Source of the DNA: Peribolospora baueri
Lineage: Eukaryota; Basidiomycota; Peribolosporomycetes; Peribolosporales; Peribolosporaceae
Length of the DNA stretch: 64,000 bases
NCBI GenBank assembly: GCA_029717555.1
Contig: JAMDHS010000080.1
Location: forward strand, 27,709-91,708
Reading direction: 5' to 3'
The position numbers and the translations under genes were made by a program. Below are positions 1-64,000 of the stretch, piece after piece. Every line of letters begins with the position of its first letter. Position 1 is the first letter of the stretch. Below the pieces are notes generated by a model. That model searched no databases and had not been told where the DNA came from. It worked only from the letters and a program-made list of their open reading frames with translations.

Positions 1-2859
1 GCGTACCGTCGGCGTCGGGATCGCCCTTAGGGCCGAAGATTTCGAGCTCCTTCATAGATCGCTTAAGCGTGCACAAGAACTTGTTCCGGCGCAAGGTCTT
101 GAGAGCCCCAGTCTGCCAATTGGACTTGTATCTGATGTCTATGCCTAGCGTCAGGGACTGCTGCTTCGCAAAGTCTTTCACCACAATGTCCAATCCAGGC
201 TGGAAGTCGCGCTTCTCTGACTCGACGAAGCGTAGCATGCTCTCGCGCAGAGCCTCGACCTGCTCGAACGTGGTCGAGTAGGCCACGTCGAACTCGAACG
301 TCTCCGTGATCGGGCCGCTTCGACGAAAGTTGACGATCGGTTTGAGGGCGAGGACGGAGTGCTGCATCTGAACGATTTGGCCGTCTCCGCGACGGAAGAC
401 GGTGGAGAGGAGCTGGATCTCCTTGACAACGTACAAAGAATCGTCCCCGGGACTGCTCAGGGGTATAAAGAGAAGATCGGCTCGTCCACCACCTGCGTCA
501 GCACGTCGACCTTACGATAAACCCTGTGGACCCTGACGACGCTCCGCAGCTCACACTCACGCGAACATGACCGCATCCCCGACGTCATAGGGATGTTTGG
601 CAAAGACGAAGATGACGGAGAGAATGATCTCCTGTGCCGTCGTTCCTATTAACCACGATAGTCCAAGAATGATCGTGCCGAACGATGTGATCAGGGTCGA
701 GAACTTGACGGACAGGAATGCGGCAATGATGACGGCCGCGACGAGGACTGCAAACGGAAACGGAGGGACATGCGCGTTATGCGACTCATCATCAGCAGCC
801 GCAGTGGACGCAGGGTGTCGAAACAGGCTGGCATGAACGCAAGAAGAGGCGCGAACAAAGGTCTAGGAACGCTTGCTCACCGTAGACGGACATGAACAAC
901 TTGTCCACGTTCCCGACGGCCGAGTCGATGTCGCTCATGCTTCTCACGAGCGCGAGCCTCTCTCTATGAATGTCCATGAGGGCCATGTCGATCTCCTCGC
1001 GCGTGATGTCGCCGTTGAGGTCCCTATCGAAGATCTCAAACGCCGCTTGGGCTGTGGCCTCGTTGGGGAAGCAGTGGCGGATGTCGCTCAACTCAATGTA
1101 GTCCCGGCCAGGGGGTACGTAGGAGTAGTAGATCCGCCGTGCCAGTTGACGCGTCTGTTTGGCGGACGAGAGGGCCGAAGTGACGACGGATTGAGGTGAG
1201 TCTGCGCGGTACAGCGCACCGAAGCGGGAGCGAGGTAGGATTGACGAAGCGAGTACGGGGTCAGAAGGACGAGAACGGAAGAAACGGAGAGGGTGAGACG
1301 AAGCTCACTCGGCTGCAAGATGCTCTGGCCGGCGATCTCGCTAGCGATGTTGCCGAGCATGCTCGTGCTCTGCTGCACGACCTTTTTGGCGCCCTTCATG
1401 CCCTTCTTGACGCCCTTGGTAACGGTGGAGAGGCCGTCTCCGATGGCGTTGAACGGGTTCCGCCCTCTCTTGTCTCCAGCGCCCACCGCGTCGTACGTGT
1501 TCGGGTTGCCGAGCGAGTCCGACCGGTTCAGGTCGTTCCTCGAGCACTGGTAGAGCGCGGTGAGCGCCTTGATCTGAAACTTCTGCTTCTGGATCCGGCT
1601 CTCGTAGCTCTTCTCGTGGAAGGTCCAGGCGATGACTTGGATCAAGAGCTTCTCCCCGAGGAGGATGGCGGCGCAGATCATGAAGCCGAGGAAGAATTGC
1701 CTGAACTGGAAAAGCGTGCTCTGGTCCGAGGTCAGGTCCGACGGGTTGGGGTTCTGCTTGCTCCGCGGCACCATGTGGTAGACGAGCGGCGTCCAGGAAA
1801 CGTAGACGACGAGGGTCCAAAGGAAGAAGGCGAGGTAGCTCTCGCAGGCCCGGACATAGGCGATGTAGTGCTTCAGGCGGAGGACGATGATGCCGGCTGT
1901 GTTCGTAGCAATCAGCGGGCCTAACTTTGCGACGGCCCAAGCGGCCCACCAGCCAACCCAGAAAATGCTTAACCATATGGACCACCTGAAGGTTGGGAAA
2001 CAGGAATGAGTCGGCGACGGATATGATGGGTTTGGCCTCGAGCGACGGACGAACAGGAGAAGTACGCACCAAAAGAGGCCGACGCTCCAGACCGACGGCT
2101 CGGCAAACCTCTCCCCGGGATGTTGGCTGAGATGAGCGTCGTTGTCGCTCTTGAAGACGGTGAGCGCCAAGATACCAGGGATCCAGGAGAGGGCAAGGCC
2201 GGGAAGGATGTAGAGCGTCCAGCGGACGGCGATGTTGCTATCGAGTAGCCAGAGGATCGACCTGCAAGAACGAGGATGTTAGAGATGAGAAGTGCAACAC
2301 CGGGTGAGTTATCGCTTCCTGCTGGGCTCGTTTCCAAGGAGCATGCCGCCCATCCCCGCGGTGCTGTCCGAGTTCAAGAAAAGAGCGTCGTGATCGCCCA
2401 CCTGGCGAGCTTGGAGTCGGGAGCGTCACCCTCAGCGTACCGGAGCACCTCGTGCTCGGCATACGCGGGATCGTAGGCGCCGCCGGCGGAGGACCCACCC
2501 CTGCTCGAGCCATGACGGTCGTGTCCGGGCAGCGAGGCCGAGATCGAGCCCGGCGCGGGTGTGAATGGAGGGGGTGGCCGCGTGCCGGTGGGGAGGCCAC
2601 CGTGTGGTGAAGGGGGGCCGTGGGCTAGGCGGGAGAGCGACGCCGCGCAGGCGCCCTTCTCGCTGGTGAGGTCATAGGCGGTGAGCACGTCGTCGTCCTC
2701 GCTTCCCTCAAAGGCCTCAAAGTAGCCGGCGCCGCCAGCGCCGTGGCCGGCTACAGCTCGAGGGCGGAGAGGATCGGTGACGTCGGAGTGGGCAGGGATG
2801 AGGTTGAGGCGGGAGGCGGAAGCTGGCGTGCTGGAGGGATAAGGCTCGCGATAGGACAT
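1..2859 (-). CDS. MSY1: Msy1-type mechanosensitive (MscS-like) ion channel with EF-hand, 3' end outside window
   Basis: Fungal MscS-family channel; S. pombe Msy1/Msy2 of this type sit in the ER and control Ca2+ and volume after hypo-osmotic shock. ATG at 2859 ([10 protein letters not shown]). Proposed exons: 2859-2402, 2261-2070, 1985-1309, 1201-881, 747-561, 452-1 (continuing off the window); phases join throughout. Domains in order: a disordered Ser/Pro-rich N-terminus; several hydrophobic segments (for example [18 protein letters not shown] and the region read from 1950-1650); a canonical EF-hand loop [12 protein letters not shown] near 1020; the MscS pore helix and following beta domain around 747-300 ([19 protein letters not shown], then HPYDVGD), the most diagnostic stretch. 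The order TM, EF-hand, MscS pore matches fungal Msy proteins. Intron 2 has a length divisible by three and no stop, so it can be misread as coding. Confidence 0.93.
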
Positions 2860-3787
2860 GGAAGGGACCGTAGAAAAAGACAAAAAAAAAAGGGGGGGTG
2901 GGTATAAGAGCGCGGGGCGTGACCGGGGACGGGGTGGAGTCAGGGGGCAGTGGAGGCGGAAGAAAGGAGAGTGATCGTCGGTCGGCTCCCGAGAACGGCG
3001 ACGACGACGGCGTCGGCGGCGGCGGGGTGGTGGTGATGGTGGTGGTGGTGGTGGAACGAGGGCAAGAGAGTGCGAGGCGGGCGAGGCGCGAAGAGAAGAA
3101 GCGGGCGGCGCGCCTGGCCGGGCGGCCGAGCGAGCGTGGCTGGCTGGAGTTGTCAGATACAATCCAGCGACGCCAGCCTGCGCACGGACTACGTCCGGGG
3201 TTGGTCACGTGATCCATATAAAGAGCGTTGCTAGGGGTGGTTAGGGGCCGCCGGAAGGAGATGGAAGGCGCGTGAGTGACACAGATAGATGCCACGCTGC
3301 AGGCCCGCTTGGTCACCACATCCGACCAACTTCCACCAGCAGGCGGCATCCGCTTCAGGATGCGCAACGAGTCGAGCGAGGCGGCGCATGGACGTGCTGA
3401 ACTGGCTTTATGTCACTTATCGTAACGTACAACCGCGCGTGTGAATGGGGAGGAAAGAGACGACGGCTCTCGCGGATCCGAGACAAGCGAAGAGAAGAGC
3501 GAGCGCACGAGCCGGCCGGAAGAGAGAGGAAGAGAGCATGTCGCCGAAGGACCGAACCCCGAGAAACCGAATCGAAGGACAGGAGTGAGGAAGGAAGGGG
3601 GAAGGACCAAACCGCCCGATGGAGTGCGAACGGATGAACGGCGAGAGAACGACGGGTCGCAATAGAATAACCAGAGAAAACGGGCAAGTCAAAAGAAAGT
3701 CCAACCATCTAACCGTCCAAAGATCCAAACACAGGCAAGAAAGGGAATACGAGCAAGAGACAAACTCATAAGGCAGGCATGAGGCCC
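2860..3787. promoter_or_regulatory. Intergenic: promoter/leader of the Msy1-like gene, downstream of the Kic1-like gene
   Basis: No gene seen. A run of A then G (2881-2899 region) lies just upstream of the Msy1 ATG, and a GTG/GGT triplet repeat sits at about 3027-3053. A CACGTG palindrome is at 3206-3211, with a TATA-like ATATAAAG ten bases beyond it. The 3400-3760 part is purine-rich and holds only short overlapping frames without family resemblance; the kinase transcript presumably ends here. Confidence 0.6.
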
Positions 3788-6700
3788 CTAGGCCGCACCG
3801 CCGCCGGCGGCAGCGGCAGCGGCGGCAGCAGCGACGGCCGGCCCGCCCTCCTCCGACCCCATGGCGCGCTGCAAGCCGAGGTCGACGACGTCCAACCACC
3901 TCATCAGCTCGTCTACCGCCCGCGACAGCTCGTTGTGCACATCTTCAGCGCTGACCAGTTCAGAGTAATCCAACGGACGTAAGCGCGGGCCGTTCGGGAA
4001 CAGGCCCGTCCCCATCGACGCCCCTCCTCCTGCTCCGGCTCCCGCCCCCGCTCCAGCTGCTGAAAGCGGCGCTGCTGCCGACGCCGAGGACGCCGCTGCG
4101 GAAGAGGCACCGCCGACCAACGCTGGAGCGGTTGTGGGACCGGAGCTTGGCGGGGTCGCATGCGGCGTTATGGAGCCATTCGTAAAGGGGCCTTGTCGGG
4201 TTGTAGGACTCGACGTCGTCGCGCTTCCGCCTCCGCCAACGCCCGAGGAAGCTAGTGGCGTAGAACCCGCGTCTAGCGTCTGCGCCTGAGCCATGGGGTC
4301 CAGCCCTCCCCCTCCTCCCAAGCCGTTCACCGACTCTATCTGCTCCGGTAACGTCGACGAGGGCGTGTGTGATTGCGCAAGAGGGGATGGAGACGGCACG
4401 CCTGGTGAGCCATGCGGGAAATGAAAGCGCGTCCCCCCAGACGCGGCCGGAGATGGCGGCAGGAGGTCGTTCTTCGCCAAGTCTGGCATGGGCGCTGAGA
4501 GCTGCTTTCGAAAGTGCATAAATTACGATGACGTTCTCGTCAGCTTGTAGTCCTAGGTCCTTGTCTAGGCGTACCCCTACGCGCAGAAAAGAACGAACAG
4601 GGAGAGTAACGTGAAAAGACGACGCCACTAGGCTCACCTTCAAAACATCCTTGAGACCCAGACCCGCTTGCGCCGGAAGCGGCCGAGGCTTCAAGCCCAC
4701 CGTGTCCACGCTCTGGCCGCTCCTGCTTCCGCTCCTGCTCCTGCTCATGCTGATAGGCATTGGCGTCCGCGAGGCGGGGGAGGGCAAAGGCGTTCCTCCA
4801 CTACCACCGCCGCCGCTGCCGCCACTACCACCACCACTACCGCTTCCGCCCACTACAGATGTGCTCGACGAGACAGTCGCGCCCGAAACAGACATACCCG
4901 AAAAGCTAGCAGCCGGAGAGTGTCCGGTGCTCGACGAGCCGCTCCTAGAGTAATCCGAGAGCGGTACGCCCAGTGAGCTCGCGCCCAGATTGGAGCTGGC
5001 GGCGGCAGAAGAGGTGGAAGCGAGCGTGGGAAGATAGTCGCCCCCAGAGCCCATGGCCGTGTTGGCGCGCATCATCTTGGGCGTGGCCGACCTGTCCGTC
5101 GCCGTTGCAGAACGTACAGTGTTCGTGCTACTCGCAGGCGGTTCAGGGGGGAAAACGAAGTTTCGAGCACCAGTGCGGCCGACGGTTGCATCAAAGCTAC
5201 GGTCCGGTGTCGTCGTGCTACTGGCAGGTGCGCTCGGAGGCGGCGGCGGAAACTGGAAATTGCGGGCAGCGGCCTTGCCGACCGTGGCATCGACGTCGAT
5301 CTGCGTTGGGGCCGCCGAAGCCTTGCTTCCGACGGCCATGTCGAACTCTCGGTCTGGAGTGTTCGTGTTGCTAACAGGCGTGCTAGGAGATGGGGGCGGA
5401 AACTGGTTTCCGACAGTGGTGTCCATGTCGATCTGCGCCAAAGGAGGGGACGCCGGCGGTGCGTCTGGCATTTGGAACCCTCGAGCAGCTGCCTTTCCGA
5501 CGGTGGCGTCCATGTCGATCTGTGCCAAAGGGGGCGACGTCGGCCGTGCGTCCGGCATTTGCAGACCCAACCCTTGACTTTGAACTCGACTCCAGTCAGG
5601 TAGGTCGCTGGGGACGGCTGCGGTGTTGACATCGTCGAACAGCCGGAGCAGAGGATGATCGCGCAGCGGTCCATTAGTCGCCGTGGGTGGTTCTGAACCT
5701 ACGTCCTCCTCGTCCTCGTCTGCCAAGAAATCGTTTCGAAGGGTGTTGAATACCCAGCCATCGTCTGTTTCCTTTCCGTCCAGCGCAAAAGAATCTCGGT
5801 TACTCCCTTCCCCGAGCCCAGCGCCGACAAGGCTCATTCGCATCCCGCCCTGCTTTGTCCAAGTGCTTAATCTGGTGATCAACTCCTTCAGCACCGACGT
5901 CGACGTCTTGGACGAAGCTTTGATCCACTTGGTCTTCGCCAGTTCATCCGCGTTGAGACGCTGCGACGATTAGATGAAACACACTTCAGCGGCGCTCGGG
6001 CTTCATACCGCGCAAGCCAACCAATGGAGAGAAAAGACTCACGTCCTTGGGTTCTTCCTCCAAGCAGGCGGCCGCAAAATCTCGCATTCCCTGGCTCCAG
6101 ACCAGCGTCTCACTATTTTCTTCCCGCTTTTCCGGAAGCCGTGGTGGCTTTTGGCGCGGGATTGTCCAGATGGCTTTCATCTGTTCCATTTCCGCCAATG
6201 GCGGATTGCCCATGGCGATCTCATATAGCGTTATGCCCAAGCTCCAGATGTCCGCGGATTGGTCATATGTCCGTCCGTCTTGGATAACCTCCGGAGCCAT
6301 CCAGTAGGGTGTGCCCACAAAGGTCGAGCGCTTGGAATGAACAGATGAGGAAGACAGCGTGGCGGCCACACCGAAGTCGCAGAGCAGGACTCTGCCAGTT
6401 TGCGTCACGAGGACATTCGCCGCTGGGAGGAAGAAGGCGAAGTATGCAAAAAATCAGAAGATGAGCAGTATGACGATCCCCCGTGGGACCGCGTCTCACC
6501 TTTGATGTCGCGGTGAATGATATTAGACTTGTGTAGGTAGCTCAACGCTACAAGCACCTCCCGCATAATCACGACCATGTACTTCTCCGCGATGGGACCA
6601 GCTTTCATCTACAAGGAGAATAATGATGACAATCGGAACGAGCAGGGAAAGCATTCAACACTAAGGTGAATCGCTCGCTCCATCGACACGTCTGCTCACC

Positions 6701-7008
6701 AAAGTCCGCACGCTCCCTCCGCTCGCGAAGTCCATCACGATCCACAACTCTGCATTCTTGAGCCAGCAGCCCCAATAGCGTACCACGTTCTTGTCCGAGC
6801 CATCGCGCAGCTGGCTCAGCAGCGCGACCTCCCGTTGAATGTCCGACACATCGTCTTCTGGCGTATCGAGGTTGACGATCTTCAGTGCGACCTGAGTCCG
6901 CGTGGGCATGTGCTCTCCCCTGTACACAGAGCCATAGGCGCCCTTGCCCACAAGCTCGAGTTTGCGAAACTGGACGTGGACTGGTGGCGAGCGCGGTCGT
7001 GCGGTCAT
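3788..7008 (-). CDS. KIC1: GCK-type Ste20 protein kinase (Kic1/Nak1-like)
   Basis: Ser/Thr kinase of the germinal-centre-kinase group; Kic1 (S. cerevisiae) and Nak1/Orb3 (S. pombe) act upstream of NDR kinases in the RAM/MOR polarity pathway. Exons 7008-6700, 6608-6500, 6422-6043, 5960-4638, 4501-3788 give 944 aa. The catalytic domain is at the N-terminus: glycine loop GKGAYG (21-26), VALK lysine 43, Glu60, HRDIK (135-139), DFG (155-157), GTPYWMAPE (176-184); all catalytic residues are present. Residues from about 289 to the end are a low-complexity regulatory tail. It has an acidic patch, a repeated D-A-T-V-G block (about 400-550), a Ser/Gly stretch, and a conserved-looking C-terminal helix (YSELVSAEDVHNELSRAVDE) followed by poly-Ala. 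ATG 7008 starts MTARPRSPP immediately before the kinase fold. Kic1 versus another GCK member is inferred from layout; the kinase class is certain. Confidence 0.93.
5108..5564 (-). repeat. Imperfect protein repeat in the kinase tail (core D-x-D-A-T-V-G)
   Basis: About five degenerate copies of a 25-33 residue unit occur in tandem in the Kic1-like kinase, roughly residues 399-550. The core is [I/F]D-x-D-[A/T]-T-V-G followed by K/R, Ala, Ala-Arg-x-Phe and a Pro-rich spacer. Examples are QIDMDATVGKAAARGF, QIDMDTTVGNQF, QIDVDATVGKAAARNF and SFDATVGRTGARNF. The third copy (FDMAVG) is the most decayed. The Thr-Pro, Ser-Pro and Thr residues could be phosphorylated. The repeat is seen directly; any docking role is inference. 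Confidence 0.85.
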
Positions 7009-7567
7009 GGTGTGTGGAGAGGACCGGGAGGAGGCCGACAGCCCGACACGGGACAGCTTCGGCTACCGCTTCAGTCGAGCGGCCCAGAGTCCACCCAGCG
7101 CCGGCGCACGACAGAAAGGCGGCTTTGTAGGAGATAGCAGTCCCTATGTGTATGGCAGTAGCGAGGATTATGGAAATCAAAATTCAAAGGCAATTGTAGC
7201 CACTTGGTCGACTGGAAAGTCCCTCCCTCGTCGCCTCGTCTAGTGACTGCTGGAGGGATTGCCCCAAGTCGTGTGCGTGCGTGAAACGGTAACGGTGTCG
7301 GACCTGCCGGTATTGGAGCGCAAGCTGTACCTGTTCTGCTGTTTGCCGACCCGCCCGTCCGTTGACTGGAGCTGGCTCAGCTCGCCTTAGTCGTCGTTAT
7401 CGTCGTCGTCGTCGTCGTCGCCCGCCAAATTATTCGGACGAGCCCCGTCGGCGACCTGGCTTGGGACGATCGAGCCGCTTATCTCCGCGCCCCTCTTCTC
7501 AATTTACGGACTCCCATCGTGCAAACATTGGTGAAGGCTACCTCGATAAGGGAGAGTGACATCCAAG
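7009..7567. promoter_or_regulatory. Divergent promoter between Kic1-like kinase and eIF2B gamma
   Basis: 559 bp separate the two start codons, so the stretch must hold both promoters. A CGTCGT triplet run lies at about 7387-7420. I see no CACGTG, TATA box or open frame of note. Confidence 0.5.
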
Positions 7568-10141
7568 ATGATCAACTACAGCCATGACACGGCCTACAGC
7601 CATGACAAGGCCCCCAGGCCCAAGCCAGCACCAGAATTTCAGGCCATTGTTTTTGCCGGCTTTGGCAGCAAGTGAGTTCGTCTCCGCCGTTGTGTCCATC
7701 ACTGGCTTCGTTTTGACCGTTCGTTATTCCTTGGCGATCATCGTGCAGCCTCTATCCTTTGACAGAGGAGGACAACCTGCCCAAAGCTCTTCTTCCCATC
7801 GGAAGTCGGCCCATGATTGCCTACACTCTCCAGTGGCTGCTAGATGCTGGCATTCGAGGTGCGACGGCAATCTTGATGCCGATCGCCGCGCATCCAAAGT
7901 CTCCACCCTGCTCATTGGTTACGGTCCTCTCTCCTTGCCCTCTTCAGATGCCCTCGTCCTCGCTCCCGCGTCGTCTCACTCAGTGCTAACGGCGGCGCTT
8001 CGCTCTCAAGAGCTTGCCCTTCCAGAATCCTTCAATACTTCCTCCAAGTCCACGAAAGCTACTGCCTCGGCCGGTCCCACAAGGCGACAGATCTATGTCG
8101 GTTCAGATCGAGACGCAGAAGCGGCTAAGGAGTCTGCAGTTCGGGTCGAGCTCGTCGGACTGGGTCCTGTAGAGGAGGATGAAAAGGCAGACGCGCCTAC
8201 CTCTGGGAAGCCTGTCCGCAGACGGGGACCATTGGGCACCGCTGATTTGCTCAGGTGGTTAGCAGACGAGGGTCGACTTGTGGTCAGTAGCTTTGGAAGC
8301 TTTGTTTGCTCGTGAAAGCTTGTCGACTGAGGCATCGGTTCCGTGTTGACATGTCTTTTCGCGCCTCACGTTTTTTGCTGCAGGCCGATCCGCTTCTTCT
8401 TCCTGTGGACATCGTCGCTTCCTCATCCACGCCGCTCTCAACCCTTCTCGACCTCCATCGCTCTCGCTGCCTTCCCGAGTCGCCGACCGTCACCGCTTTT
8501 TTTTATGAGAGGGGAGCTGGTGAAGGCACAGGAAAGGAAAGGGAGAAGGAAGGGCCATCTCAGCTTTTCGTCGCGCACGACGAGAAGACCGGTCATTTGC
8601 TTTGGATCAAGGATGCGGATAACATTGATGATGAAATTGAACTGCGGATGAGCATGCTTTGGAAGTAAGTTTCGGTGATCCGAGTGAGCTGCTTTGCAGT
8701 TGACTGACTGCTTTGGTGCGCGTCTTGTCGCAGATACCCCGCCACGCACTTGTCGACCTTGCTCCTCGACTCCTCCGTCTACATATTTAATCGCGCCTCA
8801 GTCCTTCCTCTCCTTTCTGCGCACCCGGAAATTTCATCCATCCGTGAAGAGCTCGTCCCATTTCTGGTCAAATGCGGCTGGCAAGGCGGACTTCGGCAGA
8901 AATTCGGCTGGCGAGAGACAAGCAAGGGTCGAGACATGTTAGGATCGCTGGCGCTCGAAAAGAGCAGTACGTATGCTCCTCAGAGGGTGCCTCATCTGGG
9001 TCCGGGAGTGCCCGTGGATCACCGCGGTGGCATAAACGCGGCCAGCGGACCGAAACCTCCAACGGCGCTGAACTCCGTAGCGCCATCCATCCCCGCCACT
9101 CCATTCACCTCCCGCCCTCCATCGCCTTCTCGTAGGGGATCGGTAGACAGAATCGGTGGTGAAGCGGGAGGCACAGGCGCTGCCTCTTCTTCTTCGACAT
9201 CTTTGGAAGAAGATTATCCCTATACTCAGTGCCCTGTACTCGTCCACCGCCTTTCTGAAGGTTTCTTCCTCCGCGCCAACACCATACCCACTTACCTCGA
9301 AGCCAATCGGTTCGTCCTCAAAGATCAAGCCGCAAATGGTCCTGTAGTGAGCGCTACAGCTAATCCTTCCGCCGCCACTGGCGGCGTCCCCGCGCAGACG
9401 AGCGCCTCTCCGAGCGCGGCCCAGCTCTCTCAGTCGCCGACGACGAGCTCTGTCTCGGTCCTGAGCTCCGGCTCAGCACCTCAAGCGCTGAATCTCGACG
9501 CTTCACCCTTGATCGATCCGCGTGCACAGCTGTCGGCAGACAGTGTAGTGGGGCACGGAAGTCGGATAGGCGAGAGAACGAGCTTGAAGAGATCCGTCAT
9601 CGGAAGGGGTTGCGCTGTCGAGAGGAACGTCAGGCTCACGGGATGCGTCGTTATGGACGGGGTCACTATCCGGGAGGGGTGAGTGATCGGCCTCCGGTCT
9701 CTCTTTCAATTCACTTGCTGCATTCCGTTTCACCGACCATACATCAGAGGTGGCCATTCAGTAAGGGGAACAACAATGACGCATTTCTGACAAGTTTTCT
9801 TCATGCCTTCATTCCGCTCTCCACTTCTGCGTTCCCATGCGCACACTCTCCAGTGCCAAGCTGGAAAACTGCATCGTTTGCAAGCACGCCGTGATCGGGG
9901 AGCGCGCACAACTCAAGGACGTCGACGTGGGTGCAGGGTACAACGTGATGGCGGACAGTGAGTTGGGTCGAGGAGCGGGCCTTTCCTCCTTGCTCGTGCG
10001 ATCTTTGTTCGGCCGATGAAGGATCGGGTTGACTGATCGTGAGTTTACTGGGTTCGATCGTCCGATGCCCTCTTCCCATTTTCTGATACAACAGCGATGG
10101 CCAAGAACGAGAAGCTCATCAACTTCCATGAGGATGAGTAG
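7568..10141 (+). CDS. GCD1: Translation initiation factor eIF2B subunit gamma
   Basis: Gamma subunit of the eIF2B guanine-nucleotide exchange factor, which reloads eIF2 with GTP and is the target of eIF2-alpha phosphorylation in general amino-acid control. Exons 7568-7671, 7749-7858, 7948-8282, 8384-8664, 8734-9678, 9854-9957, 10095-10141 encode 641 aa. The N-terminal nucleotidyltransferase-like domain begins AIVFAGFGS and continues LTEEDNLPKALLPIGSRPM. The middle (LLLDSSVYIFNR) is family-typical, and the C-terminus is a left-handed beta-helix of hexapeptide repeats (VVGHGSRIGE, VIGRGCAVE, VVMDGVTI, HAVIGERAQL). The protein ends in a short acidic tail, INFHEDE. The canonical sugar-nucleotide GAG/GxG-T/S-R-x signature is degenerate, as expected for eIF2B gamma. 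ATG 7568 is chosen because its frame runs straight into the fold. Residues 3-14 are a duplicated YSHD motif. Ser/Thr/Ala-rich insertions break the domain near 9000-9480. Confidence 0.95.
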
Positions 10142-10400
10142 AACGGCATGGCGCTGGAGGCTGTCGTGCTCAATGGCGGAAATCGAACGCTCCAATCAGA
10201 CCTCCCGGCTTCATTGGCAGATTGAAGAGAGGGAAGCCGAACGAAATAGCAGGCCCTTCGTTCCGACGTTTCACACAAGACCCAAGACCCCTTCGAATGC
10301 GTGCAATGTAATCAGTTCCATGGCGAGCCGACAATCCGTAACCACCCATCGCAAGATTCCGGCGTGAATGAGACCAGTAAAGAACCGGCAGCCAGTGGCT

Positions 10401-12958
10401 TTATCGCCTCTTCTTTCCGCTGCTCCTCTCGCCTTCCTCGGCCTTCCTTTTCCCATTCGCCTTCTCCTTCTCTTTCTCCTTCCTTCGCTCCGCATTTTCC
10501 CTTTCCCGCACCTTCTCTTGGGTAAACTCCTCCACGATTCTCTTCGTCTCTGCGAGGATCTGCTTTTCCCCCAGTCGGACTATAACTGCGTTGCGGTAGT
10601 TCGTAGTGAGACGTAGGCTGGAGGAAGATAGCAGGGCTTGGTCATACTGCATCGTGAAGATGGAATCGATGACACGAGGAAGAAGGAGAAGAGCTTCAGC
10701 ATGCTTACCCTCACCCATACGGTAGAGGGGCGGGGAGGAAACAAGTGAGGAAAAGGGTTAGAACAGAGAACAGCGTTTGACTGACCTCAGTGCTTGTCGG
10801 ATATTGCGCCAATCTCCTCTCCAATACCCGCACCGCGAACCGGGCCACCTCCTCGTCCAACTTTGGTTTCGGTACCTTTCCTTTATCGCGCGCCTTTTGC
10901 CAGTCCTCATGGGAAAGGAGGAGGATGCGGAAGGCGGAGATGAGTTCAGGAGGGAGGAGGGTCGGGTAGGGCGGGGTCGAGAAGGTCGGGTGAGAGAGGA
11001 CGAAGGAACTGGATCAGGGGGGAATATGAATAGGAATGGGCGGTGATGATAAGATCAAACCAGCAGCACACCTCCAGCTAAAAATGGCCCTGCACGGAGC
11101 GCTCCGAAACTGGAGGACGCAAACCGGCAGCGGAAAGCCTCGCGACTCACTCGTCTATATCTTGGTCGATCCACCACTCCACCCTCTCTTGCAAGGCTTT
11201 CCTGCTCGCCTGCTCCTTATCCGTAACTCGTTTGTCCTGCTCGTTCAGCGCATCGTCGACCTCCATAACGTCTCCATCCCTCCTCGGCTCCTCATCCCTA
11301 TCTGCACCCTCCCCCTCTCCTCCAACATGGGCGTCTGCGCCCGGCCCCATTTCCAAAGCTACGTCGACTAACAAGTCTGCTGGTACTTCTGCCACATCGT
11401 TCTCGTTCACCTCATCCACGTGCCCGTAGCGTCGGAGGAGATCCGAGTTGGGAGGCTCTGCGTACGTGTTGAACTGTTGTCGGTTAGTCAACGAGAAGAA
11501 GGAAAGGATGGCATCACACAACGCCAATGAGCGATAACATTCAGTGTCGGCAAGCCAAAGCGTGAGACACACATAAAGGAACATATTGAGCAGGACGATT
11601 AAGAGGAACAAGGTGAAGCTTGGAGACGAGAAGGGAGCGATGAAAAGGGAGAAAAAACCCACAATTTGCTCTCCCTTCTTGATCGATTGGACGGCTACCA
11701 TCTTCAGCACGTCCTTTTCATAAAAAAGTCTTGCCTACGAATGAGGAATAAAAAGTACAAGTCAAAGACAAATACACCTTCAGGTCAGAAATGAAAGTAC
11801 AGAGAGGAAAGACCAAAACAAGCACAATAAATGAGAAAACAGATCTAGAGCTGGTCCAGGTGAGCCCTCACGCACATTGTTGCATCCCGATTTTGCGTTG
11901 AGGACGTCTGCGAGGGGTACCATCTGCGGGTAGAGGTCCCCATGGCGGATCCAAGAAAGAGGATGAGCGACAGCTAGGACGGTGGAAGTGCAACAGTCGA
12001 GAATCCTGATGACTCACAGCCACGTTGCCCACGTCGTCCTTCTCTTCCTCCTCTTCATCACTATCACTCTCGCCGTCACTCCCATTTTCCTCCTCCTCAT
12101 CCACCTCTCCCTCAGCTCGCTTCGCATCACTGTCTTCGACTTGAAAGCTTCTACTGAGAATGCGCGACCCCATGATGTGAAAAAGATAGAATGTGTATCG
12201 CTCCTCTGCGTTTTGGCCGAAGACCTCGGGGAAGCGTCTTAGAAGGGGAAGAATGCAGAGGAAGTAGGACGCCGTCGCTTCCGCTTCGCCGATCTTCTCT
12301 TCGGGGACAGAGAGTATGCAAGTGAGGAAGAGGTCAAAACACAAGAAGAAATGGAAAAAAAAATCGAAGGTTCAGCGGTGTTGAAAAGTTGGAACAAATC
12401 CGCAAGGAATGTGAGCAGAAGATGTAGAACACACCCAGTACGGTGCTGCCTTGGAGCTCGGCCAGCTCCTCGTCCGACCAGAACATGAGGGTACTGAATT
12501 CGTCCGGCATGATATCAAAATATTCCCACCACCCTTCATCTCCTTCCCCTCCTCTCTCTCGCAAGCTCTCCCACATCATCGCCAGGATCAGCGGCGCCCA
12601 TCCATCGCCGAGACTGTTCCACGCTTCCGGGTGCAACTCGTCGAGGCGGGAGCGCAGGGAGGAGGTGCGCGTAGAGAGGACGATGGAACGGGGGATAGTG
12701 AAGAGCGTTGTACCTTCCTATAGTCACCCGGTATGGTCCGTGGGAGGGCCAGCGAAAAGAAAAATAGCCCAGGGCAAGGTCTCAACTGACTTTGAAGTGA
12801 CGAAATTCTTCGTCGCTACGCTCGCTCACCTCGATGTCTTCCTTGGCCACGACGCCCCGGCCCATGCCCTCGAACTGCGCAAACCCAATGACCGGGCTCA
12901 CTTCGGCACCCCTACGCTTGAGCCAATCGAAAAATCGAATCTCGACCACGTCTTGCAT
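10401..12958 (-). CDS. RKM4: SET-domain protein lysine methyltransferase (Rkm4/SETD6 type)
   Basis: Non-histone lysine methyltransferase; yeast Rkm4 monomethylates ribosomal protein L42. Exons 12958-12830, 12717-12435, 12298-12018, 11923-11876, 11734-11663, 11473-11151, 11008-10786, 10709-10401 give 555 aa. The SET domain starts at GTTLFTIPRSIVL. It is split, as is usual in this family, by a long helical insert and an acidic linker, resumes at MVPLADVLNA...GCNNARLFYEKD, and ends FNTYAEPPNSDLLRRYGHVD. The Rubisco-LSMT substrate-binding domain follows (LPPELISAFRILL, then PRVIDSIFTMQYDQAL). A Lys/Arg/Glu-rich tail ending SSGKKRR could be nuclear or nucleolar targeting. Exon 4 is only 48 nt and carries the catalytic-site MVPLADVLNA motif. 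The last intron uses a GAG acceptor, the weakest junction in the model. Substrate assignment is by family only. Confidence 0.9.
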
Positions 12959-13696
12959 CGCGTCCCTTTTTATGGTTGTAGTAAGGTGAAGGGCGTCCTC
13001 TAGGGATGCCCTGAGTCCCTGTTCTTATATTCAGGCTTAGGGGACGAGTAACGAAGGAGGAGTAAGGGGAAATGAGTGAATCGCGTGCGCCTGCGCGGCG
13101 TATGAGGAATACGCGTGAGGCGTATTATATGCTATGAAGGAGTGCTCCACGATACCAGGAAAAACTGAGGCACAGCGGCGAGTCTTACATAAGCCGCTGA
13201 TAGAAGACTTCACGTGATCATTGACGAGTGCGTCTGCTCTGGCGCACTTGGCAAAGCGAATGGTAAACTTGGATCTTGCCTGTTTCCCGAGACGAATCTC
13301 GAGCGATGGTCAACACATGGAAGGCAGTCTGTGAGGTGTGACGCGGAGAGGACATCGGAATGGCCGAGTTGGACGGTGGCGCCCTTCCTGATGCTTCCAG
13401 AAGGTGCACGCGTGGGAAGAAGAGGTCACGTGCTGACCTGTCTGCTAAGGTGATCGCCGCTTCCGCTTCTTCTGCGCTGAGTTGGCAGCGAGGCGAAGGA
13501 ATTTGCATTAAGAGAGCGAGAGAGAGCATATCAACTGCCAAGGTCGTCACCACCACCTCAGGTCGTCACCACTATCTCCCTCGCCACCCCGTCCTTCACA
13601 CCCTCCGCACACGCGCCTCTGCTTGTCGCCGATAGGCTCCCTCTTTTCTCTCCTTTTCCTTTGTCATTCGTCTGCGTGCGTACGTGACAAGCCAAG
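12959..13696. promoter_or_regulatory. Divergent promoter between the SET methyltransferase and Hsp110
   Basis: The 738 bp hold two CACGTG palindromes (13211-13216 and 13427-13432) and a heat-shock-element-like block (annotated separately). Upstream of the SET gene, a short repeated GCGTATGAGGAATACGCGTGAGGCG-type segment (about 13096-13125) carries three GCGTA/GCGTG copies. No gene is supported; open frames here lack family resemblance. Confidence 0.55.
13385..13402. promoter_or_regulatory. Candidate heat-shock element upstream of Hsp110
   Basis: The sequence TTCCTGATGCTTCCAGAA contains a perfect TTCnnGAA pair (13395-13402) with another TTC seven bases before it, a gapped HSE layout. It lies about 300 bp upstream of the Hsp110 ATG. 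Hsf1 control of SSE1-type genes is established in yeast; binding here is inference. Confidence 0.5.
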
Positions 13697-16600
13697 ATGT
13701 CCGTCATTGGCATTGACCTCGGCAACCTCGCTTCCAAGGTGGGTCGACCGCGTCGCCCTGTCATCCTGCGGCCTATTCGGACGGGAACCTCCCCGCCCAC
13801 TTCTCCTCCCCCACCCTTCTCTCTTATTTCTCTTCTCATCGTTTAGCTGATCGAAGAGCTGACGTAACCTCATTCCGCATTTGCCTTCGTCTGGTTACTC
13901 TCCGGGATGTCCTTTTCGGGCATGCCTCACACCTCCATTCATCGCCTCACCTGTGCGCCCGCGTGCCGTGTTGATGGTGGCATAGATCGGTGTGGCTAGG
14001 AAGAGGGGCATTGATATCATCGTCAACGAGGTGTCCAATCGGGCGACTCCGTGAGCAACCTGTCCTGGCGACAATTCTTAGTGACGAGACGACGTGCCTC
14101 AAGTATCGCTAACCAATTCGTCTTGTATCGTCTTCTTCCAGTTCCCTTGTTTCCTTCGGCCCTAAAGCCCGGGCGATTGGAGAGCCCGCCAAGACTCAGG
14201 AGACGTCTAACTTCAAGAACACCATCGGCTCCCTCAAACGCCTCGTCGGACGCACCCTCAACGACCCGGAAGTGCAGAATGTCGAGAAGAAGTTCATTAA
14301 CGCTGAGCTCGTCGATGCAGGTGGGGAGGTTGGCGTCAAGGTAAGCGAGCGGGCTAGTTCATCGACAATCTCTCGTGGATGGAATGGATTATGGGCGAGG
14401 TAAGCCAGCGAATGCACGGATGGGTTTTAATTTGCTTTGTTGTCTATTCTCTACTGTCTTATGCAGGTTCGATTCTTGGGAGAGGAGCACGTTTTCTCGG
14501 CCACGCAGCTCTTGGGCATGTATCTTAGCAAGCTGCGAGACACGGCCGCGCACGAGCTGCAGAGCGTCGTCAGCGACGTCGTCATCTCCGTCCCTGGCTG
14601 GTTCACCGACGCGCAGCGTCGGGCTTACCTTGATGCCGCCGACATTGCTAACCTGAACCCGCTCCGACTTATCAACGACAACACCGCCGCCGCCCTCGGG
14701 TACGGCATCACCAAGACCGACCTCCCTGAGGCTGACGCACCCCGCCACGTCGTTTTCATCGACATCGGCCACTCCAACTACCAGGTATCCGTCGTCGCTT
14801 TCGCCAAGGGCCAGCTCACTATCAAGGGCACCGCCTTCGAGAGGAATTTCGGCGGCCGCGACTTTGACCTTGCCTTGCTCAAACACTTCGCCGAGGAGTT
14901 CAAGGCTAAGTACAAGATCGACGTCTTGTCCAACCAGAAGGCAGTCTTCCGCCTTCTCGCCGGCTGCGAGCGCGTCAAGAAGGTTCTCTCCGCCAACGCC
15001 GTCGCCCCGCTCAACGTCGAAAGCATCATGAACGACATTGACGCCAGCTCCCAGATCAAGCGCGAGGAGTTTGAGGCTTTGATCTCCGGTCTCCTCGCCA
15101 AGGTGAATGTGCCACTCGAGCGCGTACTTACTGAGGCCGGAATTGACAAGAGCGAAGTCCACAGCGTGGAGATGGTGGGCGGATCGACCCGTATCCCGGC
15201 GCTCAAGGAGCGCATCTCCGCCTTCTTTGGTAAGCCGCTCTCCTTCACCCTCAACCAGGATGAGGCGGTTGCTCGCGGCGCCACGCTCGCCTGCGCCATG
15301 CTCTCGCCCGTGTTCAAGGTTCGTGAGTTCTCTGTCCATGACATCGAGCCCTACCCGATCAAGTTCACATGGGAGGCGACCCCCGGCATTCCGGATGAGG
15401 ACACGGAGCTGTTGGTGTTCCAGAAGAACAACCCCATCCCTTCGACCAAAATCCTCACTTTCTACCGCAAGGAGCCTTTCGTGCTCGAGGCATCCTACGC
15501 CACCGACGAGATCCCGCCGGTCAACCCGTTCATTGGTCGCTTTTCGATTAAGAACGTCGCCCCGAACTCGCAGGGCGATTTTTCCATCGTCAAGGTCAAG
15601 GCTCGTCTCAACTTGCACGGCGTGTTGAGCGTGGAGGGAGCGTACATCGTTGAGGAGGTGGAGAAGGAGGAGGAAGTGCCCGTCGAGGGGGACGCGATGG
15701 ACACGACCAAGGAGGGCGAGGAAGCTGCCAAGCCCAAGACAGAGATCAGGAAGGTCAAGAAGCTCGTGCGCAAGGCCGACCTGCCCGTCGTCGCTCAGCT
15801 GCCCAGCAAGGACTCCAGCGTCGTCTCCGAGTTCAAGCAGAAGGAGGGGGAGTTGCACGCGAACGACAAGCTCGTTCAGGACACTGAAGTGCGTTTGCAG
15901 AGCGCCGGCGATTTTCGCGTGTGACGTAACTCGCTCACTGGGTTCTGTGCTTGGCCACTCGCCTTTATATAGGACAGAAAAAACGCTCTGGAGGAGTACG
16001 TGTACGACCAGCGTGCCAAGATCGAGGACCGCTACGTGCCCTTCATCCAGCCTCAGGAGAAGGAGGAGTACCAAAAGATGCTTGCCGATGCTGAGGACTG
16101 GCTGTACTCCGAGGAAGGCGAAGACGCCACCAAGTCTACTTACGTCTCTCGGCTCGAGAACCTGCAGAAGATCGGTGGACCGGTGACGTTCCGATGGAAA
16201 GAGCACGAGGAGCGCCCGAAGGCTGCCGCTCAGCTTCGGGAGACGCTCAACACGTTAATGGAGCAGGCGACGAGCGAGGACGAAAAGTACAGCCACATCG
16301 AGGAGAAGGACAAGCAGAGCGTTGTGGAAAAGTGCGCTACCGTTGGGAAGTGGCTGGAGGACAACATGGTCAAGCAGAATGAGAGGGCCAAGAACCAGGA
16401 CCCTACGCTGACCTCTGCTGAAATCAACAAGCAGAGGGAGGATGTCGTGATCCACGGCACGTCTATGTGAGTGTTTTAATTCGTTTTTCGGACGCTTTCT
16501 GAAGTTCACTTCCCCGGAGGCGCATGGAGCTAAGCTTTTGTTATTACGTGGTTGTCCTATCTCTTCATTCGCAGCCTCAACCGCCCGAAGCCGCGCGCTC

Positions 16601-16725
16601 CTAAGCCAGACTCTGCGCCCAAGTCGGAGCCGGCGTCAGGACAGCAGACGCCTCAGCAGGAGAAGGAGGGGGGGAAGACGGAGGAGGGTGGGAAGGCGAC
16701 TCCGCAAGAGATGGATGTGGATTGA
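13697..16725 (+). CDS. SSE1: Hsp110-family chaperone / Hsp70 nucleotide-exchange factor (Sse1)
   Basis: Cytosolic Hsp110, nucleotide-exchange factor for Hsp70 and holdase. Exons 13697-13738, 13986-14050, 14142-14340, 14467-15888, 15973-16466, 16575-16725 encode 790 aa. The actin-like ATPase domain opens MSVIGIDLGNLASK, with Sse-type GNLAS in place of the Hsp70 GTTYS. It contains PSLVSFG, the interdomain lysine-rich segment NTIGSLKRLVGR, VFIDIGHSNYQ and VEMVGGSTRIPALKERI. The beta-sandwich domain is interrupted by an acidic loop at about 15655-15760 (EVEKEEEVPVEGDAM), typical of Hsp110. The helical domain follows (RKNALEEYVYDQRAKIEDR). The C-terminal tail is Pro/Lys/Gly-rich and ends MDVD, somewhat like the EEVD of Hsp70. 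The first two exons are short, as in many fungal HSP genes. A heat-shock-like element lies upstream. A 605-codon antisense frame across the main exon is a base-composition shadow. Confidence 0.97.
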
Positions 16726-17569
16726 AGAGCCGGTTGACGGGATGTGGTTGGATGGGATGAACTTGGAGGGATGGGACGGCCGTGGTAGAATTTCGGTAGA
16801 CCAGGAGGGTGTGAAATTGTAGCCGGCGCTGGGGCGACTACTCTTATAGTTGTGCGCATTTGTCTACGACACTCACCGTACCTACCTAACCTACACATGT
16901 TCTCTAGTGATTCTTCGCCGTCTTCCTCTCTTAAGTATCCGGTCCAAAGTACCCCTTCCCACCCTTTCCTCTCCGCTCATCCCTTCCCCTTCCGCAACCT
17001 GTTCTCCGCGCCTTTGCGCGTGTTTCTTTAGACGCTTGAATCGATCGATCGACACCTGTCTGCGTTCCTTTGGTCTGTTTCGTCCGAGGTTCAAGAGAAG
17101 CACGGCCTCGGCCCTGAAACGGCACGACGATGCTTACTTACGTGCGACGGTCGTTACCGGACGTTCTTTTCCCTCCCGCTCGCCGAAAAGCGGTCTACTC
17201 GCCTGCCCAAGTCCTACCTACCTACTATCATCCGTGCTGTGCTGCCGCCGCATTCCCTTCCATCGCCCTACGGCCCCTTTCCAGGCACTGCTGTTTCCAG
17301 GACAAATTCGCTGACCAGGACGGCAGTGACCATGGGCTTCCCCACCACGGTGGTCACACTGAGCGGTCTCTTGGCTCAATGTGTAGCAGTGGTGTTCATC
17401 ATTCGACGAGTTTCCTTCACGCCACACAAAACCCCCGGGAGGGGCGTAATGTGGGGCCAGGCGACGCTTCTACGAACACTGATGACAGACGGCTTTGTTT
17501 TCCCAGGTCGCTCTGTGAAATCCGGCCTTCCGGCCTTCCCGTCCGTCCCAGTCCTTCCATCTAACCTAG
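16726..17569. other. Convergent 3' intergenic region (Hsp110 / polyol dehydrogenase)
   Basis: Both neighbours end here, so 844 bp serve as two 3' UTRs and terminators. It is CT-rich on the plus strand, with no recognised gene or RNA. A perfect GATCGATCGA run lies near 17042. Confidence 0.5.
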
Positions 17570-19618
17570 CTACTCGAGCGTTCCCTGGTTCAAGATGACA
17601 ATCTTGATCTCCTCGCCAGACTTGCACGCGAGCATGGCATCCTCCGCCTCGGACAAGGGGAAAGTTTTCGTAACGAGTGGCTTAAGGTCAACGGCTCGGC
17701 GGGCGAGCAGTTCTACGGCTTCTTCGAAACGGCCAAAGCCGTAACGGTGGAGGCCTACGACGTTGAGCTCGTTGCTGGGGAGTCTGAGCAAGGGGAAGTT
17801 GACGAACGTCGACCCGAAACCGACTTGGCAGTCTGGGATGGACGAGACGGTTCGACGGCACGAGGAGAAAACGAGAGGGACGGAAGATGATGTGTTCGGC
17901 GCCGCATCGAATAAACCGGGATAGAGAGCGGTGGGGTGGGAAAGGAAGGACAAGGACAGGGACGAGGGTGAGGCGGAGGTTGAGGAATAGGAGAGAGCGT
18001 AGAGACGAACGATGGCTGCGGAGAGCGAGTATAAAGAGAAACACTCACACGTTCCGCCCTTCCTGAGCATGTACATCCCAATCTGGGCCGCGGATTCGGC
18101 ACCCGAACAATCCACCACCACGTCCACGCCCCCGAGTCCGCCGGGCGCGTCGGGTGCTTGCAGTCCGGCCTCCGCCAGCCACCGGTCTGCGAGCCCAGTG
18201 ACCCACTCGAGAAGGGGCTTCTCCTCTGGCCGGTGTTCCTCCGCCTGGAATACCTTGTCGGCGACGTAGGATCGGGCAAACTCTGCGCGTTTCGGGTTGA
18301 TCTCGACGGCGAGGACGAGGGAAGCAAAGTAAGCTTTGGCCACCGCTTGGGTCATCAGGCCAATAGGGCCGCACCCGAAGACGACGACTTTCTGGTGCGG
18401 CGTCAGGCGAGCGCGTCGAGCTATCTGGAAAAAAAGATTCGACAAGATTCAACCCAGCGAGGGAAGGCGGAGGCAAGTAGATGAACAGTCAGAACCGGCG
18501 GTAAGCCCGAAAGAAAGAGAGCTGGGACAACAGCGGGTGCCGCTTGTGCGGTAAAGCGAGCTCAACATGTCTCCCTCGGTCCGCCCGCTCCACTCACCTG
18601 GACGGCGATAGCCAACGGCTGAATACACCCAGCCTCAAGCCAACCGACGTGCTCGGGCACGGGAACGAGCATGTGCTCGTCGGCGGAGAAGTACTGGCAC
18701 ATGAAGCCGTGCTCGCCCTCCTTACCGTCCTGGCGGGGCGCGGAGGCGTACCTTTCATCTGCGCAGAGGTTAATCAGGCCCGTGGCACAAAACCTGCACC
18801 TGTGAAGCGGAGGAGAGAAAAAGGGGCGGGCGTTGGCGGGGAGGTTAGTCAAGGTCGAACCTTTCACGAGCATCGCCTCTCGACTTCTCTCGGCTTACAC
18901 GCACGCACACACGTCCGATGGAGGAGAAAATGACTCACTTTCCGCAAGATACCAAAGGCTGTATCGCGACCCGGTCGCCGACCTTGACCTTGCTCACGTT
19001 GGGCCCCACCTCGACGACCACGCCCGCCGCTTCGTGGCCAGGGACGAGGGGGTGCTCCTGAACGGCCGAGGGAGATAAAGGAAGCAGGGTCGTCCGTTAA
19101 CACTGGAACTTGGACGACCCCAGGCGATGAGGACGGCGATGGGCCACCTTGACTCTGCGGCTTCCGATGCCGCCATCCTCCCAGGTGTGGATCTGTGGTG
19201 CATTGAAGGGCGTAGGGATCGAGTAGGACCGATGCGTGGGTCAGCGCCTCGCAGCATCGTGCGCACGGAGGGAGACACCGTCCCGACGACTCAAACGCAC
19301 ATCAGATCCGCAAATACCCGTGGCACTGTAGCGCAGGATAGCCGAGAGTTGGAAATGGAAGAAAGGGCAAGCGCGTGGGGCGCGGAAAACGGCGTGGGCA
19401 GATCAGATCGAAAGTCGCTTCGCCTATCTGACCATCCATCCTCTGGAGGCCGCAGGAGCCAGCCAGCGCCGGCTGGGCGCTCACATAACCTTTACTATCG
19501 CCTTGCCCTCCCGAGCCGGACCGGGATAAGCCCTTTGCTGGAACCGAAGCTGCTTGGGGCCGTACAAGAGCCAGGACCAGTTGCCAGGCGCGCCGTTGTG
19601 ATCGGTGGTGATGGCCAT
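17570..19618 (-). CDS. Zinc-dependent polyol dehydrogenase (xylitol/sorbitol/L-arabinitol dehydrogenase family)
   Basis: Medium-chain dehydrogenase that would oxidise a polyol to a ketose with NAD(P)+. Exons 19618-19485, 19325-19301, 19192-19148, 19057-18939, 18799-18598, 18424-18049, 17832-17570 give 387 aa. Catalytic zinc ligands are Cys50 (GICGSD), His76 and Glu77 (GHE). Structural zinc cysteines are C106, C109, C112 and C120 ([16 protein letters not shown]). The Rossmann motif [14 protein letters not shown] is in exon 6. The C-terminal [15 protein letters not shown] and [14 protein letters not shown] are family-typical. Exon 2 is only 25 nt and encodes the catalytic ATGICGSD. The usual E-P-L motif that supplies a second-sphere zinc residue reads [10 protein letters not shown], so Glu is Gln here. 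ATG 19618 is the first methionine before a plausible N-terminus. The precise substrate cannot be told from sequence. Confidence 0.92.
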
Positions 19619-20732
19619 GGCTGGTATGACGAAGTGCGGTCTGGTTCTGGCAGGAATGGGAACGGAAAGGGAAGCCAGAAGAGGTGAAGGTCGAGGTGGT
19701 GGAGAAGGAAGATAGGGAGAGGAGAACTCCCTCCCCCTCCCTCCCTCCCTCCTCTTTCCGCCAGAACGCCAGCGTGGGTGAGGAGTTGAACCGCTGAGGC
19801 TGTCGGACCGGCGCCGGTCCCGCCCCGGTCCGCCGGCCGAGCCGCACGGGGACCCCGCACGGGATGAGTAGACAAGGTGGAGGGCGACGGCGGGGTGCGC
19901 TGGCGACGACAACCGCGGCGGGGGAACGAGAAGTGCTCGTCCCCAGCGGTACACAGCTGGCGTTGGCACCGTGCGGAGTGCATTCCCTCTCGATACGCTG
20001 AGCCTCGTACAGCAAGCGAAGCATTATCGTCGTCAGGAGCGCGGAGGTGCGATCGATGGCAGAAGGCTCGGCGGTCGGACACCGATACGGCAAGTCGCCG
20101 AGACGCCGAGGGCACGTGCGCGTGGGCCAGCTGGTGCTCCTCCCCCGCGTTCGGTTGCCTGCCCTCGGCGCGGTCGACCGTATCGTATGTACAGTACAAC
20201 GCCAGTAGCATGTGTTAACGGTCCACCTGTCTCCCGCAGGCAACCGCGTAAAAGCAAGGACTTGATTGCCGTTTCCTCCCCTCGCAATGACCACCACTTC
20301 TCCTCATCCTCGCCCCGGCTTGGCGTGGGCGATACCTGGCTTCCTCTTTGGTGGACGACGCGCCCTTCTCATGCCCTCCTACGCCTTTAGGGAAGATAGA
20401 AAAAAAGTCCTTCTCGTGCTGGCGCCGACCGCCGCCCTTCGCTTCTAGCTCCGTTCACACGTCGAATCGCTCGCCCCCCCGACTGCAGTGGCCAAGCTCG
20501 GCTCCTCCGCATGAGAGCAGCGCATCTGTTGCGTTTTCCACTCTGGAACTGTTTTTTCCTCGCGAAACCTTGTCTCAACCCACCCAACCAACCGACCAAC
20601 ATACCTCCGTGCTTGGTCCTTTCGAAGGGCAAAATACAGTCGAAGACGCCGCGGCCTTCCCGTCCAGGCATCTATTTCAGAAGGCGGCAGAAGTCACAGA
20701 AAGAGAGGGCAGACAGACAGACAGACAGGCGG
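19619..20732. promoter_or_regulatory. Promoter side of polyol dehydrogenase and 3' region of sideroflexin
   Basis: 1.1 kb between two minus-strand genes. A CT/GA-rich block (CCCTCCCTCCCTCCCTCC, about 19727-19752) lies 110 bp upstream of the dehydrogenase ATG, and a CACGTG is at 20113-20118. Frames of 200-330 codons on the minus strand are extensions of the dehydrogenase first exon in other frames and show no domain. A GACA repeat at about 20708-20727 precedes the sideroflexin stop codon. Confidence 0.5.
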
Positions 20733-23116
20733 TCAGAGACCGCGATTGAACTCGACAACCTCGACCCTCTCTCCCGTCCTCGGATCCTTAACATCCTTGA
20801 ACCTCTCCTCAAGGCTCTCGACGCGCATCGTGGCCGTCTGAGGAAAGACGGCGATGGCGGGCGGCAGGAAGACGAGGAGCGAGGCGCCGATGAGGCCGAG
20901 ATTGGTCGCGATCGTGGCCGGAGAGCGCGCGGAGGGAGAGAGAACGCCGCGCCTTTGGAGGTAGGTGAGGAGGAGGGGCGGCAGGATAAGGGTGGGGACT
21001 GAACAGGTACGCGGGCAGCGGGAGCGGGAGACACAGCGAACAGACGAGTTCAGATCCACCCTCCGTCCGCGCAAGGTCACGAACGCTCGCTCGCACTCAC
21101 TATTCGTGAATACTCTGCTGGCGGCCGTCTGAGCGACGGCCCTCGTACCAGCAATCTCGCTCTTCCCGATCGGAAGCCTTTCCTCTTCCTTCGACCGCCC
21201 CTTATCGCCTCGTTCCGCCTCCGCTTCCTTCTCCGCAAGCGCCGGCGCGTACACGGTGACGCCGTCGCGAATCTCCTTCCATCGCATGCAGCTGATGTTC
21301 ACCACGCCTGCCGAGGCGACGGACGCGAAGGGGACGAGGCGCGACAGGGCGGTGCGCGCGGAAGGGGATAGCGATCGAAGGCAGGACACGAGCCGAGTGA
21401 GAGAGACGGCGATGCCTACAGACGTGGCCACGGCGGCGGCATATGCTGGGGCGGAGCGAAAGGGGAGGTGGCCAGAATGCGGTCCAAGCATAAAGGAACC
21501 AGCGTCTTCAATGACGGAATAAACGAGTGCGTTGTCTTTCGAGGCGACGACGCGTGCTCACCGGTCGCTACCTCCCCCGTATTCATCGGCACGCTGAGAC
21601 GGGATGAAAGGACGGGTCAATAACGCCTCTGGACGACCCAACCGCCGTCGCGCACCCGTCCTCGGCCATTTTTCTCAGCAGCCGAGGCCACATGAAGTGG
21701 GTGAAAGGGTTCTTGAAACCGACCGCGGATGAACGGGCCGCCCGGACCGCCGTTCCACCTTGCCGTCGCCGTCGCCGTCGCCTCTCACCTCTTGTTCGCA
21801 TTACTGTAGTTCACGGCGACGTTCAAGCTCTGGTTCATCCACTGCCAGAAGACGACGCCGCCGAGGCCCTGTCCGGGCATGAGCATCCCTCCGACGATAA
21901 TCAGGTTGGTCGGTACGAACGCGCTCATCCGGAACGGTAGCGGAACGGGCTCGCCCGTGTCCGGGTGGATGGAGGACAGGACGAGCGTCTTGTCGCGCCA
22001 GTATCGCTTCGCTTCGGCTGCCGGCACGAGCGCCGAGGAAGGGTTACTGGCGAGGCGGGCTTCGACGTCGCGGACGTGAGACTGGGCGGAGATGAGCTCT
22101 TGACGTGAGGCGAGGAGGGTCAAGGGCGAGGTGACCGAGACGAAGTGGGCAAGGCGGCCGACTGAGGAGGGAGAGGAGCGCCATAAAGCGAGCGCATCGG
22201 TGGGTGGCCAGCCGCGGGGAGATGTAGCAAAGCATGAGCGTCAAGACGAACGAGACCAGCGTCTCCGCCGGCCGTCCAGGAGGACGTTGCATCCGACCGG
22301 CTGCTCACAGAACGTGCTCAAGTCATGGCGGGGCTTGGCTGATTAAAAAAAAAAAAAAAAAAGAGATGTCAGTCGCATGCGTTCCGTCGGAAGGGCTCGC
22401 ACGTCGAAACGCAAAGCGCCAGATCCTTGGGCGCACACTCGAAGCTCTTCAAACAAGAGGTCCGTCGTCGCGCGAGACGAGCCAGCGGTAGATGGACGTC
22501 TCTGAGACGGTCGTCAGACCGTGAGTTGGGAGAAGGAGAAGCGCTCGTCTACGCTTTCCTCGAACCATTCGAGCCGACGGCATGCCCAAGACGGAGCGAG
22601 GGGTGCCGAGGTCGTCCCATCTATCTATCACCAGGGCGCGTCCTGCTCTGGTCGCCGCCGTCTCCACTCAGCGCGATCACGCGCGAGCGACGCGCGCGTC
22701 TTGGCCTTGACAAGGCTCTGCCCTAAGCCCACGGCGATGCACCTGACTTTGAACTCGAGAGCGGAGCGACAAGCGACCAGCCGGCCATTGGACGGAAAGA
22801 AGGCAACGAGAACCGAAGGCGGTCTACGGAACAGGACCACCCTGCTCGAGCCGACTGTCCCGCCATGCTCGGGAGGCTCGCGGTGGGATGGATCGAAGGC
22901 GGAGGCGGAGGGAAGCTCGGATGGATCGAAGGACTCACAGATGTCAACAAAGCCTTGGAGTTTGTCGGAAGAACAGGCTGGAGCGGAAGCAGGCGGAGGC
23001 GTGGATGGTGCCAAGTAAGAGACATCTCTCCTCGCAGCGCTGTCCCTCGCAGAAGCGGTAGTGGTACCGGCGGCGGGGACGTCGCACTGTGCGGCGGGCT
23101 TGAGGAGGCCGAGCAT
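20733..23116 (-). CDS. FSF1: Sideroflexin, mitochondrial inner-membrane carrier (Fsf1)
   Basis: Sideroflexin/tricarboxylate-carrier family; SFXN1 transports serine into mitochondria for one-carbon metabolism. Exons 23116-22939, 22338-22309, 22161-21789, 21593-21562, 21445-21101, 20998-20733 give 407 aa. Family marks in order: GFVDISKPRHDLSTFFGR across the exon 1-3 joins (residues about 55-72), then DKTLVLSSIHPDTGEPVPLP, FRMSAFVPTNLIIVGGML, FWQWMNQSLNVAVNYSN, PMNTGEVATAYAAAVATS, VVNISCMRW and VFPQTATMRVESLEE. The protein is longer than animal SFXN1 (about 320 aa) because of an Ala/Ser/Pro-rich N-terminal extension of about 50 residues, possibly a mitochondrial presequence. Exons 2 and 4 are 30 and 32 nt. 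Intron 1 is about 600 nt, unusually long for this window, with an 18-T tract right before its acceptor. The exon-1 link is inferred from the family N-terminus. Confidence 0.9.
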
Positions 23117-26100
23117 GTGGGGAGACGTGCACGACGAGGAGTCGGGAAGGAGACGGGGGGAGGGGAGCGAGCAACCGGAGACGGCGATCGCGAGCAGAAG
23201 CTGTGGCAGCTGGCCGGCTGGTGAAGAGGGGAGCGGCAGTCTCGGCCACGAGTTGGGCTGCTGCTAGCTATACCGACGTATGCGTGTAGACTTGCTCGAT
23301 CCGTCCGCTTCACGGCTATGCAGAGCCAGGCCGTCCGTCGTCCGGTATGTATGTGCTGTCCAAAGAAAGAGCGGTGCGTGACCTGGCCGAGAGAGGACGG
23401 ATGAGGATGGGCAAGCAAGCAAGGAGAGCGCGCGCCAAAGGACGTGCTCGCGCCCGTCCGAGGCGGGCGGGCAAACTCACGTCTCGTACGTCCACCAAGA
23501 AGCAAAGCCTGGCAAAGAAGGAGGGTTCAGAGAGTGGGGCAAGAATAGCCGTTGGGTCGTTCCCAAAGCCGTCCAAAGAGGTGTTCGTGGACTCGACGCC
23601 GTCACTGTCCACTTCTGACTAGCGTTCGTTCGTCTTGCTGCGGCAAGCGCATGAAGCGCCGCTCTCCCCGTCGGGTCGCCGCCACCGCTCTTGCAGACAC
23701 CCCGGTCCGGTGCAGGTGCGCTCCGGCCAACGTCGAACGAACGTCGAACGCACGCTCGACTGTCTGTGCTTGTGGGTGCGTATTGCACAAAGCAGCGGGC
23801 GATTTGCGGCACGCATCGAGATGACAAGCGTGAACGGAGGCAGCGTACGTCGCCCGTCCACGGCAGCGGCAGCCGACCGTCCGTCTCTTTCGGTGATCGC
23901 AAGGGTGTGCGTGAAGGAGGGGCAAGTCAAGTCTGCCCGTGGAGCGAGTGACTCGGCGATGGAAGGGACAAGACACAAGACGGTGGAACGGACGCCGGTG
24001 GAACGGACGCCGTCTGTCTCTTCCCCCTCCTCGTCTGGACAGCCGCGTTTCCATCGCCCCCTTTTCCCACGTCATGTCACGGCATGGCAGGTCGTCTCGT
24101 CGGGCAGAGAGACAGAAGTACGAGGTGCGCTGGAGAGGGGGTCATCAGCCGGTTGGACATGTGGTTGCGGGTCGCGGGTCGCGGGTCACCGGGTCGACGA
24201 AGGGAGTGCGGTAAGGCAGGATGTGATGACGTCGCCCCTGGTTACTGGGATTGCGCAGCGTGTCTCCTCGTATCCGGTCGGACACTCGTCTCGTTCATCT
24301 CAGGAATGGGCTCGCTCGCTCGTCGGCCCAGCCGGTGGTGGCCTTGCCGTCGCCTACCATATCTGTCTACAGAGTTACCGAATTGCATGTCTGCACCGTC
24401 GCGTCACTTCACATCCGCGTGACGCCACGTTCACACTGAGCTCGAGTGTCCTGCCAAGTCAAGTCGTCCTTGCGTAGGGTCCGCACACACACACACATAT
24501 ATATACGAACATACACAGCGTCACCTCACGCCCCTCGCCTCCGACCTGGCAAGGGCGAAGGGCGGACGAGGTGGGCGGGGTGGGCAGCTCGCGACGAACG
24601 AGTGACGTGGGAGGGGCGAAGGAAGTGAAGTGAGCTAGGAGGTGTCTGAATGTACGCTCCCAGTCCCTCCGTCCCTTAGTCCGACCAAAAATCACGGCGT
24701 CTTGTCCACGGCCGCGGCCGGGAGCCCCGGCTAGTTTGGCCTCCATTCGCGTCGTCTCCACCCGATCATGTCTCATTAGCCATTACGAATAAAAGAGCGG
24801 GAACGATGGTGAAAGAAAGGGAGGGCGTTAGCCTCGGCTCGGATCACCTCCCTAGCTGGCTAGCTGGCTGAGTCGGTGCATGTGGTCAGCGTGGCCGGCC
24901 CTCCCGCCCGTCCCGCTTGATCTTGCTTGGGTCCGGTCGAGGGACTGAAGGAAGAGCGGCAAGTGCGGCTTCCGCCGGGCACCTCGGCCGTCGCGGGTGC
25001 GCCAGCGAGCCAGCGAGCCAGCGAGCAGCTAGTAAGTGATCGCCCAGCCAGCTAGCCAGCCCTCGCCCGTCGGACGACGGACCCCTCGGCGGGCGAGCGT
25101 GGGTGGTGCAAAGCGTAGGGAGGATAGATAGATGGATGGGAGGACGGACGGGACGGCACCGGGAACACTTAGTTATCTCCTCCACGCCGCCTCCCTCCCA
25201 CTGAGCATGTGCCGCCGTCGGTGCGACATTTTGGTTCCATTCTCGTCGACGTTAGGTGAGGCGGCCGATCCACCCACCCGTCATCCATCGATCGCCGGAG
25301 GACGACGGCTGGGCGCGAAGGGCGAGGGGCGAACGGCGAACAGCGAACGGAGAAGGGGCGACGAGGTAGGGGGCATGGCATGTACGGCATGTGCAGTGGA
25401 GTGGCCTGGCTAGGTGAACATGTATGTATGTCCACGACGGCGAGACGGCGTTCGCTCCATCGATCGGCCTTCGGTCAGTCTGTCAAGTCAGTCCAGTCCA
25501 TACATAGTCCCTCGCCCGTCTCGTCTAATCTAGTCTCAACATCTTCCGCACCCTGTCCGATACTTTCGCCGACAACTTGATTTGATTTTTCTTGCGCCCC
25601 GTAGCCTCGTCCCTCCTCCTCCTGCTCATCTTCGGAAGCATCTCAGCGAGCGAAAAAAGGGACGGAGGACGGAGGACGATCGGGTGGGATGTGCCCGAAT
25701 CCGTCGTCGTCCGTCGTCCCCTCTCCGTCCCTCCCCCCTCCATCCCGCTCATCCTGCTCATCCCTCCATCACTCCCTCCATCCTTGACCGTCCCCTCCTC
25801 CTCTGTCCACCCGACCCGGCGCCCTTATAACCGCTACTCCTCCCCCCTCGAACAAACGGCCGTCCGACCGCAGACATGAACCGTCTGTCCCTCTGACTTG
25901 CGCTTATCGCTCGTCGTGTCGTTGTTGTCGTTGTCGTTCATCTCGTCGCTGCCCCGCGCCATCGCTTCTCCTCCAACGTCATTTCTCCCTACCTCTGCTC
26001 ACCGACGACGTGAACGAGCCCGGCGGACAACGCAACGCAACGCAACCGCGCGCCTATCCTGCCCTGGCTCGCCCTGACTCGCCCATCGCGCGTCGGCCCC

Positions 26101-26321
26101 TTGTCCGCTGCCACTTGACGGGATTGCCGATTTTCATTGTCCCCCGCCCCTCGTCGTCTTTGTTGGCCGTCGTACGTGCCTTCGGCCTCCGTTCGACCCC
26201 CATTCCCGGCCTTTCCTCGTTCTTCATCACAACCCCTCTACCTCCGCATCGCATCGCAGAAGGCGCCCAGGGAGGGACCTACCTACCTGCCACCGCCGGG
26301 CCCCTCGCGCAAGCGGACGAT

Positions 26322-26357
26322 CGTCGTGTCGTGTCGTGTCGAGTCGTGTCGTGTCGT
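26322..26357 (+). repeat. Pentanucleotide array (TGTCG)n, inverted partner of 26857-26896
   Basis: About seven TGTCG units with one interruption (CGAGTCG). The reverse complement of this unit, CGACA, forms the second array 500 bp downstream. Both lie in the presumed leader of the PAS-kinase gene. Confidence 0.85.
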
Positions 26358-26856
26358 TTGTCGTGACCGTTGAGCGTCAGCCGCTTGCGCGCTTTTTGCG
26401 TCTGCTTGCTTGCTCCCTCAATCCCTTGCTCCCTCGACGACGCCCCGAGGTGGATCGGTCCCCCCTCCGTAACCCCATCGCCCTCTTATACTTACCCATC
26501 TCTCCATCCCTCCGCCGCCATCTCTCCCTCCCTCCCTCCCATCGATCGACTCTCTCTCTCCCCTCCCTCCTCCTCCTCCTCCTCCCCACCCTCGCCCTCG
26601 CCCTCACCTCGCCCTCGCCCCGTCGCCTCTTAGAGACATCTCGTCTCCTCTCACGCTCCTTCCTTCTTTCCTTTCTTCCTTCCTTCCCTCCTTTCTTCCA
26701 TTCTTTCCCCGTCCGTCCATCAGCTGTCAACGCCCCGCCCTGCCGCCGTCGTCGTCATCCGACCCGTGCATCGTGGATCGCTGATTACGTCGGCGAGCTT
26801 ATTCTCGCCCCGGCCGCCCGTTGCCTGTCGCCCGTGCGTGGTCTCGGCGGGCCGGT

Positions 26857-26896
26857 CGACGCGACACGACACGACACGACACGACACGACACGGGT
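26857..26896 (+). repeat. Pentanucleotide array (CGACA)n flanked by short inverted repeats
   Basis: Near-perfect CGACA units, the reverse complement of the array at 26322-26357. The array is itself bracketed by GGCCGGTCGAC on the left and GTCGAGACCGGCC on the right (to about 26907), which can pair. Confidence 0.85.
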
Positions 26897-27398
26897 CGAG
26901 ACCGGCCGAAATCATCATTCGTGTAATCCTTCTTTCTATCACTTCTCTTTCGGGAGACGCTTTTGGAAAGCCGGTTCGATTTCGATTTCGACTCGACTCG
27001 ATTGACAGCGACTCGCAATATACGTCGGTCCTCGCCCCTGTCTTTGCCCGTCGTCGTCGCCGTCGTCACCGTCACCGTCACCACCACCGCCGTCGTCCTC
27101 CTCCTCGCCGCCGTCGTCGTCGCCCGCCCCGGCGACTTGTCGGGACGGATCGGTCTCGACGTCCTGCCCGTCGCTGCCGTCTGTCCGGACGACCATCGCT
27201 CCATCCCTCGGCTCCCTGCCGTCCATCCTTTCACGCTCCTCCATCTTTCACCCCCATCTACCAGCCTCGCCGTCCCCGGACCCTCCGGCCAACGTCGCCG
27301 TTCTCGATCACCTCGGTCGTCATCGGCTTGCCTCGACCCAAGCTCGCACCCACTTATCAACCCTCGCCTACTTATACCACCCCCCACCGCGGCCGACC

Positions 27399-29328
27399 AT
27401 GCTAGGCCACTGTCAGCCGGCCGCCATACCTACAGAGCCCTTTGGCCAAGATCCTCGCTTCTCTGTCGGCTATCTCCTCAACTGCAACAACCACCCCTCC
27501 CACGCCCAAGCCCATCCCGCCTTCGATACCGGAGCGCCCAGGTCCAAGCCCCGTCCCAAGCTCGATATCGCCCGCGCCTCCCACCTCGACGTTGTCGCAC
27601 CCTCCCTCTCCCCACGGTTGACCATCCGCAATCCCGATCCTTCGCCGCCCATGCTCGCCGACTCCATCGAGCCCTCGTCGCTCGCCCCCCCTCCTCCCGT
27701 TCCGACCACCGTATCGGGCCGCTACCTCGCCTCCCACACCCTCCACCCCACCTTCGACGCCAACTATGTCCTAGGCGACGAGCTTGGCAGCGGTGGCTTC
27801 GGCTTTGTCGTCGCCGCGACAAAGGTCTGGGACGGCATGCCGGTAGCGTGCAAGTTTATCTTCAAGGGCAAGGTACCCTCGCACGGCTGGGTGCGCGATC
27901 CCAAGCTTGGTGTTATACCCATGGAGGCGTTTGTGCTGAGGATTGTCAAGCACGATGGCGTCGTTCGGTTTGTGGACCTCTTTGAGGACGACAAGTTCTT
28001 TTACCTCGTGCGTGTCTCCTCCTGCTTCTTTTCTCCCTCCCGGTCGTTCGCTCGTCGAGGCGACAGACGTGTCGAAGAGATCGATTCGGTCCCGATGCTG
28101 ACTGAACATCTCGACGGACGCACGCACGCACGCACACACCGACGGGTGTATGCTCCTCTTCTCCCTCTCCGCCCCGCTCCACCTTCAGGTCATGGAACAC
28201 CACGGCACGCCCTGGACATCGAGCAGCAAGAGAGACGCCGCGGCCTACGGCGCCCGCGACGGCTCTCAGCCGCCTTCGGCTACGTCCACCCTCGTCGATT
28301 CCCCCTTCACCGAGCGGTTCCCTCAGAACGACCTCAACAACGCCGCCGCCGCGATGGCCACTGCAAAGCATAACGCTAGCATCGCTCAAGGCCTCCTTCC
28401 GTATAAGTCTGAATGTTGCAACGCCGCTAGCCCCACCCGCGCCGTCTTCCCCGATGGCCGCGCCGGTGTCGGTGTCCCGGGCGCCGTGGGTGTGGTAGGT
28501 TCGGAACGGGGCGAGAACATGCAGGTCGACGAGATGGTCTCCGAAAGCTCGTCCGGCGTCACGGCCGTCTCCTGCGCCGCGCCCTCGTCGACGCCGATGA
28601 CCATCTCCGCCTCGGCGCCGCCGCCGTCTCACCCTTCCCGCAATATCTCCTCTCGTGGTCCTCCGAGGGCCTCGTCTTCGGCCAGCCTCCGACACTCCTC
28701 GCTCGCCGTTCCCGTCAAAGGCGACGCCGGGTCGATGATGGGCGCGTCGGCGCCGATGGTGCGCCGCTCGAGCTGCGACCTGTTCGAGTGCATCGAACAG
28801 CACAGCCGGCTCGGCGAGGAGACGGCGCGGTACGTCTTCGCTCAGGTCGTCGACGCGGTCTGGTATCTCGATCGAATGGGCATCTGCCACCGCGACATCA
28901 AGGACGAGAACCTGGTCGTCGACAAGGACTTTAGGGTCAAGCTCATCGACTTTGGCTCCGCCGTCGTCTGGGACCCTCGCAAGCCGCCGCCGTACTACAC
29001 CCGCTTCTACGGCACCATGACGTTCGCCGCTTCCGAGATTCTGTCTGGACGCCCTTACCGCTCGCCGCAAGCCGAGGTGTGGAGCCTGGGCGTGCTGCTG
29101 AGCATCCTCCTGACCGGCGAGTGCCCGTTCTCGGACCCCATGCACGCCATCAAGGGACGCATCAGCAGGCCCAAGGTGCCCATCAGCCGCGATGCCCTGG
29201 ACGTCATACTCGCCTGCCTCGTCGTCGACCCGGATCGCAGGGCTACGATCGGCGAGGTGCGCAGTCATCCGTGGGTGTCCAAGGCCTGGGACCTCCGAGG
29301 CGGGAGACGGGAGAGCGCCGCCTTCTGA
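27399..29328 (+). CDS. PSK1: PAS-kinase-type Ser/Thr kinase catalytic domain with large hinge insertion
   Basis: Nutrient-sensing kinase related to PASK/Psk1, which links glucose status to glycogen and translation. Exons 27399-28007 and 28189-29328 give 582 aa. Catalytic features: glycine loop GSGGFG (130-135), ACK lysine 152, Glu176 in the PASK-like segment WVRDPKLGVIPMEAFVL, HRDIKDEN (437-444), DFG (457-459), and AEVWSLGVLLSILLTGECPF. The hinge strand FFYLVMEHHGTPW (to residue 212) is separated from its continuation DLFECIEQHSRL (from 400) by about 187 low-complexity residues. No PAS domain is seen in the roughly 120-residue N-terminus, so the protein is much shorter than Psk1 (over 1,000 aa). 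A PAS-coding exon upstream cannot be excluded, since the leader is long. The activation loop has FYGTMTFAASEIL in place of the usual G-T-x-x-Y-x-A-P-E, so APE reads ASE. Classification by the kinase domain is firm. Confidence 0.9.
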
Positions 29329-31432
29329 GCGCCCGCCGCCGCCGCCTCCTCTTCCAGCCTCTCCCCGTCCTCCGTCGTACGTCCTCCCGCTTCGCCGTTC
29401 TAGCATCGTCGCCTCGTGACTGTTGCATTCGCATCCTTCCCCATCGGCCCGTCTCGCCCGCTCGTCCGTCCCTTGCCTCCAGTCCATCCGACTTGTTTCG
29501 TCCATTCTCAGAATACCCATCGTCTCCGTCTCGTCCGCCCGGTCTCGTCTAGATACCCTCCGGAGCCCCCCTCCCATCCTTTCAATCAGTCCGATTCGAT
29601 TCGATCCCATCCGAAGTACCCACCCGCCCGGACGGCCTTCCTTCCCAGCGCTCCTCTCTCTTCGTCAATCCCGGTTTTCCTTGGTTAGGTTGTCTCTCCA
29701 TCCGTCCCGTCCCCTCGCATTCCCATTCCCATCTCCAAGATTCCGCATCGTGGTCCCATCCCGGTTCCGTCGTCTCCGCCCGCTCGCATCCCTTCGTCCC
29801 TCGCCTCCGCGCAACTTTATTTTTCCCGCAGATTCGCTCTTTCTTTTCTTCGCCGGCCTTTTTTTTTTTTCTTCTTTTTTTCGTATTGCGCGTGTCGGTC
29901 GATCCTAGCCGTAGCAGCTGGGGTTTCATCTCCCCCCTCCCCTCCCTTTTCTTTTTCACGTTCGACGTTCGACGTTCGTTCGTTTCGGTTCCCGCCTCCT
30001 TGTACTATGATTGTGATCGTTTCAGAGCCGTCAATAGGCGCAGGAGGTAAAATATACGCGCGTACTGGCCCCGTCCCGTCCGCTGTCCGCTGTACCACAC
30101 GTTCGTTTTCCGTCGTCGTCCGTCGCAGTCGGTCGCGGTCGGCTCGGATTGATTGATTGATCGGTTTGAATTCCATGTACAGGTCGTTATCGACCTAAAG
30201 CGACTATACATGTGTTGAAATCGTAAGGAAGGACACTGCGGAAGGCGCCACGATCGGCGCAAAGGGGTCGACCGACGGGCGGGGCGGTGGTACTTGTTGC
30301 AACGCGAGTGGGCGTCTCTTCGGGTGGCAGAGCGAGGCGAACCTGGCCGGCTTTCGCAGCCCGCTCCATTTATCGCACGGTCGGCTTTCGCCAGGCTTTC
30401 CGCGAAATGCCAAGTCCTGATTTGTGAGACAGGAGCGAGGTCAATCGCGCCGCCCAGAGAACCTCACGAGGGGGCAAGCGAAATCGGAAAGCTCACCTCA
30501 TGCCCCTTGTCGAGCGTTGTGCAGGGCCCCCCTCCCGCTTCATGGTCCTTTTCCGCAGAAAACAGTAAAGACCTTGGAGCGTTTGCGGGGGGGCAAACCC
30601 AGGTTGAGAAAGCTGTCGCGCCGACGACCAACTCCGAGCCGGATTGTAGAGTTTGGCGACTTTGACCCGTGCGCCCGCGGACGACGATCGATCCCACGCG
30701 ATAGGCTGCTGAACTGCTTGAGAAGCGCAAAAAGACGTCCCTGAGTCCATCCGGCTACGAGAACCAACGGGAAGAGCGTCCAACTCTATGGCCGAAGACG
30801 CTCGTACTTCACTACCGAAAGCCGAGCGAGAGCGCACCGGTCTCGACAATATGCCTTCCCTCTAACACTCGCAACTTGAAACGCCAAAGTTGTGCTCAAG
30901 CTAGCAGAGAAGCTTCCATGGGCTCGAAAAAGAATATCAAGGGCTTTTTTCGCGGGAAGGCCCCGTCGTGCACCCGAAGCGTCCGATGGAGGAGGCTGTC
31001 GAATGGAAGGAGGTAGTAACTACATAGAAAGAAGGTCGGAGTAGGCCCTGGTTCTATCCAGAAAGGTGCTTCTTAGGACTCAAATTGCTGTACGGCCAGG
31101 CCAGCTCAAAGGCCAAGGCAGTGATCGCTGGGATGGGAAACTAGGCGTAGGTGTCGGGGCTGGGTTCGGGTTCGGCGAGGCGGGTATCGTACCGTACGTA
31201 GTTCCCAAAGATTTTTTGAGCTGCCTGCCGGCCGCTACTACCTACGGCGACGGAGGACTCTTAGATTTTCTGTTTCCCTCTCGAGTGGAGGAGGAGCTCC
31301 TCTTTCCTCTTTATATACATGAGAGTGGACGGAGCGATCACATTCAATGAAAACCATTCGCATTCGCGATTGCTTGCTTGCCATGTATCGGCTCGCTCCT
31401 GTGTTCGAGGGATCCAATCATCCTTCATTGCC
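29329..31432. other. 3' region of the PAS-kinase gene and gene-poor stretch up to the retroelement relic
   Basis: Pyrimidine-rich to about 29990, with a T-rich tract (29859-29881) and GATT repeats near 30148-30160. From 30200 to 31400 base composition is more even. I find no protein family, tRNA or structured RNA. Short frames at 30424-30849 and 31066-31350 have no recognisable domain. A TTTATATA box-like string is at about 31309. Confidence 0.45.
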
Positions 31433-32250
31433 TCAGCTGTGAAGTGAGAGGTTATACACTGGTGACGTTCTTTGGAGCCTGTGCATGTTCACCCGTCGTC
31501 GGTCATGCGTCGGGCTCCCGTTCCGTACGCGAAGGTGGGAACCTCCCAGTGTCGCTAAGAAACCGGGCAGTGCAAGCGGATCGAATAGCAAGGTGTGCAG
31601 GCCTTGGGTGGGGAGGCATCGTCTGGAGAGGGCGTCTCTGAGGCATCGTCGCTGTTCGCGCCAGCGAGGGTAGAAGAGGAGGAAGTGCGCCACCGTCTCC
31701 GGGCGCTGGCAAGAGGGGCATTTGTCGATGTCGGTGTCGGCGGCTCGGATCCTGTACAGGTAACTGAGAGGATGGGGTGTCGTGGCGGAGGTGGGCATGC
31801 CACCCTCCGGCCGATCCGGCGCGCACTCCGTAGGAAGGTCCGACGTCTTTAGCAGCGGTGCGTTGTGCGCTCCGCCTTGGCTGCCGCTGGGGAACGTGGG
31901 AGTGTCCGAAGCAAGTCGTTGAGGGCCGCGTTGTCTGTCAGTCTTCCAGACGCCGCTTCTTTGGCGAGGGCATCGGCTAGTTCATTTCCACTGAGTGCCC
32001 CGGTCACCAAAGCGCATGGATCTTGGCCCAGCGTAGCAGCAGAGCGGAGCGGTGGATCGCCATGAGCACGGTCTGCCCTGCTTTGCACCTCGGGGGTCCA
32101 TCGAGGGAGCGTAGGACAGCCTGGTTGTCTGTCAATATGTAACCAGAGCTCGCGCGGTCGTGCGATCCATTCCGTACCTTATGAGTTGCTAAAAGACGCG
32201 TAAAGTGACGCGCTCCTGCCGCAGCACTTGTCCGCGAAGGCGGCGGCATC
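31433..32250 (-). mobile_element. Decayed non-LTR (LINE, Tad/I-like) retrotransposon 3' fragment: RNase H and zinc-knuckle remnants
   Basis: The minus strand carries pieces in different frames. First is an RNase H part with the string YILTDNQAVLRSLDGPP (about 32160-32090). Then comes a broken W-x-PGHS-GNELADALAKEA motif around 32030-31960, where a TGA and a frame change interrupt it. After more breaks follows a C-terminal zinc-binding segment: LSYLYRIRAADTDIDKCPSCQRPETVAHFLL (in two parts, about 31770-31680), then RWREQRRCLRDAL. The order RNase H, then Cys-rich cap of the ORF2 end, is that of fungal LINEs. Reverse transcriptase and endonuclease are absent, so it is 5'-truncated and dead. Boundaries are approximate; no target-site duplication or poly-A end was identified. 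Confidence 0.8.
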
Positions 32251-32386
32251 GTCGTCCTCGGTTCCCGTGGGTTCCATCGTCATCGGAAAAAGAAACAACA
32301 ACAATACGAAGGTTCGTCAGGTTCGTCGTCACGTTCCACGATCACCCGAAGCGTCGCGCCGGACGTACGCGGATGATTCATGACGA

Positions 32387-35049
32387 ATGCCGCCAAACGA
32401 ACGGGCAGCAGCAGCAGCAGCAACAGCGGTGGCGGCGGCGCATGAACGAGGACGAGGACGAGACGTTGATGACGACGACGACGTCTTGGAAGCCGACGAC
32501 TTTGACTTTGACTTTGATGTCGCCGACGGAGGTGGGGCGCTGGATGACGACCTCCTCGTTGAGTCGCTCGCCAGGTTTGAGGCCCAGGCCCAGGCTCAGC
32601 TCCAAAGCCAGGCGGTCTTCGAACGTCAACGTACCGCCGCCGCTGCCGTTTTGATTTCCGCTGAGACCAAGGCCAAGGCTCCAGCTCCAGCTCCAGCTCC
32701 AGTTGGGAACGCTAGCGCGAACGTCGGATTGGAGCAGCGCGTGGCACAAGGACCTCGCGAATGGGACTCGGGAGTGCGTCGGGTGGAACTCGTACGGCGG
32801 CGGAGTGAACTCGTGCGCACCGTCGTCCGTCACGTCTCCCCGATGCCCTTCCCCCCCGTCCCGCCATCACCCTCCCTTTCTCACCCGCTCGATGGCAGCA
32901 GCGGCGGCGGCGGCGGCAAGGACACAGATCCGAGCGACGACGCGACGCCCGCCCATCGTCCCTTCACTTTGCACCGTATCCTTCACGCCACCTTCCCGCC
33001 GTCGATCGCAGCTTCCCTCGTGCAGAGGTACGAGACGCTGTGCTCGGCCTTGCTGGACTGCCTCGGAAGCGGCGACGAAGACGAGCTGTCCAGCACTTTT
33101 CCATGCGAAGCGGAGCCACGAGATCTCGGTTGGAGACACAACACGCATCGCAAGAGCGGTCGTGGTGAAGCACGCATCGAGTGGCCCAAGGAGAGCGTGG
33201 AGGAGGAGAACGAGATACAATCCAGGTTGGCGCCCCTCGTGAGCGGCGTCGGCAACGCCCTCGTGTCCTTGGCCGCCGTCTTTCTGGACGCCAGACAGGT
33301 GAGCACTGCCAACGTTCCCTCCCTCCCTCCCACTGCCGTGCACGACTGATGACAGAACTCGATCGTCTCTCTCATCCGTCCCATTTCGTGCAGGCCGATC
33401 GTCTCTGCGACGTCATCGCCATCCTCACCTCCCTCGCGCTCTCTGAACCCTCCTTTCCTCCCTTCCTACTATCCCATCCCTTCTTCTCCCGCTTTGCTGA
33501 CCGTCACTCCGCCTCCGCGCCCGCGTCACAAGCGCACGGCGATCAATCTAGACGGAACGCCATTCACGTCGTGTGCGAAGCGGTACTCCACATCGTCGCG
33601 TCTCCGTCCGCCCCGCCGCCTTGGGCGATCAAGCCGTCTGAAAAGACCGGTTCCACCCACCGTCCAGCGACACAAGCACGCCGCCTGCCGACGTCGATGA
33701 GCTCCGCCATCCGCCGAAAGGCCAAGGACGCCAAACTCGAGCCGGGCGGGGTGAGCGCTGGCTCTGCCGCCGAATGGGACCCCGGCGAGGACGCGCGGGA
33801 AGAACTGTGCGGCAGACTGTTGGACTTGCTCGACGTTCTCGCATGGGAGATGGACGAAGATACGGTGCATTCCTTTCGAACTCTATTCGACACGCCGGGG
33901 GTGTTGTTTGCGTTGCTCGACAAAAATAGGCCTGTCAAGAGCGTGCAGCGCACCGTGCGCCTGCTCATGTTGTTGGCGACGAGTGAGTGGGCAACCCAGT
34001 GTCGCCGGCCGGGCCGTCTGGATCGTGTTCACCCCTGCGCTCCATGGCCGGTAGCCTGAGCTTTTTGTCTCTGCGTTCGCTCCAGGACCGACGCTATTTC
34101 GCTCCGTGCTAGAGGCCCGGCTGTCTCCAGACCAGCAGGCCCCTCCACTGTACGCGTCGGATCCGATGCCGATCCTCCGTCTGCTCTCGCATCACATCAG
34201 GAACGCCGACAGCGTGGAACTTGACCAGCAACGGCACGAGCTTCACCTGATCGTCGTCACGTTCTTATCCATGCTGACGGTTAAACATCCGGAGGCCGTC
34301 ATGCTCGTCGGCGGCCACGCGAGCCTCGTACCTTCGCTCGTGTTTTGCATCGGTATGGACACCAATTTCCTCTGGCAGGATGACGGGTTGGGCTTGACGG
34401 GATCCAACGTTTCGCTGGAAGGGTGAGCGAGCTGGATGCGAGCCTCTCTCTGAGCGATGCCTCTGCGCGTCCTACGTCCTACGCTCCAACTCACTTCGTT
34501 CCTCGTCCTTGTCACCTCCATCTACTTAGGATCACCACGCGCATCTCATATGACATACAGTTTCTGCATCGGCTCTTCGTTTCAGAATCCTCCGCGGGGG
34601 GCACCCTCAACCTCAGGTCGCGACATTTCGTGCCGGAAGTCTCACGGGAGGCGAACGGCGTCTTGCACATGTTCACCGTCGCCATCGGCAGGCTCAGCTT
34701 TGCGCCGGCTCCGGAGTGGATGGAGGGAGAGCCGGCGTGGGAAACCATCGAGGCCATCACGGGTGAGCTCGGTTCAGTACATTTTCTCCAAGTCGTTTGC
34801 TCCTCACGCGCTCCTCACGAGTCTTTCGTCGGCTAACCATGGCTTATGTTTCGTCGCCGTCTTCTGTCACCTCGTGTCTCCGGGTTCGCAGACCTGTGTC
34901 GAGATTTATTGGACATGATCGCAACGCCCGACGAGGCGGACGCCATCTTCGAGCTTCTCGATCCGGGCGAGAGCGGGGATGACGACGAGTCGCAGACGGA
35001 CGACGAGGAGACGGAAGCACGGAATGCTCTGCCTTCCCAAGAGAGATGA
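32387..35049 (+). CDS. Putative ATRIP/Rad26/Lcd1-like DNA-damage checkpoint protein
   Basis: Exons 32387-33298, 33394-33982, 34086-34422, 34530-34762, 34892-35049 give 742 aa. The N-terminus (residues 23-55) is very acidic with Phe and Leu (DDFDFDFDVADGGGALDDDLL), followed by a short Gln/Ala-rich, possibly coiled region (LARFEAQAQAQLQSQ). The rest is helical, with blocks such as DTPGVLFALLDKNRPVKSVQ, RTVRLLMLLATRPTLFRSVL and FLSMLTVKHPEAVMLVGG, ending in an acidic tail. An acidic-hydrophobic RPA-binding N-terminus, short coil and long helical body are the layout of ATRIP, the partner of ATR/Rad3. I recognise this by layout and the middle helical block only, so the name is tentative; another helical-repeat protein is possible. 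The gene itself is well supported by five phase-matched exons. Confidence 0.6.
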
Positions 35050-36086
35050 CATCGTCGCACCCTTGTCGCTCATCTTCATTTTTTTCTCTCTCTCTCTGTG
35101 TCGCGTGCAAACACGCACGCACGCACGCACGCACACACTCTCTCGTAGCCGACGACTTCTATGGATTAATGTATCAACACCTCATCTCGATGGCACCACA
35201 AACTGTCACCCAGCCGCTCTTGTCCCCCTTCCGCCCCACTTTTGTACTCGTAGGTCGCCGACACGCTCAGGAGCTGTGGAACGGACTGTGTTTGTCAGAT
35301 ACGACGATTTTTCTTCCTGCCGTGCGGACAGTTTGTCGAACTGCGAAACGCGCGAGTGACCCCACTGGAGATTTTTACGGAGCGTACTGCTATGGAAAAG
35401 TATCTCTAAGAGGAACAGGGGTGATTTCATCATGGAGTCGCTCGAAGAATGCTGTATACAAGATCCTTCACGTGACACGTACAGTCGAGCGGGCGATGTG
35501 CCGGTGGTCGTTTTGTTCTACGCTTGTCCTTCGTCAAGTTTCCCATCCGCGGCGCAAGGACTTGTTCGCGTTGAGGTCGAATGTCAAAAAGGCGGCAAGC
35601 TTTCAAGTTGCACAGCAAAGCTGTGGGCGCCACGAAGGAAGACCGTCCATCCGTCTCGGACACTTCCGTTTGAGCCACGATCACGAGATCTTGCGTGACA
35701 TGACGCGCTGGCGGACGATAAGGGCTCGCCATCGTTCACGACGATGGTGCGAGGCGGGCGAGTGGTGCCGTCTCTTTCCCCTTTCCTTCTTCCTCTTCCG
35801 CGGGCTTCTGGTTCGGAGTGGCAACATCATGCGCAGATAAACCAATGTCGGGAGACGCCGGCTCACCGCACTTTTTCTTATCTTACATAGTCAGCCAGTC
35901 GCTCTTGAGTGATCCGCGCTGTCAACATTCGTGCCGGTGTCGCTGGTGAACGTAGGTGCTAAGGACTAGCGTTTGTTGTCCCCGTCCAGCGTCGAACCCC
36001 GGCCCATAAAACCTGGTCCTGCCCTCCAACCTTCCAGCGCCGTCCGTTCTAGCCGCTGGCCGCTGACCTTTGACCGCACTCTAGAC
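35050..36086. other. Intergenic between ATRIP-like gene and flavin monooxygenase
   Basis: About 1 kb. A (CACG)n/(CA)n run is at 35115-35139 and a CACGTG at 35469-35474. A 264-codon open frame (35046-35840) runs through it without domain, homology cue or good codon pattern, so it is not called. The FMO promoter must lie in the right part; no TATA box is obvious. Confidence 0.45.
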
Positions 36087-38688
36087 ATGTCTTTGGCCTC
36101 CTTGTCCGGTCTTCCTCCCCATGACTCTGGCTTTCGCACCCAGCATCTCGCCGGCGGGCGCTCGTTTCATTTCGATAGGCCCATCAAGCAGGTCGCCATC
36201 ATCGGTACAGGTCCTTCTGGGGTGAGGGCACGCGTGTTTCGAGCATTGGCCTAGTAGCACTGCGCGGCAACACATCTTCTTGTTCGTTCTGGAGGCGCCC
36301 GTCCTGATCCAGAGTTCCCGGGCTGCCCCGCCTCAGCTTACGGCCGCACGACATCTTCGGGAGGGCGGAATCCAAGTGCGCATCTTCGAGCGCAACACAG
36401 GCCCCGGCGGTACCTGGTAGGTGTGGAGGGAGCAGCGAGGCGAGGCGAGCGATGGCGATGAGCTTGCCGACTAGCGAGCTGGCTCGGAGGAGAGGGTCGT
36501 AGGAGGAGAAGGAGGATCGAAGGTGGTGTTGAACCACAACGATGATGGCCGTCTTCTTCTTGGAGAGTTCGTATGCTCACAAAGACGCTCGTCGTCGGGT
36601 CAGGATCTACTCGCCGTCTGCGGGGCCGCACGTCTCGGCGCCGACGCCGCCTCCATCGACCGGCGACTACGTCCCTTCCTTCCCGCCTCCTGATGCCAAG
36701 CTACCCTACGTCGTTCTCCTCCCGCCTCCCACTAGGACCCCAACCTCTGAGAACAGAGACCTGTGTACAGCGAATGGTACCGCAGGGAACGGAACACTGC
36801 AAGAGGAAACCGATACGAATCCCACAAATACGTCTCATAAGGCCGGTCAAGCCAAAACGAGCGATGGCTGGACGCACATCCGCGAGGAGCACTGCGCCCC
36901 CAACCCCGTATACAGTAACCTTCGCAACAATGTGCCCACGGCTCTTCAGGGTGTGAGTGCGACCTGCCGCCGTGGTCGACGGAGGCGTAATCAAGGAGCC
37001 GTTCGCGTCCCCCCTCCTCCCGCTGTTCTGCTCAAGCACCGGTGTCTGGCACTCCACCACGCAGATCAAAGACTTCCCGTGGCCCCCTAACACCGAGTCG
37101 TCGGCAGCGCACGCGACAAACCTCAAATACCTTCAAGACTATGCACGACGCTTCGGCCTAGACAATCCTAGCGTGGTCAGCTTCAACACCCGTGTGGAGA
37201 AGGCCAGCAAAGCGTCGTCGAACGATTCTTCCAGGGATGAACGATGGACCTTGCTGCTCAAGAAAGTTGAAGATTCCCCCGTAGGTGGACTCCGGATGGA
37301 GTGGTGGGAAGAGGTGAGTAGTGTCTTCCGATACGTACCCTAAGTCGCCCCGGCTGATGGTCTCCTCACGCGGCCAAAGACGTTTGACGGGCTCGTAGTA
37401 GCCTCTGGCCACTACACTGCGCCATGGCTGCCGCAGACCCCAGGCATCGAAGAGCTGTTCGAAAGAAACTCCTCCAACCCAGGCCGAGTCATCCACTCCA
37501 AGTCATACCGCAACCCCTCGTCATACCGAGGTCAGAACGTACTCATCGTAGGATGCGGGACCAGCGGAGCTGATCTCAACAGGGACCTGGCGTAAGCTTC
37601 AGCTTCGATCCTTGCTTGATCTGGTAATATATCTCACCGGCTTTCGCTCGTCTGCCTCATGTACGCGTGCAGGCCTCACGTCAACAAGATTTATCACTCT
37701 GTCAGGGACGCGATCACCGGCAACGACGACTATCAGAGGCTTCGCCGGTTGCAGCGTCAAGCCATTCCAAAAGCCAATGCGGAACAAGTGGCCGAAGTCC
37801 GGACGTTTGTGCCGAGCCATCGACCAGACGACGACTCGGTTGGGGTTGTAGAAATGGTAGATGGGAGGACGCTTACGGACGTAAATAGCGTCATCTTCTG
37901 CACCGGGTACGTCAGGGAATTTATCTCGCTTCTCGCTCACCGTTCGTCAATTTGACAGGCCTATCGCCCCCGTCGTTTATCCGAAGCTATCAGATCTCGA
38001 GGCCATTTCTCGCCGACCTCCATCTCGACGACCCGTCGGAATGCTTCCCGTCTTCCCTCGGCGCAAAAGGTGGCCACGCCAGCAACAACAGCAACCCTGT
38101 CGACAAGGACGAGGTGGCCTTCCAAGCCTCCTTGCGCAGGAATGCGGCACACCCGACAAAGCTGGTTACCGACGGTCGCTGGATCCAGAACCTCCACGAG
38201 GACATCTTCTACATTCATGATCCATCGCTCGCCTTCATCGGCGTACCCGTTGGGACGGCGACATTCACGTTTTTCGAGGCGAGTCGTCCCTCAGTCAGAG
38301 ACGGCCGCCGCACCTAGTGCTGACGTCGGATTGAGATGTCTTTCTTCCATCCGCCCCGTTCCAGTTTCAGTCTATCGCGGTCGCCTACGTCTTCGCCGGG
38401 CTGGCACACCTGCCGGATCGTGGCAAGATGGCGGAGCTCTACGAGGCGAGGCTCCGTCATAAAGGTGTCGGAAGAGATCTCCATTTGATGGGCGAGGAAC
38501 GAGAGCTGGAGTACGTCCGTGAACTAGTGAAGTCGCTCAACGAACAGATCGACGGCGCCGGATTGAGTCCAGATCTGCGCGTCACCGGGCACACGCCGGA
38601 GTGGATTGTCTTGCGCCAGGATTTTACGAGGAAGGTTCGCAGCGTCTTGGGCCTCCCTGAAGAGGAACAGGCGAAGACCGACGTCTGA
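36087..38688 (+). CDS. Flavin-containing monooxygenase
   Basis: FAD/NADPH-dependent monooxygenase of the FMO type, oxidising soft nucleophiles (N or S) or acting in secondary metabolism. Exons 36087-36221, 36337-36416, 36604-36952, 37065-37313, 37380-37591, 37673-37910, 37994-38278, 38365-38688 give 623 aa. The FAD-binding motif VAIIGTGPSG ends exon 1 and is followed by VRIFERNTGPGGTW across the next joins. The central motif FDGLVVASGHYTAPW, the FMO-like RVIHSKSYR, the NADPH-binding VLIVGCGTSGADL, the late VIFCTGY and the C-terminal DPSLA-FIGVP are all present in order. Exon 7 ends at a GC donor (GAG|GCGAGT), making intron 7 a GC-AG intron, the only junction in frame there. Intron 6 uses GTCAGG. 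The protein is longer than microbial FMOs (about 450-500 aa), mainly from linkers around 36650-36900. Substrate unknown. Confidence 0.93.
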
Positions 38689-39347
38689 AACGGCGGTGGC
38701 CTGTCTCACGTTTGAACGACGAGGGAAACACTTCGCACTCTCAACATGGAATGTAGCCTACATTGATAATGTTCCCACGCGTGCGGACCCATCTTGCATT
38801 GGGGTTCGGCTCAAAGCTCTACTTGCAGGCGCGGAGCCGATCTTTAAATACAAATTAAGTTAGAGCATGCCGAGCCGACTCCGGTCGCGCCGTGCCTGCG
38901 CGACTCGGCGGGGCTGGCTGGGGGTTTGACTGCCAGCAGCGGGAGCGAGACAGGTCGACGTGCTGGAGCTGAACAGGACAGCGAAAGGCAAGCTCGCTTG
39001 ATGCGACAGAAGCCAAAAGCTGAAGCCTAGACCTTACGGTCTTGCCCTATCCTTGCCTACACGCCCCCACTCGCCCGGCGGGGCGTCTGCGGTGGACCAC
39101 TCTGCCGTGTGTTGTGCTCAGGGCAGGGGCCGACCCAGGAAGTCGGGAAGCGGAAGCGTAGTAAGACGGTCGAGAATCGGGTGGTTGAAAGCGCCTCTCT
39201 TGTGGGTGCGAATCCATGGACAGGGCCCTGGACCCCAATGGTGGCACCGTGTTGCTCGCGTCTTCTAACCGAACCCGGGCCTTCCGCGCCTCGGGGAGTT
39301 TCCCTTACGCCGACGTCTTCCTACCGAGCCGTCCTCCTCCTGCACCG
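38689..39347. other. Convergent 3' intergenic region (FMO / Dad3)
   Basis: Both genes end toward this 659-bp stretch. Nothing beyond short overlapping frames is seen; the part next to Dad3 is CT-rich on the plus strand. Confidence 0.45.
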
Positions 39348-39838
39348 TTACATTCTTCCTTGCTCTCGGTCCATCTCCTCCTGGCGCATGAACTCCTCCT
39401 CCTCCTGTTCGACGACAATAGCCCATACGGAGGCTTTGAAAAGGGTGAGGACCAGGCCCATCTTGCGCTCGAGCACGCGGAGGAGGGCAAGGAGAGGCGG
39501 GTGCGGGGTCTCGGAGAGCGTCGTTGAGAGGGCGGCGACCTGGAAGGTGAGGCAAAGGTAAGCAAGGTTCATAAGCTGAGTTCGTCATGAGGAAACCGTA
39601 GTGTCTGCTGTCATCAAATAGAAGCCGGTCTCCACCGCCATAGGTCCCTCACCCTCTTCATCGTGGCCGCCAGTCGGGCATACTCGCCCAACAGGTCTGC
39701 CTCTGCGGGCGTGAGGTTCCTGTGACCGGCGTACGGGTTGACGAATGTCGGGGCGGGAGGAGGAAGTTGAGAAAGAAGCTCGGAAACGGGATCCAGATGA
39801 GCAGAGGAAGCAGCCGATGACCTTTCGAACCCGGACAT
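39348..39838 (-). CDS. DAD3: DASH complex subunit Dad3
   Basis: Small subunit of the fungal DASH/Dam1 ring that couples kinetochores to spindle microtubules in mitosis. Exons 39838-39653 and 39575-39348 give 137 aa. The diagnostic block is NPYAGHRNLTPAEADLLGEY in exon 1, and LRVLERKMGLVLTLFKASVW in exon 2, both strongly family-like. The N-terminus (MSGFERSSAASS) is a short Ser-rich lead. The C-terminus adds a Glu/Gln/Met-rich tail. It is longer than yeast Dad3 (94 aa), partly from the N-terminal lead. The ATG at 39838 is 41 codons upstream of the conserved block; the same frame stays open upstream with other possible starts, but this is the most economical. The promoter is shared with the divergent gene at 40631. 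Confidence 0.93.
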
Positions 39839-40630
39839 GTTGGGATGCGCTCGATGCCGTGTCGTTGTCGGTGAAGGAGGAGTGATGGGCGAACTCGAGA
39901 AGGCGAGGTCAGCGATTGAAAGGACGCACGAAAGGTACGCACGTGATGGGGCCGCGTCGTAATTTAACGCGGTCACGTGCCCAACTAAGTCCGACCGTCA
40001 TCCTCAAACACGTGATATATATTTCATTGTCCACGATGAAGCCGGCTGCATCACCATGCTCGCGATGAGTGGTAGAGGGCGCAGTACGTTATTGGACAAG
40101 GAACGACCGAATTCCAACGTGCTAGCTTGATCTCCTTCTGTGTCCTCGGCGCCAGAACGCTTGGCGGCTGGCTGGGCGTAGACGGTAGACTCTGCGCCGG
40201 CGGAGTTCCTTCGTCTTGCGCCCTGAATGCGGCCAGGATGGCCGAGCAGATGAGCTTGTTTTTCTTTTGTGTTGACGGTCGGTTGGCGTCTGGCTCATGG
40301 CGCACCCTCGGCAACGTTTTGCTCCGGTCTAGGGGTGAGGCGCTCGCGGCGGCTGTCACGTCGGACAAAGGGCTTAATCGAATTTTGTGCGCCGCCAACT
40401 CTACCCACAACATTGCCACGAGCCTGGCCAGAGGAAGAAGTATAAACATCAACAGCCGGTGCTCTCCTTCTCCTCCTACGTTCTGTCTCTTGCTCGCAAT
40501 TTCTGCCTCTTGCTCGCACTTTCTGTCTTTTGCTCGCACTTTCTGCCTTTTGCTCACACTTCCTATCCACTTCCTCGCATCTTGTCTTTTTACACCATAG
40601 GAGCACCAGCCTCGACTGACCGCAGACGAG
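39839..40630. promoter_or_regulatory. Divergent promoter Dad3 / gene at 40631 with three CACGTG boxes
   Basis: CACGTG palindromes lie at 39940-39945, 39974-39979 and 40009-40014, all within 75 bp and 100-180 bp upstream of the Dad3 ATG. ATATATAT follows the third box (about 40016). The half nearest the 40631 gene is a CT-rich leader containing four 20-bp repeats (40481-40560). A 215-codon minus-strand frame across this stretch is only the translated repeat plus flank and is not called. Confidence 0.6.
40481..40560 (+). repeat. Four tandem 20-bp repeats in a CT-rich leader
   Basis: Exactly four consecutive 20-nt units, each close to TTCTGYCTYTTGCTCGCACT (40481, 40501, 40521, 40541), differing at 1-3 positions. 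They sit 70-150 bp upstream of the ATG at 40631, probably in the 5' UTR or core promoter. Confidence 0.9.
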
Positions 40631-43099
40631 ATGTACGACGATAGTTCCTCGGGACGCGACGTTGGTTTGGCACAGACAACCTCCTCCAAAACCAACACAA
40701 GTCGCGGTTCTCCTGTTGCCTATTCTTCTCTCTTTACCTCTGGCTTCCTGCGGGGCTTTGGAGGTTTTCACGGCGGCTCCAACATTTCCTTGCCCCATTT
40801 CTCCAGGCCTTTTCAACCTGATTGGGGCTCGACCAGGCGCAGCTCCCGCGGCTGGACAGACAGCCCTCAGACCTCGACAATACTGCCCAGTTCCGACGCT
40901 CTCCAAACGCGTCTAATGGGGGACGATGGAGAAGACGACCCGTCCGAGAACTTCGAGTTTGCCGAACATCTCAACGTCTCCATGGACAGAATCCAGGTGG
41001 TCGAGGAGAGTCTTGGAAGCGCAGGCAATTCGGGGTTTACCTTCCCTTCGACGGGGAGAAGGATGGAAGACACGCTCATGGGTCACCACTGTCCCTCCCA
41101 CCCCTCAGCCGCTCCGGGCCTACTTCTCCATGACAATCCCACCACTCAAGGCGTTGGTCCGTCGCCGTACGGCCGCTGCAACCTGGTGAGACCTGGAGGC
41201 GGGACGGCTTGGGACGACCCGCAAGAGGCCAATATACCTGCGACCCGATCCTTTCTGCATACTCCGACGGCACCTCTCCCTCCTGCAGCGGTGACTAGTC
41301 GCTCCTTCCGCAAACGCCGGAGCAGCATCAATCTGGAGATGATGTTCGAGTCCCAGTCCGGATATCTTCCCACTCGTCGCAGCTCGGTCGGGAGGAAGGA
41401 CTGTGGCGGAACGATCGGCTCGAGCGGTGCCAAGAGTCCAGCCAAGAGCCTGCAGCGACCAGCGAGGAGCCCTCCGAGAGCTGGCACCGATAGGAGTCCT
41501 ATGAAGTTCAGGCAGTCTGCTGGCAGGACTGTGGTCGTCGTCACCCCGACGAAGAGGGGCAGGTGAATGGTCGCATACGTTAAATTCTTCAGGGATTGTG
41601 AAAAGTGGATGTGAGAAGTAATGACTAAGTGTGGTTTGCTCGCCGTTCCACCATATAGGTGCACCAGAATCTACCCCCGCCCACCTCTTTCTCCGTCGGC
41701 TCTACTTCCACCAACACCCTCTCCGACGATGCTGGCCTTCCCATTGGCTTCCTCAGTCAACCCGCCGAACACGGCTCAGATGCAGTCCCTCTTTGCTGCT
41801 GCACATATCACCACGCCTCCTGACGTGCGCACGCCACCTGAACCTTCAAGCAGCTTTTTCGAGATCAGTCCGGAAAAGGAGCGGCGGCCCCCTCGGCGAT
41901 ATCGCCTCATTTCGCTCCTGAGAATGGAGAAAGGGATCCTGACGGGGAACAAAAAAGCACAAAAAGATATTAGGCGCGCCACTCATCGAGCCAAGGCGCT
42001 TGAGAACTTGCAGGGGTCTCCGCTGTTTGCCCCCGACTGCTATGAGGGCCACCGGGTTGGTGTCGAGTCTGCCGGGTGCAGCGACAAATGGGGTCAACAC
42101 GCGTTGGAGGAGGCGATGCAGGTGGAAGGCAACGATGAACATGGACTAGATGGAAGCGGTGCTGGACACCGTCAAGAATCCCCTTCCCTAGACCTGGCAA
42201 GGAAGGCGTTCATCTACCCGACCAGCGTAAGGTCAAATGCCAGCGCAAGCGACAATCAGCCGGCAGTCCTGGGCACCAACGTGCTGGTGACGAATAAGGC
42301 TGCTCAAGAAAACGCGATTCAGGCGCTTGGGCTCGCGCTCAAAGTCAACGGCCCGACTACTGGAAACTCATCGCTGGCGAGAAAAGGCCCTCAAGTTCAG
42401 ACATCTTCCCCGGCTGATCGAATTGCGCTGGACAAGGAGAACATCTTCCTTTCAGAGGCCACCGACGACAATACGCGGGTACACAGCTCCTTTTACCCTT
42501 CTTATCTTGAACCTCCCAAGCCACCGCCCAACGAGCCTCTCCCTTCCATTCCCACTCATCGACCTCTTCTTCCAGATATGAAAGCGATTAAAAATCGGTC
42601 CACCAAGTGCGCCCGTTTCCAAATTTCTGGTCAGCAACCCCGCCGCCCAACCAGTGACTTTCCCCCGCCACCCTTCGCCTCGTCGGTGCCGAACGCTCGA
42701 TTGCACATCGGGTCGACCAGCACGTCTGCGTCGCCTTTCGCTACCGCATCCTTCAGCGAGCCCCATCACGGCCGCCCACACGTGAATAGAGATGTAGTCG
42801 ATGGGTGCGCTGCTGCACCTCTTGGAGCGAGAGGCATCGCCGGAAACTCCAGTGGACCCGACGTTCCTGCTGAAGTCTCCCGTTCTCCCTCCCTCAATAC
42901 CAGCGCTCCCGGGTCTCCCTCCCAGTGCCCGCGCTCGTGCCATAACTCGCCCAACGAATGGGAGGACGATGAGACCATGGACTTCGATCGTGCCGTGGAG
43001 GAGTTGATGAGGGGTTATGAAGGTCGGAAGGATGGAGGCAACGATGAGTTTGTTAGAGTGAGTAGGGAGGATGGGCTGGGCGGAGGCGGTGGAGCGTGA
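40631..43099 (+). CDS. Large Ser/Pro-rich protein of unknown function
   Basis: Two exons, 40631-41562 and 41659-43099, join AG|G in frame to give 790 aa. I do not recognise a family. Seen: disordered composition rich in Ser, Pro, Thr and Gly; two near-identical basic phosphorylation-type sites, SFRKRRSSINLE and YLPTRRSSVGRK; a run of SP/TP sites (GAKSPAKSLQRPARSPPRAG, GTDRSPMKF, VVVTPTKRGR) before the intron; and many PPP/SP motifs after it (TTPPDVRTPPEP, SLNTSAPGSPSQ). The C-terminus has a short acidic-helical block WEDDETMDFDRAVEELMRGY, the most likely conserved element. Such a pattern suggests a target of proline-directed (CDK/MAPK) and basophilic (PKA/AGC) kinases, perhaps a cell-cycle or cytoskeletal regulator. 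Dad3 lies head-to-head with it, so co-expression in mitosis is possible. That is inference. If the intron were not spliced, two separate frames would remain. Confidence 0.75.
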
Positions 43100-43638
43100 T
43101 AAGGCCGAGCATCGCACAGATGTAGAGAAGGGCCACCCTTGATGAACTCTTTCAAGGCGGGCCTCTAGACTGATTCGGTGACGTTCGCTGGACGAGGCGC
43201 CGACCTTGCGCCGAACTTTCGGCCGATTCTATGCGTAGAGTCTCGTGTCTAATTGCTTCTGATTTGTTTGTGGCGGGGGAAGAGAGAGGGCGGCGGGACC
43301 GCCATCGGAGATGTATTAGAGAGCTCTGCCCATGTTCATGTATGACCATGCTCTTCGTCTTCTTCGCTCTATCCCGTTGTTCTGTGATTGCGGAAAATGC
43401 AACTTGTCATTTCGCCTTCTGCACGTCTCATCTGCGCAACTTGCCGCCCGCCCAGTCGCTGGGAAGGTATATATCGCCTGCCTCGCCATGACAAGTTCGC
43501 TCCAATCCAGGAAGGCACATCGACGATCGTGGCCTGACACAGGCGGGTGCCACGATAGGTGGAAAACGTCGCCAAATCCGAGCTTGTCCTCCCGTCCCTC
43601 CGATCCTTGCACTGTCTCTGCCCATCCACCTTCTTATA
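43100..43638. other. Convergent 3' intergenic region
   Basis: Stretch between the ends of the 40631 gene and the Maf gene; no gene or repeat of note. Confidence 0.4.
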
Positions 43639-45472
43639 TCACTCGGTCAAGAACTCGTCGTTCTCAATCAACTCGGACAAGAAGGAAAAGAGGCTGTAGG
43701 CTGGTAGGCCGACGACGTTGTTATAGTCGCCCTCCACCCCCGCGACGAAGATGCCTCCCAGGCCCTATTTATTGTGAGCAAAGGTTGGAGGGAGTGATAA
43801 GGGATGAGAGAGGGAGTGTTGCAAGTGAGCGATCCAAGGGTGACAGCTGATCGAGGAGACGAAATGATTCTTCTGGTCGATGCTGCCAAGTCCAACTGGC
43901 TCAAACTCCACCCTGCCTGCACTAACTCACCTGAATGGCAAACCCTCCGGCTCGGTCAATACCTTCCCTGCTATCTATGTATGCTTCGTAGATGTGTCGA
44001 GGAAAATGACCGAAGCGGACGCGCGTTCGTTCCGAAAGAGATCTGCCGGCGGGTGAGCGAAGTAGTGAGGATAGAAAGATGGAATTTACGGCGACCGGAA
44101 CGACAAGGGGAAGTAGAAGGCGATCGCGGGGCGGCAGAATGAGTCAATGAACGTGAGAAATGACAACTGTAAGCAGAGACAAGAGCCGACAGAGTTGACT
44201 CGGCCCAGCTCACTCACTTGACGGCATAGCCTGGAGCTTGAAGGATGGGGAAGACGACCGTGACGCCAGATATGACTTTGGAGACCGCGCCAAGGCAGGC
44301 AGACAATAACCAAGAAGGTAATCAGGTCAGTCGAGCGAAAATCAGAACAGAACGTGTAAACGGTCCGTTTGCAAAATGCTGAAACCTCTTATGCAATAGC
44401 GTCTGCCCAACACGCTTACCTTCATGCCACCGGTCATCCAGATCGAGGAGCATCCTCATCTGGTCGTTCTCGTCCTTGGGCTTTTCGAGGATCTGCGAGT
44501 CTAGGGTCACAACGGTGTCGGCTGACGGAGATGAAGCCGGAGGACGAGAAAGCAAGTGAGGACCACTAGCTTGACAAAAGATGGATGGAATAAAAAAAGG
44601 GGAAGCACGTTAAGATAGGAACAACTGGTCCAACACACCTCCTATGACCAAGTCTGGAGGATCGTCCGGGTTTTCGTTCTGAAAATAGGACACGGGGAAT
44701 GCCAGTAAGCTATGACTCAGGGCCAGCTCGTACAAAGCAGCGACCGGAAAATGAAAGACTAAATAAAACCATTTAACCAACCACTAGTCGCTTGTAGACT
44801 TCGAGGGCCTGGTTGGAGATTGGGACAAGAATGACACACAACGGAGCGAGGCATCGTCCATCGTCAGACAGAACTGCTTTGCTTTGCCTTGACAACCAGA
44901 AAGATCAAGAAGTCTTTCCAGTTGACGCCTAGCCTACTTTTTCAACGCTTGTCTCGACCGGGTACTCGTGCATTTCCTCCGGCGCCGTCGGGTGAGGCAA
45001 GTCTTCCGCAAACGTAGAGGGAATCACCTCCGGGTGTAAACCCTGTGAGCGGCATTCGGCCGCGTGGTGGACGTCGGCAAAGACATACAGATAAAGGACG
45101 CAGGAATTAGTTAATATTCCAGATGCGTCTGGGAATAGGGCGTTCCATACGTGAGGAAAAGGCCTCACAAATGTGGCCAGAATGTCACGCCGGCGTGGAG
45201 AGGCGGAGGCGAGAACTACGCGCTTGCCTGCAGGACGGGAGTGCATGAGTATCGGATGAGCCTGTGCCTGTGCCAGTGGTGATCTTCCTCTACTTCGACA
45301 TAGCATCAGCGGCTCTAAGAGCTTGGTGAAACAGCCCTCCGCCGTTCCCCTCGCCCTGGCGACAGAACAACGCACCAGCAAGCTTGTTGAAGAAAGGGAT
45401 GGCGAGCGCCTTGTCCGACACAACTCGCGGTCGGGAAAGAAGCTTCTCATTGGATGCGGTAGAGGGAGCCAT
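43639..45472 (-). CDS. Maf/HAM1-like nucleoside triphosphate pyrophosphatase
   Basis: Maf-family house-cleaning enzyme that hydrolyses non-canonical or modified NTPs to NMP. Nine exons: 45472-45376, 45227-45169, 45042-44938, 44808-44782, 44678-44639, 44521-44420, 44275-44218, 44042-43931, 43764-43639, total 241 aa. Family marks in order: the S-A-S-P-R-R signature in KRVVLASASPRRRDIL (residues about 33-48); EALEVYKRL; DLVIGADTVV; the Lys/Pro motif ILEKPKDE; VISGVTVVFP; RVRFGHFPRHIYEAYIDSRE, then RAGGFAIQ; and the C-terminal GLGGIFVAGVEGDYNNVVGLP. Catalytic residues of Maf (Ser-Arg-Arg near the start, the Asp of GAD, the later Lys) are all present. Nine exons in 1.8 kb, including a 27-nt exon (ALEVYKRLV), is the highest intron density in the window. 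Length matches eukaryotic Maf proteins. Confidence 0.95.
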
Positions 45473-46000
45473 TGTGGTTGAGCTGGAAGGGTTTTGGCCC
45501 ATGAGAGCAATGGAAGATGGGACTGTGCCCGTCTCTATCTATCAATGGTGGTCCCGGAGTACAAACGTGGTTGCGGTGGTGGTGGTAGCTATAGACTTGT
45601 CGATAGTGTAATTGTGTACATGAATATCAGCGCGATAGTCCGTGCTATGCGCCACCTCGCCGAGATCATCGACGACCTTCTTCGCACCACCTCCGCCAGC
45701 TCACCGACGCCATCGACTTCCATCCGTACCTCGGCAGCGAGCTCCCTTTCTTTTGCCCTACATACCCTCGGAAGCTGTGCGCCAGACTCCGCTTTTTCAA
45801 CTTACTTCGTCACCGTCCACTTTCAGCGCTCTGGATCGACGTCAGCAAACATCCGTTCTGACGCTGTGTCTTTGACCGACTTCTACCGGGCAGCTCGCCA
45901 TTGACTCGACCTTGCCAGCTTTGTCGCGCCTGGGACCAGTCCTGATTGGCGTGCACAAGAATCAGACGCTTTTACACAGCAACCCCGCTACGTAAAACAC
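45473..46000. promoter_or_regulatory. Divergent promoter Maf / Sec24
   Basis: 528 bp between two start codons. A GGTGGTGGT tract is at about 45571-45585. A short frame across it (45494-45904) has no family resemblance. No CACGTG or TATA box is seen. Confidence 0.45.
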
Positions 46001-46133
46001 ATGAGCATACCCGATCCAGCACCAGCGAAGATGAGGAGGGCCGCGAGGGCGTATCATCAGGACAGCGGTGGAGATACGTCGCCGGCCATGGGTCCTGGGC
46101 CAACCTACGATCAAGCTCAGCTCAGCTACCCTA

Positions 46134-46166
<33 letters not shown>

Positions 46167-49100
46167 TTGGTCCGGGCCAGTTCGGCTATGCCCAACCCCA
46201 GCAACAGCAGCAGCGGTTTGCTCCAGGACAGCCCCAACCTCAGCAAGGCGGCTTTGGTCCTGGTCAGCCCCATCCTCAGCAAGGCGGTTTTCCCGGCCAG
46301 CCGGGCATGTACCAGCAACCTCCGCCCATGCAGCAGCAAGTTCCCGTCGGCGGTCACGGTCTCCCTGGAGGTGTCGCACACCCTGACCCATCGCGCATCG
46401 CCTCGGCCGGGCCCGGTGGTGGTGCACCCCTGGGCAATCCCAATGGTATCAATCAACCCCCTCACCACGCTGGACAGAGGTTCCAGGGACCGAGAGCCAA
46501 GATTGACCCGGACAGCATACCAAGTCCCGTCGTCGTACAGGATCAGGACCAGGATTACTTCGATAAGGAGCTGTTCCTCACTTGTGGTAGGGGAGGCTTA
46601 CCGCTCGCTACGACCGATTTCGCTGCTGTTGATCAAGGTGCGTCTTTAGTATCGCATTGTCATTTTGCTGGGAACCACTCTGCTCAAATGAAGATGTTAC
46701 CATATTGGCGTGACTTTTGCCCCTTACAGGCAACGCGACTCCAAAGTTCCTTCGGCTGACGACTTACTCCATCCCTACAACCGACGACCTCGCCTATACC
46801 TCCCAACTCCCCCTTGGCCTTGTCGTGCAGCCGTTCGCGCCGCAACGACCGGATGAGATGGAAGTGCCAGTTGTGGACTTTGGAGATGCAGGTCCTCCGC
46901 GCTGTAAGAAATGTCGCGGGTATATTAACCCTTGGTGTTTGTTCGTCGAAGGGGGTATGAAGTTTGTGTGCAATTTGTGTGGTGGCGCAACGGAAGGTGA
47001 GTGTGTAGTAAAGGCGTTCCGGCTCGCTCTGTCCGAAGGGCTGACGTCGACGGGGATATCGTGACGAAATCTATCGTTTATCGCAGTCTCCCCTGAGTAC
47101 TTCTGCAACCTTGACATGAACGGCCGCCGAGTCGACTACGAGCAACGTCTGGAGCTCCAGCGCGGTACGATCGATTTCCGAGTGCCGAAAGAGTACTGGG
47201 CTGTCCAGCCTGATAACGCCGACAACAGCCTCCTTCTTGCCTCCACCTACACCATGCCTATTGCTCCTCCCTCGCCCAATCCCGCGGTGGGCGCTGACCT
47301 CGCATCTCCGGCCCTCGCCAGCGCCGCCTCCTTCGCCAACGCCGCCGCCCAGGCCGCTTCCTCGGCGGCGACTGCCACGTTGGGAGTGGCAAAAACGGTT
47401 GTGCGTGCTCCCAGGCCGCTGAGCTACTTCTTCGCCATCGATGTGAGCTATGGCGCGGTGAGCACCGGCATGCTCCGAGAGGTCATCACCTCCATCCGCG
47501 AGGTGCTCTACGGTAGCAAGCGCACCTCGGAGTCTGACGATGCGAAGGCGGAGGACAACGGCGGAGAAAAACCGAATGGCGCATCCATGGACGAGCGGTA
47601 CGGGCTGCCAGGAGGCAGCAAGGTTGCCTTCGTCACATTCGATCGGTCGCTGCACTTTTGGAACATTCATCCCAGCCTCGACCAGGCGCAGATGATGGTC
47701 GTGCCCGATATCTCCGATGTTTTCGTCCCTATCAGCGAAGGACTGCTCGTCGATCCTTGGGATTCTAGGTCGGTGCTCTCTCCATTTCCGCATTGATCAA
47801 ATACCCTCGCAGGGTGGTAGTCTCCGACTGCCTGAAGAGCTCATCGTCTGTGCATTCCATTTCACTTTAGGGAGATCATCGAGAACTTGTTGGACTCGTT
47901 GCCGGCGGTCTTTGCGAACAACCATGTGTCGGAGGCGGCATTTGGCGCCGCGGTTCGAGGAGCGCAGGCGGCGTTGGTGAGTTGCCGGTTGGTTCGATGT
48001 TATAGAACGCGGAGACGTTTCTCAGATGTTGTCTCCTTCCCCTTGTCTTCCTTCAGACTCACATTGGTGGACAGGTCAACGTGTTCCTGTCGACGATCCC
48101 CACCATTGGTCCCGGCGCATTGAGGCACCGCGAGGACACCAAACTGTACGACACGGACAAGGAAAAGTCGCTCTTCGTCACCCAGGACGGCTTCTATCGA
48201 GGCGCAGCGGAGGAATGCGTAGAGGCCGGCATCGGCATCAACGCCTTCCTCTTCCCTAACCAGTACATCGACGTGGCTAGCATAGGCACGTTGACCGGCC
48301 TCACCGGAGGAGAGCTCTATTTCCACCCTCGTTTCGATCCCGTCCGAGATGGGAGAAAGCTCAAGAGCGAGATCAGCAGAAGCGTGCTCAGAGAGACGGC
48401 GTACAACTGCACGATGCGGATACGATGTTCGAACGGTGAGTACTTCTTCTCTCCCGTTTATCCACACTTAACAGAACACGTCCTGACATCATAAGGGTCG
48501 TCGATCGTCCGCCGGTTAAAGGTCTTCGTGTCCAGGAGCACCTCGGCAACTTCTACCAGCGTAACGTAACGGACATCGAATTGGGTAACATGGACGCCGA
48601 CAAGGCCGTCGTCGCGGTGATCCGGCACGAGGGCAAGCTCGACGAGAAGCATGAAGCGCATTTCCAATCGGCCGTGCTCTACACGACCGCGTACGGCGAG
48701 CGCCGCGTCAGGGTCTCCAACATCGCCGTGCCCGTGTCCAGCTTGCTCGCCAATGTCTTCCGCTACGCAGATATGGATGCTGCCATCGCTTACTACGCGA
48801 AGGAAGGTGAGCTCGCACTGTCAATCTCGCGAGATAATGCAGAGCATGTGTACTTCTAAGGGGTTCGGCTTCTGATGCGATTTCTCTGCCTCCTGACAGT
48901 GGTCACGCAAGCCACGAGCAAAAACCTCCGGGAGATTCGTAACTACCTCACGGAGAAATGCGTCAAGATCTTGCTCGCGTACAGGAAGAACTGTGCTTCG
49001 TCCACTTTACCGGGACAGGTGAGCGAAAAAAAAAAAACCGTCGGCTATTCTTCTGTGAAAGCTTTATTATCGTGGAGCTGAGCGGTCATACTGATCTTTT

Positions 49101-50168
49101 TGGTTAATCTGCGTGTTGCAAACAGCTCATTCTCCCGGAATCGTTCAAGCTCTTCCCACTGTACGCGCTGGCAATCATGAAGACGAAGGCCATCAAACGT
49201 GAGCGCCAGCCGCGACGACGCTTATTAGGCCCGGAGAACTGACGAGACCTACTCTATTGCAGCCGGCAACGTCACATCGGATGTCCGAGCGCATTACATG
49301 CGCTGGTTCCGAGCTGCGGGCGTGGCCGCGACGATGGCCAACCTGTACCCACGCATGATTGCCATTCACAACCTGGCCGACGACGAGGGTTTGCCCAAAG
49401 CCGAAACCGGCAAGGTCAAAACGTCGCCGCTGATGAGGCCGAGCTATTTGCGCATGGAGCAGAATGGCGCTTATATCATCGGTGAGGGCGAGAGACTGGG
49501 GGGGCGGAGCTTGATAGAGCCGGGCCGAACGGTTGCGGAGGCTGCGGTTCTCATTGTTTTATTTTCCGTCCATCCACTCCTCTTCTGCAGAAAACGGCGA
49601 GATCATCCTTCTGTGGATCGGCAGCGGTGTCTCGCCTCGGCTCCTGCAGGATCTGTACGGCGTCGACAACCTCGAGGAGCTGGACGTGCGAATGGTGAGC
49701 ATTCTGAGAGGATTCCGGTGCTCGATAGGAGCGGACCAACTGACCGCTGGCTGTCTGTACATTGGCCACTTTGCAGACGTCGCTCCCGAAGCTGCCCACA
49801 CGCTTTTCCGAACAGGTCCGAAACATCGTCGCCGCTTTTGAGGCGCACCGCCAGCGCTCGCTGCCCGTGCTGATTGCCAGACAAAACATGGACGGCACCG
49901 AGGTCGAGTTCGGCAACTCGCTCGTCGAGGATTCCAACGGAGGAAACATGAGCTACGTGGATTACTTATGCTATGTGCACAAGAAGATTCAGAGCGAGCT
50001 GGTAAGTCGCTGTTGGGAGCCACATGAGCAGTTGGACTTGCGCTTTCTGCCTTGATTGCGGCTCGTTCGCCTCGTCCTCACGTCGCATTTCATCCGACTT
50101 TCTTTTCCGCGCAGACGGGCGAGAAGAGCAGCGAAGACGCGACGAGCACGTGGCGAGGTGCCTGGTGA
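46001..50168 (+). CDS. SEC24: COPII coat cargo-selection subunit Sec24
   Basis: Partner of Sec23 in the inner COPII coat; selects cargo at ER exit sites. Twelve exons (46001-46637, 46730-46996, 47087-47768, 47871-47976, 48057-48435, 48522-48806, 48900-49018, 49126-49198, 49263-49481, 49591-49694, 49777-50001, 50115-50168) give 1049 aa. The N-terminal 170 residues are a Gln/Pro/Gly-rich disordered tail including a run of ten Gln. The zinc finger has Cys271, 274, 293 and 296 (RCKKCRGYINPWCLF...FVCNLCG). The trunk (YFFAIDVSYGAVSTGML, VTFDRSLHFWNI), the beta-barrel (GQVNVFLSTIPTIGPGAL), the helical region and the gelsolin-like C-terminus (GEIILLWIGSGVSPRLLQD) follow. It ends RGAW. Length (about 930 in yeast Sec24) is increased by the linker around 47230-47400. 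Sec24 is preferred over the Sfb3/Lst1 paralog by general layout. Confidence 0.97.
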
Positions 50169-50440
50169 AGGAAATGTGCTCCAAGTTCTCGAGAGGGACT
50201 GGTGGGGGCGCCGGATCGGGAAGTGCCATTGGAGACCGACCGTCCATCCCGCGTGCGGACTTGGCCCGGAGTTGATGGATGAGGAATGCTGGACTCACCG
50301 GTAGTGGTACGGATGCCACCGGATGCCCACAGGAGTACATAGTTCATGTTTCATGCCATGGAATGATATGTCGTGCTTCTGGAAAGGATGCGAAGCCAAG
50401 AAGGAAGTCTGATTGCCAGCTCGACAGGGCGGCTCGAACG

Positions 50441-52471
50441 ATGAGAGAGTCCCTTCCCTTTGCCCTCACGCGATCGCACGCGTCGTCGCCGCCCACGAAG
50501 CTGGAGCGCGCTGACGTCCTTCGACGGCGACCATCGCCAGCAACGCCGTCCAGATATGTTCGCAGGCGTTCGCCAATGGCTCCCAATCCAGCGACTCCGA
50601 CCCCCAAACCGTCTTCCCGACCACTCTCTTCTTTCCGGCCCCAGACCGCCTCCCTACCTTTCGCGCTCACCCCGCCTCCCTCGCGTTCCACGCGTGCCCC
50701 ATCCTCCGCCAACCATGTCGCCGTCCGCCCGCTGAGGCCCCTCTCCTTCCTCTCCCAGGCGCCTGCAACGCCTCCTCCCTTATCTGGGGCGCAGGTGAAA
50801 GGGAAAGACCTCAAAAGGGTCGGTCTCAGCTCCCTCCAGCCGCCGTCCTTGGCCAGTCCGCCGCGCGACGCCCCGGACCCTACCCCAGTGCTCCCGCCTT
50901 CGCCTCCCGCGCCAACGCCCCGGGCCTCAACCCCGACTACCCCTTCGGCGGCCTGCCCACTCGTCTTCTCTACAGGGTGCGTGGCCATCGATCACCTGTT
51001 TCGCACTCCCTCGGCCTCAAGGCCAGCGTCGGCGGCGCAAACAAATGAGGAGGCGGACGAGGCCGAGGCCGAGGTAGCCCTTCTTCGCGGTGTAGCGACA
51101 GGCCAAGTGATCGAGTTTAGTGGCCCGCCCGGGATCGGGAAGACGGCCTTTGCGGCTAGCATGGCCGTGAGGGCTCGTGTGAGGATGACTTGTTCGGGGA
51201 AAGGGAAGGAGACAGACACTTCGCGGTCGGTATGCGGTGAAGCGGGCGACGACGACGACGGCGTGGAAGTGCTGCTCGTAGGTGAGCTCGGCTCAGCGTC
51301 TTGGTCGCACCGCTTCGCCAAAGACCGACGTGCATGGTACATTTGTGCTATTCTCTTCTCTATTATTATTTAGATACCGAGGGCTCCCTACCACGGTCAC
51401 GTATCGTCCGCTCCGCGCTGGCTTTGCTCTCTTCGCATCCCGACCTTCGGCTGCTACACGAGCGAACAGCAGAGCTCGTCGGCGGAATTCATATCCTGCG
51501 ACCGCTAGATACGGCAGATATGGTCTCTCTTCTGCATTCCTTCCCTGAGTGGCTGAGGAACCACCCGAAGGTAAGTGAGGAGATACAAGGATGGATGTTG
51601 CTTTCTTCATGTGTCAGCAGCATCATGTCGAAACGGCTCTCTTTTCCTTTTTGTCGACCTTCCGGCTGGTCATGCCTAGGTCAAGCTTGTCGTCATCGAC
51701 ACTCTCTCCTTCCACTTTCGACACACGTCAATCCCATTCGGAGAGCGCGCTCGACTCATGGACACCATCAGGCATCAACTGGGCATGACAGCAGCTATAG
51801 CCGATGTCGCCGTGAGTATGGAGCTCGCCAGGAAGGCGGCTCATGCACATTCTGCTTTCGAAGTGACCGATGCATTATTTGTTTGTCTTGCCCTGCCTGC
51901 CACCGTTTCGTTCAGATTGTCGCTTTTAACCAGATGGCGACCAAACTCTACGCCGAAGACGGCACACTGGCCAACTTTGAGACGGGAAAGGTGGCAAAGT
52001 TGGTGCCTCAATTAGGTGGGTAACCGGGGTGGGTGGCTGTCAGCAGCCATGACACCGCCTCTTTCCAGACGCCGAGCCTGACTCCAGTCGGCGTTGTTTC
52101 TTCTTGGCCTCCTCGACTGAACGTAGGCGACAGCTGGCTTCCTCCTGGCTCCGATCGAGTCGTCCTCTTTCGACGGGGGCACGATAGGGCAAGGTGCGCA
52201 GGTCTCCTTGTCTGCCTAGCTTCGCATTGCGTACTCGTAAGCTGAGGTATGCGACTCCCTCCGCTACTGTCCAGGTTGGCATGCCGCTTTTCCGGCACGA
52301 TCGATACGATCAAGGACTCGAGTCCATGGGTTGCGTTCGAAGTTGATGTGAGTTGGCTCGCCGGCTCTCTGCGCTGCTTTAAAAATTCTTTGCCTGACGC
52401 GATTGTACTGTCTTCCCGTTCACAAACACCAGCGTCACGGCCTCGTCTGCGATATCGAAGGACTGAGCTGA
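50441..52471 (+). CDS. RAD51C: RAD51C-like RecA/Rad51 paralog
   Basis: Recombination mediator of the Rad51-paralog group, acting in homologous-recombination repair. Exons 50441-51281, 51374-51570, 51680-51811, 51916-52015, 52127-52193, 52275-52347, 52433-52471 give 482 aa (437 aa if ATG 50576, MAPNPATPTP, is the start). The core opens FSTGCVAIDHLF, then Walker A GPPGIGKT (about 51121-51145), DTEGSLPRSRIV, Walker B KLVVIDTLSFHFRH, the L2-like stretch VAFNQMATKLY, KLVPQLGDSW and a short C-terminal strand ending IEGLS. DTEGS, VVIDxLxFxFRH, NQMxTK and LGxSW match RAD51C best among paralogs. The first 130-170 residues are Pro/Ser-rich and disordered, replacing the usual helix-hairpin-helix N-domain. 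An inserted loop, roughly KGKETDTSRSV...DDDDGV, follows Walker A. Exons 5-7 are small (67, 73 and 39 nt). Confidence 0.9.
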
Positions 52472-53147
52472 AGAGACGAGCGCCAGTCGACCATGTTGGC
52501 CATCCTCATCCCTTTCTTCTGATCCTACAACCCCACCTTTGACTTGGCCATTGCATTTCACTCAAGGTCGACGACGTCCGATTCTCCCTGACTCCACCAC
52601 GACTCAGCACTGGAACTCCCTCTTTCTTCTGTTCTCTTTTTTGTTCCTTTTGGCTTGGCGATGGGTGTCGTTTCTGATACGCCAACGCCAACTTTGCCGC
52701 CGGTACATTTAACCACGAGTGACCCGGTCCCGTGCTTCTCCTGAGGAGCGCCGATACCGCCTCCTCAGTCGGGCCTAGTTAGCTTAGCGCAAAAGACGAG
52801 TGAAGTTGGAAAAGGTTGGTCACGGCACGGCATGCCGAAAACCGCCGTCGATACTTGAGCCCGCACGAGCACTCTTCGACGCGACCCTGAAAAAAAAAAA
52901 AATCAAAAGATCCCACCCGAATTTTCGCGGGGCGGTTGCAATTCACGAAACGGAGCAAAGCACAGAAGAGTCGGAATGTATCCAATTGGTATCTGCGAGC
53001 GAGCGAGCGAATAGTAACTAATATGGGCTGGCGAAACGTCCGTCTAGGAGAACAGAAAGGAGAGAGAGAGAGCGGCGTGCGGGGGTCCTATCTCGCGTCT
53101 CCGGCGAGCTGACCGACCGAACCAACCAACCAACCGACCGATCGATC
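52472..53147. other. Convergent 3' intergenic region (RAD51C-like / AVT-like)
   Basis: Contains a 13-A tract (about 52889-52901) and a chain of CCGA/CCAA tetranucleotides (about 53111-53145) right after the AVT stop codon (minus strand). No gene seen. Confidence 0.5.
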
Positions 53148-55818
53148 TCAACACTGCTTCACTTCACCGCTCCGGCCGTTGAAGAGCTTGCCCAACGCGA
53201 GCGCCGTCGAGATGACGAGGATAGTCATGCCAAAGGCGGCGCACGCCCAAGCGAGCGTGCGCGTGTCTTCGTACCACGCTCTTTGTCGTTTACTGAACAT
53301 GACCTGGGACTTGGTCGACGAGGCGGAGAGGTCGCCGACGTTGGCCGTCTCCGCGGGCGGGTAGGAGGGATCGTCTTCTCCTTCCTCGTCCTCCTCCTCC
53401 TCACCCCTGGTGAGCGAGGTTGTGGACTGATTGCCCGCACCGCCGCTTCGGTAAGCGGAACGAGCGTCACGGTGGCCCACGCCAGATGACGAAGAAGAGG
53501 AGGTGAGCTTGAGGTAGCAGATGCTCGGAAAGACATAGGCGAGGATGGAAGCGGAGAGCTGTAGGAGACGAACGGATGCGAGAATGGAGTCCATGATGAG
53601 TCAAACCACGCGCGCAAACGCCGGAGAAAGCAAAACGACGACAACGACTCACGCCGCCGGTGAGCTCGAGAACGACACCGAGGTCGCACGTCGACAGGGA
53701 GAGGAGGAGACCGGCGACGACGAGGAGGGTCGTGAAGATGATGTGTCGCCGCTTGTTCCACGGCTGGTCGGCGTAGAAGTACGTCTCGATGACTTCGCGG
53801 CAGACGAAGCTGTAGCAGGGCGGGCGGCGGGAAGAAGCAGCAATCGAGGAGCGTAAGATGGCTCGATCCCAGCAGAACGGGACGAATGCAAGACGACTCT
53901 CACTCACGCTTCGAGGGGGAACGTGGTGAACATGTTGACGCCGAAGCAGAAGCGGGCGACATTGACTAGAGTATCATCTTGTGGAAAGTTGTTCAAGATG
54001 TTGCCCTAAATGATAAAGCGGAAGGGAGGTGAGCCAACGTGAGCGATGAGAGGGTTGCGTAACGTCGCCAACTATGGCCCACCCGGGGGGGGGGGGGGGG
54101 GGGGCCGGACGCGCACCTTAGTCTTGTCGGTGAAGACGCAGTAGCCTGCCAAGCTCATGGCAATGCTTGCCACAGCGCTGATTCCCGTGCTGGCATGCGT
54201 CACCTTGGCGAACCGATCGAGCGTCGGCTCCCTCAGGCTGCCGTAGATGAGCAGCGAGTTATGGTGGCACACGAACGCGAAGCTGATCACGCCTACCGCC
54301 TCGACGACGCCGCTGCCGAAGAGGCTGAATCGCAAGTCGGAGGAGCCTTTGTAGGATTCGGGCACGGTGGGGCCTCGGACCATGACCGTGAAAAGGATGA
54401 TGCACATGCTGCATAGAGCCAGGAAGGAGGCTCTGGAGAGGGACTCGATGTTGCGGTAGAGGGACAAGGGGTAGGACACGGTGAGGGTGAGGAAGGCGAT
54501 GACAAAGTTGCGTGAGACGAGCCACGACAACCATGGGGTCGTGACCAGGAAAGGAAAGGCGGCGGAGAGGACGTGAGGAATGGTATCGCCTGTGGAGGGA
54601 CGAAAGGGAAGGCGACGGTGTGAGAGGACAGGCCAGCCGGTCGCTCGCTCGATATGAAGCTCGCCTTCGAGGTCGGGAAAGACCGACTCGGACCCTCACC
54701 GATGATGACACCGAAAGCGCACATTCCGCCAAAGGCAAACGCAAACTGGAAGAGGCTGACCGCTGCGCGCCCGTGTTGGCCAAAACAACAGTCCATGATT
54801 TCGATGTAGGTGTTGCTGTCCGACGGAGGGAACGGAGAGGCTGGGTTTAGTGCCTTTGGATGCCAAGGGGAGAGCTGAAGGGCAATCATTTCACACTCAC
54901 CGCCCGCTTAGCTTGGCGTTCAAGACGATGAGCCTGATCGTCCAATCTTCGAATACGAAACAACGGGCATCGTCTGTTAGAGTCGGCGGTAAGAAAGAAG
55001 GCCGGGTGCGAGTCTTACCCGTGACGAAGGACAGTATGATGACCAAGAAAAGGCCGGTAAAGAAGCCGGCTTCTCTCATGGCGTAAGGGAGACCTGAAAT
55101 CGGCCAGAAGGAAGGGGGGCCGGTCAACGGCCGCACTGCAAGTCTCTCGAAAACGCTGGCCTGGGAAGGTTCGCTCACCGATGATACCCGCGCCCAAGAT
55201 GGAGTTGGCCATGTTGACCACGCCGGCAAAGGTGCCTGCCCCCGTTTTAAGACCTCGGACGAGCCAGTCCGGCTCGTCTTCGATGTGCTCCCCAAGGGCC
55301 GCATGGCCGTTGCTGCCTCTATCACCGAAGCCATGACGGTAGGGCGACTGCTGGTCTCCATCTTGGTCGACCCATTCCTCCTCTCCACCCCCTCCGAGAC
55401 GGAGACTGCCGGCAACGAGGCCTTCTCCGGAACCCCTCCCATCCACCTCCATGCTCATCCTCGACAACCGAGACAGGATCGGAATCTGCGTCGCGATCGC
55501 CGTCCCCGTCGCGCGGGGGGAGGACGCCGTCCTCTCCCCGCGCTCTGAAGTATGCGCGCCATCTGCACTCAAGCTTAGCTGTCCAGCCTCGTGCGCGTCC
55601 AGCTCGTCGTCATCCAGCTCGTACTCGGCTTCGCGGGAGGAGATGGTGGAACGGAGGGGTTGGGAGAACGTTCGCGTGGCAGAAGGCGAACGGCTGCCGA
55701 AGGCCGGTGCTGCTGGCGAGGACTGCAGCGGGTCGTCGGGGTCGCGGGGCGCTTCGTCGTCAGAAGAAGGGCCGACGTCAAAGAGGACTTCTGACGGAGG
55801 CGGCGGAGTCCTGGACAT
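53148..55818 (-). CDS. Vacuolar amino-acid transporter (AVT/SLC38-like, AAAP family)
   Basis: Amino acid/auxin permease family; yeast Avt5-7 export amino acids from the vacuole. Exons 55818-55179, 55093-55019, 54946-54901, 54815-54700, 54589-54117, 54005-53908, 53809-53653, 53558-53148 give 671 aa. A hydrophilic N-terminus of about 190 residues (acidic, Ser/Pro-rich) precedes the transporter. TM1 follows AGTFAGVVNMANSILGAGIIG and runs into LPYAMREAGFFTGL. Later marks are DWTIRLIVLNAKLSG, NTYIEIMDCCFG, SYPLSLYRNIESLSRASFLA, FAFVCHHNSLLIYGSL, TGISAVASIAMSLAGYCVF and NVARFCFGVNMFTTFPLEAF. These match the fungal AVT7/SLC38 pattern. An acidic loop EEEEDEEGEDD lies between the last two TM segments, and a C-terminal TM (ILVISTALALGKLF) ends in VKQC. 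The CACGTG/CRE cluster upstream of the ATG (annotated separately) fits nutrient control. Substrate is not deducible. Confidence 0.93.
54085..54104 (+). repeat. Poly-G tract of about 20 nt inside an AVT intron
   Basis: Twenty consecutive G on the plus strand, so C20 in the transcript, ten bases after the donor GTGCGC of AVT intron 5. The length may be a sequencing or assembly artefact as well as a real G-quadruplex-forming run on the non-template strand. Confidence 0.9.
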
Positions 55819-55930
55819 CCTTCTTGCCTTGCTTCCTCTTCTCTTTTCTCTTATATTCTCTTCTCCAACCCAAGCATTGGGTCGACCAACTCGCTCGCTG
55901 TCAGTGCGCTGATCTCGGTGTCAATGCACG

Positions 55931-55981
55931 CACGTGACGTCACGTGACCGTGTCACGTTAGTGCACGTGCACATCCACGTG
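55931..55981. promoter_or_regulatory. Cluster of four CACGTG palindromes with an embedded CRE (TGACGTCA)
   Basis: CACGTG at 55931-55936, 55941-55946, 55964-55969 and 55976-55981, plus a TGACGTCA palindrome at 55935-55942 that overlaps the first two boxes, and a CACGTT at about 55954. The cluster begins 113 bp upstream of the AVT ATG and about 875 bp from the MFS ATG, so it most likely serves AVT. Confidence 0.8.
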
Positions 55982-56086
55982 CCGGCTCTGGCATGCCTCG
56001 CTCGGGGCGTGTTCAAGGGGGAAGACGACGTCTGTGGAGGTGAGCGTGGTGGGCTCGTGTATCTGCGGGGTGCCGTATGTATGTAT

Positions 56087-56147
56087 ATGTACATGTACAC
56101 GGTGTGTTATGCATATGTACATGTACTGTACACGATGTGTTATGCAT
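56087..56147 (+). repeat. Two tandem imperfect repeats, GTAC-rich
   Basis: Unit 1 (56087-56114) and unit 2 (56115-56147) share ATGTACATGTAC at the left and GTGTGTTATGCAT / ATGTGTTATGCAT at the right. Unit 2 carries an extra TGTAC. The TGTACATGTACA palindromes allow hairpins. Confidence 0.85.
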
Positions 56148-56856
56148 AGAGCGGGCCAGCACCGAAGCGCTTGCTCCTGCTCCGGACGCTGTCCGCCTTG
56201 AGGCCGAAGGGAACGCCGGGCCGGGGTTGGTCGCCGGCAGCGGACACGTGCCTGTGTCTCGGCCCGGCGTCGGCGACCCAGGCGTGGGTCGGACCGAGAG
56301 GAAGAAGGATGGCCGTACAAATCGCACCTGCATCTTTATCGCGGCGCTGGCCCGACCTGTTCTTCTCTTACCTGCGCCTCGCTGCCGGCGACCACGGCCG
56401 GATACGGAGTTGAGAGGTTGCGAGCAACGATAGGATGTCTTTCCGAGACGCGCCTCAACATCGCCGTGCCTCCCTTTTTCTTCCCTCGACGCCCTGAGGC
56501 AAATCTCTGGTTCCGTTGTCAGCGATGAAGCAGGTGAAGTAAGACCGTCCGTGGGGCCCACCCCAGAGTACTTAGATCCCACCCTTCCCATTTTTTTCTT
56601 TTTTTTCAACCCTTCCCTCCTGCCGTCACTCCCTCTGTTCGAACAGGACGAGCGGGACAGACAGACAGGCTTGTCGGCGTGTCATATAGTTCATCGCCGT
56701 GGACGCCCCAGCTAAGCTCTCGGCATACTGAGCTCTCTTCCTCCACCTTCTCCACACAGCGCCCGCTATTGACCCGCTCATCGTCCACATACGTGTCCTT
56801 CGCGTGAACGAACAGCAGACTTGTTCTGTCTCAGCGTGCCCTTCCCCAGGCGAACG

Positions 56857-59621
56857 ATGGTAGATCCGGCGCCCTCCACTTCTGCAGAGCTCGCTATGGC
56901 GGCTCCCGCTGCGGCTGTGCCCGTCTTCGACGAGTCGGCCCTGACCGACTCGGAAGCGTCCGATTCGGAGACCCCACCTTTCTCCTCCCGCAAGGCCTCC
57001 AGGCGCCTCTCGTCTTCTGTTCAAGCTCGCTATGGGCGCAAGGCTTCGAGAAGCGCGACCGTCGAGGAGGTTGTGCGGCTCAACAAGGGCGCCGACGAAA
57101 CGGAAGGAGCGGAAGCCCTTCGCGAAAAGCTCCGCGAGCAGCTGTTGCAAGACGACCAGCCTTCGTCGTCGGCCGCCTCTTCCTCGGGCGGCGGGCGTCG
57201 TAGGAGCAGCGCCGCCTCTCGCGCAGCGTCCGCCGTCGCTCGCCGGCTGTCCAAATCGAGCGGACAGCCCGGCTATGGAGTCGAGCGCGAGGACGTGGTA
57301 AGGGCGTTATCGCTTTCGCCCTCGCCCATCCACAGCGAGGGCATGCGAAGGAGAGAGAGCAGCGGCGTCATGGGTGTGGACAGCCAACCATCGGGACTGT
57401 CGCAGCGCACCACACACTCGTCCTTGGCCTTGAATGTCCAGAGCCAAGGGGAGCTCGAGAACGACGGCCGCCGTTCTCCCTCGCCGATGCCGGACGACCA
57501 GACCAGCGGGAGCGCCAGTGGGCTCGCGCCCGCCCTCGTCGCCCCTTCAGCTCCTCAGCGCACGCACACCTCCACGCTCCCGCACCTCTCTTACGACACC
57601 GGCCACCATCCGCTCTCTGTCACGTCGATGACAACGAGTTCCGTGGCACCCACCATCACCGCCGCCGAACAGCCCCTCACTACCGCCTACTTTGGCGTTT
57701 TCACCCCTATCGTCGAGTCACCGCCTTTCACGACCCCGTCGACGCCCACTGCCGGCCCGTCTGACCCCCGCGCGAACCTCGCCAGCTACTTTCCCGCTAT
57801 GGACGACCCCTCGTCCAAGAGCGTCAGCAGCGGCACGGAAGGCAAGAACAGGTTCTCTTCTTCGTCGCACGCTTACCCACCCTCGCTCGCGCGCGTCCCT
57901 TCGTCGGCTTCCGCTTCGAGGGCGCCAAACAGACTTCCGTCGCTCCATGAGCCGGATCCTGCGGTCACGGAAAGGGAGGGAGATGGGAAACAGACGGGAA
58001 GGCTGGGAAGTCGGAAGGGTGTCGCGCTCATGATTGTCACCGGTACTGCGCAGGTGAGCGCCTAGAAGGGGGGGGTGAAGAAGAAGGACGAGGCGTGAAA
58101 AGCAAGCTGGAAGATTTGCTTATCGCTTGCACTGCACGACCGCGTGCTTAATCCGTCGCGATCCGCGGCCTCTTCCTTCGGACGTCCTCTTCGGTGACAT
58201 TTCCCTCGCTCTAGATGCTTGACAATATTCTCCTCACTTCGGTCAACATTGCTCTCCCCGCCATCTGTAAAGAACTGAACATCGCGCAAGCCGACACTTC
58301 ATGGCTGATGTCCGCGTATGCCTTAGCCTTCGTGAGTGGTGATCGTCTGCCAGCTTGACGCTCTCGCTCCCCTTCTGATCCTGTCTCCCTCATCTGCTCT
58401 CCCACGCGCATACATAGGGTAAGCACATAAGAGGAAGATTTTGCGGTTTTTTTTTTTTTTTTTTTTTTTTTTTTCTTTCTTTCTTTCTTTCTTATTTTCT
58501 GTACGTTCCGCCGTTTCTCAACGACGACCGACCGTTTTTGTTTTCGCTCCGCGCAGGCGGCTTCTTGCTCCTCGCTGGCGTGCTCAGCGACCGGTACGGG
58601 AGAAAGAGGATCTTCGAACTCGGCATGGCTTGGTTGACTCTTTGGACTTTGGGTGAGATGTCGCCGGCGCAGCTCCACCGCTGCGGCGGAGCACCCGCGA
58701 ACGATAGGTCCAGGTTGGCTCACAAATACGTTTCCTCGTCGGTCCGAAACGCCATCGCATGCCTTGCCTTCGTTTCGGATGTACGCCCACAGCTGTCTCT
58801 TTTGCGCCCAACGAAGTCTCTGTTATCCTATTCCGCGCCATGCAAGGCCTTGGTGCGGCGGCTACTGTCCCTTCGGCCGTGGGCATCATCTCTGCCTTCT
58901 TCGTCGGCAAAGACCGCAACACGGCGCTCTGTTATTTCGGAGCTTTTGGTGCGGTTGGCTTCTCTGCCGGTGAGTACACACGCATCTTTGACCTCTGTTC
59001 AGGAGAAGACAATGCTGACGCTACCTCGCATGCTCTTCCTTTTTCTTTCTTTTGACATTGATTGACCAGGCCTCATCTTCGGCGGCATCGTCACCTCCTT
59101 CCTCTCTTGGCGCTACATCTTCCGCCTTTCCGCCGTGCTCACCGGCTTGACCGGCATAGCCGGCCAGTTCGTCCTGCCCACCGACAAACAGGGTGAAGGC
59201 CCTAAGCCGGCACTTGATTTCCTCGGCGCCGGCCTCGGCACTGGTGGCCTTGTCCTCTTGGTGTTTTGTCTATCGTCTGGGGGAGTCTACGGATGGGGCA
59301 AAGTGAGCAGATCTGTTCACCGCTTTGGGAGATCGGGCCAGGAAGATCGCCTACGCTCTGACATGTTTCTCCCCCCTTCGTACTGCGTCGCTTCACAGGC
59401 TTTCCTCATCGTCCTCCTCGTCCTTTCCGTCCTGGTCCTGTTCGCCTTCACTTTAGCAGAGAAAAAGGTGAAGAATCCGATCATGCCTCTCAGCCTGTGG
59501 AAGGCTCCCAACTTTGCCGTCGCCTGGGTCTGCGGCCTGCTCTTGTACACCTGGGTGAGTCTCTTATGTCACAACGCGATCTCGGTGCGCGTCCGTGTCT
59601 GACGCCCTTCGGTTGTCACCG

Positions 59622-59662
<41 letters not shown>

Positions 59663-60576
59663 TCCCTTTGGAAAGTGGCAAGCGGAGGTCTATTACATGG
59701 TTCTGATGGCCCAGAATGTCTATCGACTGAGCGCGATCGAGACAGCACTGCGCTTCCTCCCCATGGGCGTCATATCGTTCCCCATCTGCGTGAGCGGGGC
59801 GTGGTTCTTCGAACGCTTCCAGCTCAAGAAACTCATGTAAGCGTCACAGGAGCCACTCACACGGCATAGCCATCCACTCACGCACTCACTCCACTCCCCC
59901 CCGACGCGACGTTGTAGCATATTTGGCATGATCGGCTGCGTCCTCGCGCCCGTCCCCGCGGCCGTCATGCACGTTGGGGACAACTTTTGGTCGCACCTGT
60001 GGATCACATCGATCATAGGAGTCATCTTCATCTCCTTCTCCTACGCGTGCATCAATCTCGCTCTCGTCAGCAGCGTGCCGCCCTCGGCCAAGGGTCTCGC
60101 CGGCGGACTAGCCAACACGGCCTACCAGCTCGGTTCGGGGGTGAGTGGCTCCTTCAGTCGAGGCCGGCGCTTTTGAGAATGGACAACACGGCGACGGCTC
60201 TTGCTTCGAACGCGCTGATGGACCGTGTCTGTCGTCCTCGGCCGCCGCCGCCGCCCCCGTTTTCCAGATCGGTCTCGCCGTCACCGCAGCCGTCCAGCAG
60301 GGCGTCTCCAAGAAGCTAACGGGCGATCCGACTTCGGTGTACAACTTGTCAGTCCCGACGGTGCACTCCTTCTGTCTACCTCGGTCTGTCCCTTTTCTTC
60401 TTGCTCATCCATCCATCCCTCCTCTCTCCGCCTCTCCCATCCCATCCCATCACAGACTGCAAGAATACAAGGCGTGTCTTTGGACTACTAGCGGCATGGC
60501 CGGCGTCGGAGTTGTCCTCGTTGTCCTGTTCTTGAAAGAAATCGCTCCCGTACCGGGCGCCGTCACCACGCACTGA
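56857..60576 (+). CDS. MFS transporter (DHA2-type, 14-TM drug/proton antiporter-like) with long N-terminal extension
   Basis: Major-facilitator exporter. Exons 56857-58053, 58215-58331, 58418 (1 nt, proposed), 58557-58652, 58793-58969, 59070-59302, 59399-59554, 59676-59836, 59918-60140, 60268-60347, 60456-60576 give 853 aa. Residues 1-385 are a Ser/Pro-rich, probably cytoplasmic N-terminus (many RRxS sites), rare in MFS proteins. The transporter begins KGVALMIVTGTAQMLDNILL, continues LLTSVNIALPAICKEL and WLMSAYALAF, then motif A GVLSDRYGRKR, then RAMQGLGAAATVPSAVG. The central and C-terminal parts include SWRYIFRLSAVLTG, FLPMGVISFPICVSG and GLAGGLANTAYQLGSG (motif-C-like DHA2 signature). Frame between the second and third coding segments closes only with an added single G; see findings. 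Introns carry a long T tract and an (AT)n run. Substrate unknown. Confidence 0.92.
58447..58493 (+). repeat. T28 tract followed by (CTTT)n in an MFS intron
   Basis: 28 consecutive T followed by CTTT repeats, about 60-110 nt before the acceptor at 58556. It works as an extended polypyrimidine tract and is prone to length change. Confidence 0.9.
59624..59660 (+). repeat. (AT)n dinucleotide run in an MFS intron
   Basis: About 18 AT units directly followed by TTTTTCCCTTTGGAAAG, the acceptor of the exon starting at 59676. Confidence 0.9.
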
Positions 60577-61756
60577 GCAAGCAAGGCCTCGCAGACGACG
60601 GACGACGGCCGACGGTCGTCTGACGTGCCACTTCCATCTCCCCTTTGATGCCTTCTGACGCGAAGTGATCGTCTGTTCCCTTCCTTCGTCGAGAACTCGA
60701 TGTCAGCCAGATTCCCCCCGTTCATTCCCCGTTTCCATGTTCCTTCCCTCTCCCTCTTTCCTCTCTTCATCGCTCGTTGTCGTCGTGGTAGCGGTGTGGT
60801 ATCGGTATGGTAAACGGGCAGAGATGAAAGTCACTTGAACCTCGATCCTGGGAAGCACTTCCGCCCCTTGACCCATCATCCATCCATGCCCGTCCGCATC
60901 GGCTAGACCAACGGGCGGGGGATGGCGGTGTGGAGGGCAGCGTCGCCGCAGCCTCACCGCCGCATGCAAAGCAACAAACGAAAGCTTAGGTCAGCTAGCT
61001 AGCTCCTCCGCGCGAGCGCCACCCGTCCGTCCGCCGCGATGCACCGAGTCGAGTGTGAAACTCGAGCTCGAGGTCCAGGCACGCCAAGCGCAGCGCGGCG
61101 GGTGACGTGGTGAACGGACGTCCATGCGAGCCCGCCGTCGCAAGCGCGGTCGATGGATTGGGCGCGAGGCAAGGGCGGCGGGTAAGTAAGTAAGTAAAGT
61201 AATTAAACGCGGGTAATAGGCAAGTCGAGTGATAGTATAATGACATCACGATTGGCCCGCTCGCTGTCCGGCCCCGGCCCTGGCCCCGAGCGCCGTCTTC
61301 CTCCGCCGCTCGTCGTCCGGCCGGATTCGGTGTTTGTACAGCGACGACGAGCGAGCGAGCGAGCATCGACGGACCGACAAACGACGAACGACGACCGACG
61401 ACTGGCTTCGTTTCTCACCACCACCACCACCACCACCACCACCGCCACCTTCCTCGTCCTTATCCCCTTCGCCCCCAGCCTTCGCCATGCCTTGCCCTCC
61501 CCATCACGCCCGATAGGGCCCACGCGTACGCCAACAGACAGCTAGCTCACCCCGCCCGTGAGACGAACGTGCATGCATCCCCCTCTTCCCCCTCTCGCTC
61601 CCTTTCCTCCTGCTCGTCGTCGTCTGCATTCCCTCATCCCAAGTCCCTCGCGCCTCCGTGAGGCACCGCCGCCCCGTTGCTTCGAACGACGTTCTAATAG
61701 TCCCCTCGCGTGCGCCATTATCAGTTTATCACCACATACATCCACCACCGCCCGCC
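60577..61756. promoter_or_regulatory. Intergenic between MFS transporter and NT-C2 gene
   Basis: About 1.2 kb. Repeats: (GCTA)n near 60991-61003, (GTAA)n at about 61181-61200, (GAGC)n at about 61349-61364, and (ACC)n at about 61416-61447. A TATAATG lies at about 61226. The CCGCCATGGC context at the right edge is a good start site for the NT-C2 gene. No other gene recognised. Confidence 0.5.
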
Positions 61757-63962
61757 ATGGCGTCCCTGCGCCACCCTTTCTCTCGCCACGCCGCCTTCCG
61801 CGTCACCTTGACCATCCATGACCTCTCCGACGTGCCCTTCCTCTCCGGCAAATTTAGCGCCAAGTGGAAGATCAAGGGCGCTCACACCGCCGCAGACGCT
61901 GTGCCATCATTGAGCACCACCCCACCCTTCAAGCCCAAGCCCAGGGCGTCTGCCAAGGCCAAGGGCAAGGCGAGAGAGGTGGAGGACGTGCGAGAAGAGG
62001 CGGGCGAGGACGACATGGCGGAGGCGGAGGGAGGCGAAGAGGAAGAGGAAGAGGAAGAGGAGGAAGAGGAAGAGGAAGAGGGAGAGGAGGAGAACGAGGA
62101 TGACCAGGCCGATCGACCGCCGTTCGTGGCCGACAGTCCCGTCCAGGAGGAAGACGACGAGCGTCTCGACATCGTCGCCGGCACCGGGAGCGACAGACGA
62201 GCGAACACGGTCGACACGTTCGCCAGTGCGAGCACGAGCGCAAGCGACGGCACCAGTCGTCAAGCTAGTCGCGACCCTTCGCCGAACCCGTCCACATCGC
62301 ACCTGCCCGGCGGCCGTCCGCACGCCTGGTTCGCCCGCCAACACATCGCAGACGGTGATCAGGCCGGCGAGCGCGACGTGACGCCTACGCCCGATCCGCC
62401 GGACACCGCCAAGCCGGTCGTTCAAGACAGCGCGCCTGTGGAGATCGACTTTACGCGCCGTTCAAATGGGCACCACGACGCCGCCGACCATGGCCGATCC
62501 GACACGTTACGACCCAAGATGGAGCGCGAGCCTTCGTTGCGCTCCGCACATTCGGGCAAGTCGTCCATCTGGAGCGAAGGACAAGGACACGGAGCCGCTT
62601 CCACTTCCACCAGGTCCAGCACCACCTCTGGCTCTCCCTCTCGCTCGGCCGCGCCTTCGGCCTCTCACTCTAGCACTTCATCGCCTTTGATCCCCCCCAT
62701 TCGCGCCAACACCTCCACCGCCTCCTTCTCCTCCTCCCAATCTCGTCCTCTCCCCTCCCCTCCTAAGCTCAACCTCCAACTCCCGTCAGCGCCTTCCACC
62801 GCCTCCTCGCCCTTCTCCCCTTCCTCTCCCGCTCCAACTTCGGCGGTCGTGGCCAAGATGGAGGAGTGGTTGGGGCCGATCAGCAATCGGCCCAAGGGGG
62901 CCACAGCCGAGGCCGACGTGCGAGATCATCGTGTCGTGTGGAACCAGCGCGTCGTCGTTGACGTGAGGGTCGCCATCGGCAAGGACGGCGAGCTGATGCC
63001 CACGGAGCTCAAGTTTATCGTCAAACAGGTCAGGGCCGGCGCGTCTTTTTGTTTTCCGCAGACGGTAGAACCGCTCCGATCTGACGCCGGCTCTCTCTTC
63101 CTCCCCTACGCAGACCTTATCACCCACCGACCGATCCCGCCTCGGCATCCTGCGCATCAACTTGGCCGAGTACGCCCCTTCTTTTCATCACCGCCGCCCA
63201 TCTCACCCCTCCCATCCTTCTTCTCGACGAGTGTCCCCCTCCGAGACGCCCGTTCTCTCCTCCACCTCCCACTCACCACTTCCCTCCCTTCGCCCCGTCC
63301 CGCCAGTGCGCGCCTCGACGCTGGCGACGCCGATTCGAGCCAACGCCGGAGCGAGCTCTCTCAATGGGCATTTCACCCCCGTCAACGGCCATCACGCCGA
63401 CGCGGACGGTGGCGGTGGCATGAGGACGGCCGGCCCGACCTCTCTCACCCTTGCCTCCGCGGACGCACAGGCCAACCCGGTGGTGGTGAGAAAGACAGGG
63501 CCGCGCAAGTTCCGCCTCAAGGAGAGCAAGAACGATGCGCTGCTCAGGGTCACGTTCGAGGTGGAGTGGACGGGTGGGGAGGTGGAGTATCGGACGTGAG
63601 TCGGACCCGGCGCCGCGTTCTGGGGCGCGAGCGGATGCTGATTCCTTTCGTGCCGTTCTTGCCCAACTTCCCTCGCGTCATTCGATTTGGTATACCACAG
63701 TCCTCGGATGCAAAAGGACCAGAGTTTGGCCGAGCTCTCCGTTTCGGCGCTGCTCAACGCCAACGGCGATTTCACTCGTGAGTGACCGAACATGTACCAC
63801 GACGACCCGCTGGGGCGCAACGGTCGAGCTCATCCCTCCCGCATCGTCCGACCGTCCCTGTCCCTTACACACAGGCCACAGGCGATACAAGTCCAACGGG
63901 TCGAACAACAGCTCGACCAGCTCTTTGCTCGGCCCTGCGTGGGCCGTGAGTTTTTTTCTTTC

Positions 63963-63993
<31 letters not shown>

Positions 63994-64000
63994 TCTTTTG
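61757..64000 (+). CDS. NT-type C2 domain protein (fungal NT-C2 family), 3' end outside window
   Basis: N-terminal C2-type (EEIG1/EHBP1-like) domain protein, a family involved in membrane/actin trafficking; fungal members are poorly known. Exons 61757-63028, 63114-63595, 63701-63777, 63875-63945; coding then continues beyond a donor at 63946 and a T-rich intron that runs off the window. The C2 domain is split by long insertions: FRVTLTIHDLSDVPFLSGKFSAKWKIKG (shown in part) at the start; then an acidic stretch with 15 consecutive Glu; then a Ser-rich region; then HRVVWNQRVVVDVRVAIGKDGELMP and LKFIVKQ; then GILRINLAEYAP; and finally RKFRLKESKNDALLRVTFEVEW. These pieces form one beta-sandwich interrupted by about 300 disordered residues. 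ATG 61757 has a strong Kozak context. The remaining C-terminus is unseen. Confidence 0.85.

Follow-up and report, generated by a model that had tools for sequence, protein, structure and literature searches.

How can a transporter gene be intact when two of its exons, joined at their own evident splice sites, are one base short of a continuous reading frame? The gene that raises this question lies in a window of 64,000 nucleotides (the whole stretch of DNA that was analysed), which is part of contig C157 in the assembly of Peribolospora baueri (22.1 Mb, 178 contigs). It occupies about 56896-60576 of the window (+ strand) and encodes an MFS transporter which, judged by its sequence, is DHA2-like (a relative of EmrB, EfpA and QacA). 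Exon 2 ends with SAYALAF at 58331, where TTC/GTGAGT places a donor at 58332 (slashes mark exon borders), and the next long exon, preceded by CGCAG, opens with GC GGC TTC TTG at 58557. Joined directly, the two are shifted in frame and give ALAFAASCSSLACSATG..., then a stop. A preliminary description of this DNA had pointed to this donor and to the CAG before 58557, both of which are present in the sequence, and had argued that the direct join breaks the frame and needs one extra base, which translation and comparison with relatives bear out. It had proposed that this base is the G at 58418, itself an exon, between a TAG ending at 58417 and a GTAAGC at 58419. These elements too are where they were said to be, and they would divide the 225-nt interval into introns of 86 and 138 nt, as claimed.

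The base in question lies in ACATAG/G/GTAAGC (58412-58424). When it is added, the joint reads ALAFGGFLLLAGVLSDRYGRKR; as the lone base between CATAG and GTAAGC it gives AFGGFLLLAGVLSDRYGRKR, and the protein reads AFGGFLLLAG across the joint. No AG-N-GT other than that at 58416-58420 occurs within the interval 58332-58556. Hence, an AG and a GT stand one base apart in an interval that is otherwise removed, and the base between them is needed for the frame and yields the residue expected from relatives, as should be the case for a single-nucleotide exon. Two other donors would restore the frame with a single intron. The preliminary description had rightly seen that AGTG/GTGATC would insert Val-Ser (the product reads AFVSGGF, with two more residues in helix 2), but it placed this donor at 58336, whereas it lies at 58339. 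The donor that does lie at 58336 would give AFVSGF, one residue more in the same helix. The resemblance to a recursive splice site that had also been put forward holds as far as sequential removal goes, but not in the strict form, since the sequence is AG/G/GT and not AG/GT. A zero-length recursive splice site has AG and GT directly juxtaposed, and the base between them here excludes it.

Table 1. Features of the MFS transporter gene, in window coordinates
Feature	Coordinates	Strand	Description
Exon 1	56896-58053	+	Start codon from mechanical gene call; donor GTGAGC at 58054
Exon 2	58215-58331	+	MLDNILL...SAYALAF; TM1 and start of TM2; from translation
Intron A	58332-58417	+	86 nt, GTGAGT...CATAG
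Rival donor	58339-58344	+	GTGATC; would insert Val-Ser
Other rival donor	58336	+	GTGGTG; would insert one residue
Proposed single-nucleotide exon	58418	+	G, first base of glycine codon G/GC; basis: frame and FGGF motif
Intron B	58419-58556	+	138 nt, GTAAGC...CGCAG
Assembly letters at acceptor and start of exon 4	58552-58561		CGCAGGCGGC
Exon 4	58557-58652	+	(G)GC GGC TTC TTG CTC ...; remainder of TM2 and motif A
Exons 5-7	58793-58969, 59070-59302, 59399-59554	+	In frame by translation
Exons 8-10	59676-59836, 59918-60140, 60268-60347	+	In frame by translation
Last exon	60456 to stop at 60574-60576	+	In frame by translation

Read with the single-nucleotide exon, the gene has eleven exons, that one included, and all are in frame up to the stop codon in a translation that begins 20 codons before the end of exon 1; the frame of exon 1 itself was taken from the mechanical gene call. 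The structure was read from one assembly. If the called start is right, exon 1 encodes an N-terminal extension of about 386 residues before TM1, which by eye is rich in Ser and Pro. Besides the remainder of TM2, exon 4 encodes motif A of the MFS. The region also contains low-complexity tracts, which easily suffer sequencing errors and changes in length: 28 T in a row at 58447-58474, within intron B and followed there by CTTT-type repeats, a run of 25 T at 63963-63987, and a TA microsatellite at about 59624-59659, within another intron of the gene.

Two paralogues in the same genome allow a comparison at this position. In the paralogue on contig C89 an intron interrupts the gene at the same codon, and its exon end and donor (TTC/GTGAGTT) match those of the window gene. 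This intron is 174 nt long, in phase 0, and is followed by CCGCAG/GGA TGC TTC, i.e. by a complete glycine codon on the downstream side. The paralogue on C105 has no intron at the TM2 position and reads LTNGCFLLLAG. The single-nucleotide exon is absent from both. One intron position is thus found in three states within one genome: without intron (C105), in phase 0 (C89) and in the two-intron form of the window gene. No orthologue of the intron from another species was found, in a search that covered viral contigs and gave no relative there, with a query that had VCAFAP in place of AVSFAP at one later intron. In the alignment that gave the identities to the paralogues and the patterns of the bacterial search (both below), the first residues of the C89 protein, upstream of SIGRD, are in the wrong frame; the patterns were drawn from later columns.

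Relatives outside the genome give the same length across the joint. The best 80 of 238 bacterial relatives have FGGF and no gap in query positions 34-58 (80/80), an agreement that is partly built in because 76 of these 80 loci matched the selecting pattern, which lies over the joint and allows [FN]G[CG]F; the other four did not match it and agree nevertheless. Against the same loci an insertion from the 58336 donor costs 6-7 bits and one from the 58339 donor 5-6 bits, in 80 of 80 cases. The nearest solved structures, at 125 bits, are those of EfpA, a mycobacterial efflux protein; the four alignments shown among 30 PDB hits are all to EfpA and pass ungapped through the joint as LTFGGLMLLGG. The Pfam family MFS_1 (cut-off 33.4) scores the protein with the single-nucleotide exon at 162.2 bits and the insertion models at 157.9 (58336) and 156.9 (58339), i.e. 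4.3 and 5.3 bits worse, all three models carrying the same few wrong residues (VCAFAP for AVSFAP and KLM for KLI). The best curated bacterial family is TIGR00711, of the EmrB subfamily, where the protein obtains 159.5 bits for a cut-off of 230.2; it is a relative, not a certified member, of this subfamily. All three comparisons, with the C89 paralogue, with the C105 paralogue and with the outside relatives, say that one base is missing where exons 2 and 4 are joined directly.

Over the N-terminal half of the protein (58215-59220), identity to the five best actinobacterial loci (L033-L037) amounts to 43-44%. This is slightly above the identity to its own paralogues, for which the alignment, by a different measure, gives 40% (C89) and 39% (C105). 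An old transfer would fit this as well as strong conservation.

We scored the splice sites with donor and acceptor profiles trained on 69 predicted introns from 130 kb of DNA of the same genome. These came from a home-made gene finder that never called the MFS gene as multi-exon and served for the profiles only; some of the 69 introns may be false. The donor at 58332 is strong (7.05 bits, 75th percentile of the 69) and the acceptor at 58556 is average (3.8 bits, 54th percentile). The inner sites of the proposed pair of introns are poorer: the donor at 58419 has 2.7 bits (23rd percentile) and the acceptor at 58417 is weak (-2.1 bits, 3rd percentile). This acceptor counts against the proposal of the preliminary description, which stands as the best single reading, backed by the paralogue and by the bacterial and PDB relatives. 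An accepted intron of the same gene (59837-59917) has the donor found at 58419, GTAAGC, and an acceptor, TTGTAG, that scores -5.5, below the -2.1 at 58417; the acceptor of the equivalent intron in the C89 paralogue scores -2.15. The two rival donors reach 1.0 bits (58339, 10th percentile) and -7.2 bits (58336, below all 69).

Lengths and branch points add to this picture. The eight other introns of the gene measure 81-161 nt, a range within which introns A and B both fall, and a single intron of 225 nt would be the longest of the gene. Such a length is not outlandish, since 7 of the 69 predicted introns (median 100 nt) exceed 200 nt. A CTSAY motif occurs 12-60 nt before the end in 46 of 77 introns (the 69 predicted ones and eight of the MFS gene), for a baseline of 18.6% at 5000 random positions of the window; the median distance of all such motifs to the intron end is 38, counted one higher than the distances that follow. 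Intron A has two branch-point-like motifs, CTGAT and CTCAT, in which the A lies 39 and 25 nt, respectively, from the 3' end of the intron. Intron B has no CTSAY motif, the nearest sequences being CTCAA at 36 nt and CTTAT at 62 nt before its end. We also searched for other microexons between the donor at 58332 and the acceptor at 58556, with introns of at least 45 nt and no stop. Among the 11 solutions the single-nucleotide exon is the shortest. The 8-nt and 14-nt candidates break the frame; two others, of 22 and 28 nt, preserve it, but add seven and nine residues before GGF and have a donor of -6.9 bits; the six further ones, of 67-83 nt, are mostly poly-Phe and have poor acceptors.

How often would an arrangement like AG/G/GTAAGC be found by chance? 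Among 3000 dinucleotide shuffles, 0.07% contain an AG-G-GT that equals or exceeds the site at 58418 in each of its two splice-site scores, and 0.17% one with a summed score as good, for 1.2% with any AGGGT and 15.7% with any AGNGT. Counting both strands, the 130 kb of own-genome DNA contain 223 AGGGT and 769 AGNGT; 5 of the AGGGT sites are as good by both scores and 9 by the summed score, the site at 58418 being included in either count. Per 135 usable positions, this corresponds to expectations of 0.0026 (both scores), 0.0047 (sum), 0.12 (AGGGT) and 0.40 (AGNGT). A G exon flanked by sites of this quality is thus expected by chance with a probability of about 0.0007 to 0.005. Inside the 69 predicted introns there are seven AGGGT, none of which is as good as the site at 58418. 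The longer motif YAGGGTRAGY is not enriched genome-wide on the two strands (407 occurrences, 458 for the reversed control; a density of about 0.001 per 135 positions), so AG/G/GTAAGC is either a local coincidence or a local function, and not one of a widespread class.

Taken together, these observations make it fairly probable that the gene is intact and that exon 2 would be joined onward through a constitutive single-nucleotide exon, the G at 58418. We favour this reading because every rival leaves AG/G/GTAAGC an accident; the weights that we give to the four readings considered are a judgement and not a computation. The splice signals tell a different story. When these and the lengths are all that is scored, the best model is the single intron 58332-58556, at -6.4 bits, which breaks the frame and cannot yield a transporter. 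The single intron from 58339 obtains -12.3 bits, the two-intron model -16.6 and the single intron from 58336 -20.6. That the two-intron model scores below the one from 58339 is a fair count against the single-nucleotide exon, and GTGATC donors do occur in 2 of the 69 predicted introns. Yet, splicing from 58339 would leave idle a donor that is 6 bits stronger, lies 7 nt upstream and is common to the paralogue, and we disfavour it for this reason. The one or two TM2 residues added from 58336 or 58339 would also break up the stretch before FLLLAG, lowering the bacterial and Pfam scores, and AG/G/GTAAGC would be left as a coincidence. Hence, we regard a single intron from either of these donors as improbable.

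If the best-scoring splice sites are indeed joined, the missing base must be accounted for in the DNA. An error of sequencing or assembly could have removed it, the true genome having a full glycine codon and, before it, a single phase-0 intron of some 225 nt. This is precisely the structure of the C89 paralogue. The site is a short G run where a slip of one base would be enough, the interval also holds the run of 28 T, and a search of the genome gave one copy of the locus (and a self-match of the TA repeat), so there is no second copy to serve as a check. Such an error would nevertheless have had to hit one of very few bases, in a gene whose other exons are in frame, and to coincide with the independent chance presence of AG/G/GTAAGC (0.0007-0.005), which leads us to consider it unlikely, if well worth keeping in mind. 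A frameshift-allowing run of the gene finder placed four frameshifts in the window, all in two genes at its left end; three of the four fall in a gene earlier predicted with more introns, and no error rate was drawn from them. The base may also have been truly deleted, making the gene a null allele or a recent pseudogene with a frameshifted main product, as direct joining of the strongest donor and acceptor would produce a frameshift and a stop. The other exons are in frame in spite of this, AG/G/GTAAGC would again be a coincidence, and there seems to be little chance that this is the explanation.

Under the reading with a single-nucleotide exon, the spliceosome would remove two ordinary introns, of 86 and 138 nt, by intron definition. 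With a single base between them, the acceptor of intron A and the donor of intron B could hardly be bound together, and the two introns would be excised sequentially. We lean slightly towards intron A leaving first, because it has the stronger donor and branch-point-like motifs, is nearer the usual length and is transcribed first, whereas data from plants point to the opposite order. Help may also come from the run of 28 T, whose first base lies 28 nt beyond the weak 58419 donor. Skipping of the single base would result in a frameshift and an early stop. As for its history, the window gene might have lost a G where the downstream exon begins, and the cryptic AG/G/GTAAGC of the old intron might then have been recruited to replace it.

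Among the known systems closest to this gene is CYP621A of Fusarium, which a publication of February 2026 described as the first single-nucleotide exon in fungi (PMC12940212). Nelson and Syed propose there that a base lost at an intron border can be replaced by a cryptic intronic AGGGT, with G as the preferred base since it fits the acceptor as well as the donor (PMC12940212). The window gene, one G short at this place, fits this rescue proposal, and the older intron state is kept in the C89 paralogue. Both cases are fungal, have AG/G/GT, complete with the single base a glycine codon in a conserved motif, have a relative lacking the split that gives the expected length, and show a combined interval longer than usual introns (PMC12940212). 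They differ in gene family and in the place of the base, central in the codon in CYP621A and first in the MFS gene; moreover, the CYP621A exon is backed by 18 RNA reads from two species and occurs in 24 genes, whereas ours is predicted in one gene, from genome sequence (PMC12940212).

In plants, APC11 of Arabidopsis has a constitutive single-nucleotide exon needed for the frame, for which sequential intron removal has been proposed; its base is an A, and it was demonstrated by cDNA and reporter constructs, whereas the G of the MFS gene is read from sequence (PMC4674806). APC11 was the precedent named in the preliminary description, and it is a valid one but not the sole one, given VPS55 in plants (PMC8831610) and CYP621A (PMC12940212). 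VPS55 of land plants has a 1-nt exon with a donor GTRAGT and, as here, copies with and without the exon, one clade of flowering-plant copies having it and the other lacking it; its exon is kept across land plants with RNA support, and the exon-less copy is ascribed to intron retention (PMC8831610). For plant microexons in general, reads indicate sequential removal, more often with the downstream intron first, and T-rich motifs are enriched nearby and linked to TIA1-like proteins (PMC8831610). The one-base exon of placozoan cox1 is mitochondrial and involves trans-splicing introns, not the nuclear spliceosome (PMC5436844). Fungal stwintrons resemble the proposed structure of the MFS gene in having two introns at a single position, excised in turn, and a putative multidrug efflux pump gene is reported to contain a [D1,2]/[A2,3] stwintron; the MFS introns, unlike stwintrons, each have their own complete ends, and one exonic base stays in the predicted mRNA (PMC5639578, PMC6616335). 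By its definition a [D1,2] stwintron is ruled out here, the interval starting with GTGAGT after TTC and not with GG (PMC5639578). Abutting introns are mentioned in this literature (PMC6616335), and so is a single-nucleotide intron shift (PMC5587772, as discussed in PMC5639578).

An exon of one nucleotide is the smallest that the spliceosome can define. The literature searched gave three nuclear families, APC11, VPS55 and CYP621A, one of them fungal, and the mitochondrial case of Placozoa. If the mRNA confirms it, the MFS gene would be a further single-nucleotide exon, in a different gene family. One might speculate that it evolved independently, in a fungus perhaps not belonging to the group of the known case, and that it is seen shortly after it arose, the deletion of one base at an old phase-0 acceptor having been rescued by the cryptic intronic AG/G/GTAAGC; the balance between inclusion and skipping could then set the level of the transporter, because skipping gives a frameshift. 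We put this forward tentatively, as a rather unlikely scenario. Once confirmed, the single-nucleotide exon of this gene, with the older intron state retained in a paralogue of the same genome, would speak for an origin of such exons in the rescue of one-base losses at splice junctions, and for AG/G/GT as a favoured form, G suiting both splice sites. Apparent frameshifts at fungal intron borders would then not need to be errors or pseudogenes.
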